Shown here: positions 1 to 64,000 of the stretch, piece by piece
Position numbering within the stretch: the stretch's first letter is position 1
Layout of the letters: the number at the start of each line of letters is the position of its first letter
NCBI RefSeq assembly: GCF_014855515.1
Contig: NZ_JACYFK010000004.1
Span: forward strand, 124,001 to 188,000
Length of the DNA stretch: 64,000 nt
Direction: 5' to 3'
Source of the DNA: Euzebyella marina
Lineage (GTDB): Bacteria > Bacteroidota > Bacteroidia > Flavobacteriales > Flavobacteriaceae
The notes under the pieces: model-generated
Told to the model about the DNA's origin: nothing
The model's input: the letters and a program-made list of their open reading frames with translations, nothing else
Databases searched by the model: none
Program-made: the position numbers and the translations under genes

Positions 1-68
1 TCTTGTGCAAAGCCCGTAATGGCGATTACTGACATCAAAGAAAATAATCCTAATACTTTATTCATCAT
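1..68 (-). CDS. Exported protein, N-terminal fragment (probable SurA-type peptidylprolyl isomerase)
   Basis: Only the first 22 codons are inside the window; the gene runs off the left edge. They encode a typical Sec signal peptide: Met-Met-Asn-Lys, a hydrophobic stretch, then an Ala-Gln cleavage site near residue 21. The start overlaps the end of the upstream SurA-like lipoprotein gene (stop at 58-60) by 8 to 11 bases, depending on which of two adjacent ATGs (65 or 68) is used, so the two genes are translationally linked. In flavobacteria the partner in this position is often a second, larger SurA-like isomerase. That identity is inference from context, since no catalytic domain is visible here. 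Confidence 0.5.
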   Translation of the reverse strand, partial: MMNKVLGLFSLMSVIAITGFAQ

Positions 69-948
69 CTGTATAGATTTCAAATTCATTTTTTTTAATG
101 GCCTCATCCAATATTTCAGTCTCCAGTTTACGAAGAAAGTCGAGCTTTCTACGGCTTAGAAGAACTTGTTCTATTTGAGGTTCTATATAAGACAAAGGTG
201 CAATTTCGTTCACCTCTTTTACATCGACGATTTTAGCCAAATATACCCCCTTCTCATCCTCTAACTCGAAAAATTGTGATTTTTTTAGATGTTTATCGGC
301 ATCTTCAAATGTTAATGGAGGTATTTCACCTATAACCCTGGCAGCACTGACCCAAAGTGAGTCATTAAAGTTCAGTTTTCTAAACTGTACCCCTATACTG
401 TCTAAATAAACCTTATCTTCTGGTTTAAAGCTCTTTAGTCTATCAATAACTTCATCTTTGTTCAAAAATTGTTTGGGAAGCTCTACAAATCGCAATTGAA
501 CTACCTTTTCTTTTAGCTTAAAATTCTCTTTCTCAGCTTCATAGAACTGTTCCAATTGCGAATTACTAATGATAGAATCGCTTCCTTGACGAACCAATGC
601 TTCTTTATACGCCCTTGTATAAAGGTCGGTACGATAGTTTGCTACCAAAGCATCATACTCCGATAGTTTGTCTTCCGGAAGGTTGATTTTGGCCTTATCT
701 AACAGCAATTGTTTTGAAGCCCAATTATTGATATAATTCGTAACGAACGAAGCACTGTCTTCTTTCGAAATACCTTGTGCCAAAAGTTTAGATACCTCTT
801 CTTTGTACAAATAGTTTTCGCCTACCCGAGCAATATACTCGGGCTCCTCTTTCTTGAAAAAGGAACCACAACCCACGGCCACCATCATTAAAAGTAATGG
901 AAAGCCTCTTTTCACCCTTACTTTTTTGAAGAGTTGTAAAAATTTCAT
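58..948 (-). CDS. SurA-like periplasmic folding lipoprotein (parvulin-type peptidylprolyl isomerase family)
   Basis: The 296-residue product begins with a basic N-terminus, a hydrophobic core and a lipobox ending VAVGC near residue 27, so it should be a lipoprotein. The mature part opens with an 'ARVGENYLYKEEV' stretch, which is the usual opening of SurA/PrsA chaperone domains. A helical region with Asp, Lys and Tyr-rich segments follows. A clear parvulin catalytic core is not obvious, so a chaperone role without isomerase activity is possible. It is the first gene of a minus-strand operon whose next gene overlaps it at 58-68. Expected role: escorting outer-membrane proteins through the periplasm. 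The SurA-like call is from the N-terminal pattern and operon position. Confidence 0.65.
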   Translation of the reverse strand: MKFLQLFKKVRVKRGFPLLLMMVAVGCGSFFKKEEPEYIARVGENYLYKEEVSKLLAQGISKEDSASFVTNYINNWASKQLLLDKAKINLPEDKLSEYDALVANYRTDLYTRAYKEALVRQGSDSIISNSQLEQFYEAEKENFKLKEKVVQLRFVELPKQFLNKDEVIDRLKSFKPEDKVYLDSIGVQFRKLNFNDSLWVSAARVIGEIPPLTFEDADKHLKKSQFFELEDEKGVYLAKIVDVKEVNEIAPLSYIEPQIEQVLLSRRKLDFLRKLETEILDEAIKKNEFEIYTDDE

Positions 949-1045
949 CCTGCAAAAATAAAAAAACCGAAATGGCGTGCAAAGCCTAACCTATTACTTA
1001 ACAGATTTTTGGCGACCGCCTATTTTATTCATTACTTTAGGCTTG

Positions 1046-1060
1046 CATTGTTCAACAATG
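1046..1060. promoter_or_regulatory. Perfect 15-bp inverted repeat between divergent genes
   Basis: CATTGTT and AACAATG flank a single C, in the 164-bp gap between the SurA-like gene (minus) and the SRPBCC gene (plus). The size and symmetry suit a dimeric helix-turn-helix regulator site. No regulator gene is next to it, so function is unproven. Confidence 0.3.
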
Positions 1061-1112
1061 AGATATTCAATTCCAAAGCCAGACCTGAATACTTACGATA
1101 CAAATATTCACA

Positions 1113-1565
1113 ATGAAATATACGACAGAAATTAGGGTAAATGTACCTCGCCAAGTTTTCATTACAAAAATGGATAATGCAGATAACATGAAGCATTGGC
1201 AGGAAGGCCTTCTTTCGTTCGAATTTCTATCAGGAAAACCGGGAAGCGAAGGGGCGAAAATGGAACTGACCTATAAAATGAAAAACAGGGAAATGGTCTT
1301 GATCGAAACTATTTTAAAAAATAATTTCCCTTTTGAATTTCACGCCACTTACGATGCCAAAAATGTGCATAACATTCAAAAAAATTATTTTCAGGATATT
1401 GATGGGCATAGCACACAGTGGATCTGCGAAACCGAATTTCAATTTTCGGGACTCATGATGAAGACCATGGGCTTCTTAATGCCAGGCGCTTTTAAAAAGC
1501 AAACACTTAAATACATGAAAGACTTCAAGGCCTTTGCCGAAGACAGAATTTCGGTATCAAAATAA
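1113..1565 (+). CDS. SRPBCC (START-like) superfamily protein
   Basis: 150 residues, the normal size of a single SRPBCC/polyketide cyclase-like domain. It opens with a beta strand (TEIRVNVPRQVF) and then a helix around 'MDNADNMKHWQEGL', where the Trp matches the usual position of the conserved Trp in this fold. Further strands follow, with a long amphipathic C-terminal helix from about residue 115. Such proteins bind hydrophobic ligands in a cavity; the ligand cannot be read from sequence. It begins a plus-strand run with the next two genes at gaps of 9 and 5 bases, suggesting one transcript. Fold-level assignment only. Confidence 0.7.
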   Translation: MKYTTEIRVNVPRQVFITKMDNADNMKHWQEGLLSFEFLSGKPGSEGAKMELTYKMKNREMVLIETILKNNFPFEFHATYDAKNVHNIQKNYFQDIDGHSTQWICETEFQFSGLMMKTMGFLMPGAFKKQTLKYMKDFKAFAEDRISVSK

Positions 1566-1574
1566 AATAGAGAG

Positions 1575-1814
1575 ATGGAGAGGAAAATAAAAATGATTTG
1601 GGATTTTAGAGGGCCGGCAGCAGAAAAAACGGCAGAACATCACGTAATCCACTTAAAAGAATTTATCGCAGTTGAAAAAACAGAACTTGATATTACAGGT
1701 CACCAGCAATTAAATGAAATGCATAGTATTGCCTACATGGTGGTGACAGAGAACGAAATGAAAGCCATACGCGATGCCCTTCGGCCTCATCGTGGTGAAA
1801 TCTATGAAGAATAA
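1575..1814 (+). CDS. Conserved small hypothetical protein
   Basis: 79 residues, acidic and His-rich ('AEHHVIHLKEF'), with no signal peptide or membrane segment, so probably cytoplasmic. I do not recognise a domain. It lies 9 bases after the SRPBCC gene and 5 bases before the beta-lactamase-like gene, which supports a real co-transcribed gene. The second half ('MHSIAYMVVTENEMKAIRDAL') reads as a strand followed by a helix, compatible with a small alpha/beta ferredoxin-like fold, but that is a guess. Confidence 0.6.
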   Translation: MERKIKMIWDFRGPAAEKTAEHHVIHLKEFIAVEKTELDITGHQQLNEMHSIAYMVVTENEMKAIRDALRPHRGEIYEE

Positions 1815-1819
1815 GGCCT

Positions 1820-2953
1820 ATGAACATTAGAAGCCTTATCTTTATCATCAGTGTTGTGTTTCTGACATGCAAACCGACCAAAACGATTGAAGATCCCTTG
1901 TTGCATGTTCTCAGTTCAGAACAACCTGAAATCAAAAGGGTCATTGACAGTCTGGAACAATTTGAAGTACAAATAAGATACACCCAAATCAATAGAACTG
2001 AACAAGGTGTAACCTTTAAAGATTATGACTTTCAGGTTAACGACAATCAATATTTTTACCCCGCCAGTACGGTAAAGTTTCCGATTGCCGTTCTGGCTTT
2101 GGAAAAACTGAACGAATTGAATTCGATTCAGATGAACACTCGTTTTTATATAGAAGGAGACTCGGTAGAAACTACTTTTTTAAAAACGATTTCCGAAATT
2201 TTTGCTGTGAGCGATAACGACGCCAACAACCGTTTGGTTGAATTCATGGGCCAAGATTACATCAATTCTACCCTAAAGGCCAAAAAAATTGCTCCTGTTC
2301 GAATCGCCCATCGCTTGGGGTACCATTCAGAAGATCTGGCTACAAAACCACTGGTCATCTATGAGAACGACAGTACCACGACCCAACTGCCATCTACTAT
2401 CAATACAGCACCTGAGCAATTGAATTTAGATAAAATAAAAAAGGGTAATGGATACTACGATGAGGAAAATCTCATTGAAGAACCTTATGATTTCAGTTTC
2501 AAGAATTATTATCCTATCAGTACCCAACATGAGGTCTTAAAACGGGTAATTTTTCCTGATGTGTTCGAAACGTCGGAACAATTTCATCTTTCGGAAGAAC
2601 AAAGCTCTGCTTTACTGAAAGCAATGCACACGGTACCAAGAAAGGTGGGTTACGATCCAAAAACCTACTACGATGGTTATTGCAAATTCTTTATGTACGG
2701 AGATACGAAAGAAAATATTCCGGATCACATTGAAATCTACAATAAAGTAGGTTTTGCTTACGGTACTTTGACCGATTGCGCCTATATAAAAGATTTGAAT
2801 AACCAAGTTGATTTCTTGATTACCGCTACCATTTTGGTCAATAAAAATGGTATTTTTAATGACAATGATTATGAATACGAAGAGGTAGGCATTCCTTTTT
2901 TGGCAGAGTTGGGCAGACAGCTATACCAACTTGAACTAAGCCGGAAAAAATAA
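1820..2953 (+). CDS. Class A beta-lactamase-related serine hydrolase (lipoprotein)
   Basis: 377 residues. The N-terminus is a lipoprotein signal with a lipobox ending VFLTC near residue 18. The active-site SxxK motif is 'STVK' (Ser83, Lys86), followed by an SDN motif at residues 131-133 as in class A beta-lactamases. The KTG triad position appears to be 'KVG' in 'YNKVGFAYG'. Length exceeds that of classic class A enzymes (about 290 residues) because of inserts between the SDN and KxG motifs. The substituted triad and the inserts make a periplasmic esterase or peptidase role at least as likely as drug hydrolysis. Last gene of the 1113-2953 run. Confidence 0.75.
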   Translation: MNIRSLIFIISVVFLTCKPTKTIEDPLLHVLSSEQPEIKRVIDSLEQFEVQIRYTQINRTEQGVTFKDYDFQVNDNQYFYPASTVKFPIAVLALEKLNELNSIQMNTRFYIEGDSVETTFLKTISEIFAVSDNDANNRLVEFMGQDYINSTLKAKKIAPVRIAHRLGYHSEDLATKPLVIYENDSTTTQLPSTINTAPEQLNLDKIKKGNGYYDEENLIEEPYDFSFKNYYPISTQHEVLKRVIFPDVFETSEQFHLSEEQSSALLKAMHTVPRKVGYDPKTYYDGYCKFFMYGDTKENIPDHIEIYNKVGFAYGTLTDCAYIKDLNNQVDFLITATILVNKNGIFNDNDYEYEEVGIPFLAELGRQLYQLELSRKK

Positions 2954-2990
2954 ATTCGATTTTACTGTAAAACTCAAAACCTTGGCAACT

Positions 2991-3506
2991 ATGGGCAATT
3001 TGACTTTTGAATCGTTTACCAAAAAAATCTACCTGAAAAGCTCTTTGAAAAAGCTTTATTGGTGCTGGGCAACTAAAGAAGGTATTTGCACTTGGTTTCT
3101 AAGTAGCGCTCAATATGCAACAAAAGAAGGCGAAATCAGAAAGATGGACGAGCCTGTTCAAGAGGGCGACAACTATGTTTGGGAATGGCATAATTGGAAC
3201 GGTCAAGAGAAAGGTCAAATTTTATTTGCCAATGGTGTCGACCATCTTGAATTTTCATTCGCGGGAAGTTGTAAAGTATCCATCAAACTTAAGGAAGTGA
3301 ATTCTTTTATTCTACTCACCTTAAATCAATATGATATTCCGACAGATGAGAAAAGTAAAATGAACATTTACAATGGCTGTAGCAACGGATGGACTTTCTG
3401 GATGGCCAATCTAAAGGCCTATGTAGAACACGGCATTCTTTTAAATGAAACCGAGAACGACCTTACCAATGAACCACTTGCAGGTCACATTTTCGTAAAT
3501 ATGTAA
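2991..3506 (+). CDS. SRPBCC/AHSA1-like protein
   Basis: About 171 residues from the ATG at 2991; an in-frame TTG at 2982 would add three residues but has no support. Domain order fits an AHSA1/START-like fold: a first strand (TFESFTKKIYL), helix 'SLKKLYWCWATKEGICTWF' with conserved Trp residues, beta strands through residue 115, and a C-terminal helix 'NGCSNGWTFWMANLKAYVEHG', which is the usual terminal signature. These proteins act as chaperone activators or ligand binders; a specific role cannot be assigned. The downstream VOC gene starts two bases after the stop, so they form an operon. Confidence 0.7.
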   Translation: MGNLTFESFTKKIYLKSSLKKLYWCWATKEGICTWFLSSAQYATKEGEIRKMDEPVQEGDNYVWEWHNWNGQEKGQILFANGVDHLEFSFAGSCKVSIKLKEVNSFILLTLNQYDIPTDEKSKMNIYNGCSNGWTFWMANLKAYVEHGILLNETENDLTNEPLAGHIFVNM

Positions 3507-3508
3507 AA

Positions 3509-3877
3509 ATGTACGATAAGGTAAAAAGTATAAGAACGTTTATCGGGGCCCACAATTTTGAAGAATCTAGGCTCTTTTATCAATCTCTTGACTTTGAGGA
3601 GAGAGTTATAAGTGACAAAATGAGCTTATTTATTGTCAACGACCATCTTTCTTTCTATCTGCAAGATTATTATGTGAAAGATTGGATAGACAATTCAATG
3701 GTTCTTTTGGAAATGGAAGATTTAGATGCCTATTATGACTATCTAAGGTCCAAAAACTTAAGAAGTCGATTTAGTACGGTCAAATTTACCAAGATCAAGA
3801 ATTTCGATTACGGACGGGAAATTTTCTTGCACGACCCCTCAGGCGTTCTATGGCACTTTTGTGAATTAAAAAAATAA
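3509..3877 (+). CDS. VOC (glyoxalase/bleomycin-resistance fold) family protein
   Basis: 122 residues, the size of a single VOC unit made of two beta-alpha-beta-beta-beta modules. The first module starts 'SIRTFIGAHNFEESRLFYQSL'; the second has the terminal 'FLHDPSGVLWHFCE' motif, in which His and Glu are typical metal-ligand positions. Family members include glyoxalases, dioxygenases and drug-binding proteins; sequence alone does not say which. It follows the SRPBCC gene with a two-base gap and is probably co-transcribed and co-translated with it. Confidence 0.75.
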   Translation: MYDKVKSIRTFIGAHNFEESRLFYQSLDFEERVISDKMSLFIVNDHLSFYLQDYYVKDWIDNSMVLLEMEDLDAYYDYLRSKNLRSRFSTVKFTKIKNFDYGREIFLHDPSGVLWHFCELKK

Positions 3878-3981
3878 AGCGCCTTACATAAAGACTTCGC
3901 ATCGCAACCTCATAAATCTTGAGTACTTAATTACCCCATTAGTCTTGCTACTGATCGATTAGTTCTTTGTTCGGAAAGCCA

Positions 3982-3989
3982 TAACTTTG
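3982..3989 (+). promoter_or_regulatory. Bacteroidota -7 element upstream of rluF
   Basis: TAACTTTG matches the TAnnTTTG consensus of Bacteroidota sigma-A promoters. It would give a start near 3996, 13 bases before the rluF GTG. No good -33 TTTG is visible at the usual spacing. Confidence 0.4.
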
Positions 3990-4008
3990 TACCCTTAAAA
4001 AATCAGTA

Positions 4009-4740
4009 GTGCAAGAACCAAAACAGACACGCATCAACAAATACCTTAGCGAGGTCGGTTATTGCTCAAGAAGAGCGGCCGATAAACTTATTGAGCAAGG
4101 CAGGGTTACCATTAACGGAAAAGTGCCTGAAATGGGAACGAAAATAAGTGAAGGTGACGATGTGCGGGTTGATGGAAAATTGATAAACGAACCCGAAGAG
4201 AAACCGGTCTACCTTGCTTTTAACAAGCCTATAGGCATCGTTTGCACTACCGATACGCGTGTCGAAAAAGACAACATCATCGATTTCATCAATTATCCTA
4301 AAAGAATTTTTCCCATCGGTAGGTTGGACAAGCCAAGTGAGGGACTCATTTTTTTGACCAACGATGGAGATATCGTGAATAAAATTTTGCGTGCCAGAAA
4401 TCATCACGAGAAAGAATATTTAGTTACCGTTAATCGACCTATAACAAAAGACTTTCTAAATAAGATGAGTAATGGCGTCCCAATTCTTGATACCGTTACA
4501 AGAAAATGTAAAGTGGAACAGATCAGCAATTTCGAATTCAAAATTATTTTGACCCAAGGCCTTAACCGCCAAATACGGCGCATGTGCGAGTATTTAGATT
4601 ATAGGGTTACTCGGCTAAAGCGCATTCGCATTATGAACGTAAAATTAGACGTTCCAGTCGGAAAATGGAGAGACCTTACCGCTACCGAACTCAAAGAAAT
4701 AAACAAGCTAGTCTCTTCTTCTGCCAAAACCCACGACTAA
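4009..4740 (+). CDS. rluF: 23S rRNA pseudouridine synthase RluF family
   Basis: 243 residues from a GTG start. Residues about 6-65 form an S4 RNA-binding domain ('[20 protein letters not shown]'). The catalytic RsuA-type domain carries '[10 protein letters not shown]' with the nucleophilic Asp at about 107. The C-terminal '[17 protein letters not shown]' and 'RIRIMN' motifs are characteristic of RluF (modifies U2604 of 23S rRNA in E. coli) rather than RluB or RsuA. Cytoplasmic; isolated transcription unit with its own -7 element. Family call is firm; the exact target uridine is by homology. Confidence 0.85.
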
Positions 4741-4862
4741 CACCTTCAATACTAGAGGGTGGCCCCATACTCAACAACCTTGCGGAAAAAGCAATTTTTA
4801 ACATCCTACATGGTTAAAAATTAGTAACTTAGAGTAGACTCAACACTCATAATTCATTCAAC

Positions 4863-6194
4863 ATGTTACCGCAATTCTCAATCAACTCAAAAAAATCCAG
4901 AGTAACGGTATTTTTTATTTTACTTTTTGCTCTGGTCATAGGGTCTGAAAAAAGCTCGGCCTTTTTTCAAGACGATATTCAAGAAGAGGCCGATTATGTT
5001 CTTTTCAAAGGAGAGGTAGTTGACTCCGATAACAGAAAACCTTTGGTTTTTGCTTCTCTAATGGTCGAAAACACCAATATCAGCACTATTACCAACACCG
5101 AAGGCGAGTTCTCTCTAAAAGTGCCGGAAGAAATGGCCAATGCAAATATTATCGTGGCATTTTTAGGGTATAAGACAAAGACAATTCCTTTAGCGCAATT
5201 GAAAGATGGCAACAACCGAATTACAATGGATATTTCGATTACCGAACTTTCAGAGATCAATGTAAGTGTGCCGAAGGACGCCGAAGCCTTGGTGCGGGAG
5301 ACCTTAAAGAAAAAAGGGGAAAACTATTTTGATGACCCAACTTTAATGACCGCGTTCTATCGGGAAACCATTAAGAAAAGAAGAAAAAATGTTTCGCTTT
5401 CCGAAGCGGTCGTAAATATTTATAAAACGCCTTATACCTCTTTAAAACAAGATGGGGTAAAACTATATAAGGCCAGAAAAAGTACCGACTATGATAAGCT
5501 AGACACCATTGCCCTGAAGTTACAAGGGGGGCCTTTTAATGCGCTTTTTGTAGACATTATGAAATATCCCGAGTATATTTTTTCTAACGAATCTATCGGC
5601 TATTACGATTTTAGGTTCGACAGATCGACCCGGGTCAATGACCGTTTGATTTATGTGATCGATTTTTCACAAAAACCCTATATAGCCGACCCGCTATATA
5701 AAGGCAAATTGTACATAGACGCCGAGAATAAGATACTCACAAGTGCTATATATAGTTTGAACATTACTGATAAAGAAACTGCCTCAAGGTTATTTGTAAG
5801 GCGAAAACCGGCGAACGCAAGGGTTTGGCCCAATGAAGTTGCCTATCGGGTCGATTACCGCGAAAAGAACGGACGATGGTACTATGGGTATAGCAACGTG
5901 CTTTTAGAATTTAAAGTTGATTGGGATCGGCGCTTGTTCAATTCAGTATACACTATGACCTGCGAAATGGCAGTTACCGACTGGAAAAAGAATATGGCGG
6001 CCGATTATCCTAAATTGAAAGACCGAATTAAAACCTCCATTATTCTGAGCGATGAAGCCATTGGTTTTGCCGACCCTGATTTTTGGGGCGAGTATAACAT
6101 TATAGAACCCGAAAAATCAATTGAATCGGCCATTAAAAAAATTCAACGACAACTTAGAAGGGCCAATTCTAGCGGTGGGGCATCCATACCCTAA
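4863..6194 (+). CDS. Exported carboxypeptidase-like regulatory domain protein
   Basis: 443 residues. An N-terminal hydrophobic segment (about residues 13-32) is a Sec signal. Residues about 46-125 form a CarboxypepD_reg-like beta-sandwich ('FKGEVVDSDNRKPLVFASLM', 'TNTEGEFSLKVPEE'), the domain that also starts SusC/TonB receptors. Unlike a receptor, the rest is only about 300 residues and beta-strand-rich, with no plug domain; it resembles the DUF5686-type companions of that domain. Probably periplasmic or outer-membrane associated; function unknown. A strong terminator follows at 6213. Confidence 0.7.
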   Translation: MLPQFSINSKKSRVTVFFILLFALVIGSEKSSAFFQDDIQEEADYVLFKGEVVDSDNRKPLVFASLMVENTNISTITNTEGEFSLKVPEEMANANIIVAFLGYKTKTIPLAQLKDGNNRITMDISITELSEINVSVPKDAEALVRETLKKKGENYFDDPTLMTAFYRETIKKRRKNVSLSEAVVNIYKTPYTSLKQDGVKLYKARKSTDYDKLDTIALKLQGGPFNALFVDIMKYPEYIFSNESIGYYDFRFDRSTRVNDRLIYVIDFSQKPYIADPLYKGKLYIDAENKILTSAIYSLNITDKETASRLFVRRKPANARVWPNEVAYRVDYREKNGRWYYGYSNVLLEFKVDWDRRLFNSVYTMTCEMAVTDWKKNMAADYPKLKDRIKTSIILSDEAIGFADPDFWGEYNIIEPEKSIESAIKKIQRQLRRANSSGGASIP

Positions 6195-6212
6195 AACTCA
6201 TTAACAAATTTT

Positions 6213-6240
6213 AAAATCGGCTTAGGCCGATTTTTTTATT
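6213..6240 (+). terminator. Rho-independent terminator
   Basis: AAAATCGGC and GCCGATTTT form a nine-base-pair stem with a four-base loop, followed by a T run. It lies 19 bases after the carboxypeptidase-regulatory-domain gene. Confidence 0.85.
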
Positions 6241-6274
6241 CTGTGTAACTTCCTATCCCAATAAAAAGCTGATA

Positions 6275-7321
6275 ATGATTGATAGAAGAAAATTTATGGG
6301 AGCCGCCGCTGCGGCCTCTAGTACTTTACTCTTTCCACAGAAACTATTTTCAGAAGCAATTGCTGATAACGATTTTAAAATTCTTCCTAAAAGAATAAAA
6401 AAAGGTGACACCATTGGTCTTATCGCACCGGGCTATGCGGTTAAGCCGGAAGTCTTGGAAAATGCGATAAAAACCTTGGAGAAAATAGGACTCAAACCTT
6501 ATCATACTTCTAGAATTGTAGGCAATCATGGCTATTTCAGCAACACCGATGAAGAACGGGCCAAAGATTTAAACGAGATGTTCGCCAATGACAAAATCGA
6601 TGCCATATTATGTGCCAGAGGCGGCTACGGGTGCACTCGAATTATGTCAAAAATCGATTATAATAATATAAAGAACAATCCGAAGGTTCTCATCGGTTTC
6701 AGTGATGTTACAGCCTTATTGAATGGTATTTATAAGGAAACAGGGTTGATTACTTTTCACGGACCCGTAGGTAGCACATTAGATGACTCTTATAGCATAG
6801 AGTATTTAAAAAATGTTGTTATGAAGGCAAAGAACAAACTACTAATCGAAAATGTTGATCTTGATGCCAAGAAGAAAATTGACCCTGAATACGAACGCTA
6901 CACAATTACATCTGGAACTGCCCATGGAAAAATAGTTGGAGGCAGTCTAACCCTCATCAATGCTTTGATAGGCACCCCACATGAACTAGATTTCACAAAT
7001 GCTATCGTTTGTATTGAAGATGTTGAAGAAGCCCCTTATCGCATCGATAGGATGCTCACCCAATTAATTGAAGGTAAAACGTTTAAAAATGCCTCGGGTA
7101 TTGCTTTTGGTGTTTGTGCGGGTTGCAACGAGTCGACCAATCCGCTCTCATTTTCTTTAAAAGAAGTAATTCTCGATAGAATCAAACCCTTGGGTATTCC
7201 TGCGGTTTACGGTATGAGTTTTGGCCATGTGGAGAACAACTTTATATTTCCTATTGGCATAAAAGCACAACTTAATGCCAACCAAATGACACTTCAACTG
7301 TTGGAAAAAGCAGTCGATTAA
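6275..7321 (+). CDS. LD-carboxypeptidase (peptidase S66 family), Tat-type exported
   Basis: 348 residues. The N-terminus 'MIDRRKFMGAAAAASS' is a Tat-type signal (RRKFMG). The S66 fold follows: 'GDTIGLIAPGYAV', 'ILCARGGYGCTRIM', and 'GFSDVTALLNG' containing the nucleophilic Ser. The acid and base of the Ser-Glu-His triad are in 'CIEDVEEAPYRIDRML' and 'GMSFGHVEN'. The family trims the D-Ala from murein tetrapeptides (LdcA) or hydrolyses microcin. Classical LdcA is cytoplasmic and acts in recycling, so the export signal suggests a periplasmic role here. It stands alone, with a bidirectional terminator before recQ. Confidence 0.85.
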   Translation: MIDRRKFMGAAAAASSTLLFPQKLFSEAIADNDFKILPKRIKKGDTIGLIAPGYAVKPEVLENAIKTLEKIGLKPYHTSRIVGNHGYFSNTDEERAKDLNEMFANDKIDAILCARGGYGCTRIMSKIDYNNIKNNPKVLIGFSDVTALLNGIYKETGLITFHGPVGSTLDDSYSIEYLKNVVMKAKNKLLIENVDLDAKKKIDPEYERYTITSGTAHGKIVGGSLTLINALIGTPHELDFTNAIVCIEDVEEAPYRIDRMLTQLIEGKTFKNASGIAFGVCAGCNESTNPLSFSLKEVILDRIKPLGIPAVYGMSFGHVENNFIFPIGIKAQLNANQMTLQLLEKAVD

Positions 7322-7486
7322 AACTTGTGTGCGCTATTGAAGTCCTAGACGGATTGAATCTCAGCTAGGCTCTGACCTTATTTCAGATATCTCAAGAAGT
7401 AGTAATTTAAAGCTGATAAATTCAACCCTTTCTTTCAAAATTCATATGAATAGAAATGGAGATTGAATCGATGGAATTCCAAATAT

Positions 7487-7515
7487 AAAAAGCCCCGAAT
7501 ATCGGGGCTCTTTCT
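7487..7515. terminator. Bidirectional terminator between convergent genes
   Basis: AGCCCCGA and TCGGGGCT pair over eight bases with a three-base loop. A-rich sequence precedes and T-rich sequence follows, so it can serve both the LD-carboxypeptidase gene and recQ. Confidence 0.85.
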
Positions 7516-7535
7516 TGTTTCTTGCAGCAAAGCAC

Positions 7536-9746
7536 CTAATTGGCTACTTCGCTAATAAACTTAAGCCGGTATAGCCTGAGCTCTTCATCTTCATAGTCTC
7601 CATCAAACTCTTTCATTGCTTCCTCAAGATTATCGGTTTCAGCCTCTAGAAAATAATCATGAATCTCTTCTTGCTGGTCTTCATCCAAAATCTCATCTAT
7701 CCAATAATCGATATTCAGCTTGGTACCACTGTAGACTATTTGTTCCATTTCTTTAATGAGTTCGGGAATTTCCAGCCCTTTTGCATCAGCGATATCGTTC
7801 AGCGGCAATTTTCGGTCTACATTTTGAATGATGTACAATTTAAGCGCAGAATTTGCCCCCGTACTTTTAACCACGAGGTCATCTGGTCGTACGATATCAT
7901 TTTCCTCAACATAGGCAGCTATAAAATCGACAAATGGCTTTCCGTACTTTTTGGCTTTACCCTCTCCTACCCCATTTATGTTGTTAAGCTCTTTTAGGCT
8001 TACAGGATACTTCATCGCCATATCTTCTAAAGATGGGTCTTGAAACACCACAAAAGGAGGCACACCTAGCTTCTTGGCTTGCAACTTTCTAAGGTCTCGC
8101 AATTGTTTGATCAACTTATCATCTGCCACGGCCCCTTTCGCCACGCCTACAATCGAATCACTCTCTTCCGAACTATATGTATGATCTTTGGTCATCATGA
8201 ACGATTCAGGAGCATTTAAAAATCCTTTGCCCTTATCGGTCACATGTAGAATACCGTATTGTTCAATTTCTTTTTTGATCAGTCCCGCAACAATCATTTG
8301 TCGGATCAAGGCCATCCAATGCTCTTTTCCCTTATCGGAACCGATACCGAATACCGACTTCTCATCGGTTTTATGGGATGATATCAAGGCGTTTACCTTT
8401 CCGGTCAGTGTCTTGACCACCTCTTTGCTCTTGAACTTCTCGTTAGTTCCTTGAATAACCTCGAGAACTTTGGTCACATCCTCTTTTGCCTCTACCTTTT
8501 CTTTGGGGTTGCGGGAGTTGTCATCCATATCCGCCCCGTCACCATTCACCTCATCAAATTCTTCCCCAAAATAATGGAGCATGAATTTTCTTCTTGACAT
8601 GGAAGTCTCGGCATAGGCAACTACTTCTTGCAAAAGTGCATTACCAATTTCTTGCTCTGCTACCGGCTTATTAGACATAAATTTCTCTAGTTTCTCTATG
8701 TCTTTATAAGCATAAAATGCCAAGCAGTGGCCTTCGCCACCATCGCGGCCTGCGCGCCCTGTTTCTTGGTAATAGCTTTCTATACTTTTAGGAATATCAT
8801 GATGTATTACAAACCGAACATCGGGTTTGTCAATTCCCATTCCGAAGGCAATCGTTGCCACCACTACATCAACATCCTCCATCAAGAACATGTCTTGATA
8901 TTTCGAACGGGTTTTGGCATCGAAACCGGCATGATAAGGTACCGCACTGACACCGTTCACCTGAAGTACCTGAGCCAATTCCTCAACCCTTTTTCTACTA
9001 AGACAGTAGATAATGCCAGACTTACCCTCGTTTTTTTTCACAAAACGGATAATGTCTGAATCAACATTGGCAGTTTTAGGCCGAACCTCATAAAAAAGGT
9101 TGGCCCTGTTAAAGGAAGCCTTAAATGACCTGGCCCCTGTTATACCAAGGTTTTTAATGATATCTTCTTGAACTTTAGGCGTAGCGGTAGCAGTAAGCGC
9201 AATAACAGGAATACTGTCATCAAGCCTATTTACTATGGTTCTCAGATTTCTATATTCCGGTCTAAAATCGTGGCCCCATTCCGATATACAATGGGCCTCA
9301 TCTACCGCAATAAAAGACAGCTTTACGCTTTGCAGAAATTCGACGTAGTCTTCTTTTGTAAGTGATTCGGGCGCTACATAAAGTAATTTGGTAACACCTT
9401 CAACTATATCTTGCTTTACCTGTTTGACCTCTGTTTTTGTCAATGAAGAATTTAATACGTGGGCAATACCGTTCTGGTCTGAAATACCTCGAATGGCGTC
9501 TACCTGATTCTTCATTAGGGCAATCAGTGGTGAGACCACTATAGCCGTGCCTTCTTGCATCAATGCAGGAAGTTGATAACAAAGGGACTTTCCGCCTCCT
9601 GTGGGCATAATGGCAAAAGTATTATCGCCTTGCAAAATACTATTGACCACGTCTTTTTGCAGTCCCTTGAACTCAGAGAAGCCAAAATACTTCTTTAATG
9701 CCGAGTGCAGTTCACTATCGTTAATGACGGGTCTGTCGCTAGCCAT
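7536..9746 (-). CDS. recQ: ATP-dependent DNA helicase RecQ
   Basis: 736 residues. Superfamily 2 helicase motifs are intact: Walker A 'MPTGGGKSLCYQLPA', DEAH box 'VDEAHCISEWGHDFRPEYR', motif III 'ALTATATP', and 'GMGIDKPDVRFVIHHD' with 'YYQETGRAGRDG' (motifs V and VI). An RQC winged-helix region and an HRDC domain ('LRDLRKLQAKKLGVPPFVVF') follow. The C-terminus beyond about residue 620 adds a helical, acidic extension common in Bacteroidota RecQ. The zinc-binding Cys cluster of E. coli RecQ is not apparent between the helicase and RQC regions. Acts in recombination and fork repair. Confidence 0.95.
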   Translation of the reverse strand: MASDRPVINDSELHSALKKYFGFSEFKGLQKDVVNSILQGDNTFAIMPTGGGKSLCYQLPALMQEGTAIVVSPLIALMKNQVDAIRGISDQNGIAHVLNSSLTKTEVKQVKQDIVEGVTKLLYVAPESLTKEDYVEFLQSVKLSFIAVDEAHCISEWGHDFRPEYRNLRTIVNRLDDSIPVIALTATATPKVQEDIIKNLGITGARSFKASFNRANLFYEVRPKTANVDSDIIRFVKKNEGKSGIIYCLSRKRVEELAQVLQVNGVSAVPYHAGFDAKTRSKYQDMFLMEDVDVVVATIAFGMGIDKPDVRFVIHHDIPKSIESYYQETGRAGRDGGEGHCLAFYAYKDIEKLEKFMSNKPVAEQEIGNALLQEVVAYAETSMSRRKFMLHYFGEEFDEVNGDGADMDDNSRNPKEKVEAKEDVTKVLEVIQGTNEKFKSKEVVKTLTGKVNALISSHKTDEKSVFGIGSDKGKEHWMALIRQMIVAGLIKKEIEQYGILHVTDKGKGFLNAPESFMMTKDHTYSSEESDSIVGVAKGAVADDKLIKQLRDLRKLQAKKLGVPPFVVFQDPSLEDMAMKYPVSLKELNNINGVGEGKAKKYGKPFVDFIAAYVEENDIVRPDDLVVKSTGANSALKLYIIQNVDRKLPLNDIADAKGLEIPELIKEMEQIVYSGTKLNIDYWIDEILDEDQQEEIHDYFLEAETDNLEEAMKEFDGDYEDEELRLYRLKFISEVAN

Positions 9747-9863
9747 ATAATTTTATAAAATATTGTGGGTTGAAAAACAATTTTTGAGAATTCATTTTTC
9801 TTGAATGGGGGAATTAAGGTTTGATCCAAATAATTTACCGGGCAAAATGGATTACCCTCTACT

Positions 9864-9879
9864 TAGTTTTGTAATTTTG
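9864..9879 (+). promoter_or_regulatory. Candidate kdsD promoter (two overlapping TAnnTTTG elements)
   Basis: TAGTTTTG (9864-9871) and TAATTTTG (9872-9879) both match the Bacteroidota -7 consensus in the 254-bp gap between recQ and kdsD. No clear -33 TTG accompanies either, so the active one cannot be chosen. Confidence 0.35.
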
Positions 9880-10000
9880 TAATCTTAAATATAAAACAAT
9901 CTTTTCTAAACTCCTGTGTTTTTGGATAGTTTTAGGAAAAGTGCACTTTTATGCGTCAAATGGCGCGCAAAGTTAACAACCTTCTAACATTGACCATAAT

Positions 10001-10966
10001 TTGAGCGATACAAAAGTTTCTCTTTCGATTGCAAAAAAAACTATTGAAATGGAGGGTGCCGCCATATTGAACTTGGCCACTCTTTTAGACTCAGAGTTCT
10101 CCGATACGGTCGATTGCATCTTAAATTGTCATGGAAGAGTAGTCGTAACCGGTGTTGGCAAAAGTGCCATCATTGCCTCTAAGATTGTTGCGACCCTAAA
10201 CAGCACTGGAACCCCAGCCATATTTATGCATGCTGCCGATGCCATTCACGGTGACCTTGGCACCATTCAGGAAAACGATGTGGTTATCTGTATTTCCAAC
10301 AGCGGCAATACCGCCGAAATAAAATTATTGGTACCGTTAATTAAAAGAGGCAATAACAAATTGATCGCCATGACGGGAAATTTAGAGTCGTACCTCGCTT
10401 TAGAAGCGGACCATAGGCTCAATACCTATGTGGAAAAAGAGGCATGCCCCAACAACCTCGCACCGACTACCAGTACTACTGCACAGATGGTCGTTGGCGA
10501 TGCTTTGGCCATTTCGCTATTGAAAATAAAAGGTTTTACCAGTAAAGACTTCGCCAAATACCATCCCGGAGGTGCCTTGGGAAAAAGATTGTACCTAAAA
10601 GTCGAAGAGATCGTTCTAAACAACCAAAGACCGGAAGTTGATATAAGTGCAGGTGTCAAAGAGGTTATTGTAGAAATTTCGCAAAAGATGTTGGGAGCCA
10701 CTGCCGTTACAGAAAACGGTAATTTGGTCGGCATCATTACCGACGGCGATATCAGGCGAATGTTGAATAAGTATGATAACATTAGCGGCCTTATTGCCAA
10801 AGATATCATGACCAGCAACCCAAAGACCATATCATCTAAAGTGCTGGCCGTAGAAGCCACTAAAATCATTCAAAAGAATGGTATTTCACAATTATTGGCT
10901 GTAGATGGTAATAAATACGTCGGTGTTGTACATTTGCACAATTTGATAAAAGAAGGCATACTATAA
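10001..10966 (+). CDS. kdsD: Arabinose-5-phosphate isomerase (KpsF/GutQ/KdsD)
   Basis: 321 residues from a TTG start. An N-terminal SIS domain (about 30-170) contains 'VVVTGVGKSAIIASKIV' and 'CISNSGNTAEIKLL'. 'FAKYHPGGALGKRL' is the family hallmark. Two CBS domains occupy about 205-321. The enzyme converts ribulose 5-phosphate to arabinose 5-phosphate, the first step towards KDO for LPS inner core. The stop overlaps the tatC ATG by one base, so the pair is translationally coupled, and lptB follows on the same strand. A cytoplasmic enzyme. Confidence 0.92.
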   Translation: MSDTKVSLSIAKKTIEMEGAAILNLATLLDSEFSDTVDCILNCHGRVVVTGVGKSAIIASKIVATLNSTGTPAIFMHAADAIHGDLGTIQENDVVICISNSGNTAEIKLLVPLIKRGNNKLIAMTGNLESYLALEADHRLNTYVEKEACPNNLAPTTSTTAQMVVGDALAISLLKIKGFTSKDFAKYHPGGALGKRLYLKVEEIVLNNQRPEVDISAGVKEVIVEISQKMLGATAVTENGNLVGIITDGDIRRMLNKYDNISGLIAKDIMTSNPKTISSKVLAVEATKIIQKNGISQLLAVDGNKYVGVVHLHNLIKEGIL

Positions 10967-11820
10967 TGGCTAAACAAAATACGAAGACCCCCGACGAAAT
11001 GTCGTTTTTAGACCACCTAGAAGAATTAAGGTGGCATCTCATAAGATCTACCATAGCTGTGGTCATTATTGGCAGTGTCGCTTTCTTAATGAAAAGCTTC
11101 ATTTTTGACACGGTCATTTTCGGCCCTTCAAAAATGAATTTTCCCACTTATAAGTTGTTTTGCGACATCGCTACCTCTTTGGGTTTTGACTCTGCCTTTT
11201 GTGCCGATAAATTGCCCTTTTCAATACAGAGTAGGCAAATGTCAGCTCAATTTTCGATGCATATTTGGACCTCTATTTGGGCAGGATTCATAATTGGCTT
11301 CCCTTATATTCTTTATGAGTTGTGGAAATTCATCAGTCCAGGATTGTATGAAAAAGAACGGAAACACTCAAGAGGATTTATTTTTGTTGCCTCGCTTCTC
11401 TTTTTCATGGGCGTTCTTTTTGGTTACTATGTAGTCGCACCACTATCAATCAACTTCTTAGGAACCTATCAAGTAAGCCCCGATATACTTAATGAATTCG
11501 ACATCGATAGTTATATTGGCACTGTACGCTCTGCAGTAATTGCATGCGGTATCTTATTCGAATTACCGATTATTATTTTCTTTTTGACCAAAGTGGGTCT
11601 AATTACCCCTGAAATCATGAAGAAGTACCGTAAAATTGCCTTGGTAATAGTTCTAATCTTGTCAGCTGTAATAACGCCGCCGGATGTAGCGAGCCAAATA
11701 ATTGTAGCCGTACCGGTATTGATACTCTATCAAATAAGTATTTACATTTCAGGATACGTTCTGAAAAAAGAGGCCAAGAACGAAGAAAGACTTAAGAAAA
11801 AAGGGTTAAAGAAAATGTAA
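10966..11820 (+). CDS. tatC: Twin-arginine translocase subunit TatC
   Basis: 284 residues with six membrane helices. The N-terminus 'EMSFLDHLEELRWHLIRS' is the classic TatC opening with the conserved Glu of the signal-recognition site. Helices follow near residues 20-40, 105-125, 140-165, 185-210, 220-240 and 245-265, and a Lys-rich C-terminal tail ends the protein. TatC recognises RR signal peptides at the inner membrane. Four genes in this window (6275, 24954, 51854, 58573) start with Tat-like signals. TatA is not present here. One-base overlap with kdsD. Confidence 0.95.
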   Translation: MAKQNTKTPDEMSFLDHLEELRWHLIRSTIAVVIIGSVAFLMKSFIFDTVIFGPSKMNFPTYKLFCDIATSLGFDSAFCADKLPFSIQSRQMSAQFSMHIWTSIWAGFIIGFPYILYELWKFISPGLYEKERKHSRGFIFVASLLFFMGVLFGYYVVAPLSINFLGTYQVSPDILNEFDIDSYIGTVRSAVIACGILFELPIIIFFLTKVGLITPEIMKKYRKIALVIVLILSAVITPPDVASQIIVAVPVLILYQISIYISGYVLKKEAKNEERLKKKGLKKM

Positions 11821-11902
11821 ACCCTATCAAGAATTAAAAGTTTCCTGTTTCTTTGGGATAGAGAGAAAAAGGAGGCTTTTATTTTGAAAAAGAATTACAA
11901 AG

Positions 11903-12643
11903 ATGAAACTGCGTGCTGAAAACATAATGAAATCCTACCGGGGCCGTAAAGTGGTCAAGGGCATATCGCTTGAAGTAAATCAAGGGGAAATCATTGGTCT
12001 CTTAGGGCCTAACGGCGCAGGTAAGACTACCTCGTTCTACATGATTGTGGGCCTGGTAAAACCTAATGGTGGAAACATCTACCTTGATGGCACCGATATT
12101 ACCAAGTACCCTATGTACAAAAGGGCACAAAATGGCATCGGTTATCTGGCACAAGAAGCTTCGGTCTTTAGAAAACTGAGCATCGAAAAAAATATTCTGA
12201 GTGTTCTACAGCTGACCAAATTGAGCAAGAAAGAGCAATTGATGAAAATGGAATCGCTCATCGAAGAGTTCGGTTTGGGCCATATTCGTAAAAACAGGGG
12301 CGATTTGCTTTCAGGTGGTGAAAGAAGAAGAACCGAAATCGCTCGTGCCTTGGCTACGGATCCCAAATTTATTTTGTTAGATGAGCCATTTGCCGGTGTA
12401 GACCCTGTAGCGGTAGAAGACATTCAAAGAATCGTTGCTCAGCTCAAGAACAAAAACATCGGAATTCTCATAACCGACCACAACGTTCAAGAAACGCTGG
12501 CCATTACCGAGCGTTCATATCTGATGTTCGAAGGTGGAATTTTAAAATCCGGTGTGCCAGAAGATCTTGCTGCCGATGAAATGGTCAGAAAAGTGTACCT
12601 GGGTCAAAACTTTGAACTTCGCAAAAAGAAGCTTGACTTCTAA
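11903..12643 (+). CDS. lptB: LPS export ABC transporter ATP-binding protein LptB
   Basis: 246 residues: a single ABC ATPase domain. Walker A '[14 protein letters not shown]', a Q-loop '[14 protein letters not shown]' diagnostic of LptB, signature '[16 protein letters not shown]' and Walker B '[16 protein letters not shown]'. It powers extraction of LPS from the inner membrane with LptFG, whose genes are elsewhere. The position after kdsD and tatC places two LPS genes together. Its 3' end overlaps convergent pssA by four bases (12640-12643). Confidence 0.93.
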
Positions 12644-13404
12644 GCCTTCTTCGTTTTATCTCTTAAAGTCGTTACCACCGAGGTGATGATATAAAATGCA
12701 ATTATAAAAGGTACTGCCAAAAATTCTAAGGTAACTAGCAACACCAAGCTAATGGCAATGAATATATAGCGCAGCCCATTATCTTTAAAACTCCAATTTT
12801 TAAATTTCAAGGCAAACAACTCAATTTTCGAATTTAAAAGGTAGGCACTCAAAATAGTGAGTCCTATTAAAAACCATTGATTTAGAATTATCGAGCTGAG
12901 AACTTCATTGTTATGGTTGTAAAGTATCAAGGGTAATGAAAGAATCAAAAGGGTGTTGGCAGGTGTAGGCAACCCGATAAACGAAGAAACCTGATTTTCA
13001 TCAATATTGAACTTGGCGAGACGATAGGCTGAAGCCAATGTAATTATGAACCCCAGTAATGGTAAGGGGTGAAGAATTGCCTTAAAAGAATGGTTAGACG
13101 GGTCTGCTTCCAACAAAGTGCCGGCATTCCAACCACCTGTCATTGACATTCCCAAAAGCTGAAACATGACAATGCCCGGAACCAAGCCGCTCGTAATCAT
13201 GTCGGCCAAAGAATCCAACTGCACTCCCAATTCGCTTTGAACCTTGAGTAATCTTGCGGCCAAACCATCAAAAAAATCAAAAAATATCCCCAAAAAAACG
13301 AAAATCGCGGCCATTTCGAGTTCATTCAAAACAGCAAAAACAGCAGCGATACATCCACAAAAAACGTTTAAAAGAGTGATAAGATTGGGAATGTATTTTT
13401 TCAT
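12640..13404 (-). CDS. pssA: CDP-diacylglycerol--serine O-phosphatidyltransferase
   Basis: 254 residues, integral membrane. The CDP-alcohol phosphotransferase motif is complete: '[20 protein letters not shown]' followed by Asp-Ser-Leu-Ala-Asp (pattern DGxxAR...G...D...D). About seven hydrophobic helices follow the N-terminal '[20 protein letters not shown]'. It makes phosphatidylserine, the precursor of phosphatidylethanolamine, at the inner membrane. Minus strand, convergent with lptB and divergent from the DUF4105 gene. PssA rather than PgsA is favoured by the short N-terminus and the '[12 protein letters not shown]' opening. Confidence 0.88.
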
Positions 13405-13509
13405 AAAGTCGAAGGATTTGCGTAAAAATAATACAATTTCACTTCAATCAGGTCAGACCATAATTTATTCGGATATTTGCCCAAAATAATAGCTGTAATC
13501 AGAAAGCCA

Positions 13510-14682
13510 TTGAAAAAAGTACTCTTCCTATTTTTATCGGTTATTAGCTTTTCTGCGTATTGCCAAAAAGTAGAACTGACTCCTCAAGCCCAAATTAGCA
13601 TCATTACCTGTGGTGCCGGAGATGAGATTTATTCCAAATTTGGCCACAGCGCCATTCGAATTAAAGACAGTTCTCAGGGTATTGATGTAGTTTATAATTA
13701 TGGTACGTTTGATTTTACCACCCCTAACTTTACCCTAAAATTTGCCCGCGGCAAACTTGATTATACCTTGACTCGGCAGAGTTTTCCGTACTTTTTACTG
13801 AGCTACGAAGAAGAGAACCGCTGGGTAAAAGAGCAAATCTTGAAAATAGGCTTGCCAGAAAAACAAGAGCTCTTCAACCTCTTGGAAACGAACTACCTGC
13901 CCCAGAATAGAGACTATAAGTATGATTTTTTCTTTAATAATTGTTCGACAAAGATTTGGGATGTTCTAAAACAATCGTACGGTGAAAAACTTGCATTCAA
14001 AGACGATTATTTAAACGAACAGTTCACCCATCGCCAACTGATCAGGCACAATGTACCCGTTAATAGTTGGTTAGGCTTTGGCATTGATTTAGCTTTGGGT
14101 TCGGTGATAGATGATACGGCAACACCCTACGAACACATGTTCTTGCCCTATTATACTATGAAGCAATTAGAGGTTTCGACCCTTGACAATGAGGTTTTTA
14201 CCTCCGGACCGGAAAGCCTTTTTGAGCCTCAAAAAACAGATAGCTCATCCATCTTTTTGCTCTCACCAGGCTTTTGGCTGACCATCTTTTTAATCGCTGT
14301 TTTACTGCTCACTTTCATCGACTTTAAATACAATACCCGCAGACGCTGGCTAGATTTCATTTTATTTTTTATACCCGGAATCATAGGCCTTGGTGTCATC
14401 TTTCTTTGGTTCTTTACCGACCACACCCAAACCGCGGGCAACTTTAACATTATCTGGGCTTTTCCGGCACACTTATTTGTTGCTTTTGTAGTCGCCAGAA
14501 AGAGAGGGCCTAATTGGGTAGCCAAATATGCTCTTTTCTCGTTGGGATTGATTGTTGCGAGTATGTTCATATGGTTGGTCGGTCTACAAATATTTTCGCC
14601 CTTACTTATGTTGGTATGGTTGGCCTTGGCAGCTCGATACCTATTTTTGTTCTGGTCTTATAAAAAACCTTTGTTAGCTTAG
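13510..14682 (+). CDS. DUF4105 family exported membrane protein
   Basis: About 390 residues. I place the start at the TTG at 13510 because it gives a textbook signal (MKKVLFLFLSVISFSAYCQ). An upstream in-frame TTG at 13477 would add 11 residues before it. The DUF4105 region has 'KFGHSAIRIKD', 'VYNYGTFDFTTPNF' and 'FFFNNCSTKIWDVL', with His and Cys residues in the pattern of NlpC/P60-like papain-fold proteins. At least four membrane helices occupy roughly the last 130 residues. Enzymatic activity is plausible but unproven. It ends one base before the ABC-F gene. Confidence 0.75.
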   Translation: MKKVLFLFLSVISFSAYCQKVELTPQAQISIITCGAGDEIYSKFGHSAIRIKDSSQGIDVVYNYGTFDFTTPNFTLKFARGKLDYTLTRQSFPYFLLSYEEENRWVKEQILKIGLPEKQELFNLLETNYLPQNRDYKYDFFFNNCSTKIWDVLKQSYGEKLAFKDDYLNEQFTHRQLIRHNVPVNSWLGFGIDLALGSVIDDTATPYEHMFLPYYTMKQLEVSTLDNEVFTSGPESLFEPQKTDSSSIFLLSPGFWLTIFLIAVLLLTFIDFKYNTRRRWLDFILFFIPGIIGLGVIFLWFFTDHTQTAGNFNIIWAFPAHLFVAFVVARKRGPNWVAKYALFSLGLIVASMFIWLVGLQIFSPLLMLVWLALAARYLFLFWSYKKPLLA

Positions 14683-14683
14683 C

Positions 14684-16564
14684 ATGAACCTCTTAACGGT
14701 AGAAAACATATCAAAATCGTACGGCGAACGGGTTTTGTTCACCGACTTGTCTTTTGGCATTAACAAGGGCCAAAAGATTGCATTGATTGCCAAAAATGGA
14801 ACGGGGAAGACCTCGATTCTAAACATTATGTCGGGTAGCGACACCCCCGATAGCGGTCAAGTAAACTTCAGAAAAGGCATCAGGGTCAGTTTTCTTGACC
14901 AGGAGCCTAATCTCGACCCCAAATTGACTGTCGAGGAAACAATTTTCGCATCTGACAATGAAATTCTTCAGGTAATACATGCCTATGAAAAGGCATTGGA
15001 AAACCCCGAAGAGGCAGAAAAATACCAAGCAGCTTTTGAAGCAATGGAGCGCTTTAACGCGTGGGACTTTGAAACCCTTTATAAGCAAATACTCTTTAAG
15101 TTAAAACTTGAAAGATTGGATGCTAAAGTAGGTTTACTGTCCGGTGGCCAAAAGAAACGCTTGGCGTTGGCCAATGCCCTAATCAACAAACCTGACCTAT
15201 TGGTTCTTGATGAGCCGACCAACCATCTTGACCTTGAAATGATTGAATGGTTAGAAGAATATTTTGCCAAAGAAAACATGAGCCTGTTCATGGTTACGCA
15301 CGATCGTTATTTTTTAGAGCGTGTTTGTAATGAGATACTAGAATTAGATGACCAGCAATTATTTTCTTATAAAGGCAACTATTCTTATTACTTAGAAAAA
15401 AAAGAAGCCCGAATTGAACAGGTAGCGGTAGAGCAACATAAGTCACAACGTCTTTTCAAAAAAGAACTGGAGTGGATGAGAAGGCAGCCGAAAGCCCGAA
15501 CCACCAAATCAAAATCTAGAATTGACGATTTTAAGGTGATTAAAGAAAAGGCCGGACAGAGAAGAAAAGACCATGAAATACAGCTCGAAATCAATATGGA
15601 GCGTATGGGGAGTAAAATCCTTGAGATTCATAAAATTTCGAAGTCCTATCCCGAAAAACCCATTTTAGATCAATTCAATTACACATTTAAGAAGGGCGAA
15701 CGAGTTGGTATTATCGGGAAAAACGGAACCGGAAAATCGACCTTTCTCAATATTATTACAGGTACCGACGAACCTGATGCCGGTAAAGTTGTTATCGGCG
15801 ATACTATAAAATTCGGCTATTACACACAAAAGGGCATTCATGTAAAAGAAGGCCAGAAAGTAATAGACGTAATTCGAGATTTTGGTGACTACATACCCTT
15901 AAAAAAAGGACGCCAAATCTCAGCGCAGCAATTACTCGAGCGTTTTCTTTTTGACCGGAAAAAACAATATGATTTTGTTGAAAAACTGAGTGGCGGTGAG
16001 CGTAAGCGTTTGTACCTCTGTACGGTTTTGATACAGAACCCCAATTTTCTAATTCTTGATGAGCCGACCAACGATCTCGATATTGTCACCTTGAACGTTT
16101 TGGAGAGCTTCTTATTAGATTTTCCGGGTTGTTTGATAGTGGTATCGCACGATCGTTATTTTATGGATAAGATAGTCGACCATTTATTTGTCTTTAGAGG
16201 CGACGCTATCGTTGAAGACTTTCCCGGTAATTACTCCGATTTCAGGGCTTATGAAGACAGTAAAATCATAGAAGAGCGTCAAGAAAAAGCTTTAGCCAAT
16301 AAGGAAGCTAAAAATAATTCTGAAAATCAGCCTAAGACCAATAAAACAGGCCTTTCTTATCTTGAACAAAAGGAGTTCAAGAACCTCGAGAAAGAGATAG
16401 AAAAACTTGAAAAAGAAAAAGTTGAGGTTCAAAATCAATTTACCGACCCTAGCCTGTCAGGAGATGAGATTGACCAACTTAGCATCAAGCTGCAAGAGGT
16501 AATCGATACAATTGAGGAAAAGACAGAACGGTGGTTCGAACTCTCTGCCCTACTCGAAGAATAA
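14684..16564 (+). CDS. ABC-F family ATPase (Uup-like)
   Basis: 626 residues with two ABC domains and no membrane segment. Domain 1 has Walker A 'AKNGTGKTSIL', signature 'LSGGQKKRLALANAL' and 'DEPTNHLDLEMIEW'. Domain 2 has 'GKNGTGKSTFL', 'LSGGERKRLYLCTVL' and 'DEPTNDLDIVTL'. The linker contains 'RRQPKARTTKSKSRID', like Uup. The C-terminus from about 550 is a charged coiled coil, also a Uup feature. ABC-F proteins act on ribosomes, and Uup also on branched DNA. Starts one base after the DUF4105 gene. Uup versus other ABC-F members is a judgement from the linker and C-terminal domain. Confidence 0.85.
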   Translation: MNLLTVENISKSYGERVLFTDLSFGINKGQKIALIAKNGTGKTSILNIMSGSDTPDSGQVNFRKGIRVSFLDQEPNLDPKLTVEETIFASDNEILQVIHAYEKALENPEEAEKYQAAFEAMERFNAWDFETLYKQILFKLKLERLDAKVGLLSGGQKKRLALANALINKPDLLVLDEPTNHLDLEMIEWLEEYFAKENMSLFMVTHDRYFLERVCNEILELDDQQLFSYKGNYSYYLEKKEARIEQVAVEQHKSQRLFKKELEWMRRQPKARTTKSKSRIDDFKVIKEKAGQRRKDHEIQLEINMERMGSKILEIHKISKSYPEKPILDQFNYTFKKGERVGIIGKNGTGKSTFLNIITGTDEPDAGKVVIGDTIKFGYYTQKGIHVKEGQKVIDVIRDFGDYIPLKKGRQISAQQLLERFLFDRKKQYDFVEKLSGGERKRLYLCTVLIQNPNFLILDEPTNDLDIVTLNVLESFLLDFPGCLIVVSHDRYFMDKIVDHLFVFRGDAIVEDFPGNYSDFRAYEDSKIIEERQEKALANKEAKNNSENQPKTNKTGLSYLEQKEFKNLEKEIEKLEKEKVEVQNQFTDPSLSGDEIDQLSIKLQEVIDTIEEKTERWFELSALLEE

Positions 16565-16582
16565 TATAAGTCCGGAATATTT

Positions 16583-17089
16583 TTGTTCAAGTTTTTAAAA
16601 TATATCAGATTCATAGCCCGCTCGACCAATCAACATGGGGTGCATTCTCCTTTTGTATTTGCCTACGTTACACAGTGCCTGTATTCCAAAAAGAGTTATG
16701 GCAGTAACAAGACTTTAAACGTTCTTCTTAAAAATTTAGATTATTTCAAAGTCAATCGTCTGAATATTTACCGAGCTAATTCTTTGACCTCTTCATCCGT
16801 AAAAAAACATTTTCCGAATATTAGTATTGGGGATTTAAATCCTGAATTGATCTATGTAGATACGTTGACCCAGAGAAGCTTTGATGAGCTTTTTTCCGAA
16901 AAGCTGGGCTCTTTGAATCATCATTCGATAATTTTGATCAACGATATTTACTCAAATATGGAAGCCATTGAACTATGGAACCGTTTAAAAGAACTATCTG
17001 AGGTCACCGTTACAGTTGATATGTTCTATTGCGGAACGGTATTTTTCAGAAAGGAACAAGTTGAGGAGCATTTTAAGATTCGAATTTAA
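16583..17089 (+). CDS. Shortened HGVHSPF-family protein (degenerate SAM methyltransferase-like)
   Basis: 168 residues from a TTG start 18 bases after the ABC-F gene. The N-terminus, through 'STNQHGVHSPFVF', and the C-terminus, 'VTVDMFYCGTVFFRKEQ...HFKIRI', match the ends of a flavobacterial class I SAM-dependent methyltransferase family as I remember it. The middle is short. I find no glycine-rich SAM-binding loop (GxGxG type) and only a trace of the later Rossmann strands ('LIYVDTL', 'SIILINDIY'). Family members I recall are about 60-70 residues longer. The reading frame is open and intact, so this looks like a reduced paralogue that has lost methyl transfer, not a frameshifted pseudogene. 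Function unknown. Confidence 0.6.
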   Translation: MFKFLKYIRFIARSTNQHGVHSPFVFAYVTQCLYSKKSYGSNKTLNVLLKNLDYFKVNRLNIYRANSLTSSSVKKHFPNISIGDLNPELIYVDTLTQRSFDELFSEKLGSLNHHSIILINDIYSNMEAIELWNRLKELSEVTVTVDMFYCGTVFFRKEQVEEHFKIRI

Positions 17090-17118
17090 TCCGTTAATTT
17101 TAGACCTATTTCAGTAAA

Positions 17119-17274
17119 ATGGGAAATAATACTATTTATTACATACTTGGTATCGTTGCGGTGGTCTATTTGCTCATATCAATGACCAATAAAAGACAGG
17201 GTAAAAAGAGAAAGTCACGTAAATTCATGGAAGGTTACAAACGAAAGGAAAAAACAGAAGATACCGAACAGTAA
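17119..17274 (+). CDS. Small single-pass membrane protein (51 aa)
   Basis: ATG at 17119, stop at 17272-17274. Residues about 6-22 form a hydrophobic helix ('YYILGIVAVVYLLIS'), followed by a strongly basic tail rich in Lys and Arg. This fits a membrane anchor with its tail in the cytoplasm. It lies 29 bases after the HGVHSPF gene and 56 bases before the adenosyltransferase gene, on the same strand. I do not recognise a family. The hydrophobic-then-basic composition and open frame support a real gene. Confidence 0.55.
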   Translation: MGNNTIYYILGIVAVVYLLISMTNKRQGKKRKSRKFMEGYKRKEKTEDTEQ

Positions 17275-17330
17275 AAGCACTCCATAACAACCCTTCACTC
17301 TTTCGATTCGCGTTCAATCAATAAAAGCTT

Positions 17331-17891
17331 ATGAAAATTTACACAAAGACCGGCGACAGGGGCACTACTGCCTTGATTGGGGGCACTAGGGTAAAAAAAC
17401 ATCATGTGCGCATAGAGAGCTATGGTACCATTGATGAGCTAAATTCGTGGTTGGGCCTCATTAGAGACCAAGAGGCAAGCAAAGAATTTAAAGAGGTGTT
17501 GGTCAAAATTCAAAATGAGCTATTTGTGGTAGGCTCATTACTTGCCGTAGACCCAGAAAAAGAGTCTTCAAAAAAAGTAAATCGAATGTCTATTCCTGAG
17601 TTGAACGATAGTATTCTTGACTTACTGGAAAGCGAAATCGACCAAATGAACGAAACGCTGTCGCCCATGACCCATTTTATACTTCCAGGGGGTCATACTT
17701 CTGTGTCATACTGTCACATAGCCCGAACGGTTTGCAGAAGGGCAGAAAGAATGTGCACTCTACTTCACGAAAAAGAACCATTAAATAATTTAGTTCTGTC
17801 ATTTTTGAATCGGTTGAGCGACTATTTATTTGTACTGGCACGAAAATTGTCGCAACAATTGAAAGCAGAAGAAGTAAAATGGATTCCCTAA
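17331..17891 (+). CDS. PduO-type cob(I)yrinic acid a,c-diamide adenosyltransferase
   Basis: 186 residues, the usual length of PduO/MMAB-type ATP:cob(I)alamin adenosyltransferases. The N-terminal ATP-binding signature 'KIYTKTGDRGTTALIGG' and 'YGTIDELNSWLG' are intact. 'ILPGGHTSVSYCHIARTVCRRAERM' contains the conserved Arg and catalytic region, and the end has 'FLNRLSDYLFVLAR'. It makes adenosylcobalamin in the cytoplasm. A likely client is methylmalonyl-CoA mutase, whose G-protein chaperone MeaB is encoded at 42910 in this window, though not adjacent. Confidence 0.9.
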   Translation: MKIYTKTGDRGTTALIGGTRVKKHHVRIESYGTIDELNSWLGLIRDQEASKEFKEVLVKIQNELFVVGSLLAVDPEKESSKKVNRMSIPELNDSILDLLESEIDQMNETLSPMTHFILPGGHTSVSYCHIARTVCRRAERMCTLLHEKEPLNNLVLSFLNRLSDYLFVLARKLSQQLKAEEVKWIP

Positions 17892-18025
17892 AAAAGAATA
17901 TTTATTCATTCATGGGAAACTTTGAGATTAAGCCTTGAATAATTTGTTATTTTCTAATAATTTGATTATTTCTTCGTTATCAAACTATTAAATCAAAAAT
18001 ATTGCTGACAAAATGGTCATTTTAC

Positions 18026-18055
18026 TTGGCTATGAATTCAGAAAATTTATTTTTG
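18026..18055 (+). promoter_or_regulatory. Bacteroidota-type promoter of the DUF2795-like gene
   Basis: TTG at 18026-18028 and TATTTTTG at 18048-18055 are separated by 19 bases, matching the -33/-7 pattern of Bacteroidota sigma-A promoters. Predicted start near 18062, about 20 bases before the ATG at 18083. It is the best full promoter match I found in the window. Confidence 0.6.
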
Positions 18056-18082
18056 CAAAAATTTTAAAACCGATTTATTACA

Positions 18083-18307
18083 ATGTACTGGACATTAGAA
18101 CTAGCATCTTATTTGAGCGATGCACCATGGCCGGCCACCAAAGATGAGTTGATTGATTACTCGATCCGTACCGGTGCGCCTTTAGAGGTCGTCGAAAACT
18201 TGCAGTCCATGGAAGAGGAAGGCGGTGAAATTTACGAATCTATCGAAGAGATCTGGCCTGATTATCCTACTGAAGAAGACTATCTCTGGAACGAGGATGA
18301 GTATTAA
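18083..18307 (+). CDS. Small acidic DUF2795-like protein
   Basis: 74 residues, strongly acidic at the C-terminus ('EEIWPDYPTEEDYLWNEDEY'). The first 50 residues ('ELASYLSDAPWPATKDELID' and the helix after it) resemble a DUF2795 helical bundle: a start, a 'WPATKDEL' turn, and a helix ending 'VVENLQSMEEEG'. No signal or membrane segment, so cytoplasmic. It has its own consensus promoter (18026-18055) and terminator (18331-18357) and precedes secA. Function unknown; no evidence ties it to secretion beyond position. Confidence 0.75.
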   Translation: MYWTLELASYLSDAPWPATKDELIDYSIRTGAPLEVVENLQSMEEEGGEIYESIEEIWPDYPTEEDYLWNEDEY

Positions 18308-18330
18308 TCCCTTTCCAAGAAACTAATATA

Positions 18331-18357
18331 AAAAGCTCCGTTTAGGGGCTTTTTTTG
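18331..18357 (+). terminator. Rho-independent terminator
   Basis: AAAAGCTCC pairs with GGGGCTTTT (one G-T pair), followed by a T run, 24 bases after the small acidic gene. It separates that gene from secA. Confidence 0.75.
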
Positions 18358-18469
18358 GTTGTTGACTTTCCTTTTCGAATGGCGCAATAATCCTTCAAAA
18401 TAAAAGAATTTCTTAGGTCACAATTTGTTAAATTCGCCCCACATGGCATATAAGGTTGCAAGTTCTCTG

Positions 18470-18477
18470 TAATTTTG
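18470..18477 (+). promoter_or_regulatory. Candidate secA promoter -7 element
   Basis: TAATTTTG is a perfect -7 match; a start near 18484 would leave a leader of about 120 bases before the secA ATG at 18604. The leader repeats CCATTAGT and has CCCATT/AATGGG complementarity. No SecM-like ORF is visible in it. Confidence 0.4.
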
Positions 18478-18603
18478 GCAGTCGAACTACTGATTTCTCC
18501 ATTATCCCATTAGTGGAATAGCTTTTGAGAACCTTAGAGCACAAATGAAAAGATATATTACCAATGGGTGGCTCCATTAGTATTTCATCATAAAAAGAAT
18601 AAA

Positions 18604-21600
18604 ATGAGCATTTTAAATTCGGTACTGAAAATATTCGTAGGTGATAAGTCGAAGAAAGACGTTAAAGAACTACAACCTATACTTGATAAAATAAAATCTT
18701 TTGAAAAAGAACTGGAGGGTATCAGTCTTGATGAACTTAGAGACAAGACCAATACCTTTAAGTTGAAGATCGCAGAAGACATTAGCGAGATAACCGCAAA
18801 AATAAATGCTCTTGAAGAAGAGGTAAAGGTTTCAGAAGATATCGATAAGAACGAAGAGCTATATTCAGAAATCGATAAACTAAAAGAAGAAGCCTACACT
18901 ATTACCGAAAAAACGCTCAACGACATCTTACCTGTAGCCTTTGCCGTAGTCAAAGAAACCGCAAAACGTTTTGCCAACAATTCTACCTTAACGGTTACCG
19001 CTTCAGAATTTGACAGACACTTATCGGGTACCAAAAGTTATGTTACGCTAGATGACGACAAGGCCATTTGGAACAATTCTTGGGATGCGGCAGGTAAAGA
19101 AGTAACTTGGGACATGGTTCACTACGATGTACAGCTCATAGGCGGTATTGCACTTCACCAAGGAAAGATTGCCGAAATGCAAACAGGGGAAGGTAAAACG
19201 TTGGTAGCTACCCTACCCCTCTACTTAAACGCATTGGCCGGTCATGGTTCGCATTTGGTAACCGTAAACGATTATCTGGCAAAAAGGGATAGTGCCTGGA
19301 TGGCCCCCATTTTTGAATTTCATGGTCTCTCGGTAGATTGTATCGACCACCACAGACCTAATTCAGCAGGCAGAAGGGCTGCCTACAATGCAGATATTAC
19401 TTATGGTACCAACAACGAATTCGGTTTTGACTACCTACGTGATAATATGGCCCATACCCCTAAAGATTTGGTACAAAGGCCACACCATTTTGCCATTGTT
19501 GATGAGGTAGACTCAGTGTTGATCGATGACGCCAGAACACCGTTGATTATTTCCGGGCCTGTTCCTGAAGGCGATAGACACGAATTCAATGAACTTAGAC
19601 CTAAAGTAAGCGATATAGTCAACAAACAACGCCAACACTTAACAGGCGTTTTGGCAGAAGCCAAAAAGTTGATTGCATCCGGAGATACCAAAGAAGGCGG
19701 GTTCTTATTGTTAAGGGTCTATCGCGGACTTCCAAAAAACAAAGCACTTATTAAGTTTTTAAGTGAAGAAGGCATCAAACAGTTATTGCAGAAAACAGAG
19801 AGTTTTTATATGCAAGACAACAACCGTGAAATGCCGAAGGTTGATGAAGATCTTTTATTCGTAATCGATGAAAAGAACAATCAAATTGAATTGACCGATA
19901 AAGGGGTCGATTACATTTCTGGGGCCCAAGACCGTGATTTCTTCGTAATGCCCGATATAGGAGCCGAAATTGCCAAAATAGAAAGCCAAGATCTAGAAGT
20001 CGAAAAAGAAGCAGAGCTTAAAGAAGAGCTTTTTAAAGAATTTGGCGTTAAGAGTGAACGCATTCATACCATGACCCAGTTATTGAAGGCCTATACCCTT
20101 TTTGAAAAGGATGTAGAGTATGTGGTTATGGATAATAAAGTAATGATCGTTGATGAGCAAACCGGCCGTATTATGGACGGTAGACGTTACTCAGATGGTC
20201 TACACCAGGCAATCGAGGCAAAAGAGAATGTAAAGATCGAAGCTCTTACCCAGACATTTGCTACCGTTACTTTGCAGAACTACTTTAGAATGTACAAGAA
20301 ACTGGCAGGTATGACCGGTACGGCAGTTACCGAAGCTGGTGAGTTCTGGGAAATATACAAGTTGGACGTAATGGAAATTCCGACCAACCGCCCCATTGCC
20401 CGTGAAGATAGAAACGACCTTATTTACAAAACAAAAAGGGAAAAATATAATGCCATTATCGAAGAGGTTACCAAGCTTTCTGAAGCTGGTAGACCGATTC
20501 TGATAGGTACTACTTCCGTTGAAATATCAGAATTGTTGTCTAGAATGTTGACCATTAGAAAGGTCAACCACAATGTTCTGAACGCGAAACTGCATAAAAA
20601 AGAAGCCGATGTAGTGGCAGAAGCCGGTAAATCAGGTGTTGTTACCATCGCCACCAACATGGCGGGTCGTGGTACCGATATTAAATTGACCGACAGTGTT
20701 AAAAAAGCAGGTGGTTTGGCAATCATCGGTACCGAGAGACATGATTCTAGACGTGTAGACAGACAGCTTCGTGGTCGTTCCGGTAGACAGGGTGATCCAG
20801 GAATGTCTCAGTTCTACGTTTCTTTAGAAGATAACCTTATGCGCTTGTTCGGTTCTGATAGGGTTGCCAAAATGATGGATAAGATGGGCCTAGAAGAAGG
20901 TGAGGTCATTCAGCACTCAATGATGACCAAATCAATTGAAAGAGCGCAAAAGAAAGTCGAGGAAAACAATTTTGGAGTACGTAAGCGTCTTCTAGAATAT
21001 GATGATGTGATGAACGCCCAACGTGAAGTTGTTTATAAAAGAAGGCGTCATGCCCTTCAAGGTGAGCGATTAAAAGTTGATATTGCGAACATGGTGTTCG
21101 ATACATGCGAAACCATTACCGAAACAAATAAGGCGGCAGGTGATTATAAGAATTTTGAGTTTGAGCTTATCAAATACTTTTCGATTACCTCTCCTATAAC
21201 AGAGGAGGAATTCAATAAAATAGGAGTTCAAGACATTGCTTTGAAAGTCTACGATTCTGCCTATCAGCATTACCTAGAAAAGATGGAGCGAAATGCTTCC
21301 ACAGCTTTCCCGGTAATCAAAAAAGTATACGAAGACAACTCGAATAAGTTTGAGCGAATCGTTGTTCCGTTTACTGACGGAATCAAAACATTGAATGTGG
21401 TAACGGACCTTCAAGGTGCCTACGAATCAAATGGAAAGCAATTGATCAACGATTTTGAAAAGAATATTACCCTTGCCATTATCGATGATTCATGGAAAAC
21501 TCATTTGCGTAAGATGGATGAGCTCAAGCAATCAGTACAATTGGCCGTTCATGAGCAAAAAGACCCTCTTTTGATCTATAAGTTCGAGGCTTTTGAACTT

Positions 21601-21966
21601 TTTAAAGGGATGATCGATAAGGTGAACAGAGAAGTGGTTTCTTTCCTTTTCAAAGGAGAATTGCCAAGTGGCAACCCTAATGAAATTCAGGAAGCACGTA
21701 ATGTACGTAAGCCAAAAGAAAACCTTCAGACCAGTAAAGAAGAAATTCCTAATAGTGATGAACTGGCTGCGCGAAACCGGGCCGCAGGTCAAACACAAGG
21801 TCAAAGACCACAGATAACGGAAACTATCACTAGAGAACGCCCTAAAATAGGCCGCAACGATCGGGTTACCATAAAAAATGTAATGTCAGGTGAAAGTAAA
21901 ACCGTAAAATACAAACAGGCAGAACCGCTCATCGAAAAAGGTGAATGGGTACTGACCGAAGAATAG
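18604..21966 (+). CDS. secA: Preprotein translocase ATPase SecA
   Basis: 1120 residues from the ATG at 18604. A GTG at 18568 would add 12 residues that lack family character, and 'MSILNSVLKIFVGDK' is the expected opening. Walker A 'MQTGEGKTLVATLPL', DEVD 'IVDEVDSVLIDDARTPLIIS', the preprotein cross-linking domain and 'TNMAGRGTDIKL' are all present, as are the helical scaffold and wing domains. It is longer than E. coli SecA (901) because of inserts in the first 450 residues, as usual in Bacteroidota. The C-terminal zinc-finger motif (CxC...CH) is absent; the protein ends 'EKGEWVLTEE'. It drives Sec export through SecYEG. Confidence 0.96.
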   Translation: MSILNSVLKIFVGDKSKKDVKELQPILDKIKSFEKELEGISLDELRDKTNTFKLKIAEDISEITAKINALEEEVKVSEDIDKNEELYSEIDKLKEEAYTITEKTLNDILPVAFAVVKETAKRFANNSTLTVTASEFDRHLSGTKSYVTLDDDKAIWNNSWDAAGKEVTWDMVHYDVQLIGGIALHQGKIAEMQTGEGKTLVATLPLYLNALAGHGSHLVTVNDYLAKRDSAWMAPIFEFHGLSVDCIDHHRPNSAGRRAAYNADITYGTNNEFGFDYLRDNMAHTPKDLVQRPHHFAIVDEVDSVLIDDARTPLIISGPVPEGDRHEFNELRPKVSDIVNKQRQHLTGVLAEAKKLIASGDTKEGGFLLLRVYRGLPKNKALIKFLSEEGIKQLLQKTESFYMQDNNREMPKVDEDLLFVIDEKNNQIELTDKGVDYISGAQDRDFFVMPDIGAEIAKIESQDLEVEKEAELKEELFKEFGVKSERIHTMTQLLKAYTLFEKDVEYVVMDNKVMIVDEQTGRIMDGRRYSDGLHQAIEAKENVKIEALTQTFATVTLQNYFRMYKKLAGMTGTAVTEAGEFWEIYKLDVMEIPTNRPIAREDRNDLIYKTKREKYNAIIEEVTKLSEAGRPILIGTTSVEISELLSRMLTIRKVNHNVLNAKLHKKEADVVAEAGKSGVVTIATNMAGRGTDIKLTDSVKKAGGLAIIGTERHDSRRVDRQLRGRSGRQGDPGMSQFYVSLEDNLMRLFGSDRVAKMMDKMGLEEGEVIQHSMMTKSIERAQKKVEENNFGVRKRLLEYDDVMNAQREVVYKRRRHALQGERLKVDIANMVFDTCETITETNKAAGDYKNFEFELIKYFSITSPITEEEFNKIGVQDIALKVYDSAYQHYLEKMERNASTAFPVIKKVYEDNSNKFERIVVPFTDGIKTLNVVTDLQGAYESNGKQLINDFEKNITLAIIDDSWKTHLRKMDELKQSVQLAVHEQKDPLLIYKFEAFELFKGMIDKVNREVVSFLFKGELPSGNPNEIQEARNVRKPKENLQTSKEEIPNSDELAARNRAAGQTQGQRPQITETITRERPKIGRNDRVTIKNVMSGESKTVKYKQAEPLIEKGEWVLTEE

Positions 21967-21990
21967 AAGCCAGAACCTTCTTTGTGGCAG

Positions 21991-22028
21991 AACGGCAACC
22001 TTTAATGTAAAGGTTGCCGTTCTTTTTT
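21991..22028 (+). terminator. Strong rho-independent terminator of secA
   Basis: A perfect 14-base-pair stem (21991-22004 with 22008-22021), a three-base loop and a T-rich tail, 25 bases after the secA stop. Confidence 0.95.
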
Positions 22029-22136
22029 GTCAATAATCGTCATGAATTGTACAAATTCTAAAATTTGAAGTATCTTTTAACAAGACTTCAACTACATCAA
22101 AATATGACTCGTTAATCAATCTCAATTAAAATTTCG

Positions 22137-23342
22137 ATGGTTAGGCGTGCCAAAATAAACCTTAATCGATTGGGCAATAAAACTGATTTATTGCTAAAAT
22201 TCAATTATGCGTCTTCTATTTTGAGCTTTGTTTTGGGTGTAATCTGCACCTTCTTTATCAATGTAGAAGGCACTATACCTTTCATCTTTTTTTGGTACAC
22301 CGGTCTAAATCTTTTAAATGTTCTTCTCTTCAAATACCACCGTAATTTAACCGTTATGGCCATTTTTACCTCGATTTTATCTTGGGTAAGTACGGTCGTC
22401 ATTAGTTTGTTCAGTGGAGGAATTGAGAGTCCGTTCATTTTCGTTTTGGCCATTATAGTACTCGCGGGCTATGTTTCTACTAGACTATTCGGCAAGGTCT
22501 ATATGTACGTCATTTTATCAAGTATTCTGATCATTTTTTTCCTAGGCCATTTTTATCCTGAACATTTCCGTACTGAAATACCAATAGCATCAAAAGAAAT
22601 TTTTAGCCTCATTAGCCTCTTATTTGCTGTTTACCTACTCGGCTATATATTTGGCAAAAATCTTTTAGAAACCCATCGTTCGCTATTTCTATCTAAAGAA
22701 GAAATTGAGATTAAAATAAAGGAAAAAGAAAACCTTTTAAGTGAAGTGCATCATCGCGTAAAGAATAACCTTCAAACAGTTTCAAGTCTTCTAAATCTAC
22801 AGTCTAGAAATACAAAAAATGGTAAGGTCAAAGAACTGACCAAAAGCAGTCAGAATAGGGTTCTGTCAATGGCAATCATACATGAGATGCTTTATCTAAA
22901 ACAAAACATCTCTAAAATAGACTTTAGGTCGTATGTTCAAGGACTCACCGATTACCTCATCAAGTCTGCAAATGCCGACAAAAAAAATATAGAGGTACAA
23001 ATAGATATTCCTGATATACAACTCGGCATAGATACGGCCATACCACTTGGCCTATTAATCAATGAAGCGTTTACAAACTCAATAAAATACGCTTTTAACG
23101 AAACGAATAAAGGCCTTGTAGACATCGAACTGAAAAGAACCGATAATCCGGAAGAATATAAACTTAGAATTAGTGATAATGGTACTGGTTTCACCAAGCA
23201 AGTAAACATTAAGAAAGCCAAATCATTAGGCTTAAAGCTCATTCACAACCTGGCCAGACAACTTCATGGTTCAGCAAGACGTCTTAATACTGGTCACGGT
23301 ACCGGTTATGAAGTCATATTCAAGGATGTTCAAAAACATTGA
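22137..23342 (+). CDS. Six-TM sensor histidine kinase, HisKA_2 type (copy 1)
   Basis: 401 residues. Six hydrophobic helices occupy about 22-180, with almost no periplasmic loop. They include the signature 'SGGIESPFIFVLAIIVLAGY', shared with the copies at 23656 and 26478. A coiled-coil linker leads to the H box 'EVHHRVKNNLQTVSSLLNLQ' with the phospho-acceptor His at about 205, which is the HisKA_2 form. The ATPase domain has the N box 'GLLINEAFTNSIKYAF' and G box 'DNGTGFTKQ'. No response regulator is adjacent. The compact multi-helix sensor suggests a membrane-level or short-peptide signal, but the ligand is unknown. Confidence 0.85.
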   Translation: MVRRAKINLNRLGNKTDLLLKFNYASSILSFVLGVICTFFINVEGTIPFIFFWYTGLNLLNVLLFKYHRNLTVMAIFTSILSWVSTVVISLFSGGIESPFIFVLAIIVLAGYVSTRLFGKVYMYVILSSILIIFFLGHFYPEHFRTEIPIASKEIFSLISLLFAVYLLGYIFGKNLLETHRSLFLSKEEIEIKIKEKENLLSEVHHRVKNNLQTVSSLLNLQSRNTKNGKVKELTKSSQNRVLSMAIIHEMLYLKQNISKIDFRSYVQGLTDYLIKSANADKKNIEVQIDIPDIQLGIDTAIPLGLLINEAFTNSIKYAFNETNKGLVDIELKRTDNPEEYKLRISDNGTGFTKQVNIKKAKSLGLKLIHNLARQLHGSARRLNTGHGTGYEVIFKDVQKH

Positions 23343-23655
23343 ATAGTTGAATTTTTTGTAGGATAAATATTAACAAAATAACATTTGAGGAGAACGTTAT
23401 TTCCATGCTTTTACAGAAAAATGTTTTATTATCAACTGGTTGCAAATTGCAAATTTCATTTCAACTTTTCTTCCGCAGATTAAAGACTTTTCGTAATAAA
23501 ATCGTAGTTTAAACCCAAATTTCTACCTAACCCTAGAAATATACTTCATTTTATCGGCTATATGTCGGTAGAACTGCTGTTCGTTTCCACTAGCTCCAAA
23601 CATACTTGGGGCATAGGTTAGGTTTGCATGAATGTGAATACCGCCTGGTTATCGA
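23343..23655. other. 313-bp gap between kinase copies 1 and 2
   Basis: Contains a small hairpin (AAATAAC 23376-23382 with GTTATTT 23396-23402), a tandem TTGCAAA pair (23440-23453) and a minus-strand protein-like fragment (23523-23648, listed separately). I see no strong promoter or terminator for either kinase. Confidence 0.4.
23523..23648 (-). pseudogene. Possible gene remnant: 41-codon protein-like C-terminal fragment
   Basis: On the minus strand an open stretch of 41 codons ends at a TAG and is preceded in frame by a TAA, with no start at its beginning. Its translation ('GGIHIHANLTYAPSMFGASG', then a segment ending 'FYRHIADKMKYISRVR') has the residue mix of a real protein, not of random A+T-rich DNA. 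I do not recognise the parent family. It sits between two kinase paralogues, so it could be debris from the duplication or an older neighbour. Chance is not excluded. Confidence 0.3.
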
Positions 23656-24888
23656 ATGATTAAAAGCAGTAAAATAGACCATCGAATATCCAACCAAACC
23701 AGGTTGCTAAAAAAGTTTATCTATAATTCTTCGGGCTTGAGCTTGGTTTTTGGCCTGATCTGTATGTTCGTACTTAGAATAGATGGGGTCGTTCCGACAG
23801 TATTCTTTGGTTTTTCCATTCTTAATTTATTAAACCTCGTTCATTTTAATACATATGGAAAATTGGCCCTTTCGGCGGTTGTTTCCGCTACACTTTCGTT
23901 TATAGGGGCATCTGCTATAACCTTGCTATCAGGAGGAATCAATAGCCCTTTCATTTTTGTTTTGATCATCATTGTTTTAGGAGGTTATGTGTCGGCTCGA
24001 CTGTTCGGAAAAATCTACTTGATAAGTACCGTAGTTGCCATATTGATTATCTATGGGTTGAGCGAGGCCGGAATCTACAAATCCATCAATGCTGTACCTG
24101 AAGCCTCTAGAGACCTTTTTGGTCTTCTTAGTTTACTTTTCTCGGTGTATATGTTGGGCGGTGTCTTCGGCAGGGATATTTTGAAGGCCCACCAGACCAT
24201 GAGTGACTCCAAAGGAAAAATAGAAAATAGAATTCTTGAGAAGGAAAGATTGTTACGTACGGTTCACCACCGTGTCAAGAACAACCTTCAGACCGTTTCC
24301 AGTCTTCTTAACCTACAAGCTAAAAACTCCACTAATGAAACAATAAAAGACTTGGTAATGAGCAGCCAGAATCGGGTGAACGCTATGGCCATGATTCATG
24401 AAATGCTCTATTTACGTGATAACCTATCGAAAATAGAGTTCAACTCTTATATAAAAGAACTGAGCGAATACCTCATCAAATCGACTCATAAAGAAAATAA
24501 AAATGTTGTCATAAATATTGACATTCCAGATTTGCGCCTTGGTATCGATACCGCTATTCCGTTAGGCTTATTGATCAATGAAGCGGTCACCAATTCGCTT
24601 AAATATGGTTTTGTCGAGAATATACAAGGCAAAATCGATATTAAGTTAGAAAAAGATGATTCTAACAAAACGTATCACCTAAGTATTAGTGACAATGGTG
24701 TGGGCTTCCCAAGAGACATTGAACTTCGAACCAGTACCTCATTGGGGCTTAAACTGATTCACAATTTGGCCAGGCAACTTAAAGGTTCGGTAAAAAGAGA
24801 TCTTTCAAAAAAAGGAACTAGTTATAATGTGCGTTTCAGAGAAATAACCGCCCCCTACCTTTCCGATAAAGAATTGAGGTCGTTCTAG
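23656..24888 (+). CDS. Six-TM sensor histidine kinase, HisKA_2 type (copy 2)
   Basis: 410 residues, with the same architecture as the copy at 22137: six membrane helices to about residue 180 with 'SGGINSPFIFVLIIIVLGGY', then H box 'TVHHRVKNNLQTVSSLLNLQ' (His about 204). The ATPase domain has N box 'GLLINEAVTNSLKYGF' and G box 'DNGVGFPRD'. Nearly identical kinase cores with more divergent helices point to duplication followed by sensor change. The C-terminus carries a short extra tail (about 12 residues) absent from copy 1. No partner regulator is adjacent; the next gene is an unrelated oxidoreductase. Confidence 0.85.
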   Translation: MIKSSKIDHRISNQTRLLKKFIYNSSGLSLVFGLICMFVLRIDGVVPTVFFGFSILNLLNLVHFNTYGKLALSAVVSATLSFIGASAITLLSGGINSPFIFVLIIIVLGGYVSARLFGKIYLISTVVAILIIYGLSEAGIYKSINAVPEASRDLFGLLSLLFSVYMLGGVFGRDILKAHQTMSDSKGKIENRILEKERLLRTVHHRVKNNLQTVSSLLNLQAKNSTNETIKDLVMSSQNRVNAMAMIHEMLYLRDNLSKIEFNSYIKELSEYLIKSTHKENKNVVINIDIPDLRLGIDTAIPLGLLINEAVTNSLKYGFVENIQGKIDIKLEKDDSNKTYHLSISDNGVGFPRDIELRTSTSLGLKLIHNLARQLKGSVKRDLSKKGTSYNVRFREITAPYLSDKELRSF

Positions 24889-24953
24889 TGCAAAAAATCG
24901 AATTGGTTTAAATTCAATATCTTTATTCTTGATACTTGAAACACTAATCTCTC

Positions 24954-26348
24954 ATGACCAATTCTAGACGTCGGTTCATTTCGTCCATCAGTATGCTTGC
25001 CGCAAGTTCGGCCATGCCCCTGCATGCCTTTAATTTTGGAAAATCTGAAAAGCTCAAAGTTACCTTGGTCGGTACTGGGGTACGCGGAACTTCCTTTTGG
25101 GGCAAACGTTTGGTCGACCAATATTCAGACATACTTGAGTTTGTAGGTCTCTGCGACATCAACCCGGGAAGATTGGCATATGCCAAAGAATATATTGGCG
25201 CCAAGTGCCCAACTTTTACTGATTTTGAAAAGATGGTCAACAAAACCAAACCTGATTTGGTCATAGTTACCACTAAAGATTCGACCCATCACGAGTATAT
25301 CATTAAAGGTTTGGAAATGGGCTGCGATGTTTTGACCGAAAAGCCCCTGACGACTGACGAGAGCAAGTGTCAGGCTATTTTAGAGGCCGAAAGAAAATCG
25401 GACAAGAAGCTTATTGTAGGTTTCAATTATAGATGGAGCCCTTATGCCACAAAGGTTAAAGAACTTTTGATGAACAATGCAATCGGTAAATTGGTATCTG
25501 TAGATTTTCATTGGTACTTGAACACGTACCATGGCGCTTCTTATTTTAGAAGATGGCATGGTGAAATGGAAAGCGGTGGTTCATTATGGGTACACAAATC
25601 AACCCATCATTTCGACTTGTTAAACTGGTGGATAGACTCGGAACCAAGTGAGGTTTTTGCTTACGGAGACCTAGAATTTTATGGTAAAAATGGGCCTTTT
25701 AGAGGTGATAAATGCCGAACGTGCGAGCATAAGCCTGACTGTAAGTTTCATTGGGATATTACTAAAGATGAACGTATGATGAATCTTTACGCGAACCATG
25801 AAGAACATGATGGATATATTAGGGACAATTGTCTCTTTAGAAACGACATAGATATTTATGACAAGATGAGTGCCCAGGTGAAATACGCCAATAACACCGT
25901 GCTAAATTATTCTTTAACCACCTACTCGCCCTATGAAGGTTGGCGAATGGGCATTAATGGCACAGAAGGTAGAATTGAGGCGTGGCAAGACATCCCTTAT
26001 TTCAAAAATGAATCTATAGATGAGGCGGAGAAACACGCCAAAGAGATGGCGCAAACCGGTAAGGATGAGTTGACATATGAACCTGTAATTCTTCACAAAT
26101 TATGGAACAAGCATGAAACCATTCAAGTAGGTCTTGAAAAAAGTGGTCATGGCGGTGGAGACAAAAGGTTACATGATAAAATTTTCAAAAGCCCTGAAAC
26201 ACAAGATGAGTATGGTAGAACGGCGGGCGTAAGAGATGGCGCCATGTCCATTTTAATTGGTATTGGGGCCAGAAAAAGTATTGAATCAGGCAAACCTATT
26301 AAAATTGGTGACCTGACCGATTTAGAACCGAAAGTCTCGAGAACCTGA
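24954..26348 (+). CDS. Gfo/Idh/MocA family oxidoreductase, Tat-type exported
   Basis: 464 residues. The signal 'MTNSRRRFISSISMLAASSA' is Tat-like, as expected for an enzyme exported with its NAD(P) cofactor. The Rossmann opening is 'KVTLVGTGVRGTSFWG' and the family motif 'EKPLTTDESKC' supplies the catalytic Lys. The C-terminal domain has 'GGSLWVHKSTHHFDLLNWWI', matching the catalytic His region. A Cys cluster 'CRTCEHKPDC' lies at about 254-262, possibly a metal or structural site. Such enzymes oxidise or rearrange sugars; the substrate is not readable. It interrupts the kinase series. Confidence 0.85.
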   Translation: MTNSRRRFISSISMLAASSAMPLHAFNFGKSEKLKVTLVGTGVRGTSFWGKRLVDQYSDILEFVGLCDINPGRLAYAKEYIGAKCPTFTDFEKMVNKTKPDLVIVTTKDSTHHEYIIKGLEMGCDVLTEKPLTTDESKCQAILEAERKSDKKLIVGFNYRWSPYATKVKELLMNNAIGKLVSVDFHWYLNTYHGASYFRRWHGEMESGGSLWVHKSTHHFDLLNWWIDSEPSEVFAYGDLEFYGKNGPFRGDKCRTCEHKPDCKFHWDITKDERMMNLYANHEEHDGYIRDNCLFRNDIDIYDKMSAQVKYANNTVLNYSLTTYSPYEGWRMGINGTEGRIEAWQDIPYFKNESIDEAEKHAKEMAQTGKDELTYEPVILHKLWNKHETIQVGLEKSGHGGGDKRLHDKIFKSPETQDEYGRTAGVRDGAMSILIGIGARKSIESGKPIKIGDLTDLEPKVSRT

Positions 26349-26477
26349 TATTACCCTCCAACTTAAATCAAACCAATGAAGTTATTTGATAATCAGCCAA
26401 AACATAAGTAAATTTACTCTTGCTTGTGAGTTTTTACTTAAACCCAAGAGTAACAGTGTCAAACGAAAATCCCCTAT

Positions 26478-27701
26478 ATGCCTAGGCAAAACAAAAGACA
26501 CATAGAAGAACGTTTCAAAGATAAAGCTAAGTTGGTCATTAAGGTCAATTACTTTACCTCTATATTTTCACTACTGTTCTTTCTTACCTGTATCTACATT
26601 TTAAAGATAACCGTAGTCATACCTTATGTATTTCTCATTTTCGGAATACTGAATCTGCTGAATACATTTCTTTACAAATACCATAAAAACCTTACCCTTA
26701 CCTATAACATCGTATCGATTATGACCTTGGCCGGTGCCAGTATCATAACTCTATATAGTGGGGGTATTAATAGTCCCTTCATTTTTGTACTCGCATTGAT
26801 TGTTGTGGCCGGCTATGTGACCACTAAGTCTTACGGCACTATATACCTGAATCTCAATCTTTTGATAATTGTACTCATTTACTCTCAAAGCGTAGCAGAT
26901 TTCAGTTTTGTCACTAATGTGGTACCTGAGAATTCTAGAAATCTTTTTGCACTACTAAGCGTTCTTTTCTCAGTTTATTTATTGGGAGGTGTTTTTGGGA
27001 AAAACCTTTTACACGCCCATCATAATCTTTATAAAACAAAAAGCGAGCTTGAAGAAAAAATTCACGAAAAGGAAACATTGATCAAAGAGGTTCATCACAG
27101 GGTTAAAAACAACTTACAGACCGTTTCAAGCCTTTTAAGCCTTCAATCGCGCAATATAGCCGACAGGGAGGTCAAAAATCTTTTAAAGAGCAGTCAGAAC
27201 CGGGTTATCTCAATGGCGATGGTACACGAAATGCTGTATTTACGCGAAGATCTCTCTAAAATAGAGTACCGCTCGTATGTGCAAGAACTTGCCGAATACT
27301 TAATCAGATCAATCAAGGGAACAAGCAGTAATATTACCTTAGATATTGATATACCCGATTTAAAGCTTAACATCGATACGGCCATACCTTTGGGCCTACT
27401 CATCAACGAGGCGGTAACCAATGCCCTCAAGTACGGTATAGTTGATGAAAATAAAGGAGAAATACATATTCAATTAAGCAAAGACGAGAACAATGAATTT
27501 CTTCTTCAGATAGGTGATAACGGAATCGGCTTTCCTGAAACGGTAACTCACAAAACCTCTAATAGTTTAGGTCTAAAATTGATTCACAATCTTGTTCGAC
27601 AGCTGCAGGGAAGTATTAAAAGAGATTTTACTAAGAAGGGCACCCACTACATCGTTAAGTTCAAGCACATAAAGAACCAAATGGCCCCGGTAACCGCTTA
27701 A
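26478..27701 (+). CDS. Six-TM sensor histidine kinase, HisKA_2 type (copy 3)
   Basis: 407 residues. Six membrane helices with 'SGGINSPFIFVLALIVVAGY', H box 'EVHHRVKNNLQTVSSLLSLQ' (His about 206), N box 'GLLINEAVTNALKYGI' and G box 'DNGIGFPET'. It is the third member of the series and lies directly before the small secreted protein genes, which are convergent to it. Like the others it has no adjacent response regulator, so its output partner must be encoded elsewhere. Domain calls are secure; the signal is unknown. Confidence 0.85.
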   Translation: MPRQNKRHIEERFKDKAKLVIKVNYFTSIFSLLFFLTCIYILKITVVIPYVFLIFGILNLLNTFLYKYHKNLTLTYNIVSIMTLAGASIITLYSGGINSPFIFVLALIVVAGYVTTKSYGTIYLNLNLLIIVLIYSQSVADFSFVTNVVPENSRNLFALLSVLFSVYLLGGVFGKNLLHAHHNLYKTKSELEEKIHEKETLIKEVHHRVKNNLQTVSSLLSLQSRNIADREVKNLLKSSQNRVISMAMVHEMLYLREDLSKIEYRSYVQELAEYLIRSIKGTSSNITLDIDIPDLKLNIDTAIPLGLLINEAVTNALKYGIVDENKGEIHIQLSKDENNEFLLQIGDNGIGFPETVTHKTSNSLGLKLIHNLVRQLQGSIKRDFTKKGTHYIVKFKHIKNQMAPVTA

Positions 27702-27711
27702 GGAGTATTAT

Positions 27712-27831
27712 TTATTTCCAAAAATCAGTTTTCTTTTTTATGACTTTAAGTCTAACAGGTTTTAAGTTATCTCTGAAAATATGGTAAACCGAAATGATTA
27801 TTAAAGCGGAAAAAAGCAGAACATAAATCAT
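27712..27831 (-). CDS. Tiny single-pass membrane protein (39 aa)
   Basis: ATG at 27829-27831 and TAA at 27712-27714 on the minus strand. The first 19 residues ('MIYVLLFSALIIISVYHIF') form one hydrophobic helix; the rest is basic, with Lys-Lys-Lys near the end. It starts 22 bases after the stop of the small secreted protein gene at 27854, so the two could share a transcript, and it is convergent with kinase copy 3. No known family. The ordered hydrophobic/basic layout supports it, but its short length keeps confidence moderate. Confidence 0.4.
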   Translation of the reverse strand: MIYVLLFSALIIISVYHIFRDNLKPVRLKVIKKKTDFWK

Positions 27832-27853
27832 ATCGTTCAATTAATTGAATTAC

Positions 27854-28111
27854 TTAGGCCAGTTTAGACCTATTATATTTGGTGGTAAAAGTTAATTCTT
27901 TTTTTATTCTTGAATTCTTTGACTTATAAAGACGAGCTATACCTTTTGGGCTATTAACTTGAGCCTTCTCAAAAGATTCAAGATTGTCAGAGCTATCAAC
28001 CAAAACAATATCCATTTTAATAACGTCAACTTTAACATCGTGTGTTGGTATTTTAGCAGAAGCTTGAAATCCTAAAAACAATACAAAAAATAAGGTAGTA
28101 ACAGTTTTCAT
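27854..28111 (-). CDS. Small secreted protein, ARLYKxxNxRxKK family (member 1)
   Basis: 85 residues with a Sec signal ('MKTVTTLFFVLFLGFQASA', cleavage after Ala-Ser-Ala). The mature part is about 66 residues: an acidic middle and a basic C-terminus 'ARLYKSKNSRIKKELTFTTK' ending 'KLA'. This C-terminus is shared with the genes at 28391 and 30628. Member 1 is the most divergent and lacks the conserved leader of the other two. No Cys and no known domain. Expected to be periplasmic or released. I know no described function. Confidence 0.7.
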   Translation of the reverse strand: MKTVTTLFFVLFLGFQASAKIPTHDVKVDVIKMDIVLVDSSDNLESFEKAQVNSPKGIARLYKSKNSRIKKELTFTTKYNRSKLA

Positions 28112-28330
28112 AAGTAATATTTGGGTACTACTAAGTAACCGCTCATTTACTGCTTAAGAAAAAAGGTCACGTTAAACGACCCTATTTTTCGCCATGGTGA
28201 AAAAACTGGGTTAAAGTGCTGATTTTCTTCGATTACCGTTTTTGAGCGATACAACGTCACATCTAAGTTTTTGACAGTTAATCGAGAGGTTTCCCGGAAT
28301 AGAAGAGAAGGTTTATCACCCATGAGAAAT

Positions 28331-28360
28331 AAAAAAAGCCACCCATGGGTGGCTTTTTTT
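28331..28360. terminator. Perfectly palindromic 30-bp terminator
   Basis: Seven A, GCCACCC and its exact complement through seven T form a perfect palindrome centred at 28345/28346. It lies 31 bases past the stop of the small secreted gene at 28391 and can work in both directions. Confidence 0.9.
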
Positions 28361-28390
28361 GGTTAGGGGCATTCCTGAATTTAAAAACAC

Positions 28391-28627
28391 TTAAGCCATT
28401 TTAGCTTTATTTCTTTTAGTTGAGAAGGATAATTCTTTTTTAACACGTGCATTATCTCTTTTATAAAGACGGGCAACTTCATATTTTCCAATCTCAACTT
28501 TTTTTTTGATTTCAATATTCGTTACTACAGTCATCTCAACGGTATCAACTTTAGCTTCATCAGCATTTTGAGCTTGAGAAGTGAACCCGATAAGAAAAAC
28601 AAAAATTAAAGTTGCGATAGTTTTCAT
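28391..28627 (-). CDS. Small secreted protein, ARLYKxxNxRxKK family (member 2)
   Basis: 78 residues from the ATG at 28627. An upstream in-frame ATG at 28672 would add 15 residues in front of the signal and lies inside the conserved leader, so it is rejected. Signal 'MKTIATLIFVFLIGFTSQAQ' is followed by an acidic middle and the conserved basic tail 'VARLYKRDNARVKKELSFST' ending 'KMA'. Very close to the protein at 30628 in both signal and tail; the middle differs most. The 5' leader is conserved with that gene. Function unknown. Confidence 0.75.
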   Translation of the reverse strand: MKTIATLIFVFLIGFTSQAQNADEAKVDTVEMTVVTNIEIKKKVEIGKYEVARLYKRDNARVKKELSFSTKRNKAKMA

Positions 28628-28740
28628 GACTGTAAGTTTTATATAATTAAAACTCCACAGACCCCATTTCACGGGGTTTCGGTTCGTTCAACGAGATTAA
28701 AAACTCGTTCAAATGAAAAACTACGGATGAAGTGCAAAAA
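28628..28740 (-). promoter_or_regulatory. Structured 5' leader of small secreted gene, copy A
   Basis: The 113 bases before the ATG are nearly the same as those before the gene at 30628. Three potential hairpins are kept in order. AACGAG/CTCGTT pair at 28690-28695 and 28704-28709. ACCCC/GGGGT pair at 28661-28665 and 28673-28677. An AGTTTTA/TAAAACT stem lies just before the start. Similarity fades beyond about 28745. This suggests a conserved RNA leader or promoter-leader unit. Confidence 0.55.
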
Positions 28741-28873
28741 ACTACCGATAAATGTATTCGCCCTTGCTGACCCCAAATCGGATTTAAGTGTATTTAATCT
28801 GATTTTTTAATCGATAGGCATCCTAACTTTCTTCGCTATTATATAACTTACTACCGTTTTATACTAAATACCA

Positions 28874-30631
28874 TTGACCTTTCAACTAACCAATACAAGT
28901 ATCGCCATCGTCGGAGTAGGTCCAAGAGGTCTCTATGCTGTCGAGCAGCTTTTCAATAAGTTCTCGAATCTTTCACCTGAGAGCACTATTCATGTAACCT
29001 TATTTGAACCTTCGGTTTACGCAGGTTCTGGAAACACCTGGAGGGTAGACCAACCTGATAGCAATTGGCTCAATATTTCCGAAAGGGCTTTGCGCGACCT
29101 AAAGGGTCGTAAAAAGTTTTCTTTTAAAGGGGTTGTTGTATCATCCTTTCCGTCTTATAGTGAATGGAGCGATTCCGAAAAAAAATCGAATACTGACTAC
29201 TATCCTCCCAGAAAAAAACTTGGGGCATACCTTAACGAACGGTTCAAAAGTTTTTCAAAGAATCTTTTAAAGACACCCTACCTCCATTTAAAGCCTTTAA
29301 AAATTGAAGATTTAGATTATGCCGATGGTCATTTTAAGCTGACCGATAGTAATGGCAACACTTTTCATTTCAACGAAGTATTGCTGACCATTGGTCATCA
29401 ACCAACAAATACTTCGAAAGAAATCTTGAAGTGGCAGCATCGTGCAGAAGAAACTTGCAAATGTACCTTGTATCCGGAGGCTTACCCAACCGAAAGATTA
29501 ATTAAGAGCAATAAGATTAGTTCTGATAGCAAGGTAGGCATTAGAGGTTTTGGCCTTTCTATGATAGACATCTTACGTGCCTTAACCTGTGACAGGGGAG
29601 GTAAATTTTTGCCGACAGATGATGATATTTATAAATACCGATTTGAGGGAAATGACAGAATACCTTCTAAAATAGTTCCTTTTTCGTTGGATGGACTCCC
29701 TCTAGTACCAAAACCTTTAGGTGAAAAAATTGATAATATCTATAGGCCAACACAAGAAGAGAAGAACCGATTTTTTGAATCCGTTCGAAAGGTGGCCCAG
29801 AATAAAACCGAGGTAGAAGGAAATCTATTTTTAATTGAGGCCATGGCGCCAATTGCGGTTAGGGTATACCTTGATTTTGAAGAAAAAAGAATGGATTGCC
29901 TTTCGAGCCGTAACGAACTATATGAAGTTGCTGTTACCTGGCTCAATGATGAAAATTATAAACATCGCTCTTTACTAAAGGCAGATACCCCTACCCTCGT
30001 TCTCATCGAAAAATATGTCTCCATGGCCCTCGACCTAGAGCCCATATCTTTTGATTATTGTATGGGTCAAGTATGGCGGCATTTGCAATCTCTTTGGTAT
30101 CAAGCTTTCTCACATTCTTCTTTACCACATGAAACCATAGCTTCAGTTATTAAGCTCCATGAGCGAATAAAAAGATACTCTTATGGCCCACCGATAGAAA
30201 GTATGCAGCAACTATTGGCTTTAATTGATGCAGGGATAGTCGATTTAAACTATTTAAAAGACCCTAAAGTAGAATTGGTTCAAGATGGATGGTCGCTTCA
30301 GAAAGAAAATCGAAAGGTAATAGTAGATGTAATGATCAACAGTGTTCTAGATTCACCGAAGGTATTGGAAGTTTCCTCTCCCTTGGTCGTCAATTTACTC
30401 AATCATGAACTCATAAAACCTGTTCATTCTGAATTAGGGATAGACACCTATGAGAATGCACTAGTGAAAAGGTCTGAAAACGATGAAAAAATTAGCTTGG
30501 CCGTATTGGGAAGATTGTCGAAAGGAAGCGTGGTAGGAGTAGATGCTATCTTAGAGTGCTTTGGAAAGAGAATTGAAGATTGGGCCGAAGGGGTATTAGA
30601 ACGTTTAGGTAACCGTAATACTGATTCTTAA
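28874..30631 (+). CDS. FAD/NAD(P)-binding protein (NAD_binding_9 type)
   Basis: 585 residues from a TTG start. The opening 'SIAIVGVGPRGLYAVEQLF' is a dinucleotide-binding fold with the 'GVGPRG' loop of this family, followed by 'PSVYAGSGNTWRVDQPDSNW', also family-typical. A second conserved element, 'VGIRGFGLSMIDILRAL', is the later nucleotide-binding site. No signal peptide, so cytoplasmic. The reaction is unknown; relatives are predicted flavin monooxygenase-like proteins. It is set between two nearly identical small secreted genes on the opposite strand, and its TAA overlaps the stop of the 30628 gene within a CTTAAG site. Confidence 0.75.
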   Translation: MTFQLTNTSIAIVGVGPRGLYAVEQLFNKFSNLSPESTIHVTLFEPSVYAGSGNTWRVDQPDSNWLNISERALRDLKGRKKFSFKGVVVSSFPSYSEWSDSEKKSNTDYYPPRKKLGAYLNERFKSFSKNLLKTPYLHLKPLKIEDLDYADGHFKLTDSNGNTFHFNEVLLTIGHQPTNTSKEILKWQHRAEETCKCTLYPEAYPTERLIKSNKISSDSKVGIRGFGLSMIDILRALTCDRGGKFLPTDDDIYKYRFEGNDRIPSKIVPFSLDGLPLVPKPLGEKIDNIYRPTQEEKNRFFESVRKVAQNKTEVEGNLFLIEAMAPIAVRVYLDFEEKRMDCLSSRNELYEVAVTWLNDENYKHRSLLKADTPTLVLIEKYVSMALDLEPISFDYCMGQVWRHLQSLWYQAFSHSSLPHETIASVIKLHERIKRYSYGPPIESMQQLLALIDAGIVDLNYLKDPKVELVQDGWSLQKENRKVIVDVMINSVLDSPKVLEVSSPLVVNLLNHELIKPVHSELGIDTYENALVKRSENDEKISLAVLGRLSKGSVVGVDAILECFGKRIEDWAEGVLERLGNRNTDS

Positions 30632-30864
30632 GCCATTTTAGCTCTATTATATTTAGTTGTAAAGGAAAGAGCTTTCTTAACTCGGGCGTTATCTCTCTTA
30701 TAAAGACGTGCTACTTCATATTTAACCGTCTTAAAAGTCTCAGTGATTTCTACTTCTGTCACAATGCTTTTTTCAATAGCATTTACTTTAACTTCGGTAG
30801 CTTTTTGAGCTTGAGAAGTAACTCCGATAAAAAGAACAAAGATTAAAGTTGCAATAGTTTTCAT
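30628..30864 (-). CDS. Small secreted protein, ARLYKxxNxRxKK family (member 3)
   Basis: 78 residues. Signal 'MKTIATLIFVLFIGVTSQAQ', acidic middle, conserved basic tail 'VARLYKRDNARVKKALSFTT' ending 'KMA'. It is close to member 2 along its length and shares its leader. Its stop overlaps the convergent stop of the FAD-binding protein gene by three bases. No Cys and no recognised domain. The repeated and conserved tail argues for a binding or processing function, but none is known. Confidence 0.75.
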   Translation of the reverse strand: MKTIATLIFVLFIGVTSQAQKATEVKVNAIEKSIVTEVEITETFKTVKYEVARLYKRDNARVKKALSFTTKYNRAKMA

Positions 30865-30977
30865 GACTGTAGATTTTATATATATAAAACTCTACAGACC
30901 CCATTCTACTGGGTTTCGGCTCGTTCAACGAGATTAAAAACTCGTTAAAGTGGCAAAGTTCGGATTAAGTGTAAAAT
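30865..30977 (-). promoter_or_regulatory. Structured 5' leader of small secreted gene, copy B
   Basis: Matches copy A (28628-28740) with the same spacing. AACGAG/CTCGTT are at 30927-30932 and 30941-30946; ACCC/GGGT are at 30898-30901 and 30911-30914. A TTTTATATATATAAAA stem lies before the start. Changes fall in loops or weaken single pairs while the stems remain. Confidence 0.55.
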
Positions 30978-31038
30978 TGTGCCGATTATCGTAATCTAGC
31001 CTGAATACACCTCAACGATAAATAGTGTATTTTAACCT

Positions 31039-31046
31039 TAACTTTG
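31039..31046 (+). promoter_or_regulatory. Candidate -7 element for the 61-aa membrane protein gene
   Basis: TAACTTTG matches TAnnTTTG; a start near 31053 would leave a leader of about 68 bases. No matching -33 element is visible. Confidence 0.3.
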
Positions 31047-31121
31047 GATACTTTACATTGGCCAAAAATGTCTTTTTGACTAAGTTCATCTTATTGATTA
31101 TTTTTTTCTACTTTTAAAACT

Positions 31122-31307
31122 ATGGATTTAAAGAAGATTTTTGGTAGCATACTTACGCTACTAGGTATAGGCGGCTTGGTTTATACGGGCATTTTATTCG
31201 CGAACGAATCTGGAACCACAAAGATGTTGATTGTTTATGGGGTTTTAGGTGCCATCTTTTTCTTTTCTGGCGTCGGCCTTGTTAGAAATACTTCCGTCAA
31301 GAAATAA
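31122..31307 (+). CDS. Small two-helix membrane protein (61 aa)
   Basis: 61 residues with two hydrophobic helices: about 8-27 ('GSILTLLGIGGLVYTGILFA') and 35-55 ('MLIVYGVLGAIFFFSGVGLV'). They are separated by a short polar turn, with basic residues at both ends, so both termini should be cytoplasmic. Such hairpin proteins are common in flavobacteria and mostly unassigned. Monocistronic between the small secreted gene and the convergent FtsX-type permease. I cannot give a function. Confidence 0.65.
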   Translation: MDLKKIFGSILTLLGIGGLVYTGILFANESGTTKMLIVYGVLGAIFFFSGVGLVRNTSVKK

Positions 31308-31385
31308 TTTTCTATTGGCTCCGTCGGAGAAGCAAGTACTTTCAGGTGATAAAACAATATAACCGGGACGACAGCATCTTTTAAT

Positions 31386-33941
31386 TTATGATACTTCTTT
31401 TCTAAGTACTTCTAACGGTGGACTACTTAAAACGCTCTTATTGTTGAACAAGCCTATGGCCAAAACCAAAAGTGTAATGCTTGGGCCTACTATCAAAAAA
31501 GGAATCCATGATGGTATAAAAGCAGCTTTGAAGACCAATTGAGCTAGAAGAAAACTAGCAATCAGGGAAAGAAGAATTCCTAAGAAACTTCCCAAAAAGC
31601 CTAAATAAAAATACTCATAGGCATTTATTTTCAAAATTTGTCCGCTCTTAGCTCCTAAAGTACGCAACAACACACTTTCTTTTATTCTCTGATATTTACT
31701 GGTTCTAACAGATCCTATCAATACAATAATTCCGGTCAAAATACTGAAAAAAGCCATGAAGTTGATCACCCATGAAATTTTATCCAGAATGCCTTCCACT
31801 ATGGTTAAAACCTGACGTAAGTCAATAATAGATACGGTTGGAAACTGCCGAACCATTTGCTTCTGCAGCTCGGCTGAAGTTTTTTCGTTTTCAGCGTATG
31901 TGGTAACGACATGGAACTTGGGTGCGCTTTCCAGCACTTTCGAAGGAAAGATTATATTGAAGTTCAATTGCATTCTACCCCAATCTACAGTTCTAATGCT
32001 GGCTACTTGGGTTTCCATTAAAACTCCTTGGATATTAAAGGTAAGATTATCTCCGACCTCAACCTGTGCATCTCTAGCTACATTATCGGAAATTGAAATT
32101 GGCACAAGACCATCGCTTAATTCTTTACTTGGCCACTCCCCTTCCACAATACTTTCAGAAGCAATCAAAGAATCTCTATAGGTGACTCTAAATTCATGGT
32201 TCAACACCCAGTCATTGATGGTTGAAGTGGTGTCATTTCTAATATCGCTGGCATTTCTTTCCTTAATTTTTTGAACTCTCATGGTTACAATCGGAATATC
32301 ATTTAAAACGGATAGTTCTGACTTTTCTATACTCCTTTTAACATCCTCCGTCTGATTCGATTGAACATCCAAAAAAATTAGATTGGGCGATTCTTGCTTG
32401 TTCTCAAGAGTTGCTTTACCTATTAAAATGTCTTTTGTAAAATATAATGTACTGATTAGAAAAGTTCCGATTCCGATAGCTAATATCAAGACCAAAGTTT
32501 GATTGTTGGGCCGAAAAAGATTCAATAAACTTTGCCGTGCCGCAAACCCCCAACCTTTTGGAAAGTTTCGTTTGACGATTCTCATAAAAAATATGCCAAC
32601 GGCCACTAATATTGCAAACACGACAACAACCCCCAATAAAAAGTAGAAGGCAAAAGCAAGATTGTCGAGTAAATAAAAGGCGAAAAGAAATATGAAAACA
32701 ATGATAGCACCATAGATAAGGTAAACAACCCTTTTGGGAGGTTCAATACCTTTCTCTTGAACCCTAAGCACCTGCAAAGGCGAAACAAACCACGTACTTA
32801 ATAATGGAGATAGGGAAAAGAGGACCGACATAACCAAGCCTAAAACCAAACCTAATAATATGGGCCATATAGTGAAGGTTATTTCAATATCAAAAGGAAT
32901 TACTTCTCTCAGCAATACAGGAAAAAATTGCTGAAAACCAACCCCGAGGATGGCCCCAAACAAACCTCCGAACAAGCCCATAAAAGCAATTTGAATCAAA
33001 TAGATATAGAAGCTTTGCTTTCTTGTAGCTCCCAGACATTTTAAAACCGCAACAGATTGTAACTTCTCTTTCACATATATGTGCACGGAGCTGGCCACAC
33101 CTACCGAACCCAACAAAAGGGCTATGAACGCCACCAAATTTAAAAACTTACCGAAATTATCGTACCGCCGCCCAAGGCGCTGTCCGGTTGAGCTATGCGT
33201 ATCTAAATCAGCATTCTCAGCATCTAGAATAGGGTCTATTTTCTCATCCAATTCCTCCAAATCTTGTCCCGCATCGGCGACAAAGTAAAAATCATAATCT
33301 ATTCGACTACCTGTTTGAACCAAACCCGTTTTGGCGATGAATTCATAAGGAATCAAGACGGGAGGTGCAATTGAGGCGGTAAGACCTGTCGACCCTGGCG
33401 CTGAAATTAAAGCACCTTCAATGGGCAACCTTATATTACCGATAGAGATTGTATCGCCTTTTGAAAGCCCGAATTGAAGCATAAGGGTAGCATCGACCAA
33501 AGCACTATTGTTACCCTGGTATGAAGAAGCTGCTGATTGTGGGTTCGTTTCCAGTTCCCCATAAAAAGGAAAAGGCCCCTCAATACCCTTAATTCCGACC
33601 AATTTCGTTGAGTTTTGCTTCGGAAACAATGCCATAGATGGGAAGCTGATACTTCGAGCCTTTGCGCCGCCTAAAGAATCGATGATACCCTGAACCTTCT
33701 CGTTTGGCTCATGATTACTATCGATAACAAAATCAGCACCCATAAGGGCTTTCGATTGAGATCCTATATTCTGCTTCAGGTTTTCGCTAAATGATTGTAC
33801 CGCCACTACTGCAGAAATACCTAAAACGATGGAAGCCATAAAAAGCACCAATCTTTTAGTGCTGGCCTTACCGTCTCGCCAAGCCATTTTTAATAGCCAT
33901 TTCAAACGTACATTATCTTTCTTCCCCTTATTCATCTTCAT
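31386..33941 (-). CDS. ABC transporter permease, FtsX/YbbP type
   Basis: 851 residues. An N-terminal membrane helix is followed by a large periplasmic domain, then three helices with the FtsX core (about 270-390) and two further helices near 405-455. Another helix (about 480), a second periplasmic domain and a final three-helix FtsX core (about 735-840) complete it. The layout of two FtsX domains and about ten helices matches E. coli YbbP. It starts within the stop of the LolD-like ATPase gene (four-base overlap), so the two form one transporter. The divergent TesA-like gene recreates the tesA-ybbA-ybbP set. Substrate unknown; lipids or lipoproteins are suspected for this family. Confidence 0.85.
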   Translation of the reverse strand: MKMNKGKKDNVRLKWLLKMAWRDGKASTKRLVLFMASIVLGISAVVAVQSFSENLKQNIGSQSKALMGADFVIDSNHEPNEKVQGIIDSLGGAKARSISFPSMALFPKQNSTKLVGIKGIEGPFPFYGELETNPQSAASSYQGNNSALVDATLMLQFGLSKGDTISIGNIRLPIEGALISAPGSTGLTASIAPPVLIPYEFIAKTGLVQTGSRIDYDFYFVADAGQDLEELDEKIDPILDAENADLDTHSSTGQRLGRRYDNFGKFLNLVAFIALLLGSVGVASSVHIYVKEKLQSVAVLKCLGATRKQSFYIYLIQIAFMGLFGGLFGAILGVGFQQFFPVLLREVIPFDIEITFTIWPILLGLVLGLVMSVLFSLSPLLSTWFVSPLQVLRVQEKGIEPPKRVVYLIYGAIIVFIFLFAFYLLDNLAFAFYFLLGVVVVFAILVAVGIFFMRIVKRNFPKGWGFAARQSLLNLFRPNNQTLVLILAIGIGTFLISTLYFTKDILIGKATLENKQESPNLIFLDVQSNQTEDVKRSIEKSELSVLNDIPIVTMRVQKIKERNASDIRNDTTSTINDWVLNHEFRVTYRDSLIASESIVEGEWPSKELSDGLVPISISDNVARDAQVEVGDNLTFNIQGVLMETQVASIRTVDWGRMQLNFNIIFPSKVLESAPKFHVVTTYAENEKTSAELQKQMVRQFPTVSIIDLRQVLTIVEGILDKISWVINFMAFFSILTGIIVLIGSVRTSKYQRIKESVLLRTLGAKSGQILKINAYEYFYLGFLGSFLGILLSLIASFLLAQLVFKAAFIPSWIPFLIVGPSITLLVLAIGLFNNKSVLSSPPLEVLRKEVS

Positions 33942-34627
33942 AAACGATCAGATAGTTGTTCGGCTTGAACCCTACCACCCTTAAGCTTTAAGACACGTTT
34001 ACACTTATTTGCCAAATTCATATCATGGGTAACTATTACCAAAGTAGTGCCTGCTTCTTGGTTCAGTTCAAAAAGCAGTTGAACCACTTTTTCGCCAGTT
34101 TCTTCATCTAAGTTGCCTGTAGGCTCATCTGCAAATAAAATGGAAGGTTTGCTCGAAAAAGCTCTGGCCAATGCCACTCGTTGTTGCTCCCCTCCAGACA
34201 ATTGAGACGGGTAATGATCAACCCTGTTTTCGAGTCCGACTTTTTTCAATAATTCTAGACCGATATTTTCGGGGTTATCAGCACCTTGCAGTTCTAGAGG
34301 TACGATCACATTCTCTAAAGCCGTTAGCGTTGGTAGTAACTGAAAATTTTGAAATATAAAACCTACTTTTGAATTTCTCAAAAGTGCCCTTTCATCCTCG
34401 TTCAAGGCGTTGAGTCTTGTGGCACATAATTCAATGGTTCCCGAATCGGCCCCATCGAGACCCGCGCAAAGACCTAACAACGTTGTTTTGCCGCTTCCGG
34501 AAGGCCCGACAATCGCAAAGCTCTCTCCTTCATTGACGTGAAAGTTAATATCATTAAGAACCTCAAGTTTTTTCGAACCACTTGTATAGGCTTTCCCAAG
34601 ATGGTTGACGTTTAATATCTTTGTCAT
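33938..34627 (-). CDS. ABC transporter ATP-binding protein, LolD/YbbA type
   Basis: 229 residues: one ABC ATPase domain. Walker A '[19 protein letters not shown]', Q-loop '[18 protein letters not shown]', signature '[15 protein letters not shown]', Walker B '[16 protein letters not shown]' and H-loop 'VIVTHD'. '[16 protein letters not shown]' is typical of the MacB/LolD/YbbA group that pairs with FtsX permeases. First gene of the minus-strand operon; the permease follows with a four-base overlap. YbbA is favoured over LolD because of the TesA-like neighbour and the ten-helix permease. Confidence 0.88.
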
Positions 34628-34715
34628 TAATCGTTCTTTTCACCGCAAAATCTAATTTTGCCCGTGTTAAGCTCGAAAAATAAGCAATTGTATTTGTTTT
34701 TAAGCGCTGTATCTT

Positions 34716-35405
34716 ATGACCAACCTCTTAAAGTTTAGTTATTTTTTAGTTCTGCTAGCTCTCGTTTCTTGTGGAGAAAAGCAAAAAGAAACCGAAAAAA
34801 AAGATTCTTCTATTTCTCGTGAATCTGAAACTGTCACCCCCAGTTCTACAAAAAGCATTTTGTTCTTCGGTAATAGCTTAACTGCGGCCTACGGCTTGGA
34901 GGAGAAAGAGGGTTTTCCAGCGCTCATTCAAAACAGATTAGATTCTGTAGGCCTGAATTACACCTCTATCAATTCTGGGGTAAGTGGCGAAACCACATCT
35001 GGCGGACTTAACCGATTAGATTGGGTTTTAAATCAAAAGGTAGAAGTTTTCGTGCTAGAGTTAGGGGCCAATGATGGTCTTAGAGGAATTCCTTTAAAGG
35101 AAACGAAGCAGAATTTACAGGCGATTATTGATAAAGTGAAGTCTAAAAATAATTCTACCAAAATAGTTCTGGCAGGTATGCAAATACCTCCGAATATGGG
35201 TCAAGACTATACTAACGAGTTTAAGAAAATCTACCCGGACCTAGCCGAAAAGAACCAAGTTGAACTGATTCCTTTTTTATTGGAAGGAGTAGCCGGAAAT
35301 CCTGATTTAAATCTTGAAGACGGTATTCACCCAACGGCTGAAGGGCAGAAAATTGTTATGGAAAATGTCTGGAGGGTTCTCAAAACAGTATTATCAGAGA
35401 ATTAG
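34716..35405 (+). CDS. SGNH/GDSL arylesterase (TesA-like), lipoprotein
   Basis: 229 residues. Lipoprotein signal with lipobox 'ALVSC' near residue 19, then a Lys/Glu/Ser-rich linker to about 45. Block I is 'ILFFGNSLTAAYGLEEKEGF', where GNSL replaces GDSL with the Ser nucleophile kept. Block III is 'LELGANDGLRGIP' and block V 'EDGIHPTAEGQ' holds the catalytic Asp and His. Same family as E. coli TesA (thioesterase I/lysophospholipase L1). Divergent from the YbbA/YbbP-like genes with an 88-bp gap, a widely conserved arrangement. Envelope lipid hydrolysis is probable. Confidence 0.88.
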   Translation: MTNLLKFSYFLVLLALVSCGEKQKETEKKDSSISRESETVTPSSTKSILFFGNSLTAAYGLEEKEGFPALIQNRLDSVGLNYTSINSGVSGETTSGGLNRLDWVLNQKVEVFVLELGANDGLRGIPLKETKQNLQAIIDKVKSKNNSTKIVLAGMQIPPNMGQDYTNEFKKIYPDLAEKNQVELIPFLLEGVAGNPDLNLEDGIHPTAEGQKIVMENVWRVLKTVLSEN

Positions 35406-35412
35406 AGACAAA

Positions 35413-36051
35413 TTACATTTTCAAAATAGAATTAGGGTCTGGGCAGTTTTTCTTATAAAACTCCAAATTCTTTGAAGAACACACGCCAGGATAATCTCCT
35501 CTTTTACCCTGTAAATCATTGATAACCTGAAAATGCAAATGAGGTGCGTAGTTGACATTCTCTTCTGGAGAACCCAAATAGCCTAGCACCTCACCCTTCT
35601 CAAACTTCTTACCTTCAAATAAACCACTCAGAGATTTTCTTGACAAATGACCATAAAGAGTATAAAAACAGGAATCACCAACTCCATGTTTTAGGATAAT
35701 TGTCGGTCCATAATCACCAACGATGGAATTATCCTTAAAGCTATGAACCTCTCCTTTTAAGGGGCATAAAACCTCTGAATTTACATTACTCCAAAAATCA
35801 ATGCCCAAATGAATATCTCTTTTGTCATCACTTAAACTAAACAAAGAAGATTCATTATAGAGATTTCTCTTTTCAAGATAGCCACCATAAGCAATTTGAC
35901 AACCTGTTTTATTAAGAATAGTTTCAATATACTCCTGGCATTGATAAGGGTTGTTTAACTGAACGTTCGATAATTCACTATTCGCGTCTGAAAAGTCAAT
36001 AGTGGTATATTTATTGATAATATTTCCTAATATTAAAAATGGGTGATTCAC
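35413..36051 (-). CDS. M23 family (LytM-type) peptidase domain protein
   Basis: 212 residues. The metal site is visible: 'HLGIDFWSNVNSEVLCPLKG' gives the HxxxD ligands, with 'LYGHLS' and the final 'HLHFQV' motif of M23 peptidases. There is no clear signal peptide; the N-terminus ('MNHPFLILGNIINKYTTIDF') is polar. An export start could be missed, or the protein may be cytoplasmic and act on another substrate. Most M23 enzymes cut peptidoglycan cross-links. Convergent with the TesA-like gene with a seven-base gap. Confidence 0.8.
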   Translation of the reverse strand: MNHPFLILGNIINKYTTIDFSDANSELSNVQLNNPYQCQEYIETILNKTGCQIAYGGYLEKRNLYNESSLFSLSDDKRDIHLGIDFWSNVNSEVLCPLKGEVHSFKDNSIVGDYGPTIILKHGVGDSCFYTLYGHLSRKSLSGLFEGKKFEKGEVLGYLGSPEENVNYAPHLHFQVINDLQGKRGDYPGVCSSKNLEFYKKNCPDPNSILKM

Positions 36052-36225
36052 TTCATTACTTTTTTATTAAAAAAATTTATATCACGAAGGATAGTTAAAA
36101 GTATATGACATCTTTCTGTTAACTAAAATTTTAAGTTAGATGAACCTAAACCTAAACTTCCGTATTTTGTCGATTAAACAAAAAAAATATTGCGGCGTGA
36201 TTACTATTTGAATAATTTGCATAGA

Positions 36226-36233
36226 TATTTTTG
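36226..36233 (+). promoter_or_regulatory. Candidate -7 element of the malectin lipoprotein gene
   Basis: TATTTTTG matches TAnnTTTG, giving a start near 36240 and a leader of about 29 bases. A TTTG lies 15 bases upstream, shorter than the usual spacing. Confidence 0.45.
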
Positions 36234-36268
36234 AAAAAGAAAATGAATTAATTTAAATCTTCTAAACT

Positions 36269-37276
36269 ATGAAACGTAACTTTTTAGCAAAAGTTTCTCT
36301 TTTTGCATTTCTAATGATATGCCTTATTATGGTTCCGGTCGCCTGTAGTAGCGATAATGGCTCGGATCCTGACCCCCAGGAACAACCAGAGCCGGAACCG
36401 GAACCAGAGCCTGAAGCTGATCCGGACCCTACCAACGAAAACACTACAATGGATGCTACCGCGCCTACTCACTCAAGTGGTATAGGTACGTCAATAGTAA
36501 CGGTTGTACTGGCTGATACCGATGGTAACAAACTTAGAAAAAGTGGCGGAACTGTTGCCCTTACAGTGACAGGTTCGGCAAGTGTAGGCAGTGTTACCGA
36601 TAATGGCGATGGTACTTACACAGCGACTGTTACCGGCGATGCTGAAGAAACCGTAACCGTATCTGGAACGTTGGACGGAGTTGACATTACCAATACCGTT
36701 GCAATCACTTTCAACCCAGACGAATCAAATCCTGCACAAGAAGTAGCACAATCTACAGAACCTGTAGGACCGTCCTTAGTTAGAATTAACTGTGGTGGAC
36801 CAGAAGTAACTTATGATGACATTACTTTTTTAGCTGACCAGTTTGTTGAAGGCCCCACAATTACTTATTCCAACCCGAATGTTACTGAGATCTCCGGAAC
36901 AGATATGGACGAAATTTTCTTAACTGAAAGAATTTCCGATAATTCTAATGCCAAAGGGCCATTTTCTTACAATATTCCTGTGACAAACGGCACCTACACT
37001 GTTAAGTTATATTTTGCGGAAATTTATTGGGGTGTCCCTAACCAACAGGAATTAGAGGGAGGCGATGGAAGTAGAATCTTCAACATTTCCATGGAAGACA
37101 CTGCAATTTTCACAGGATATGATTTGTACAAGGAAGTTGGCGCTGCTGCCGCATCTTTCAGAATGTATGATATCGAAGTTACTGATGGAACTCTAAATAT
37201 AACCTTTGAAGCTACTGTTAACAAACCGAAAGTTTCTGCAATTGAGGTGTTTGGTACGGGAACAGTTGGTTCTTAA
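36269..37276 (+). CDS. Surface lipoprotein with Ig-like and malectin domains
   Basis: 335 residues. Signal and lipobox end 'VPVACSS' near residue 26. The acidic segment after the Cys resembles lipoprotein surface-export signals known from Bacteroidota. A Pro-Glu repeat linker spans about 38-52. An invasin/filamin-type Ig-like domain (about 64-150; 'VTDNGDGTYTATVTG') follows, then a malectin domain (about 172-332) with 'RINCGGPEVTYDD', 'YTVKLYFAEIYWG' and 'VSAIEVFG'. Malectin folds bind di- or oligosaccharides, so surface glycan binding is likely. Monocistronic, with a terminator at 37301. Confidence 0.85.
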   Translation: MKRNFLAKVSLFAFLMICLIMVPVACSSDNGSDPDPQEQPEPEPEPEPEADPDPTNENTTMDATAPTHSSGIGTSIVTVVLADTDGNKLRKSGGTVALTVTGSASVGSVTDNGDGTYTATVTGDAEETVTVSGTLDGVDITNTVAITFNPDESNPAQEVAQSTEPVGPSLVRINCGGPEVTYDDITFLADQFVEGPTITYSNPNVTEISGTDMDEIFLTERISDNSNAKGPFSYNIPVTNGTYTVKLYFAEIYWGVPNQQELEGGDGSRIFNISMEDTAIFTGYDLYKEVGAAAASFRMYDIEVTDGTLNITFEATVNKPKVSAIEVFGTGTVGS

Positions 37277-37300
37277 TAAACTAAGATAGTTGTAATATTT

Positions 37301-37333
37301 AAAGGTCTTCGATTTCTCGGAGACCTTTTTTAT
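37301..37333 (+). terminator. Rho-independent terminator
   Basis: AAAGGTCT (37301-37308) pairs with AGACCTTT (37321-37328), extended by four inner pairs around a TTTC loop, followed by a T run. It ends the malectin lipoprotein transcript. Confidence 0.88.
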
Positions 37334-37384
37334 TTGTAATATGATGTAAGGATTATTTCATTGTGCGCACTAAATACAAAAAAA

Positions 37385-38071
37385 ATGTTTCCAAGATTAA
37401 TATTGACTTTTTTCGGATTGCTATTAACAATTTCTTGCCAGTCTAAAAACAAACAACACGAAAAGGAAGAAATAGCCAAAGTTTCGGATATAGAAAAGAC
37501 TGAACAACAAGATTTAGACCAATATGAAACTGCATATTTCGCGAGCGGATGTTTTTGGTGTGTCGAAGCCATTTTTGAAAGTGTTAAGGGAGTAAAAGAA
37601 GTGGTTTCAGGCTATTCTGGTGGTAAAGAAAAGAACCCTACTTATGAGCAAGTAGGTGGTGGCAAAACCACACATGCCGAGGCAGTGAAAATTTATTATG
37701 ATCCCGAAGTTATTTCTTTTACAGCTTTAGTTCAAGTGTTTTTTGGTTCTCATGACCCCACTACCCTTAACAGTCAAGGACCCGACCATGGGCCTCAATA
37801 TAGATCTATTGCTTTTTTTAAGAATGATAAAGAAAAGAAAATAATCAACGATTATATAAAAGCTCTAATAGAACATGATGTTTATCAAGGTCGGGAAATC
37901 ACCACGCAAGTAGTGCCCTTTACCATTTTTTATGACGCGGAGGATTATCACCAGGATTATGAAAAAAAACACCCTAACAACCCATACATAAGAAATGTAT
38001 CGATACCTAGACTCAACAGGTTTAAAGAAAACTTTGGCGATTATTTAAAAGAAGATAAGGAAAGTCACTAG
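37385..38071 (+). CDS. msrA: Peptide-methionine (S)-S-oxide reductase MsrA, lipoprotein
   Basis: About 228 residues from the ATG at 37385; an in-frame GTG at 37361 would spoil the signal. Lipobox 'LLTISC' near residue 17 anchors it in the envelope. The catalytic motif 'GCFWCVEAIFESVKGV' has the nucleophile Cys at about 56, and 'YSGGKEKNPTYEQV', 'FGSHDPTTLNSQG' and 'QYRSIAFF' follow the MsrA pattern. It reduces Met-S-sulfoxide; envelope location suggests repair of exported proteins. MsrB is not adjacent. Usual MsrA length plus a short lipoprotein linker. Confidence 0.93.
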   Translation: MFPRLILTFFGLLLTISCQSKNKQHEKEEIAKVSDIEKTEQQDLDQYETAYFASGCFWCVEAIFESVKGVKEVVSGYSGGKEKNPTYEQVGGGKTTHAEAVKIYYDPEVISFTALVQVFFGSHDPTTLNSQGPDHGPQYRSIAFFKNDKEKKIINDYIKALIEHDVYQGREITTQVVPFTIFYDAEDYHQDYEKKHPNNPYIRNVSIPRLNRFKENFGDYLKEDKESH

Positions 38072-38104
38072 TACTAGAGCAATGTGAAAAGTTCCGGTGA
38101 TAGA

Positions 38105-39514
38105 TTATTCAAGACTCACTTCTGAATACCTGCCATTTATATGTACCGATTTTAAGGATTTTGCTTTACCCTTATAGCCATTATAAACTATTTGGTTTCC
38201 TTTTTCAATTTTTTCCATTGTAACGTCAGCGGGGTAATTAACCTGAATGCCATTTCCTTCTACTTTAATATTGAAAGACGTTTGAGGTAGGGTACAAATC
38301 ATATTGCTATTTCTCATCGAGACGTTTAGCTGGTTGAAGTTTTCGGAAATAGAATTGATATAAATAGGGCCAAAATCGTTGACTATGGTAGCTCTATCCG
38401 ATAGACTATTAATAACTATCGGGGAGGACTTCGCATCTAAAACAAGTTGGTTAACTTGCTCCAAATCGACTTGATCAGAATAATTAGCTTGTAATTTACC
38501 GTACATCCAATTTTCAACGCTTATGGGAGAATATGAGGCCACCACTACCGTCTCACTCCCGTCAATTTCATTTGCTTTCAATTTAGAGTAGGAAAGTAAC
38601 GCATCGATATTATGAGTTCTCTCTGCCAGTTTTATCTCGCCGTGTCGCACATTCATTTTAATCTTGGCAGACTTAGGCATCTTAATCTTTAAAACTTTTT
38701 TTACCTTAAAGTCCTCCGTTTTGCCTCTATTTGAGTAATAAAAGATATGAGACCTATTTTTTGAATTTCGGTTTCTCTCCTCTAAATGAATTTGTCTTTC
38801 TTTTAAGCGCTCCTGAACTGCTCTCGCATGTTCGGCCCTAGCTTCCGCCACTTGCTCCATTCTCTTGACATCTATTTTTTGCCTTTTTTCCTGAAGTTCT
38901 TTCTGTTTTTCTTGTATTTGTTTTTGTTTCTCCTCCATTTTCTTCTGCCAGTCCTTTAACCGTTCCTGATAGGGTTCTCCGAAGCTTTTCTCAAACTTTT
39001 TCTGCCATTCTTGCATATATTCTTCCCCACCTTCCTTAAATGCCTCATAATCAAAATCAGGACTCGGCACCGGCGGCATTACCGGAAGGTCTTCTAACTC
39101 AGAAAAGTCAAAATCGAAATCAAAAGACTCGAATTCAGGCATTTCAGGCAATTCAAAAACGAAATCGTTAGATTGAAACTCAAAATTTACCGGCTCCCAA
39201 TTGCCTACGCTATTTTTAATACTTATCTCCCGGCTATTTCCAAGAATTTCGAATTCGTTCTTTTTAAAGTATTCTTCTGCTTGTTCTTCGCTGGCTCCTT
39301 CTAGAACAAGAATTACCTCTACCACTACTTTGTTTTTGTTCCAAGTGTCAAATTCTAAATCTGCATAGCTTGTATTTATATTGACTATAACATCATCATC
39401 TACATTGAACTCCTCTGAGTAAGTTTTTGTTCTATCTTGGGCTTGCATTTTCATACATACCAACCCCACTAATAAAAACAAAGGTCTATATACTTGCATT
39501 GGTAACATCTTCAT
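38105..39514 (-). CDS. Exported DUF4097-like protein with a central coiled coil (ECF operon effector)
   Basis: 469 residues with an N-terminal signal ending 'MKMQAQ' near 26. Three parts: a beta-rich head (about 30-120, 'VNINTSYADLEFDTWNKNKV'), then an acidic Phe/Asp-rich stretch and a long Lys/Glu/Gln coiled coil (about 165-255, repeated 'EKQK' units). A beta-strand tail (about 270-469) alternates short strands in the manner of DUF4097/adhesin-like repeats. The coiled coil seems to split one beta-repeat domain. Third gene of the sigma/anti-sigma operon, overlapping the anti-sigma gene by 29 bases. Probably a periplasmic target or sensor of that system. Confidence 0.6.
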   Translation of the reverse strand: MKMLPMQVYRPLFLLVGLVCMKMQAQDRTKTYSEEFNVDDDVIVNINTSYADLEFDTWNKNKVVVEVILVLEGASEEQAEEYFKKNEFEILGNSREISIKNSVGNWEPVNFEFQSNDFVFELPEMPEFESFDFDFDFSELEDLPVMPPVPSPDFDYEAFKEGGEEYMQEWQKKFEKSFGEPYQERLKDWQKKMEEKQKQIQEKQKELQEKRQKIDVKRMEQVAEARAEHARAVQERLKERQIHLEERNRNSKNRSHIFYYSNRGKTEDFKVKKVLKIKMPKSAKIKMNVRHGEIKLAERTHNIDALLSYSKLKANEIDGSETVVVASYSPISVENWMYGKLQANYSDQVDLEQVNQLVLDAKSSPIVINSLSDRATIVNDFGPIYINSISENFNQLNVSMRNSNMICTLPQTSFNIKVEGNGIQVNYPADVTMEKIEKGNQIVYNGYKGKAKSLKSVHINGRYSEVSLE

Positions 39515-40076
39515 TTTCTTGATTTTTTAAGTGTTTTAATTCTTTTTTTAAGTTTTGTAAAAGCTGAAGTCTTAGCTGTAGGTTCTTTACCATTGCCCCT
39601 ATAATCTGGTCATTGGGGCCGTAGGCGTTCATCTCTTCACTCAGGGTTAAGTACTCTTGGTTTAATTCGTTCAATTGTTTTAGATAGTCGTCAACAATAT
39701 CCTTATTTGTTTCTGACACATCTAGTTTAGATAGTTCGTAATTAATGCTTGCTGTGTAGTAGCTTTCTATTTTTTTTAAATCTGGAGAAAGGTCTCCCAA
39801 CTTTACTGTTTTCTTGGCGTTTTGCTCTTCGGCCGACGAATCGACAACCTCATTTTGCGAACCTTCGATGTCTTGCTGCCCCAGCCATAAATAACCGGAC
39901 AAACAAATGAGAACCGTGATTGAAGCGGCAATTATAAATTTTAAAGGAACGCTTCGCTTTCCAGCTGGTAATTCTTTTTCCAATTTCCTTAAAAATCGAC
40001 GTTCATGACCTTCACTAAGTTTAGGTTCATGGCTATCGTCTATCCTTTTAATCAGTTCCCTAATATCCTGTGGCAT
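39486..40076 (-). CDS. Anti-sigma factor-like single-pass membrane protein
   Basis: 196 residues. A cytoplasmic N-terminal segment of about 45 residues ('DIRELIKRIDDSHEPKLSEG') is followed by one membrane helix (about 46-66, 'FIIAASITVLICLSGYLWLG') and a helical periplasmic domain with heptad-like Leu. The gene starts 17 bases inside the sigma gene, the usual coupling of sigma and anti-sigma. No zinc anti-sigma HxxxCxxC motif is present, so the class is uncertain. Predicted to hold the sigma factor at the membrane. The downstream effector gene overlaps its 3' end. Confidence 0.7.
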   Translation of the reverse strand: MPQDIRELIKRIDDSHEPKLSEGHERRFLRKLEKELPAGKRSVPLKFIIAASITVLICLSGYLWLGQQDIEGSQNEVVDSSAEEQNAKKTVKLGDLSPDLKKIESYYTASINYELSKLDVSETNKDIVDDYLKQLNELNQEYLTLSEEMNAYGPNDQIIGAMVKNLQLRLQLLQNLKKELKHLKNQENEDVTNASI

Positions 40077-40602
40077 AATTTTTCTCTTTAAGCATATTCT
40101 TAAGATGACCTTTACCTCTCAACAGACGGGTTCTACACGTTGTTTCTGTGATACCTAGCACTTGTGCGATTTCGGAGTGATCATAACCTTCTATCAAGTA
40201 CATCATTACTACATATCTATATTTTTCTGGTAGGTTGAGCACCTCTTCCTTAATTCTATTGACTGAAATATGCTCATCAATTTCCCAGTTATCATCATCT
40301 TCAATTAATTTTAAATTATCATCGAATTCTATATAGTCGTGCCTTCTTGATTTAATAAGATCTAAACTTTGATTGATTACTATACGCTTGAGCCAAGCCC
40401 CAAAAGAAACGTCACCTGTAAATTGGTCTAAACGTTGAAAGGCCTTTATAAATGCATCTTGTAAAACATCTTCAGCATCTTTCTCATTCTTCACATACCT
40501 GTACGCAACCAAAAACATACCATCGCAATACTGTCGATACAGCTTAAGCTGCGCCTTACGGTTATTGGCCTTGCATTGTTGCAATACATTTATATAGAAC
40601 AT
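40060..40602 (-). CDS. RNA polymerase sigma factor, ECF (sigma-70 family)
   Basis: 180 residues. Region 2 has 'YRYVKNEKDAEDVLQDAFIK', the core-binding and -10 recognition helix. Region 4 has 'LPEKYRYVVMMYLIEGYDHS' followed by the helix-turn-helix 'EIAQVLGITETTCRTRLLRG'. Length and the acidic linker are normal for ECF factors. First gene of a three-gene minus-strand operon with overlapping starts. Such factors usually respond to envelope stress or a surface signal, and the operon often is its own target. The neighbours (msrA and envelope proteins) are compatible with an envelope role. Confidence 0.9.
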   Translation of the reverse strand: MFYINVLQQCKANNRKAQLKLYRQYCDGMFLVAYRYVKNEKDAEDVLQDAFIKAFQRLDQFTGDVSFGAWLKRIVINQSLDLIKSRRHDYIEFDDNLKLIEDDDNWEIDEHISVNRIKEEVLNLPEKYRYVVMMYLIEGYDHSEIAQVLGITETTCRTRLLRGKGHLKNMLKEKNYATGY

Positions 40603-40677
40603 CGGTCGGTAACGTACTTGTTATTAGATCATCTATATAAAGGACGAGCAAAAAAACATTGTGTTGCAAAAAACGAG

Positions 40678-40685
40678 TAATTTTG
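40678..40685 (+). promoter_or_regulatory. Candidate galM promoter -7 element
   Basis: TAATTTTG matches TAnnTTTG. Its predicted start (near 40692) lies after the TTG at 40687, which supports the downstream TTG at 40708 as the true galM start. A TTG at 40659-40661 is 16 bases upstream. Confidence 0.45.
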
Positions 40686-40707
40686 ATTGAATTTTAATTT
40701 CGATTTC

Positions 40708-41610
40708 TTGAAACAGATTACCCTTACCAATGGTGATGCCATTCTTATCGTACTGAACTACGGAGCGGTCATTCAAAAATTACTGATTAAAGATGCTAAT
40801 GGAAATTACACCAATGTAGTGGTAGGCCTAGAATTTCCTAGTGAGTATTTAGATGACGACTATTTTCTTGGGGCCTGTATCGGTCGTTTTGCCGGCCGTA
40901 TATCAAAAAGTTTTGAAATAGATGGAGTAAACTTTCCATTACCCAATGATAATGGTGTGCATTTACATGGAGGGAAAGAAGGGTTTGGAAAAAAATATTG
41001 GACCATTGATAAGGTCGAGCAAGGTGACACCCCATATGTAAAACTGTCTTACGTAAGTGACCATTTAGAAGAAGGATACCCTGGTAATTTAAAAGTCTCT
41101 GTTACCTATGTATTGAAGGGAAAAACACTTAGGGTAATCTTCGAGGCGGTTACTGACCGAACTACGGTCGTCAATCTTACGAACCATTCTTACTTTAAAC
41201 TGGATTCTGACACCTCGGTAGACAACTACAACTTACAACTAAATTGTTCTAAATATCTTGAAACAAAGGATAACCTATTGCCCACAGGTAGAGTTTTGGC
41301 CACAGAAGATTCAAGTTTTGATTTTTTATCATGTAAAAGAATTGGCAAAACCCGATTGGACACGCCTTTTATTGTGGATGTAAAATCGCCAATTGCGGCC
41401 AAATGCACTTCTGAAAAATCTGGTATTGCATTAGAGGTTGCTACCAACCAACTTGGTTTGATTGTCTATACCCCTAAAGACTTTTCCGGTATCTGTTTTG
41501 AAACCCAAAATTTACCGGATGCTCCCAACCAGAAGCATTTTCCTAGTTCTACACTTCGCCCCGGAGAGCATTACCGCAACATCACCGAATTTAGATTTAC
41601 TACCAAATAA
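40708..41610 (+). CDS. galM: Aldose 1-epimerase (galactose mutarotase)
   Basis: About 300 residues from the TTG at 40708, which begins the normal 'KQITLTNGD' opening; the TTG at 40687 would add seven residues. Motifs 'GACIGRFAGRISKSFEIDG' and 'GVHLHGGKEGFGKKYW' hold the first catalytic His. 'VVNLTNHSYFKL' provides the second His, and 'GICFETQNLPDAPNQKHF' contains the catalytic Glu. It interconverts sugar anomers. No signal peptide, so cytoplasmic. Isolated from other galactose genes, divergent from the sigma operon, and followed by a bidirectional terminator shared with ohr. Confidence 0.9.
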   Translation: MKQITLTNGDAILIVLNYGAVIQKLLIKDANGNYTNVVVGLEFPSEYLDDDYFLGACIGRFAGRISKSFEIDGVNFPLPNDNGVHLHGGKEGFGKKYWTIDKVEQGDTPYVKLSYVSDHLEEGYPGNLKVSVTYVLKGKTLRVIFEAVTDRTTVVNLTNHSYFKLDSDTSVDNYNLQLNCSKYLETKDNLLPTGRVLATEDSSFDFLSCKRIGKTRLDTPFIVDVKSPIAAKCTSEKSGIALEVATNQLGLIVYTPKDFSGICFETQNLPDAPNQKHFPSSTLRPGEHYRNITEFRFTTK

Positions 41611-41640
41611 AAAAGGCTTCCAAAATGGAAGCCTTCAATA
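41611..41640. terminator. Bidirectional terminator between galM and ohr
   Basis: AAGGCTTCCA and TGGAAGCCTT form a ten-base-pair stem with a three-base loop; A-rich flank on one side, T-rich on the other. Confidence 0.85.
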
Positions 41641-41662
41641 CTTTAGCTTTTTTCACCTAAGG

Positions 41663-42088
41663 TTACGCTTCGACCATTAAATTGAGTTCAACGGTAATAT
41701 TATCTCTGGTAGCCTTGCTATATGGACAAATCTCGTGGGCAGCATTGATCAAATCTTCACCCTTCTTTTTATCTACGGTCGGCAACCAGCAATCCAAAGT
41801 GGCATCGATAAAAAAGCCTTCATCATCTTTATTAAAGCCTACCACGGCCGTTACGCTAAAATCGCCTAAATCATCAACACCATGTTCTTTGGCAACCGCT
41901 TGTAAAGCCCCTGCAAAGCAGGTTGAATAGGCCGCCGCAAACAATTGCTCCGGGTTGGTCGACTTGCCGTCGGTTTCGCCTTTAGAATTTGGCATTTTGA
42001 TATCTAAATCAATAGCTCCGTCATCACTTTTTACATGGCCATCTCTCCCTCCCGAGTTGGTGGCACTAGCCTGAAAAATAGTTTTCAT
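41663..42088 (-). CDS. ohr: Ohr/OsmC family organic hydroperoxide reductase
   Basis: 141 residues, typical Ohr length. Both redox Cys are in place: 'FAAAYSTCFAGALQAVAKEH' and 'AAHEICPYSKATRDNI'. The opening 'FQASATNSGGRDGHVKSDDG' and 'NPEQLFAAAYS' are Ohr rather than OsmC in style. It reduces organic peroxides using lipoyl thiols. Usually controlled by OhrR, but no regulator gene is adjacent and I see no certain OhrR box upstream. Monocistronic, convergent with galM. Confidence 0.9.
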   Translation of the reverse strand: MKTIFQASATNSGGRDGHVKSDDGAIDLDIKMPNSKGETDGKSTNPEQLFAAAYSTCFAGALQAVAKEHGVDDLGDFSVTAVVGFNKDDEGFFIDATLDCWLPTVDKKKGEDLINAAHEICPYSKATRDNITVELNLMVEA

Positions 42089-42346
42089 TTTCGATAATTT
42101 TGATTATCCTATTAAGATACGTTTAGTATTGCAAAACTCCGTTCAAACGAATATTAAATCTGTGTGAAAACACGAGTAAGGTCAACAAAAGATTCAATAT
42201 GACACTCCGAGAAATAGGTCATTGGTGAATCCATCGAACTTTTACGATACTGCGACTGATTTTTCAAGCTTCAAACATATTAATTTGTAATTTCGACCGC
42301 ATTTTGTAATCGATTTTACAAATTGTTGATATTCAAACTATACTAT

Positions 42347-42907
42347 ATGAAATTCTTGAAATGGTTTTTGGTGGTAGTTGCCGTATTGGCGCTACTTTTC
42401 TTTTTTGTTTTCAGACCTTATATGAGAAAACAGACGAAGACCCATAGCCCAGAAATTACAAACGTTTATCAAAAAAACGATTTTGATCTATCGGTGACCT
42501 ATTCCAGCCCGAAGAAAAAAGGGCGTGTTATTTTTGGTGAACTAGTACCATATGATGTAGTTTGGAGAACAGGGGCTAATGAACCTACCAAATTTTCGAC
42601 CTCTACTACTATTCGTATTGCTGATAAAAGTCTTGCTCCCGGAAGATATTCTTTGTGGACAAAGCCAGGAAAGGAAAGCTGGAACGTTATATTTAATAAG
42701 GGAATTCCCGATTGGGGGGTTACCGTTCTGAGCGGAGGTAAAGAAACTTCTAGAAACCCCGAAGAAGACGTTGTTGAAGTTACCGTACCTACAGAAATAC
42801 TTAATGACACCATTGAAAATTTCACTATCGATTTTGAGGATAATGGAGAACTTTTCATGTCTTTTTCCTGGGATAAAACAAAGGTTAAAGTACCTATCAA
42901 CAAATAA
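42347..42907 (+). CDS. DUF2911 protein with N-terminal membrane anchor
   Basis: About 186 residues from the ATG at 42347; an in-frame TTG at 42323 adds eight residues with no benefit. One membrane helix (about 5-24, 'WFLVVVAVLALLFFFVF') precedes a DUF2911 domain: 'DLSVTYSSPKKKGRVIFGEL', 'YDVVWRTGANEPTKFST', 'PGRYSLWTKPGKESWNVIFN'. The domain is beta-rich, common in Bacteroidota and of unknown function. Probably periplasmic and tethered to the inner membrane. The meaB start follows after two bases, so they are co-transcribed. Confidence 0.82.
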   Translation: MKFLKWFLVVVAVLALLFFFVFRPYMRKQTKTHSPEITNVYQKNDFDLSVTYSSPKKKGRVIFGELVPYDVVWRTGANEPTKFSTSTTIRIADKSLAPGRYSLWTKPGKESWNVIFNKGIPDWGVTVLSGGKETSRNPEEDVVEVTVPTEILNDTIENFTIDFEDNGELFMSFSWDKTKVKVPINK

Positions 42908-42909
42908 GA

Positions 42910-43953
42910 TTGGCCGATAAAAAAAAGAAAGTCAGAACTTTTTCTTCAGACCATTCAAAAGGTCAAAAGAGACCCTTGTCTGACAATCAATTTATCGAAG
43001 GCATTAAAAATGGTGATCAAACCATTCTCGCAAAGGCGATTACCCTTATAGAAAGCACCAAAAAACAGGATGAAGTTCTCTCAGACGAGATTTTAAATGG
43101 GTTTTTGAAATTAAGTGGTAATAGCATTAGAATTGGTATAACCGGAGTGCCCGGTGTCGGAAAGAGTACATTTATAGAAAAACTGGGTCTTTTACTTATC
43201 AAAAAAGGACGTAAAGTTGCCGTTTTAACCGTAGACCCTTCAAGTACCGTTAGCAAAGGAAGTATTCTCGGCGATAAGACCAGAATGCCCGAATTGCTCA
43301 AAAGTGACAATGCTTTTATTCGACCTACTCCTACAAATAATAATCTAGGGGGTGTTGCCCACAAAACAAGAGAATCAATAATACTCTGTGAAGCTGCCGG
43401 GTTCGATGTTGTTCTAGTCGAAACGGTAGGTGTAGGCCAAAGTGAAACCGCCGTTCATGGTATGGTCGACTTTTTTCTTTTATTAAAATTGGCAGGTGCC
43501 GGTGATGACCTTCAAGGAATCAAAAGAGGTATTATCGAACTGGCAGATGTTATAGCCATCAATAAGGCCGATGGAGCGAACTTAGAAATTGCAAAGCAAG
43601 AAGCTTCTATCTTCAAAAGAGCTTTGGGGCTATTTCCTCCCAAGCAAAATGGTTGGGAGCCTCAAGTAACGTATTGTTCCGCTCTTCATGATGAGGGTAT
43701 TCAAGAGTTATGGTCACTAATCGATGAATTCAATATAAAAACCAAAAAGAACGCTACGTTCCACAAAAAAAGGGAAGAACAACTACAAAATTGGATGCTC
43801 GAAATTGTTGAGCAAACAATAAAAAAGAACTTTTATTCTAATCAAAAGGTAAAAATATTGCAAGATCAGTTACTTGAAAAAGTACTAAGCAAAACGATTT
43901 CACCAAAGCAAGCCGCCGATATGCTCTTGAGTTCGTTCGATATAAAACCTTAG
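42910..43953 (+). CDS. meaB: Methylmalonyl-CoA mutase-associated GTPase MeaB
   Basis: 347 residues from a TTG start two bases after the DUF2911 gene. 'ITGVPGVGKSTFIEKLGLLL' is the P-loop, followed by 'AVLTVDPSSTVSKGSILGDK' (switch region), 'RPTPTNNNLGGVAHKTRESI', 'VLVETVGVGQSETAVHGMVD' and the base-recognition 'INKADG', all MeaB/ArgK signatures. A C-terminal dimerisation arm completes it. The protein protects and reloads B12-dependent methylmalonyl-CoA mutase. The mutase genes are not within the window; a B12 adenosyltransferase is at 17331. Confidence 0.93.
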   Translation: MADKKKKVRTFSSDHSKGQKRPLSDNQFIEGIKNGDQTILAKAITLIESTKKQDEVLSDEILNGFLKLSGNSIRIGITGVPGVGKSTFIEKLGLLLIKKGRKVAVLTVDPSSTVSKGSILGDKTRMPELLKSDNAFIRPTPTNNNLGGVAHKTRESIILCEAAGFDVVLVETVGVGQSETAVHGMVDFFLLLKLAGAGDDLQGIKRGIIELADVIAINKADGANLEIAKQEASIFKRALGLFPPKQNGWEPQVTYCSALHDEGIQELWSLIDEFNIKTKKNATFHKKREEQLQNWMLEIVEQTIKKNFYSNQKVKILQDQLLEKVLSKTISPKQAADMLLSSFDIKP

Positions 43954-44055
43954 GCACATTGTTAAATTCTCCATCAGATAATAAGTTTTATTTGTTCAAA
44001 GTATCGTTCTCAATCGCATTCGAGAATTAATATATGCGCTTGCGTAATAAAACCC

Positions 44056-44063
44056 TAAATTTG
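44056..44063 (+). promoter_or_regulatory. Candidate -7 element of the GT2 gene
   Basis: TAAATTTG matches TAnnTTTG, giving a start near 44070, just before the ATG at 44083. No TTG at the normal -33 spacing. Confidence 0.45.
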
Positions 44064-44082
44064 CCGCAAATCTGTTCTTTTG

Positions 44083-45042
44083 ATGAACCCTATTACGAGT
44101 TCCTTACTATCTATTGTTGTTCCACTCTATAACGAAGAGGATAACGTAGTTCTGCTGACTAAAAAAATTCACGAAAGTTTAGAGGGCTATAACTATCAAA
44201 TAATCTATGTCGATGATTTTTCGAAAGACAGCACACGAAAAATCGTCAATGCCATGAATGATGATAAGGTGCATCTTATTGCGCTAAAAAAGAATTATGG
44301 TCAGAGTCTGGCACTTGCGGCAGGTATTGACTATGCCGAGGGAGACTTTATAATTACCATGGATGGCGATTTGCAAAACGACCCAACCGATATTCCTCAA
44401 ATGTTACAATATGCTGTAAACGGTGAATATGATTTGGTAACCGGCATCAGGCAAAAAAGGCAAGATTCTTTGGTAAAAAAAATACCTTCAAAAATCGCCA
44501 ACTTTTTGGTTCGAAGAATTACAAATCTCGACATAAAAGATAATGGTTGTGCTTTGAAAGTTTTCTCAAAAGATATTGCCAAAGACCTCAACCTTTATGG
44601 CGAAATGCATCGTTTTATAACTTTGCTAGCTTATCTTGAAGGTGCACAGATCAAGCAGGTACCCGTGAAACACCATGCGCGCCATGCAGGTGTGTCTAAA
44701 TACGGGTTGGAGCGTGTTTTCAAGGTAATCGCAGATATGATGCTTTTGCTTTTTATTCGTAAATACTTTCAAAGGCCCATTCATCTGTTTGGTATTTTTG
44801 GGGTTCTACTTATTATGGTGGGTATATTGATCAACATGTATTTATTGATCGTAAAATTCGGATTCGGTGAGGATATAGGTACCAGACCTTTGCTCATTTT
44901 TGGATTGATGTTCATTCTTGCCGGTATTCAACTCTTCACCATAGGTATTGTTATGGAGCTGCTAATTCGCACCTACTATGAGTCTCAGCAGAAAAGGCCT
45001 TATAGAATTAAAAAAGTCTTCGTAGGTGGCGAATCTGCGTAA
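44083..45042 (+). CDS. Family 2 glycosyltransferase, polyprenyl-phosphate type (ArnC/GtrB/DPM1-like)
   Basis: About 319 residues from the ATG at 44083; the TTG three bases earlier is ignored. The GT-A domain opens 'SIVVPLYNEEDNVVLLTKKI' with 'IYVDDFSKDSTRKI', and the DxD region is 'TMDGDLQNDPTDIPQML'. Two C-terminal membrane helices lie at about 232-255 and 270-295. This layout matches enzymes that move a sugar from a nucleotide donor to undecaprenyl phosphate on the cytoplasmic face. The flippase-like gene starts 17 bases inside its end. Sugar unknown. Confidence 0.88.
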   Translation: MNPITSSLLSIVVPLYNEEDNVVLLTKKIHESLEGYNYQIIYVDDFSKDSTRKIVNAMNDDKVHLIALKKNYGQSLALAAGIDYAEGDFIITMDGDLQNDPTDIPQMLQYAVNGEYDLVTGIRQKRQDSLVKKIPSKIANFLVRRITNLDIKDNGCALKVFSKDIAKDLNLYGEMHRFITLLAYLEGAQIKQVPVKHHARHAGVSKYGLERVFKVIADMMLLLFIRKYFQRPIHLFGIFGVLLIMVGILINMYLLIVKFGFGEDIGTRPLLIFGLMFILAGIQLFTIGIVMELLIRTYYESQQKRPYRIKKVFVGGESA

Positions 45043-45895
45043 AAAAAGCATAACCGCTTTAAAAATTGCTTTCAGCGTTCTATTGATTTATTTGGTTTTT
45101 ACCAAAGTCGAAATCGCCGAAGTCTGGGCTGTCATTAAAAGTGCCAATGTATTTTATTTAATATTGGCGCTCCTTTTCTTTATCATATCAAAGATTGTTT
45201 CCGCCTTTAGGCTAAATCTTTATTTCAGATTACTGAAAATTCCCTTATCGCACAAAAGCAATCTACAACTATACCTTTTGGGCATGTTTTATAACCTTTT
45301 TCTACCAGGTGGAATTGGAGGAGATGCTTATAAGGGATACCTTATCAAAAAGACCTTTGATATAAAAACAAAAAAAGTAGTATCCGTTCTGCTTTTAGAT
45401 CGCTTGAGCGGTCTTCTTCTATTATTCATTTATGCCTGTATTCTAATACTATTTATAAAAAGTGACTTCCTAGATACCTATCGATGGGGTACCATTCCCC
45501 TAATCATATTGAGTACGGTAGTTTTTTATTTTTTGAACCTTAAGTTCTTTCCCTATGTTTCAAAGGCATTTTGGCCTTCGTTTATCTATTCGTCCGTAGT
45601 ACAATTGATGCAATTAATCTGTGTACTTTTAATTTTAATGGCCATGGATGCCTCTATAGGTTCAATAGGGTATTTATTTGTTTTTCTGGTTTCATCGATA
45701 GTTGCAGTGTTGCCTTTGACCATAGGAGGTATCGGAAGTCGAGAAATTACTTTTTACTACTTCTCTAACTGGCTTGGTCTTAATGAAGACTTGTCTATAA
45801 CTTTGAGTATGGTCTTTTTCTTGATAACCGCCTTCACTTCTTTTTGGGGGATTATCTATCACTTTAAAAAGCCAAACTTGGTGAAGAATCAGTAA
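45026..45895 (+). CDS. Lysylphosphatidylglycerol synthase-type transmembrane protein (flippase-like)
   Basis: 289 residues from a GTG that overlaps the GT2 gene by 17 bases. About eight hydrophobic helices fill the length. The family signature 'LFLPGGIGGDAYKGYLIKK' near residue 90 and 'VAVLPLTIGGIGSRE' near 230 define the LPG_synthase_TM/UPF0104 fold. Without the cytosolic transferase domain it cannot make lysyl-PG. Coupling to a polyprenyl-sugar synthase suggests lipid or polyprenyl-sugar movement across the membrane, which is an inference. Its stop overlaps the convergent GT39 gene by seven bases. Confidence 0.85.
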   Translation: MANLRKKSITALKIAFSVLLIYLVFTKVEIAEVWAVIKSANVFYLILALLFFIISKIVSAFRLNLYFRLLKIPLSHKSNLQLYLLGMFYNLFLPGGIGGDAYKGYLIKKTFDIKTKKVVSVLLLDRLSGLLLLFIYACILILFIKSDFLDTYRWGTIPLIILSTVVFYFLNLKFFPYVSKAFWPSFIYSSVVQLMQLICVLLILMAMDASIGSIGYLFVFLVSSIVAVLPLTIGGIGSREITFYYFSNWLGLNEDLSITLSMVFFLITAFTSFWGIIYHFKKPNLVKNQ

Positions 45896-47538
45896 ATATG
45901 CACCAAGTGCATTTTATCTAACGATTTTTTTCTCTTTGAGGGATTTAGGAATTTGAGGCTCAATCTCGTAATGCGGTAATGCGCTCGCGTGTATTGAATA
46001 TCCCAATCAAAATCTAACTCTTTTAGTTCTCGTAACTGGTCATCATTGGCGTAGACCCAAAAATCTTTCTTACCTCTTATCGCATTGTAAGATGTTATTT
46101 TTAAAGGCTTTCTGTTGTAGAAATCAAACGACCAAGTGTGAAAATCACCCAGCTTATAAATGTTGTCAACCGGTACTTCTCTTTCTTTAACCACTTTGGC
46201 CATGCTTGAGCCAGCCTGATAGGTCAATAAATTAGGATAAAAATGAAGGTTGAGGGTGGCGTTCAGCAATAAGGAGCCAAAGACGGTCAAAGTGATTATC
46301 TTCTTATCATATTGCTCACTTTTCAAGCAGAAATAGATAATGGTCAACAAAAAGACCAAGAGTAGGCCCAGAGCGAAAAGATTATCAAATTCGAAGACTA
46401 GAAAACAAATCAGTACCGCGGCAATGAATATGATACTTAACACAAAATATTGCACCCCGAGCAAAATACGACCGGTTTTTTCATTTTTCAGATTCACAAT
46501 ATAAGTCGCTGTCAAAACTGCAAACAGAGGTATTATACTATTCAAATAATGAGGAAGCTTGAATTGGGAAAAACTTGCAATCAGAAAAAAGAAAGTGATA
46601 CCACCTATAGTAAGCATTTCTTGACCTTGAACCCATTTAAATTTCAATTTAAACAGGCTATTTATTTTTCTAGCGTAAGCCATGATACCTAAGACCGTCC
46701 ACGGTAGAAAAACCCATAAAAATGTATGAAAGAAGAAGAAATAGTCGCTGCTATTACTACCCATGCCTTCGCCGCTTAGTCGCTCAAAACTCTGTTCCCA
46801 AAAAATGAAGAAAATTCCACTTCGCTCTGCTTTACCACGTATTACCTTTTCCGGATGCAAATCAAACTGATGGTAATATGCATACAACATGGGGGTTATG
46901 GCAATGGCAAAAGTCAAGAGGCCCAATAAGACTTTCCAGTTGATAAGCGCCTTCCAATTTCGGGTATAGATCAAATGACTTAAAAGTGCCAAACCAATGA
47001 TCAATATGGCCAATTGGCCTTTGGTTGAAAATGCCAAGCCGGCAGCAATACCGCCCAACAAAATCGACTTAATTGAGCCTGTATTCGCATATAAAGCCAA
47101 CTGCCATATGGCCAAAATAACGAAGCCCGTTAATACGGCATCGGTTCGAACATCTATCGCAGATAGAACAATGGTCTGTGCCGTCATAAATATGAGGGCA
47201 GCAACTTTACCCACTCTTTTGTCATATAGCAAGTTGCCAAGACCATAGGTAGAATAGGCACCTAAAAGAAGAGCTAAAATTCCGGGAATACGGTAGGCCC
47301 AATCTTCTATGCCGAACAGTAAATAAGAAAATGCGGCCAACCAGTAATGTAAGTGCGGTTTATCTAAATATTCTTCAGTACCCTTGAAAAGATTCAAAAA
47401 ATCATTCTCTTGAACCATTCGCATGGCCATTACCGCAAATTGTGCAGAATCATTTTCGAATAGGGTGACGAACATGCCGGTGATGTACACCAGAACAACT
47501 AAAATGATTAAAACCCAATATCTAGAGTTAGATATCAT
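45889..47538 (-). CDS. ArnT-like family 39 glycosyltransferase
   Basis: About 549 residues. I choose the ATG at 47538 because it makes an ATGA overlap with the PAP2 gene; an upstream TTG/ATG reading to 47586 adds 16 residues without membrane character. About twelve helices are predicted. The first periplasmic loop has 'YLDKPHLHYWLAAFSYLLFG', matching the acceptor-binding loop of PMT/ArnT enzymes, with the catalytic Asp expected near 'FENDSAQFA'. These enzymes use polyprenyl-phosphate sugars, like the product expected from the GT2 gene opposite. Target could be lipid A or another glycan. Confidence 0.85.
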   Translation of the reverse strand: MISNSRYWVLIILVVLVYITGMFVTLFENDSAQFAVMAMRMVQENDFLNLFKGTEEYLDKPHLHYWLAAFSYLLFGIEDWAYRIPGILALLLGAYSTYGLGNLLYDKRVGKVAALIFMTAQTIVLSAIDVRTDAVLTGFVILAIWQLALYANTGSIKSILLGGIAAGLAFSTKGQLAILIIGLALLSHLIYTRNWKALINWKVLLGLLTFAIAITPMLYAYYHQFDLHPEKVIRGKAERSGIFFIFWEQSFERLSGEGMGSNSSDYFFFFHTFLWVFLPWTVLGIMAYARKINSLFKLKFKWVQGQEMLTIGGITFFFLIASFSQFKLPHYLNSIIPLFAVLTATYIVNLKNEKTGRILLGVQYFVLSIIFIAAVLICFLVFEFDNLFALGLLLVFLLTIIYFCLKSEQYDKKIITLTVFGSLLLNATLNLHFYPNLLTYQAGSSMAKVVKEREVPVDNIYKLGDFHTWSFDFYNRKPLKITSYNAIRGKKDFWVYANDDQLRELKELDFDWDIQYTRAHYRITRLSLKFLNPSKRKKSLDKMHLVHIY

Positions 47539-48104
47539 AGAGGTATTTTGAGGTCTGCAAATATAGCTAACTTTAAAAACAACCAACTAAAAATCAAGCC
47601 TATTAAGGCCCCTGTAATAATATCCAAGGGAAAATGGACACCGATGTAAATTCGACTGTAAGAGACCAAAACCGCCCAAAAAGCCAGTAAAATTCCTATA
47701 TACCGATATTTTGTTTTCAAAAGGGATGAAAAGAAAAATGCCAACGCAAAATTATTGCCGGCGTGAGCCGAAAAATAACTGTATTTACCCCCGCAAGATT
47801 TTTTCACTAATCGAACCAGGTCTTGTAAGGTAGGGTCATGGCATGGCCTTAATCTTTGTACCCCATATTTGAAAAAGTTCGACAACTGGTCTGTAACAAG
47901 AATCATCAAACCAACCGCCAGAACAGCTATGATGGTACGCCTAAGACCCAACGCACGATAGGTTAAGAACAATAAAATCGCATAAATAGGTATAGCGCTA
48001 AATTTATTGGTGACAAAAAGCCAGAAACCGTCCCATCTCGAACTCCCCAAACTGTTCAGAAATAAAAAAAGGTCTTTATCAAGTTCTACCAGATGCTCTA
48101 ACAT
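47535..48104 (-). CDS. PAP2 family membrane phosphatase
   Basis: 190 residues from the ATG at 48104 (a TTG at 48110 adds two). Five or six helices. The three phosphatase motifs are clear: 'KYGVQRLRP', 'YFSAHAGNNFA' and 'SYSRIYIGVHFPLDIITG' with the catalytic His and Asp. The family removes phosphate from undecaprenyl pyrophosphate, lipid A or phosphatidic acid. An ATGA overlap joins it to the ArnT-like gene downstream, so lipid A or carrier-lipid dephosphorylation during glycan modification is a good guess. Confidence 0.88.
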   Translation of the reverse strand: MLEHLVELDKDLFLFLNSLGSSRWDGFWLFVTNKFSAIPIYAILLFLTYRALGLRRTIIAVLAVGLMILVTDQLSNFFKYGVQRLRPCHDPTLQDLVRLVKKSCGGKYSYFSAHAGNNFALAFFFSSLLKTKYRYIGILLAFWAVLVSYSRIYIGVHFPLDIITGALIGLIFSWLFLKLAIFADLKIPL

Positions 48105-48110
48105 TATCAA

Positions 48111-48338
48111 CTAGTCTTCGTACCTTGAAACCTCTCTATCGTAAAATAAATTCGCCTGTTCAATCAGATTTTCAGCTTCCGATTCAAGTTCTTTTTCATC
48201 CTCCGGAGAAAAATCTTCCAACCATTCCACTTCATCATTTTCCAGATTTATTATAAATCTTGGGTACTCGGTATGCACAACAAAAATTGCAGAAGGATAA
48301 TCGGTATTATCGCCTAAAAGAAACTTTGGAAATTCCAT
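48111..48338 (-). CDS. Conserved small acidic hypothetical protein
   Basis: 75 residues. The first half is probably two beta strands ('SAIFVVHTEYPRFIINLEND') and the second an acidic helix ('EDEKELESEAENLIEQANLF'). No signal or membrane segment, so cytoplasmic. It stands just before the PAP2 gene, with a six-base gap to that gene's ATG, so they share a transcript. I have seen no function for it. The frame, start and operon position support a real gene. Confidence 0.65.
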   Translation of the reverse strand: MEFPKFLLGDNTDYPSAIFVVHTEYPRFIINLENDEVEWLEDFSPEDEKELESEAENLIEQANLFYDREVSRYED

Positions 48339-48378
48339 ATAAATGAAAATTAGTTTTGTCTACGTTCGTTGCCTTTTC

Positions 48379-49752
48379 TTATGCAGATTGGGCAATCATT
48401 TTTTGGGTTAGGTAATTAAATCGAATATACAACATAATACCCGAGGCGGTAAGCCCCGTCAATAGACCCAGCCAAATGCCTGTACTACCCAATTCGGTAC
48501 GAAGCCCTAAAAAATAGCTCACCGGAAAGCCTATCAACCAATAGGCAACAAAAGTAATTAAAGTAGGTATTTTCACGTCTTGCATGCCTCTCAAGGCGCC
48601 TAAGACTACTACCTGTACCCCATCTGATATCTGAAATACCGCTGCCACCAATAACAACTCGGCCGCAATTTTTATTACTTGGGCGTTATCGGCCATGTTA
48701 GAAATATCGTCTAAATCAAGATATAATGATGGAAACCAATGTCTACCCAGTAAAAACAGAATAGCAAAAACAATCTCAAGTAAAAAGGTCAGAAAAAAAA
48801 TAGACTTACCAATTCTACGCAGCTCAGAGAAGTTTTTAAGTCCCTTTTGATTGCCAACACGAATCATTGCTGCCACCCCAAGCCCCATACCAAACATAAA
48901 AGTCATGCTACTCAGGTTTAGAGCAATCTGATTAGCGGCTTGCGCATTTTTCCCCAATACCCCGCTCAACCAAATGGCCGACGTAAAAATGGCTACTTCA
49001 AACAACATCTGTAGCGCTGATGGAAAACCCAAACTGATAATTTTTTTTACCACTTTTTGCTCCAACTTTTTAAAGTTGAACGCCGTTACATAATCATGAA
49101 ACTTTCTTTTGCTGCGCAGTAGAAACCACAGAAAAATAACCATTACAAATCGAGAAACTAAAGTACCAATGGCCGCACCCACAATTCCCATTTTCGGAAA
49201 ACCGAAAGTGCCGAATATCAGCAAATAGTTCAATAATATGTTTACCACATTCGCCAAAATGGTGGCGTACATAGGGTAACGGGTCTGTGACAAGCCTTCT
49301 GAAAACTGCTTAAATGCCTGAAAGATGATCAGGGGCACCAATGAAAAAGCCACTAGATCTAAATACGGAAGTGCCAATTCTACCACCTCGGCCGGCTGCT
49401 CCATCCTATACATCAAGGGCTTAGCCAACAAAATAAGGGAGAAAAGGGTCAACCCGAGTATGGTACAAAGTGCGAGACCGTGTTTCAAAGCGTTTTTGCC
49501 ATCATGCTTATTACCGGCACCATCGGCCTCTGCCACCAATGGAGTTATGGCTGTAGAAAAGCCAATACCAATAGACATGGCTATGAAAACAAAACTATTG
49601 CCTAAAGATACCGCTGCCAGTTCGGCCGTACCCAATTGACCTACCATGATGTTATCGGCCAATTGTACGAACGTATGACCCAACATTCCCATAATTACGG
49701 GAACAGAAAGTTGAATATTATATCGAAATTCTTTGGTGTATTGCTGGAACAA
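48379..49752 (-). CDS. MATE family efflux transporter (NorM-like)
   Basis: 457 residues with twelve predicted helices, the normal MATE size. Family features include 'LSVPVIMGMLGHTFVQLADN', 'MVGQLGTAELAAVSLGNSF' and the repeated second-half element 'SALQMLFEVAIFTSAIWLSG'. Such transporters use sodium or proton gradients to expel cationic drugs or metabolites across the inner membrane. Substrate cannot be read. It is followed by the small acidic gene on the same strand with a 40-base gap and preceded by mazG. Confidence 0.9.
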   Translation of the reverse strand: MFQQYTKEFRYNIQLSVPVIMGMLGHTFVQLADNIMVGQLGTAELAAVSLGNSFVFIAMSIGIGFSTAITPLVAEADGAGNKHDGKNALKHGLALCTILGLTLFSLILLAKPLMYRMEQPAEVVELALPYLDLVAFSLVPLIIFQAFKQFSEGLSQTRYPMYATILANVVNILLNYLLIFGTFGFPKMGIVGAAIGTLVSRFVMVIFLWFLLRSKRKFHDYVTAFNFKKLEQKVVKKIISLGFPSALQMLFEVAIFTSAIWLSGVLGKNAQAANQIALNLSSMTFMFGMGLGVAAMIRVGNQKGLKNFSELRRIGKSIFFLTFLLEIVFAILFLLGRHWFPSLYLDLDDISNMADNAQVIKIAAELLLVAAVFQISDGVQVVVLGALRGMQDVKIPTLITFVAYWLIGFPVSYFLGLRTELGSTGIWLGLLTGLTASGIMLYIRFNYLTQKMIAQSA

Positions 49753-49810
49753 GATTGATAATTAAAAGGTAAACAATGATGAAAAATGAAGGTGGGGTTA
49801 ATAGATATGA

Positions 49811-50596
49811 CTAAGAGGTTTGGTTGAAAGTCTTTGCTTCTTCCCAAAAAACATCCATCTCTTCTAAAGTCATATCTTTTAGTGACTTACCCATTTCTTT
49901 GGCTTTGGCCTCTAAATATTGAAAACGCCTTATGAATTTCTTATTGGTTCGCTCCAACGCATTTTCCGGATTGATATCTAAAAAACGGGCGTAGTTGACC
50001 ATAGAGAACATCACATCGCCAAATTCGGCTTCCATTTTAGCCTTGTTATTATCTTGTACCTCATTTTGAAATTCTGAAAGTTCTTCTTGAACCTTTTCCC
50101 AAACCTGTTCGGGTTTTTCCCAGTCAAAACCTACGCCCGAGACCTTGTCTTGAATGCGATTGGCCTTTACCAATGCCGGTAAACCATTGGGCACGCCTTC
50201 CAACACACTCTTTTTACCCTCTTTCAGTTTGAGATTTTCCCAGTTGCGTTTTACGTCTTCTTCATTTTCAACAGTGACATCTCCATAAATATGCGGGTGC
50301 CTGCTTACCAGCTTGTCACAAATCGTATGACACACATCGGCAATGTCAAAATCATTGGTTTCTGAGCCTATTTTCGAGTAGAATACGATATGCAGAAGTA
50401 CATCGCCCAGTTCTTTTTTAACTTCGTTCAGGTCGTTTTCTAAAATAGCGTCACCTAATTCATAAGTTTCTTCAATGGTTAGGTGCCTTAATGATTGTAG
50501 GGTCTGCTTTTTATCCCAAGGGCATTTTTCCCTTAATTCATCCATTATGGTCAATAACCTATCAAAAGCTTTTAGCTGATCTGCTCTAGAATTCAT
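49811..50596 (-). CDS. mazG: Nucleoside triphosphate pyrophosphohydrolase MazG
   Basis: 261 residues with two MazG domains. The first carries 'LREKCPWDKKQTLQSLRHLT' and the metal-binding 'IEETYELGDAI' / 'ELGDVLLHIVFYSKI' EExxE-type sites. The second has 'EFGDVMFSMVNYARFLDINP'. The length equals that of E. coli MazG. It cuts NTPs and dNTPs to monophosphates, for house-cleaning or ppGpp control. Cytoplasmic. On the same strand as the metallopeptidase upstream (67 bases) and MATE downstream (58 bases). Confidence 0.93.
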   Translation of the reverse strand: MNSRADQLKAFDRLLTIMDELREKCPWDKKQTLQSLRHLTIEETYELGDAILENDLNEVKKELGDVLLHIVFYSKIGSETNDFDIADVCHTICDKLVSRHPHIYGDVTVENEEDVKRNWENLKLKEGKKSVLEGVPNGLPALVKANRIQDKVSGVGFDWEKPEQVWEKVQEELSEFQNEVQDNNKAKMEAEFGDVMFSMVNYARFLDINPENALERTNKKFIRRFQYLEAKAKEMGKSLKDMTLEEMDVFWEEAKTFNQTS

Positions 50597-50663
50597 TACC
50601 CTGAAATTTTATGCAAAAATAAGCATCTACTTTAGGGTAAGCCTCACAGACTTGAATAAAAAA

Positions 50664-51719
50664 TCAATGTAAAAGTTGGTGTACAAACCTTAGTTTATTC
50701 AAAACGGTATCGGAGATAACAAAAGGATAGACATCGGGTTGCCCCATACTTCTGTTCAAACTATTGATAGCATAGGTCAGTGGCCTAAAGGCTTTGATAA
50801 TGGCATCAAAATCTTGTTGTAAATAAGGGTCAAAACGAGCTTCCATTTTCAATGGTGAGCCATCATTAAGATGTCCGCCTGTTTCAATACCAAAATAGAA
50901 AGCAGTTTCCAAAAGGTCTATCAGGTGTAAGTAATGCGCCCAAGTTTCTGCCCAATCTTCCCAGGGGTGAGATGACGCATAAGAACTAATATAATAGCTC
51001 GGCCAATTGCTCGAAGCGCCTTGGTTGTAATGGTTTTGAAGCGCTGCACCATAATCGACACGCTCGTCGCCGAAGATTGACCTAAAGGCAGAGAGATTAT
51101 CACTATTATTATTTATAAGCAAATCCCAATAGAAATGCCCAATTTCATGTCGAAAGTGACCTATTAACGTTCTATAGGGTTCGGCCATTTGTTTTCGCAT
51201 ATATTCGCGGTGAACACTATCTGCCTCGGCCACATTAATGGTTATTGTTCCATTGAGATGGCCTGTACGAACAGGTTCGCTGTTTTGCGCATTTGTAATT
51301 TCTTCTAGAAAATCGAAAGCTATACCCGAAGATTCAATCCCTTTTTTAGGTTCTACCTGAAGGCCAAGCCTCATTAATGCATAGACCAACCGATGCTTAG
51401 CGATTTCGAGCTTACGCCATTCAACCAAGTTAGACTCATTTTCTAAGTTAGGTATAGTTCTATTGAGTGAGCATGCCGAGCAAAACTCAGAATTACTATT
51501 GATTTCTACCAACCAATTGCAGACTTGATATTCATGGTTCTTACAGAACCGATATAGCTTGCCTTCATCACCCGAAACACTAAAGAGGCCATTTTTTGCT
51601 ATCAAATTTACCAGTTGAGACCGATGCTCTAAATATCCCAAATGACTCCCACATGAGAGACAAACTGTATTTTCGAAATATAGAGGATTGCCACAATGTG
51701 AACAGTGAAAAATTTTCAT
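50664..51719 (-). CDS. Zinc-ribbon putative metallopeptidase (Peptidase_Mx type)
   Basis: 351 residues. An N-terminal zinc ribbon has 'CSHCGNPLYFENTVCLSCG', and a second Cys pair is 'FCSAC' near 82. The peptidase-like domain carries 'GHFRHEIGHFYWDLLI', an HExxH-type metal site with a following conserved Asp/Glu region ('FGDERVDYG'). This combination is the putative zinc-binding metallopeptidase family (DUF4157/Peptidase_Mx type). No signal, so cytoplasmic. Activity is inferred from the motif only. Confidence 0.82.
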   Translation of the reverse strand: MKIFHCSHCGNPLYFENTVCLSCGSHLGYLEHRSQLVNLIAKNGLFSVSGDEGKLYRFCKNHEYQVCNWLVEINSNSEFCSACSLNRTIPNLENESNLVEWRKLEIAKHRLVYALMRLGLQVEPKKGIESSGIAFDFLEEITNAQNSEPVRTGHLNGTITINVAEADSVHREYMRKQMAEPYRTLIGHFRHEIGHFYWDLLINNNSDNLSAFRSIFGDERVDYGAALQNHYNQGASSNWPSYYISSYASSHPWEDWAETWAHYLHLIDLLETAFYFGIETGGHLNDGSPLKMEARFDPYLQQDFDAIIKAFRPLTYAINSLNRSMGQPDVYPFVISDTVLNKLRFVHQLLH

Positions 51720-51853
51720 ATCAAGTCAAGTTAACCAGTATAAATTTAGATGGCCTAGGCGAAGTTTGCCAAACCCTATCCGTCTTTTTTTGAACCTTTT
51801 TGAAATAATCTTTTCAAGCGAAATGACTATCTTGATCAAACAAATATTTTCAA

Positions 51854-52690
51854 ATGATTTCAAGACGACATTTCTTAAAACAAACTACGGTTGCCGGTAG
51901 TGGTGCAATACTAGTGCCCAATCTCTCATTTAACCTTTACAAAAAGCCCGAATATGGTGTACAGCTCTATACTTTTAGAGATGAATTGGCTAAAGATGCC
52001 AAGCAAACACTTAAAACTATAGCCGACCTGGGCATCAAAAAAATTGAGTCCGCACGCAGTACAAAAGGTTTGTATTATGGTCTTTCCCCTGAGGGTATGA
52101 AAAAGGAGTGCGAAGCGCTTGGCATGAAATTGGTCAGTGGCCATGTTGCCCTTGATGACGATTTTGAGAGTACGATGGAACAGGCCGTCAGGTCAGGTCA
52201 AGAATATGTCATATGTTCTTCTTTACCAAGTAAAGGGCAAACCGTAGATAATTACAAAAGTGTGGCCGACGCGTTTAATAAAGCGGGAGAATCATGTAAA
52301 AAGCTTGGTCTCAAATTCGGTTACCACAATCATGAATACGAGTTCGAATCACATGACGGACAAATTTTATATGATGTGCTAATGGATAATACCGACCCCG
52401 AATTGGTTTATATGGAGCTTGATTTAGGATGGGTAGTCGTGTCAGGTTTTGACCCGATGGATTATTTCAAGAAATATCCAGGTCGTTTTCCTCTTTGGCA
52501 TTTAAAGGATATGGATTTTAAAGAAAAGGAAAGCACCGAGTTTGGTAATGGCGACCTGAACATCAAAAAAATTATGGAAAGTCAAAAAGCTTCGGGAGTC
52601 AAACACATTTTTATTGAGCAGGAAGAATATACGAGTACCCCTGTTGAAAGCATGCGCCATAATATGAAGTTTCTTAAAAAGCTATCTTAA
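51854..52690 (+). CDS. Sugar phosphate isomerase/epimerase family protein (TIM barrel), Tat-type exported
   Basis: 278 residues. The signal 'MISRRHFLKQTTVAGSGAIL' is Tat-like. The AP endonuclease 2-like TIM barrel has 'YGVQLYTFRDELAKD', 'FGYHNHEYEFE' with metal-ligand His and Glu, 'MELDLGWVVVSG' and 'WHLKDMDF'. Periplasmic location with a metal-dependent sugar isomerase fold is common in Bacteroidota. The SMP-30-like lactonase gene begins five bases later, so the pair is an operon and may act on one sugar acid or lactone. Substrate unknown. Confidence 0.85.
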   Translation: MISRRHFLKQTTVAGSGAILVPNLSFNLYKKPEYGVQLYTFRDELAKDAKQTLKTIADLGIKKIESARSTKGLYYGLSPEGMKKECEALGMKLVSGHVALDDDFESTMEQAVRSGQEYVICSSLPSKGQTVDNYKSVADAFNKAGESCKKLGLKFGYHNHEYEFESHDGQILYDVLMDNTDPELVYMELDLGWVVVSGFDPMDYFKKYPGRFPLWHLKDMDFKEKESTEFGNGDLNIKKIMESQKASGVKHIFIEQEEYTSTPVESMRHNMKFLKKLS

Positions 52691-52695
52691 TCAAG

Positions 52696-53613
52696 ATGAT
52701 GAATTATTCAAAGCAACTATTTCTAGGATTATGGGGCCTATCGCTGGTGAGCCTTTCGTGCGAAGGGCAAAAGAAAGTTGATGACATCGTTGCAAAAGGG
52801 GCCGAATTGACCTTGGTTTCCGACACTTTCGAATTTACCGAAGGCCCAGCTATGGATAAATCTGGAGACGTCTATTTTACTGACCAACCGAACGATAGAA
52901 TTGTTAAATGGAGTGCTTCGGATAATACCGTCACCGACTATATGAAACCGGCCGGTCGTGCCAATGGTCTTTATTTTGATGATGAGGGAAGTCTTTTGGC
53001 CGCTGCAGACGAAAAGAATGAACTTTGGCGAATAGCAACTGATAAAAAAGTGACGGTGGTCATTGATAATTTTGAGAAAAAGAAATTGAATGGCCCCAAT
53101 GATATTTGGGTCGACCAAAAAGAAGGCGTTTATTTCACCGATCCTTTCTACAAACGCTCTTGGTGGCAACATACTGAACCCGAGCAATCGGCAAGAAGAG
53201 TTTATTATCTGGCTGCCAACACCTCTGAACCACGCGTTGTAATAGATGATAACTACGAACAGCCCAATGGCATTATTGGTACTCCCGATGGCAAGACTTT
53301 ATATGTTTCAGACAACGGGGCGAAGAAAACGTATGTTTACGATATCAGCAAAAATGGAGACTTGACGAATAAGAAGCTCTTTGCAGATATGGGATCCGAC
53401 GGTATGACGGTTGATCATTTAGGAAATGTTTATTTGACCGGCGATGGGGTAACGGTTTTTAACAAGAAGGGTGAGCAAATCAAACATATACCTGTTCCTG
53501 AAAACTGGACTGCCAATGTAACTTTCGGTGGACCGAAACAGAACATCTTGTTCATTACTGCGATGGATTCTGTGTATACCCTCGAAATGAATGTACACGG
53601 GGTGAGATATTAA
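52696..53613 (+). CDS. SMP-30/gluconolactonase/LRE family lipoprotein
   Basis: 305 residues (a second Met at 52699 may be the start). Lipobox 'SLVSLSC' near residue 23 makes it a lipoprotein. The six-bladed propeller shows 'FEFTEGPAMDKSGDVYFTDQ' (metal-binding Glu), 'LNGPNDIWVDQKEGVYFTDP' (metal Asn and Asp) and 'PNGIIGTPDGKTLYVSDN', which together give the calcium site of SMP-30 lactonases. It opens sugar lactones in the periplasm. Co-transcribed with the TIM-barrel gene before it; a long terminator follows. Confidence 0.9.
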   Translation: MMNYSKQLFLGLWGLSLVSLSCEGQKKVDDIVAKGAELTLVSDTFEFTEGPAMDKSGDVYFTDQPNDRIVKWSASDNTVTDYMKPAGRANGLYFDDEGSLLAAADEKNELWRIATDKKVTVVIDNFEKKKLNGPNDIWVDQKEGVYFTDPFYKRSWWQHTEPEQSARRVYYLAANTSEPRVVIDDNYEQPNGIIGTPDGKTLYVSDNGAKKTYVYDISKNGDLTNKKLFADMGSDGMTVDHLGNVYLTGDGVTVFNKKGEQIKHIPVPENWTANVTFGGPKQNILFITAMDSVYTLEMNVHGVRY

Positions 53614-53630
53614 TTAATAAGTACACTAGG

Positions 53631-53675
53631 CAAAGACGCCCATGCTTTGCAAATCATGGGCGTCTTTGTTTCTTT
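53631..53675. terminator. Bidirectional terminator
   Basis: A perfect 14-base-pair stem (53631-53644 with 53655-53668), ten-base loop and T-rich tail. It ends the lactonase operon and can also stop the minus-strand response-regulator transcript. Confidence 0.9.
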
Positions 53676-53704
53676 GAAAAAGATTGAAAAGTAAATTTAT
53701 ATCA

Positions 53705-54115
53705 TTACCATTGATTTTCGTAAACTTCAGTTAATATCTCGACCAGATTGTCTTCTGAGACAGGCTTTACAACATACCCGGTAAGCTCTTTAAATTCTTT
53801 GGCCCGTTCTTTATCACGTTCGCGCTCTGAAGAGGTTACCAAATAAATATGAACCTTGTCATTAATTTTTGGTTTCAATTCTCTAAACTCCTTTAGAAAA
53901 CCCCACCCGTCTAAAAAAGGCATATTTACATCTAGAAGTATGACCCCTGGCATTTCTGTTTGTTCATTTGCACAATTTTTAATGTAGTCCAATGCCTTTT
54001 CACCATCGGTGAAAGAATTGACCGCTAAGTTCTCCGAAATTCCGTCTAAAAGACGTTCGGTCAGGTAAAGATAAATTTCATCATCATCTACCAATAAAAT
54101 GTTCGCTTTTCTCAT
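53705..54115 (-). CDS. Single-domain response regulator (CheY-like)
   Basis: 136 residues, receiver domain only. Acidic pocket 'LLVDDDEIYL', phospho-acceptor Asp in 'ILLDVNMPFLDGWGFL', 'LVTSSERER' (switch Ser/Thr) and 'VVKPVSEDNL' (Lys). With no output domain it must act by protein contact, or be a phosphate sink or relay. It lies 82 bases after the histidine kinase gene on the same strand, so it is the natural partner of that kinase. This receiver type is common in Bacteroidota, usually without a known target. Confidence 0.9.
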   Translation of the reverse strand: MRKANILLVDDDEIYLYLTERLLDGISENLAVNSFTDGEKALDYIKNCANEQTEMPGVILLDVNMPFLDGWGFLKEFRELKPKINDKVHIYLVTSSERERDKERAKEFKELTGYVVKPVSEDNLVEILTEVYENQW

Positions 54116-54197
54116 GTCAGTTGATTTTAGTTGCCTATCATGGTTTCGATATCCTATAACGCAACCATGTGATTTATTGTTTGTTAGTTACTTAAAT

Positions 54198-55991
54198 TTA
54201 AAAAATTATCTTAAATACCGTGCCTTTACCTACACTACTTTTTAGGCTAATTGAGGCATCTAGAGCTTCCAATTGAGTTTTAACAAGAAAAAGCCCCATA
54301 CCCTTGCCTGAAACATCTCTATGAAATCTTTTATATAGTTTGAACATATCGTCTTTATGACGATCGGTGTCTACACCAATACCATTGTCTTCAACATATA
54401 GTACCTTCCTTCCATCTTCAACTTTGCTTTTAAACAACAAAAAAGAAGACACATCTTTTCTTCTGTATTTGATTGCATTAGATATAAAGTTGTGAATAAT
54501 GCTTTTTAAATAAAACCTCGAAAAATTGACGACTTTCCATTCCTCCAACTGATAAATAATTCTGAAACCGCTATCATCGTTTATCGAATCGGGAAATTCT
54601 TTCCTGACATTCTCAATCAACTCAATCAGGTCAATACCCTTAATATCAATTTCATTCTGGTCGAGTATCGTAACATAATGTCTAATATCTTCTGTTAAGT
54701 TGACAATACTATCGGCTATGGTGTTCAATTTGGGCAGCAAATCTTTAATATGGCCCTCATATTTTTTATTCTTCAGCATATCTACAATGACAGACATACT
54801 TGTAACAGGCGCTCTTAGATTATGTGATATGAGATAATTGAATTGCTCCAGTTGCTCGTTTCGTACTTTTAGACGATCGTTTGTTTGCTTGACCTGCTTA
54901 TTTATTTTTTGTAACTTTTTCTGTCCCTCAAGTAATGAATCGTTTTTTTGTTTCAGCTCTTCCACTAGAAACAGTTTTTCTTTTTGATACTTTAAATAAC
55001 CGTATGAAATACCCGCAACCGCTAAAATGGAAAATAAGTGAAGTACGATAAAGTTCTGGTAAACTTGCCACATTCCAGCTTGAATAGCCGTAGAAGGAAT
55101 CTCTTCGACAATGGCCCAATCAGTGGCTGTTGATATATTATCGGGCTCGTTATAGATACGGCTGCTTCGCAGCTTACCATTTTCAAGATCTACTTTACGC
55201 AAACTCCATATAGCTCCGTCACTTAAAAAAGTGGTATCCTTAAAAGGCAGTAATCCCTGAACGTTTATTCTGGTTTTATCCTCTTCTAGGTTTTCAAATT
55301 CCTTTACTTCATTAGGCAGTTCGAATTTTGAAGTATTTGAGCTAATAACATCAAGGTTAGAATCAACTATATAAGTATTGCCCTCTGTTGATGGGGTAGT
55401 CAAAGTATTCAGTATATCGGCCATTCGAAAGTTGATGACCACAAGGCCCAATTTATTACCAAGCGAATCATAAATAGGCCCTACTGAGCGCAGAACAGGT
55501 TTATAGGGTCTTTCAATTTCACCATACTCCCTATTCAAGTTTATTCTTGACAAGAATACATTGCCCTTTTTTAAAGTTAGACCTTTTTGAACGTATTCAC
55601 GATCAATTTTGCTCTGTAAAGGTGCCGACTCCAAAATTCCACCTTGGTAACTTTGGTACCTCAAAACTTCATTACCATTGTTATCTAGAATTCTAAACTG
55701 ATCGTAAAAACCCAGACTATTCAAAACCTCTAAATAGGGCCGAATAAATTCTTTATGAGTGCTTTGAGGATTGAATTTCTGCGGATAAAGTATAGAGGTC
55801 CAATAATTTGAATTGTGTACCAAGTAGTGGCAAACATCACTTATAAAAAAAGATTTATTGGCAGCATCAAGGGCTTCTTGCTTAGAAAGCTCGACAATCC
55901 TTTCCCGCTTCTGACTGGTGAGCATGAGAAGAGAAAGCACTAGTAAAGGAATGTAGAGCAACAAGAAATTACCTAGAAATTTTTTCCACAT
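54198..55991 (-). CDS. Membrane sensor histidine kinase with large periplasmic sensor
   Basis: 597 residues. The N-terminal helix (about 6-25) and a second one (about 312-332) bracket a periplasmic domain of about 285 residues with a double-PAS (dCache-like) feel: 'FRILDNNGNEVLRYQSYQGG' and 'RSVGPIYDSLGNKLGLVVIN'. A coiled coil (about 340-385) leads to the HisKA box 'FNYLISHNLRAPVTSMSVIV'. The ATPase domain has 'NFISNAIKYR', 'VEDNGIGVD' and 'GKGMGLFLVK'. Partner is the receiver-only protein downstream. dCache-type sensors bind small molecules; the ligand is unknown. Confidence 0.9.
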   Translation of the reverse strand: MWKKFLGNFLLLYIPLLVLSLLMLTSQKRERIVELSKQEALDAANKSFFISDVCHYLVHNSNYWTSILYPQKFNPQSTHKEFIRPYLEVLNSLGFYDQFRILDNNGNEVLRYQSYQGGILESAPLQSKIDREYVQKGLTLKKGNVFLSRINLNREYGEIERPYKPVLRSVGPIYDSLGNKLGLVVINFRMADILNTLTTPSTEGNTYIVDSNLDVISSNTSKFELPNEVKEFENLEEDKTRINVQGLLPFKDTTFLSDGAIWSLRKVDLENGKLRSSRIYNEPDNISTATDWAIVEEIPSTAIQAGMWQVYQNFIVLHLFSILAVAGISYGYLKYQKEKLFLVEELKQKNDSLLEGQKKLQKINKQVKQTNDRLKVRNEQLEQFNYLISHNLRAPVTSMSVIVDMLKNKKYEGHIKDLLPKLNTIADSIVNLTEDIRHYVTILDQNEIDIKGIDLIELIENVRKEFPDSINDDSGFRIIYQLEEWKVVNFSRFYLKSIIHNFISNAIKYRRKDVSSFLLFKSKVEDGRKVLYVEDNGIGVDTDRHKDDMFKLYKRFHRDVSGKGMGLFLVKTQLEALDASISLKSSVGKGTVFKIIF

Positions 55992-56124
55992 AAAATGATG
56001 GGGTAGTCAATAAAAAATCATATTGAATGATGGAAGGGGGATGTGTCATCAAATCAATATTCAAAACCTTACCGAAGGTACATCTTTTTCCTACTAATAT
56101 TGTTAAAATAAAATAAAATTATAA

Positions 56125-56138
56125 TGTTATCGATAACA
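56125..56138. promoter_or_regulatory. LacI-family-type operator palindrome
   Basis: TGTTATCGATAACA is a perfect 14-bp palindrome with a central CG, fitting the TGnnAnCGnTnnCA pattern of LacI/GalR-family operators. It lies 134 bases upstream of the sensor kinase gene and about 260 bases upstream of the DUF1569 gene. No LacI-family gene is in the window. Confidence 0.5.
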
Positions 56139-56310
56139 CCAATACTATTGACAGACTAAGGACACTAAATATTCAAAAAATGCATAAAATCAAGGTCAAA
56201 TTGTATTTCCTTCGCCACTCAAAACCGCTTCAGATATTAATAAGACCCATTATCAGATTGCTATTTTCTTACAAAAACACTCTTAAAATTAACTTAATGA
56301 TTTTTTCTAT

Positions 56311-56350
56311 AAAGACCTTTAGTTCAGTAGGATTAGAACGGGTCTTTTTC
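56311..56350 (+). terminator. Terminator-like nested hairpin
   Basis: AAAGACC (56311-56317) pairs with GGTCTTT (56341-56347), and an inner GTTC/GAAC pair sits inside; a short T run follows. No clear gene ends just before it. Confidence 0.4.
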
Positions 56351-56396
56351 TAACTTTAGAAACGATTTTTTTCACCATCCAACTAAAACTTTAAAA

Positions 56397-56855
56397 ATGA
56401 TAATTAAGAATGTATTTGACCGAAAAGTTTCTGAAGAATTGGTCTCTAGAATTAACCAACTGACACCATCGACCACAAACCTTTGGGGTAAAATGAATGT
56501 TTCTCAAATGCTGGCCCATTGCAATGTTACCTATGACTTGGTTTATACAGATAAATACCCGAAACCCACAGGTTTAAAAAAAGTCTTGATAAAACTTTTA
56601 GCAAAGAAAGTAGTTACAGGCCCCAAACCCTATAAAAAGAACATGCGTACAGCTCCTGTTTTTCTAGTTTCAGATGACAAAGATTTTGATAAAGAAAAGG
56701 GTCTTTTAATCGGTAATGTTGAAAAAACCCAGCAATTAGGGGCCGCACACTTTCATAACAAAGAATCTCACTCTTTCGGCCCTCTTACTACCGATGAGTG
56801 GAATACCCTGTTCTATAAACATATTGATCACCACCTTCAACAATTTGGGGTTTAA
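56397..56855 (+). CDS. DUF1569 family protein
   Basis: 152 residues. The DinB-like four-helix layout and 'WGKMNVSQMLAHCNVTYDL' with the first metal-ligand His are family features. 'LGAAHFHNKESHSFGPLTTD' and 'YKHIDHHLQQFGV' supply further His, giving the usual three-His metal site. Cytoplasmic, no signal. Function unknown; relatives resemble thiol-dependent metalloenzymes. Followed by glpF after 73 bases on the same strand, probably a separate transcript. Confidence 0.82.
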   Translation: MIIKNVFDRKVSEELVSRINQLTPSTTNLWGKMNVSQMLAHCNVTYDLVYTDKYPKPTGLKKVLIKLLAKKVVTGPKPYKKNMRTAPVFLVSDDKDFDKEKGLLIGNVEKTQQLGAAHFHNKESHSFGPLTTDEWNTLFYKHIDHHLQQFGV

Positions 56856-56928
56856 AATTTATTTTTTTGACAGAAAACTAGGAGTAAAATTCTTTTTTCT
56901 ATCTTTTAAACCTAAAACCAACTAAACT

Positions 56929-57654
56929 ATGCAAGCTTACATCTTTGAATTTATCGGAACAGGCATGCTCATACTATTGGGTAATGGTATAGTGGCCAAC
57001 CTTGTTCTTAAAGGTACCAAAGGTTCCGATTCAGGGTGGGTAGGTATTTCGTTGGCTTGGGGTATTTCTGTTTTTGTAGGCGTGTTTATAAGTGCCGATG
57101 TGAGCGGAGCGCACTTGAACCCGGCAGTAACCGTTGGGTTGGCGACCGCCGGCAAGTTTGATTGGAGTCTGGTACCCGGCTATTTTGTGGCCCAAATACT
57201 CGGAGCGATGGTAGGAAATTTTTTGGTTTTTCTGACCTATAAAAAGCAATACGAAATTACAGAGGATAAAGGAGCCATTTTGGCAACGTTCTCTACTTCA
57301 CCGGCCATAAGAAGCCCTTTCTGGAATCTGGTCACTGAAATTATCGGAACCTTCGCTTTGGTCTTCGGAGTATTTTATATCGCAGGAGGAACTATTTCTG
57401 ACGAGCCTGTTTCCTTAGGTTCTCTCGATGCCCTGCCTGTAGCCTTACTGGTCATGGGTATCGGTTTTGGACTCGGAGGTCCTACCGGATATGCAATCAA
57501 TCCCGCACGTGACCTAGGCCCTCGTATAGCGCACTCCATTCTGCCTATTAAAGGAAAGGGAGATAGCGATTGGGGCTATGCATGGGTTCCCGTAGTCGGA
57601 CCGATAATTGGAGGAGCTTTGGCAGCTCTAGCGTATTTGGCTGTCGGAATTTAA
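56929..57654 (+). CDS. glpF: Aquaglyceroporin / glycerol facilitator (MIP family)
   Basis: 241 residues with six helices and two half-helices. Both NPA boxes are intact: 'SGAHLNPAVTVG' and 'GYAINPARDLGPR'. The Asp after the second NPAR marks the aquaglyceroporin (GlpF) class rather than water-only AqpZ. Inner membrane; passes glycerol and similar small solutes. No glpK is adjacent. The alpha/beta hydrolase gene begins 16 bases later, so the two are probably co-transcribed, which hints at uptake of a hydrolysis product. That link is speculative. Confidence 0.9.
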   Translation: MQAYIFEFIGTGMLILLGNGIVANLVLKGTKGSDSGWVGISLAWGISVFVGVFISADVSGAHLNPAVTVGLATAGKFDWSLVPGYFVAQILGAMVGNFLVFLTYKKQYEITEDKGAILATFSTSPAIRSPFWNLVTEIIGTFALVFGVFYIAGGTISDEPVSLGSLDALPVALLVMGIGFGLGGPTGYAINPARDLGPRIAHSILPIKGKGDSDWGYAWVPVVGPIIGGALAALAYLAVGI

Positions 57655-57670
57655 TTTAAAGACCACCCTA

Positions 57671-58558
57671 ATGAAAAAAAACATCCTTTACTTATATCTA
57701 TTGACTTTCAGTATAACTAGTAGCCTACAAGCGCAAGACATTATTCAAGTTCCGCATGAAAAAGCTGTCGATGTAAGCTGGCAAGGCGATGAAAAGCAAT
57801 ATTTCTCACAAATTTGGGATACCGAAGTGGTCACCAACGTTTCGGTGCCCACCATGCAGGTCTTTAAACCAACCAACCCGAACGGTACGGCGGTTATTGT
57901 GGCTCCAGGAGGAGGCTTGTATGGCCTAAGCATTGAGAGTGAAGGAAACATGGTAGCCAAATGGCTTTCTAAAAAGGGTATCACGGCCTTTGTGCTCAAA
58001 TATCGCCTTGTACCCACGGGAGAAGATGGTATCAAAGAAATTACCGATGAGGGCACTAACAACCCAGCTAAAATCGGTCAGCGTATCAAACCTGTTCTAC
58101 CTCTATCGATAGCCGATGGTCTTTCTGCCGTCGCCTATGTTCGGGAGCACGCCAACGACTATGGTGTAGACCCTGCTAAAATTGGCTTTATGGGCTTTTC
58201 CGCGGGTGGAGCCGTAACCATGGGGGTCGGTTATTACGCGAAACAGCTGGATAGGCCTGACTTTATTGTTCCTGTATACCCCTGGACTACCGCCTTTCCA
58301 GTTCAAGAAGCCCCTGCCAATGCCCCAAAAATGTTGGTCATTTGCGCTACCGACGACCCACTTGGCTTGGCGAAGGGAAGTATTGAATTATACAACTCTT
58401 GGCTTAACAGAGGCTATACCCCTGCCCTGCATATGTATGCGAAAGGTGGACATGGTTTTGGAATGAAAAGCCAAGGCCTACCCTCAGACAGTTGGATCGA
58501 ACGTTTTTATGATTGGGCCGATGCCGAGGGTATTATTGCCAAGGTGCCAAAAGGGTAA
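57671..58558 (+). CDS. Exported alpha/beta hydrolase (esterase-like)
   Basis: 295 residues with a Sec signal ending 'SSLQAQ' near 22. Alpha/beta hydrolase features: oxyanion region 'GTAVIVAPGGGLYGLSIESE', nucleophile elbow 'GFMGFSAGGAVTMGV' with the Ser, catalytic Asp in 'CATDDPLG' and His in 'KGGHGFGMK'. It resembles the BD-FAE/acetyl xylan esterase-like group from Bacteroidota. A periplasmic esterase acting on decorated sugars is likely. Second gene after glpF; its end is 14 bases from the convergent enolase-superfamily gene. Confidence 0.87.
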   Translation: MKKNILYLYLLTFSITSSLQAQDIIQVPHEKAVDVSWQGDEKQYFSQIWDTEVVTNVSVPTMQVFKPTNPNGTAVIVAPGGGLYGLSIESEGNMVAKWLSKKGITAFVLKYRLVPTGEDGIKEITDEGTNNPAKIGQRIKPVLPLSIADGLSAVAYVREHANDYGVDPAKIGFMGFSAGGAVTMGVGYYAKQLDRPDFIVPVYPWTTAFPVQEAPANAPKMLVICATDDPLGLAKGSIELYNSWLNRGYTPALHMYAKGGHGFGMKSQGLPSDSWIERFYDWADAEGIIAKVPKG

Positions 58559-58572
58559 ATTTTACTCAACCC

Positions 58573-59850
58573 TTATTTAAAAAAAGGTACGTTTTTATCG
58601 GCGTACTTTTTCATACCTTCTTCATTGATCTCGACACCGATACCCGGTTTTTCCGAGAGTTTAATGAAACCGTCTTCGACCATCTCGCCATCGTAGCTGA
58701 CTATTTCTTTATACATCGGATTTTTGTGAAAATATATCTGCCATTCAAGAATCATGAAGTTCGGCACCGATGCGCATACATGACATGATGCCATAGCACC
58801 TAGAAAAGATGCGACCATATGAGGAGCAAAAGGTACATAGTAGAGGTTTGCCAGATTCGCTATACGCTGAGCTTCTCCTAAACCACCTGCCTTTTGTAAA
58901 TCGGGCATGATAATATCTACCGCCCCTGTTTCTAAAAGTCTTCTAAAACCATAAGCCAAATAATGGTTTTCACCAGCGCAGATAGGTGTACTAGTAGAGT
59001 CGGTTATCTTTTTGTAGGCATCAACGTTTTCCGCAGGTATGGGTTCTTCAAGCCACATCATGTCGATAGGCTCTAAAATCTTTGCCACTTTCTCGCCCGT
59101 AATGGCATCATATCTGCCGTGCATATCAGCACATATATCGATATTCGGGCCGACGGCTTCACGGGCAGCGGCCATTTGATCGTGCATTCTTTCAATTTCC
59201 GCAGGGCTCGCGGTCCAGTTATATTTGTCGTATTTATTGGGATCATTGGCTTGGTCTAAATCAAACTTAACAGCTGTAAAGCCCATATCGACCGCTTCTT
59301 TGGCACTGGCAGCAAAATCTTCAGGTTTGGGCAATCTGTTTTGATAGAGGGCCGTATCCATATAAACACGTATTTTATCCCTGAACTTGCCCCCTAGCAA
59401 TTGGTATACAGGCAAGTTCAACGCCTTACCTGTCAAATCCCACAGCGCTGTTTCTACAGCAGTTAGTACGGCTACATACATGCCCGATTGCGCACCTTCA
59501 AAAAAACCTCCTCTTCTAATATCTTCAAAAAGTCTATGGACATTCAGAGGGTTCTTACCTTTTAAACGTTCTCCGAACATTTTGACCAAATGATAGGTAC
59601 CTGGAGTAGCATCGACCCCCTCACCATGCCCAACAATGTCTTGGTTACTATAGATTTTTACAAATAAACTGTGTCCACCACGAATATATCCGCATTTAAT
59701 ATCTGTTATCTGTAGGTCTGATGGCGCCGATCTCTTTGAGGTTTGGTCTACTGCCTGCACCAATTCATTTCCAAAAGTTGCAAACGGCATGGTAGTTAAA
59801 GTGGTGGCCGCTGCCGCCTTGGTTAAGAAGCTTCTTCTTGAACTTTTCAT
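58573..59850 (-). CDS. Mandelate racemase/muconate lactonizing (enolase superfamily) enzyme, Tat-type exported
   Basis: 425 residues. The signal 'MKSSRRSFLTKAAAATTLTT' is Tat-like. Barrel motifs: 'FTAVKFDLDQAND' (catalytic Lys region), 'DICADMHGRYDA' (first metal Asp), 'MMWLEEPIPAEN' (second metal Glu), 'TPICAGENHYLAYGFRRLLE' (third metal Glu) and 'PFAPHMVAS' (catalytic His). The pattern suits a sugar-acid dehydratase such as the galactonate or gluconate type. Most relatives are cytoplasmic; here export is predicted. The RraA-like gene upstream is 98 bases away on the same strand, so the two may act in one pathway. Confidence 0.87.
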   Translation of the reverse strand: MKSSRRSFLTKAAAATTLTTMPFATFGNELVQAVDQTSKRSAPSDLQITDIKCGYIRGGHSLFVKIYSNQDIVGHGEGVDATPGTYHLVKMFGERLKGKNPLNVHRLFEDIRRGGFFEGAQSGMYVAVLTAVETALWDLTGKALNLPVYQLLGGKFRDKIRVYMDTALYQNRLPKPEDFAASAKEAVDMGFTAVKFDLDQANDPNKYDKYNWTASPAEIERMHDQMAAAREAVGPNIDICADMHGRYDAITGEKVAKILEPIDMMWLEEPIPAENVDAYKKITDSTSTPICAGENHYLAYGFRRLLETGAVDIIMPDLQKAGGLGEAQRIANLANLYYVPFAPHMVASFLGAMASCHVCASVPNFMILEWQIYFHKNPMYKEIVSYDGEMVEDGFIKLSEKPGIGVEINEEGMKKYADKNVPFFK

Positions 59851-59948
59851 AACTTATCGTTTAGGTTGATGTATTTCTTAAATACTACGAACCTATTTTA
59901 TCAAAACCCTAATTTTTTAGTGATTTTTTTGAAAAATTCATTCAAATA

Positions 59949-60899
59949 TCACCAAGTACGTGTTTTAAGCAGCTCTTGAATCTGTTCTTTTGGTACAGGA
60001 AGTTCATCAATATGACTATTCAACCATTGCGAAAAATCTTTCTCAATCTCATCTGACCAGCGATTATCAATTTGCCCGGGGGTATACTTTTGCTCCCTTA
60101 ACCGTTGATGTCCGAACATATCCCTCAGCCTGACTATCTCAGAGGTTTTTACCACTTTCTCCACCAAATGGGGCGGAATAAAAATTACACCACCATCTCT
60201 TCCTAGAACAATATCACCGGGCATTACGGTGGCCATACCGATTCTAGTGGGGGTATTAATGCCTATTAACGTGGTATTCAACTGACCATCAGGATTGTTC
60301 AAATGATGTGAAGGATGATAACTTCGAAAGAAAGAGGTGAATCCTCCTATTTCTTTTAAACCATCAATATCACGAATCGCTCCGTCATAAACGATTCCGT
60401 TACCCGTTTTGGCAAAGATGGAGTTGCCTAGGTTATCACCTATGGTGGGGCCATCTATATGGGCACCGAATTGATCAACTACATAAACATCTCCCTTTTG
60501 TAGTAAATCGATGGTCCAGGCATTCTGAGATTTAATTCTTCCATCTTGATTATGCCCCCTATCATCGATTACCCTATGTATGTCTGGTCTTCCAGGCACA
60601 AATACGGCCGTAACAGCTCTACCTACCAATACGCTATCCGGGTTGATGGTCTGCCAACCTTCAGCGTATTGATATTTAAAATTGTCTCCTTTCAAAACTG
60701 CCCAAGCCTCTTCAAGCGTAACACCTTTCATTCTTTTTAAAAGATTGTCAGAAACCTTTGGTCGGCCATCTTCAAAACGTTCACCTTTCCATTCAGGTGT
60801 TAAAAAAATGAGTTCTTCTTTAGTAATCTGTTGTGCTTGGGCTGGGCATAGGAAACCTAGAATAGCTATAAATGCTATCGTTTTTAATTTAAGATCCAT
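59949..60899 (-). CDS. Exported RraA-like protein (HMG/CHA aldolase family)
   Basis: 316 residues with a Sec signal ending 'CPAQAQ' near 23. RraA fold: 'RAVTAVFVPGRPD', 'GNSIFAKTGNGIVYDGAIRD' followed by IDGL, carrying the Arg-Asp motif of 4-hydroxy-4-methyl-2-oxoglutarate aldolases, and 'MPGDIVLGRDGGVIFIPPHL'. It is about 100-150 residues longer than E. coli RraA, owing to the signal, an N-terminal helical part and a C-terminal tail. The aldolase metal-site residues appear kept. A periplasmic pyruvate-releasing aldolase next to a predicted dehydratase would make chemical sense; that is inference. Confidence 0.82.
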   Translation of the reverse strand: MDLKLKTIAFIAILGFLCPAQAQQITKEELIFLTPEWKGERFEDGRPKVSDNLLKRMKGVTLEEAWAVLKGDNFKYQYAEGWQTINPDSVLVGRAVTAVFVPGRPDIHRVIDDRGHNQDGRIKSQNAWTIDLLQKGDVYVVDQFGAHIDGPTIGDNLGNSIFAKTGNGIVYDGAIRDIDGLKEIGGFTSFFRSYHPSHHLNNPDGQLNTTLIGINTPTRIGMATVMPGDIVLGRDGGVIFIPPHLVEKVVKTSEIVRLRDMFGHQRLREQKYTPGQIDNRWSDEIEKDFSQWLNSHIDELPVPKEQIQELLKTRTW

Positions 60900-61043
60900 G
60901 AGTTAATTAAAGTTTAAGTTTTCTTAGTTGAGTTTGTAGTTGAATGCAATCTATGTTAATAGTACGAAGAAGTCTGCTACAACCCTAAGATTTCTTTGAA
61001 CCGACCTAAATATAGACTAACTTGTGTGGCTTAAATATTCACT

Positions 61044-61694
61044 ATGTCTCGCTTTATAATTCTCTTTTCTTTATTAGTTGTAAATCAAGGTTTTGCTCAA
61101 GAAGCGAGCCGCTTTAAGAATCAAGTCGATGACTTAAGATTGAAATACGACTCTATCTGGGATCCCTCGAAGGAAACCATAGTTTTCACCGGTAGTTCGA
61201 GCATACGTATGTGGAAAGACCTTCAAACTAGGTTTCCATCACAACAAATCGTCAATTCAGGTTTTGGTGGATCTCAAGCCTCTGATCTCTTATATTTTAC
61301 TGATGACCTCATTTTGCGTTATAAACCAAAAAAGGTATTTATTTACGAAGGTGACAATGACATTCAAGCACAAAAGAGACCTAATGAAATTATTGGTACC
61401 ACCAGGCAGATTATCAGTCTGATCAGAGAAAATGACCCCTCTACGGAAATAGTTATCATTTCGGCAAAACCCAGTATTTCGAGATGGAAGCTAAGAGGAA
61501 AATACAAACGATTGAATCGCAAGTTTAATAGACTTGCCAGAAAAGACGATTTACTAAATTATGTTGATGTATGGAGCCCCATGCTCAACGGCCGTGACCT
61601 TAAAAGAGATATTTTCATTGAAGATGGCCTTCATATGAATTCAAAAGGTTACGATATCTGGTATGATACCATGAAAGAGCTGGTTGAAAACTAG
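61044..61694 (+). CDS. Exported SGNH/GDSL hydrolase
   Basis: 216 residues with a signal ending 'NQGFAQ' near 19. SGNH blocks: 'IVFTGSSSIRMWKDL' (Ser nucleophile, GSSS in place of GDSL), 'VNSGFGGSQASDLL' (block II Gly), 'FIYEGDNDIQAQKRP' (block III Asn) and 'EDGLHMNSKGYDIWYD' (Asp and His). Similar to platelet-activating-factor acetylhydrolase-like esterases that deacetylate sugars. Periplasmic. The GH20 gene follows after 46 bases, and removal of acetyl groups before hexosaminidase action is a reasonable pairing. Confidence 0.85.
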   Translation: MSRFIILFSLLVVNQGFAQEASRFKNQVDDLRLKYDSIWDPSKETIVFTGSSSIRMWKDLQTRFPSQQIVNSGFGGSQASDLLYFTDDLILRYKPKKVFIYEGDNDIQAQKRPNEIIGTTRQIISLIRENDPSTEIVIISAKPSISRWKLRGKYKRLNRKFNRLARKDDLLNYVDVWSPMLNGRDLKRDIFIEDGLHMNSKGYDIWYDTMKELVEN

Positions 61695-61740
61695 ATGCCC
61701 ATTTATCCTATCACTAAACTAATCCAAACATTCTACCTAT

Positions 61741-63357
61741 ATGAAATTTTATTTATTTAAAAGTTTACTTATTTGCAGCGTTTTTATTGCCTTTTTTTCA
61801 TGCGAGACCGAAAAGAAAAAACGGGTACTTAACCTACCGAAAACCGATTTGGCTATGGGCGATATGATACCCATGCCAAAAAAGGTAGTCGCCACCGAAA
61901 AAGCATTTGCTCTAGACCAGTTTACAGCAATTTACACTTCTGAAAATGCAGAAGGCTTTCCTGAAATAGGCACTTTTCTCGCCGAAAAAATAAAGGGAAA
62001 GACCGATTTAGACCTACCTGTAAATGTAGAAGAGGTCAACAATAGAGAAGGCGTTATTTATATCAATTTATCGGATAGCTTAGAGCTCGATGCCACCGAG
62101 GCATATCAGCTTTACGTAACACCCGACTCAATCATTCTTAATTCCAACACGGCCGAAGGCGCCTTTAGAGGCGTACAGACATTACGTCAAATAATTCCTG
62201 AAACCAGTATTGATACTGTGGCAGAATATAAGGTTTGGGCTATTCCGACCGGAAAAATAATCGACAATCCCGTCTTTGAATATCGTGGTAGCATGCTCGA
62301 TGTAGCCCGTCATTTTTTCAGCGTAGAAGATGTAAAGAAATACATTGATCTGTTGGCCTATTACAAATACAACACTCTACATTTACACCTTACCGATGAC
62401 CAAGGGTGGCGTATAGAAATCAAGTCTTGGCCTAAATTAACCGAAGTTGGTGGGAGTACCGAGGTCGGCGGTGAGTCGGGGGGCTTCTTTACCCAAGAAG
62501 ACTATACCGAAATTGTAAATTATGCTGCTGACAGATATATTATCGTAGTACCTGAAGTCGATATGCCCGGACACACCAATGCAGCCTCGGTATCATATCC
62601 GTTTCTGAATGGTAATGGCAAAAAGGTAGAGCTTTACGAGGGTACGCATGTTGGCTTTAGTACTTTCGACACTAGAAAAGATACTGTTTATACCTTTATA
62701 GACGATGTGGTAAGGGAAATATCAGCCATTACCCCTGGCCCGTATTTTCATATGGGAGGTGATGAAAGCCACGTTACCAAAAAGAATGATTACAAGTACT
62801 TTGTAGAAAAGGTCGAGAAAATTGTCAAAAAACACGGCAAAAGAATGATTGGCTGGGATGAAATCGCAACCACTGATATTGATTCAACTGCCATTGCCCA
62901 GTTTTGGTCGAGCAAAGAAAATGCCGATTTGGCCATTAAAAAGGGAATGAAAATAATCATGTCGCCAGCTAAAAAGGCTTATTTAGATATGCAATATGAT
63001 ACGTTATCTAAACATGGGTTGCATTGGGCCGCATATATACCAACGGATACGGCTTACATCTGGACACCCGAAAAATATGAAGGCATTCCATTGGAAAATA
63101 TTCTAGGTATCGAGGCACCTCTTTGGTCTGAAACCGTAAGCAATATTGATGAAGTTGAATATTTGGCCTTTCCGCGCGCAATTGGGTATTCTGAATTAAG
63201 TTGGTCTACACCCGAAAATCGCAATTGGGAGAATTATAAAGTACGTTTGGCAAATCAGGCTCCGTTTCTAGACCGGATGGATGTAAAGTATTATCCTTCT
63301 CCCCTCATCGACTGGAAGAAAAGCAAATACACCTACGAAGAAATTAAAAAAGACTAG
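61741..63357 (+). CDS. Beta-N-acetylhexosaminidase (GH20), lipoprotein
   Basis: 538 residues. Lipobox 'IAFFSC' near residue 21. A GH20b N-terminal domain (about 40-170) precedes the catalytic barrel: 'EYRGSMLDVARHFFSVEDVK', 'HLHLTDDQGWRIEI', 'VPEVDMPGHTNAA' and the catalytic pair 'FHMGGDESH' with Asp341-Glu342. 'IGWDEIA' and 'QFWSSKENAD' line the pocket. It removes terminal GlcNAc or GalNAc, with the acetamido group of the substrate assisting. Envelope-bound; substrates could be chitin oligomers, glycoproteins or murein fragments. Followed after 15 bases by a nitrilase gene. Confidence 0.93.
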   Translation: MKFYLFKSLLICSVFIAFFSCETEKKKRVLNLPKTDLAMGDMIPMPKKVVATEKAFALDQFTAIYTSENAEGFPEIGTFLAEKIKGKTDLDLPVNVEEVNNREGVIYINLSDSLELDATEAYQLYVTPDSIILNSNTAEGAFRGVQTLRQIIPETSIDTVAEYKVWAIPTGKIIDNPVFEYRGSMLDVARHFFSVEDVKKYIDLLAYYKYNTLHLHLTDDQGWRIEIKSWPKLTEVGGSTEVGGESGGFFTQEDYTEIVNYAADRYIIVVPEVDMPGHTNAASVSYPFLNGNGKKVELYEGTHVGFSTFDTRKDTVYTFIDDVVREISAITPGPYFHMGGDESHVTKKNDYKYFVEKVEKIVKKHGKRMIGWDEIATTDIDSTAIAQFWSSKENADLAIKKGMKIIMSPAKKAYLDMQYDTLSKHGLHWAAYIPTDTAYIWTPEKYEGIPLENILGIEAPLWSETVSNIDEVEYLAFPRAIGYSELSWSTPENRNWENYKVRLANQAPFLDRMDVKYYPSPLIDWKKSKYTYEEIKKD

Positions 63358-63372
63358 TATAAAAGATTTAAA

Positions 63373-64000
63373 ATGAAAATCAAGGTCGGCCTCATACAAG
63401 ATAGTCCTGTTTTTTTTGACAAGGCCAAGACCCTTGAAAAGATAGAAACCTTGGTTGGCAAGTATGCCAATCAAGGTTTTCATTTACTAGTATTCCCAGA
63501 GTCATTTATACCAGGTTATCCCAGGGGTTTCACTTTCGGCACAAAGGTTGGCAGTCGCTCAGATCAGGGGCGCGAGATGTACCATCGGTTCAGAGAGAAC
63601 AGTTTTGACCTCAATGGCGGTGAGTTAAAGAAACTAGAAAGCCTCAGCCGAGTGAACAATTTGTATTTGGTTGTAGGGGTAACCGAAAAACAAAATGGCC
63701 ATGGAAGTCTTTATTGCTCCATGTTATACATTTCTCCGACTGAAGGATTGTTGGGCGTACATCGAAAAATAAAACCGACCGGGGCCGAAAGACTTATCTG
63801 GGCCGAATCGGATGCTGACTCATTGGTTACTTTTGAATCAAAAATTGGAAAGCTTGGCGGATTGATTTGCTGGGAAAACTACATGCCCTTGGCACGGATG
63901 GCGATGTATAAAAAAGGGGTTGAAATCTATATCGCACCAACTGCCGACTCGCGAGAAAGTTGGACCGCAACTATGCGGCATATAGCCATGGAAGGCAGGT
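63373..64000 (+). CDS. Nitrilase family carbon-nitrogen hydrolase (3' end cut by window)
   Basis: 209 codons are inside the window; the frame is open to the right edge. The Glu-Lys-Cys triad is complete: 'FPESFIPGYPRG' (Glu43), 'HRKIKPTGAERLIW' (Lys132) and 'LICWENYMPLARM' (Cys166). These, with 'YIAPTADSRESW', match true nitrilases of the plant NIT4/bacterial aliphatic type, not amidases. It converts a nitrile to an acid and ammonia, or cyanoalanine to aspartate/asparagine. Cytoplasmic, no signal. It follows GH20 closely, perhaps by read-through. Confidence 0.88.
   Translation, partial: MKIKVGLIQDSPVFFDKAKTLEKIETLVGKYANQGFHLLVFPESFIPGYPRGFTFGTKVGSRSDQGREMYHRFRENSFDLNGGELKKLESLSRVNNLYLVVGVTEKQNGHGSLYCSMLYISPTEGLLGVHRKIKPTGAERLIWAESDADSLVTFESKIGKLGGLICWENYMPLARMAMYKKGVEIYIAPTADSRESWTATMRHIAMEGR

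Follow-up and report, generated by a model that had tools for sequence, protein, structure and literature searches.

Three genes of the window (the whole stretch of 64,000 nucleotides of Euzebyella marina DNA that was analyzed) encode members of a family of small proteins which, as judged by sequence comparison, fits no curated functional family. Its members share a conserved and strongly basic C-terminal tail, their genes are preceded by an array of half-sites at fixed positions which forms a very clear multi-site promoter architecture, they co-occur in related genomes with a membrane microprotein and with membrane histidine kinases, and they have homologs in phages.

The three minus-strand genes had been proposed in the initial annotation, and their open reading frames were verified (Table 1); the frame listed for gene 2 opens at an upstream GTG (28672), and the conserved start is the ATG at 28627. 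In a profile search of their own genome, these three copies were retrieved with E-values of 8.5e-44 to 2.8e-40, the next match standing at 0.36. The Sec signal attributed to the three proteins could be read by eye in all of them (MKT[IV].TL.FV...G....A[QK]), alignment recovered the shared tail ARLYKxxNxRxKKxLxFxTK with its K-L/M-A end, and cysteine was indeed absent from the three proteins and present after residue 20 in only one of 141 members (score of 90 or more, length of 70 aa or more). The variable middle, which had been described as acidic, proved only mildly so, with net charges of -3, -2 and -1. Since gene 2 is followed by a likely terminator, it is probably not cotranscribed with gene 1.

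Table 1. Features of the window discussed in the text (positions within the 64,000 nucleotides)
Feature	Position	Strand	Evidence
Family gene 1, 85 aa, longer and more divergent subfamily	27854..28111	-	ORF, alignment, E 2.8e-40
Family gene 2, 78 aa	28391..28627	-	ORF, alignment, E 8.5e-44
Family gene 3, 78 aa	30628..30864	-	ORF, E 5.0e-43
Conserved basic tail, gene 1 (last 28 codons + stop)	27854..27940	-	net +8
Conserved basic tail, gene 2	28391..28477	-	net +8
Conserved basic tail, gene 3	30628..30714	-	net +8
Putative terminator, perfect 30-bp inverted repeat with A/T runs, 3' of gene 2	28331..28360	-	sequence; role inferred
Operator array, gene 1, 3/6 slots filled	28152..28293	-	R1 E 4.4e-12; outside model
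Operator array and promoter, gene 2, 4/6 slots filled	28625..28812	-	R1 E 8.9e-34; sequence in model
Operator array and promoter, gene 3, 5/6 slots filled	30862..31049	-	R1 E 1.3e-33; sequence in model
TTTTATATATATAAAA box, ~10 bp before gene 3 ATG, likely -7 region	30874..30889	-	conserved among upstreams; role inferred
secA, start of conserved neighborhood	18568..21966	+	Pfam SecA_DEAD E 1.8e-114; synteny
HisKA_2 membrane histidine kinase	22137..23342	+	Pfam HisKA_2 E 5.7e-29
HisKA_2 membrane histidine kinase	23656..24888	+	Pfam HisKA_2 E 8.7e-26
HisKA_2 membrane histidine kinase adjoining family genes, SGGINSPF motif	26478..27701	+	Pfam HisKA_2 E 1.7e-28

The family had been suspected to be undescribed, in agreement with what comparison with known families returned. 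The three proteins stay below the cut-off of every Pfam and NCBIfam model, and no match to a characterized family was found. Their weak matches to DUF3316, Herpes_BLRF2, MspA, T9SS_sortase_N and IscS, all below cut-off, were rejected, including DUF3316 (PF11777), which gene 2 reached at 17.6 bits against a gathering cut-off of 24.4 and which three of 85 members matched at E<=0.01. Over these 85 members, the best Pfam or NCBIfam E-value was 5.5e-4 (Phage-tail_2), each family being matched by at most three of them. Among solved structures, the best match (E 0.19) concerned the signal region, and segments of ribosomal protein L24 gave 0.47-0.65. PADLOC anti-phage models matched none of 8 proteins at E<=0.1, and Rfam gave nothing at its gathering threshold in ten loci, its best E near the genes being 0.045, at 29.8 bits where the cut-off is 55. 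The literature searched, with most subscription journals outside its scope, held no description of the family. Cargo of type IX secretion offers a partial likeness, with its occurrence in Bacteroidota, its signal peptide and its conserved C-terminal segment, but the tail of the family is about 27 residues long and highly basic, and no type IX sorting domain of NCBIfam was matched at E<=0.01 among the 85 members; one of the 85 matched the PorU N-terminal model of NCBIfam at 0.003.

Filtering of 214 matches yielded 175 distinct members. Strong homologs occur in 71 of the 397 Flavobacteriaceae genomes searched; of 88 genomes with a match, these 71 had an E-value under about 1e-8, and the remaining 17, with weaker matches, were left out. 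Zobellia, Maribacter, Arenibacter, Cellulophaga and Eudoraea are among the genera represented, some of which occur on seaweed and in algal blooms. This distribution, the E-value gap in the own genome and the purifying selection described below place the family far beyond chance. At the level of the class, seven of 345 genomes besides the own one gave matches (E 5e-6 to 9e-5) which were confined to profile positions 1-65 of 79 and were therefore taken as signal-peptide similarity. A search with the tail alone retrieved two of 198 genomes, namely the own genome and a 12-position match at 0.0074, and a plasmid search retrieved no family member. As the genome searches scored only the best first-look candidates (13 to 16 per genome in the family and class searches), copy counts are lower bounds.

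Selection on the family is purifying, with a dN/dS of 0.27 overall and of 0.35 in the middle, and the tail is the most constrained part of the protein (0.16), as estimated from 1586 non-independent pairs drawn from 162 sequences. Residues R53, L54, Y55, K64, L66, F68, T70 and K71 are identical in 79 to 85 of the 85 members (R53 in 82, L66 in 84, Y55 and F68 in all). Over the 141 members, net charge averages -3.5 for the middle, as opposed to +9.0 for the tail, whose best segments have a negative mean hydrophobicity (-0.34 to -0.65) and a moderate hydrophobic moment. AlphaFold2, in a single model of low confidence (pTM 0.23), predicts helices at residues 2-18 and 57-66 only; the middle varies in length, has low AlphaFold2 confidence and is without predicted structure. 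It had been proposed that the protein combines one shared partner with a specificity region. The near-invariant residues of the tail fit the former, while the latter is not supported, the dN/dS of the middle indicating weaker constraint without positive selection; the middle is better read as a linker, which is the simpler view. Moreover, identical protein copies stand at distinct places in four loci, which suggests dosage and not diversified specificity.

Upstream of the family genes, a conserved region of about 155 bp contains as many as six half-sites (YTNANCS), spaced by 19-21 bp and each at a set distance from the ATG, four of them direct and the distal two inverted. A set of 161 upstreams with 300 nt was reduced to 122 by an 8-mer similarity filter and to 96 by a stricter one. 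In the 122 upstreams, spacings peak at 19, 20 and 21 bp, then at 39-40 and 60-61 bp: on the same strand, 83 pairs were observed at 21 bp and 64 at 40 bp against 0.2 expected in each case, 42 were counted at 61 bp against 0.3, and the opposite-strand peak at 20 bp comprised 67, where the expectation for the first strand is 0.3. At least three of the six fixed slots are filled in 99 of these upstreams, compared with none of 2440 shuffles, mononucleotide shuffling being used throughout. A model of the region (R1) was derived from 66 upstreams out of the first 80 of the 96, the 14 deliberately left out being mostly those of divergent or longer members, window gene 1 among them. When the own genome was scanned with R1 (150 of 1834 first-look candidates scored), the three genes were found at E 6.5e-32, 9.3e-32 and 3.2e-10 and the next place at 0.0014; this last site, before a lipoprotein-like gene, and another at 0.005 within a YceI-like gene were taken as unproven or chance. 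A chain scan of the window located two three-site chains at a distance from the family genes, one around 231-291 and the other around 33334-33398, and two of ten shuffled windows also held one; a strict inverted-pair pattern had 17 matches against 10 for its reversed control. With R1 strong at the three family genes only, these scans do not demonstrate a broad regulon in this genome. The array offers a direct handle on its regulator.

The period of the array points to LytTR regulators, whose repeats are given in excerpts of two reports as 9 bp with 12 bp between, i.e. 21 bp (PMC2766830, PMC6193735). Repeats of about 9 bp with this separation are present in the array; the single repeat pair expected just upstream of -35 is not, up to six slots being found with two of them inverted. 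Similarly, the AgrA, ComE, SilA and HdrR/BrsR bacteriocin systems combine a small secreted product with direct repeats of 21-bp period upstream of the promoter, but such LytTR-controlled systems have one repeat pair, whereas the family has up to six half-sites with the distal two inverted, the core TTNANCG, a Sec-type signal and no adjoining LytTR gene. The own genome contains 20 LytTR genes, none beside the family, and their 3-kb loci contained no chain of at least three same-strand sites. The shared core TTNANCG differs at several slots from the LytTR consensus. The regulator would be LytTR-like, but this divergence and the lack of site chains at LytTR loci mean that it may be another one.

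In relatives, a similar array is followed by the gene of an unannotated single-span membrane microprotein of about 30 residues, which lies elsewhere in the genome, apart from the family genes, and whose product fits none of the functional family models searched. At E<=1e-4, the microprotein was found in 43 genomes, all 43 among the 71 family genomes, a co-occurrence inflated by shared ancestry; nine further matches, out of 52 genomes in total, were weaker (one family genome and eight others), and 28 of the 71 family genomes are without it at this threshold. In the 30 loci returned for the test, the array score upstream of the microprotein gene had a median of 15.5 versus -10.2 in 350 control genes (P 2e-19), the controls being genes of at least 150 aa from the same loci with those overlapping a family promoter skipped; 12 of the 30 upstreams scored 8 or less. 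Upstream of the window's own microprotein gene, the score was 0.3, the highest-scoring of ten shuffles reaching -0.4.

Three membrane histidine kinases stand between secA and the family genes (Table 1). These kinases and the family co-occur in 59 genomes, a figure which shared ancestry likewise inflates, and they adjoin in several genera. By the test applied, twelve of the 71 family genomes lack the kinases, and because one of these (G327, L058) fills three of six array slots, those kinases cannot be the sole input. Over 84 stretches, an ABC-ATPase occurs in 41, an MsrA-like protein in 38 and an M23-like protein in 25, the MsrA and M23 copies of the window being supported by Pfam; the commonest neighbor cluster besides the family reaches 41 stretches, and no transporter is common to all. 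The kinase sensor region carries a motif, GGI[NES]SPF, which resembles the heptapeptide GGXXNPF of RegB, for which an excerpt of the literature gives a quinone role (PMC8191878), and this likeness suggests that the kinases may sense a quinone and not a peptide. They differ from RegB in being of HisKA_2 type and in having N replaced by S, and identity with this quinone-sensing kinase was rejected since the heptapeptide differs and the RegB equivalog model gave only E 0.052.

The tail is also found in phages. It follows a signal-type start, as in the bacterial family, in Maribacter phages Molly and Colly (Molly1_7 and Colly1_6; 57.5 bits for Molly against the bacterial profile) and in an ORF of Cellulophaga phages phiST and phi13:1 (27.4 bits); these copies end in TKLC, whereas the bacterial family ends in K-M/L-A. 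Three kinds of uncultured viral contigs encode it without signal start, in ORFs of 37-45 aa which reach 38-43 bits against the bacterial profile, versus at most 10.6 in 2000 shuffles each. Since the tail alone recurs in this form, it is a separable module, and with signal-less forms in existence a target solely outside the cytoplasm is less likely. Upstream of the Molly and Colly genes, two CGTTTAACG repeats occur with a spacing of 21 bp; their cores, at -105 and -84, occupy the positions of two host array slots. Among PHROGs, Molly1_7 had no match at 0.01. The family phrog_26162, of 59 positions and without assigned function, weakly matched the tail half of gene 1 (E 6.8e-5) and gene 2 (0.034), one signal-less contig ORF (0.0012) and the Cellulophaga phage ORF (0.029), and did not match gene 3 at E<=0.1; in genome searches it retrieved gene 1 (2.6e-4) and some copies of relatives, and its matches in 60 relatives were mostly unrelated ORFs at similar E.

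Our preferred reading, held tentatively and at somewhat less than even likelihood, is that of exported, largely disordered peptides which act through their basic tail on one envelope partner, are under LytTR-like control and have been taken up by phages. The three genes would supply Sec-exported peptides to the cell envelope or medium, the working part being the ~27-residue tail VARLYKxxNSRVKKALSFTTKRNKAKMA, with a short amphipathic stretch, and the middle a linker. The tail would most likely bind a single conserved partner, which could be a protein of the envelope or an anionic polymer (LPS, exopolysaccharide or extracellular DNA). One dedicated promoter type, to whose half-sites (up to six) a LytTR-like response regulator would most likely bind in a cooperative manner, would drive the copies and, in relatives, the microprotein, the dose being set by copy number. 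Phages may have taken up the tail, with a signal peptide in two lineages, presumably imitating or occupying the same partner during infection. It is possible, if doubtful, that host and phage share a module: the dosed peptide and the microprotein under the six-site operator would form an envelope control or protection circuit, which the tails of several unrelated phages (exported in two lineages, intracellular in three contig kinds, and with a two-site operator at host distances in Molly and Colly) would take over or blunt.

Small-protein brakes or connectors, of which CpxP, MgrB and SafA are examples, provide another framework, in which the exported peptide and the microprotein would act on envelope proteins or kinases and feed back on an envelope or redox response. 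We consider this rather unlikely: it would account for the promoter type common to the microprotein, for the co-occurrence of the two in 43 of 43 genomes, for the adjoining kinases and for the ABC-ATPase, MsrA-like and M23-like neighbors, but the microprotein gene is located away from the family genes and, at E<=1e-4, is missing from 28 family genomes, and the neighbors may simply reflect the conserved chromosome context of the clade. The co-occurring and adjoining kinases could also sense a peptide pheromone cut as the tail from the exported protein, the LytTR-like array closing an autoinduction loop as with AgrA, ComE or SilA; LytTR regulators are often tied to autoinducing peptides, according to an excerpt of one report (PMC2766830), and phage copies could be signal mimics. 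A pheromone is nevertheless quite unlikely, as the leader is Sec-type (by eye) and not of the double-glycine or AgrD type with a dedicated exporter, the own genome has neither a strong array at the kinases nor a site chain at LytTR genes, the kinases are missing from 12 family genomes and their RegB-like motif suggests quinone sensing, signal-less phage forms exist, and the tail is nearly invariant across genera, which pherotypes are not.

The opposite charges of middle and tail, in small, multicopy and signal-bearing proteins, would suit a cationic peptide, antimicrobial or used in competition, which has an acidic pro-part and is released to act on other bacteria. This is improbable, given the negative mean hydrophobicity and moderate hydrophobic moment of the tail segments, a sequence-specific conservation of R, Y, L, F and T which exceeds the needs of a lytic peptide, the lack of a constant immunity gene (no neighbor cluster exceeding 41 of 84 stretches) and of any PADLOC match, and the intracellular signal-less forms of phages. 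Binding of nucleic acids, by the exported form to extracellular DNA of a matrix and by the phage forms to intracellular DNA or RNA, would bring exported and signal-less forms under one explanation and agrees with a tail of +8 or +9 with conserved aromatics, but it appears quite improbable, having no solved relative (best E 0.19) and leaving the C-terminal cysteine of the secreted phage forms unexplained.

The phage copies point to a part that matters in infection, and they make function testable in phage-host pairs of Maribacter and Cellulophaga that are in culture. The family and the microprotein lie outside every functional family model that was searched. Of the phage copies, Molly1_7 and Colly1_6 are recorded as 'hypothetical protein', and the phiST/phi13:1 ORF is an unannotated reading frame.

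The three minus-strand ORFs of the initial annotation (genes 1, 2 and 3) lie where it had placed them and encode proteins of 85, 78 and 78 aa, respectively, all with the signal-type N-terminus and the basic C-terminal tail that it described (about 27 residues, net charge +8 each). The middle region, reported as acidic, is negative in all three and only mildly so (net −3, −2 and −1). Between the three proteins, 29 of 85 alignment columns are identical. Across the secreted family which they form with their relatives, the tail holds most of the conserved positions, with Y55 and F68 present in 85/85 members, L66 in 84/85 and R53 in 82/85; pairwise dN/dS is 0.16 for the tail, 0.26 for the signal region and 0.35 for the middle (1586 non-independent pairs). 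AlphaFold2, with an 85-row alignment, predicted helices only at residues 2-18 (the signal) and 57-66 (mean pLDDT 62.8, pTM 0.23). Collectively, this tail-focused conservation, the dN/dS values and the predicted structure suggest that family members are exported, disordered peptides that have a single conserved element for binding and in which the middle would be a linker; a specificity region, as formerly proposed for the middle, is not favored on present evidence (dN/dS and a low-confidence model).

Of 397 Flavobacteriaceae genomes searched with a profile built from 21 members, 88 gave a match at E ≤ 0.001, and in 71 of these E was below about 1e-8. In the E. marina genome (GCF_014855515.1), genes 1-3 are the only copies found (E 8.5e-44 to 2.8e-40; next match, 0.36). 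A scan of named genomes returned 75 family loci from the best 80 of 299 matches, in Zobellia, Pseudozobellia, Euzebyella, Maribacter, Arenibacter, Cellulophaga, Eudoraea, Robiginitalea, Muriicola, Kriegella, Ulvibacterium and others. The loci examined hold 175 distinct members, with one to four per stretch and nine matches in one genome. Beyond Flavobacteriaceae, a search of the class matched 7 of 345 genomes, within profile positions 1-65 only, and found no family member; a tail-only profile run on 198 genomes returned the E. marina genome and one negligible match. A gene for an FAD/NAD(P)-binding protein, found also in both same-genus relatives, lies between genes 2 and 3, and its last 4 bases overlap gene 3, which is on the opposite strand.

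The region upstream of family genes is strongly conserved across species. Across 122 upstreams, pairs of the half-site YTNANCS peak at spacings of 19-21, 39-40 and 60-61 bp: there are 83 pairs at 21 bp (0.2 expected), 64 pairs at 40 bp and 42 pairs at 61 bp, and on the other strand 67 pairs at 20 bp. The half-sites occupy six slots fixed relative to the ATG, inverted near −173 and −153 and direct near −125, −104, −85 and −64; at least three are filled in 99/122 upstreams and at most two in 23/122, while none of 2440 shuffled upstreams had three filled. R1, a profile of this region built from 66 upstream rows leaving out that of gene 1, matched genes 2 and 3 (E 6.5e-32 and 9.3e-32) and gene 1 (3.2e-10) in the E. 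marina genome, with no further site better than 0.0014 among 150 of 1834 candidates scored. The 21-bp period is that of LytTR operators, described in parts of two reports as 9-bp repeats with a 12-bp spacer (PMC2766830, PMC6193735), whereas the array has six slots, two of them inverted, instead of the usual pair. None of the 20 LytTR matches in the E. marina genome has three same-strand sites chained in its own locus, so that none stands out as the array regulator.

In three relatives, R1 matches (E 1.8e-5, 4.8e-5 and 2.3e-4) precede an unannotated ORF of 29-33 codons encoding a microprotein (MKxKTTxNDYLVYVFCAFCFLWSIYVLFF-like) with apparently one membrane span. Its profile matched 52/397 genomes at E ≤ 0.01, and the 43 at E ≤ 1e-4 all fall within the 71 secreted-family genomes, a co-occurrence inflated, like all those given here, by shared ancestry within the clade. 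Upstream of the 30 microprotein loci returned, the median array score was 15.5 versus −10.2 for 350 control genes (P 2e-19), and 18/30 exceeded 8 versus 1/350 controls. Counting against a shared array, 12/30 score 8 or less, and the E. marina copy scores 0.3, barely above shuffled sequence. No fitting Pfam or NCBIfam model was found for three copies scanned, and phage records gave no match. A second microprotein (MKxKDKLTY.YVAFN..FII.M.IFL) occurs at two loci close to the array-driven one. None of the functional models searched fits the family, the array or the microprotein, and the papers found contain nothing on them; what is new is their combination.

Upstream of the family genes, the window contains secA and three HisKA_2 membrane histidine kinases. 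The order secA, kinase(s), family is common to the window, both same-genus relatives (L034, L035), L036, L037, L040 and L041. The L038 stretch stops before the kinases, which the same genome carries about 5 kb past the second family copy of L038, and L039 is a second family locus in the genome of L040. Of the 84 stretches examined, many of which are short or overlap one another, 27 contain kinases of this cluster. Their sensor region carries GGI[NES]SPF, close to the quinone motif GGXXNPF of RegB as given in part of one report (PMC8191878), and occurs at E ≤ 1e-10 in 66/397 genomes, 59 of them family genomes (a figure similarly inflated). Since 12/71 family genomes are without it, among them G327, in which three array slots are filled, the kinases are candidate inputs rather than a required part.

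Searching 50,697 phage records with gene 3 (tblastn) gave eight matches, all in Maribacter phages of the Molly/Colly group. The protein, annotated 'hypothetical protein', is 49% identical to the gene 3 product and has a signal-type start, the tail and a TKLC C-terminus. It is preceded by two CGTTTAACG repeats 21 bp apart, with cores at −105 and −84, which correspond to two host slots; both were filled in 128 of 200,000 shuffles, and R1 did not match this phage. The first 100 kb of Molly_1 contain a single further plus-strand pair of the strict motif CGTTNANCG. It lies in front of a metalloprotease gene (matrixin, 25.5 bits), in a 104-bp region similar to the peptide promoter, and the repeat pair may thus also simply be a phage promoter type. 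The report describing Molly mentions its metallopeptidase and, in the portion of text available, nothing on the tail peptide (PMC8776804). With the phage protein as query, an unannotated ORF was weakly matched in five Cellulophaga phage records (tail only, E 0.8); in phi13:1 and phiST, it has a signal-like start and a TKLC C-terminus, and its score with the bacterial profile is 27.4 bits (at most 10.6 in 2000 shuffles). Four uncultured viral contigs, two identical across the stretch compared, carry signal-less tail ORFs of 37-45 aa (38-43 bits with the bacterial profile), adjoined in one contig kind by a metalloprotease-like ORF (matrixin, 22.4 bits; cut-off, 24). The PHROG family phrog_26162, which has no assigned function, weakly matches some of these tails and is noisy in genomes.

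The tail would serve as a binding element that is portable, strongly basic and specific in sequence, and the copies in the host would be exported in an adjustable dose controlled by a dedicated multi-site operator, with the small membrane protein as a probable co-regulated companion. Tentatively, we favor a reading in which the tail binds either an anionic component of the envelope or matrix or a conserved envelope protein; it has somewhat less than an even chance of being correct, and of all the observations the signal-less phage forms fit it least well. The peptide might instead be a connector acting on envelope proteins or on the kinases, a pheromone, an antimicrobial or a nucleic-acid binder.

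Coordinates of the genes and other features discussed
Feature	Sequence	Position	Strand
Gene 1	window	27854-28111	−
Gene 2	window	28391-28627	−
Gene 3	window	30628-30864	−
FAD/NAD(P)-binding protein gene (NAD_binding_9, 585 aa)	window	28874-30631	+
Microprotein gene	E. marina, contig 2	185291-185377	
Second microprotein	L244	21-119	−
Second microprotein	L199	2307-2474	−
Divergent 70-aa ORF	L034	15596-15808	−
Divergent 70-aa ORF	L035	3316-3528	+
Near-duplicate promoter region with 21-bp repeat, before matrixin-type metalloprotease gene, Molly_1	L261	3678-3785	
Metalloprotease-like ORF divergent to signal-less tail peptide, uncultured viral contig; echoes Molly neighborhood	L265	2418-3087	
Nearly palindromic pair, intergenic	L207 (E. 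marina, contig 1)	about 144212	

The array was also observed in other settings. In both same-genus relatives, it immediately precedes the ATG of a divergent 70-aa ORF (R1 E 2e-7) with a signal-like start and a different tail, short and basic. A close relative of the array is present at L177, L178, L179 and L180 (genomes G026, G031, G007 and G011, all without strong family members), adjoined in at least three of these four loci by a sixA-like phosphatase gene. After it comes a conserved stretch that may be a small RNA or a leader, for which Rfam gave no match and in which a small hairpin was seen by eye in three of the four, plus CTTCCCTC or CCTCCCTC; secreted or adhesin-like genes lie downstream in two of these genomes. 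The intergenic pair at L207 reads TCGATGAAATAAGTATTTGGTCGATTAA.
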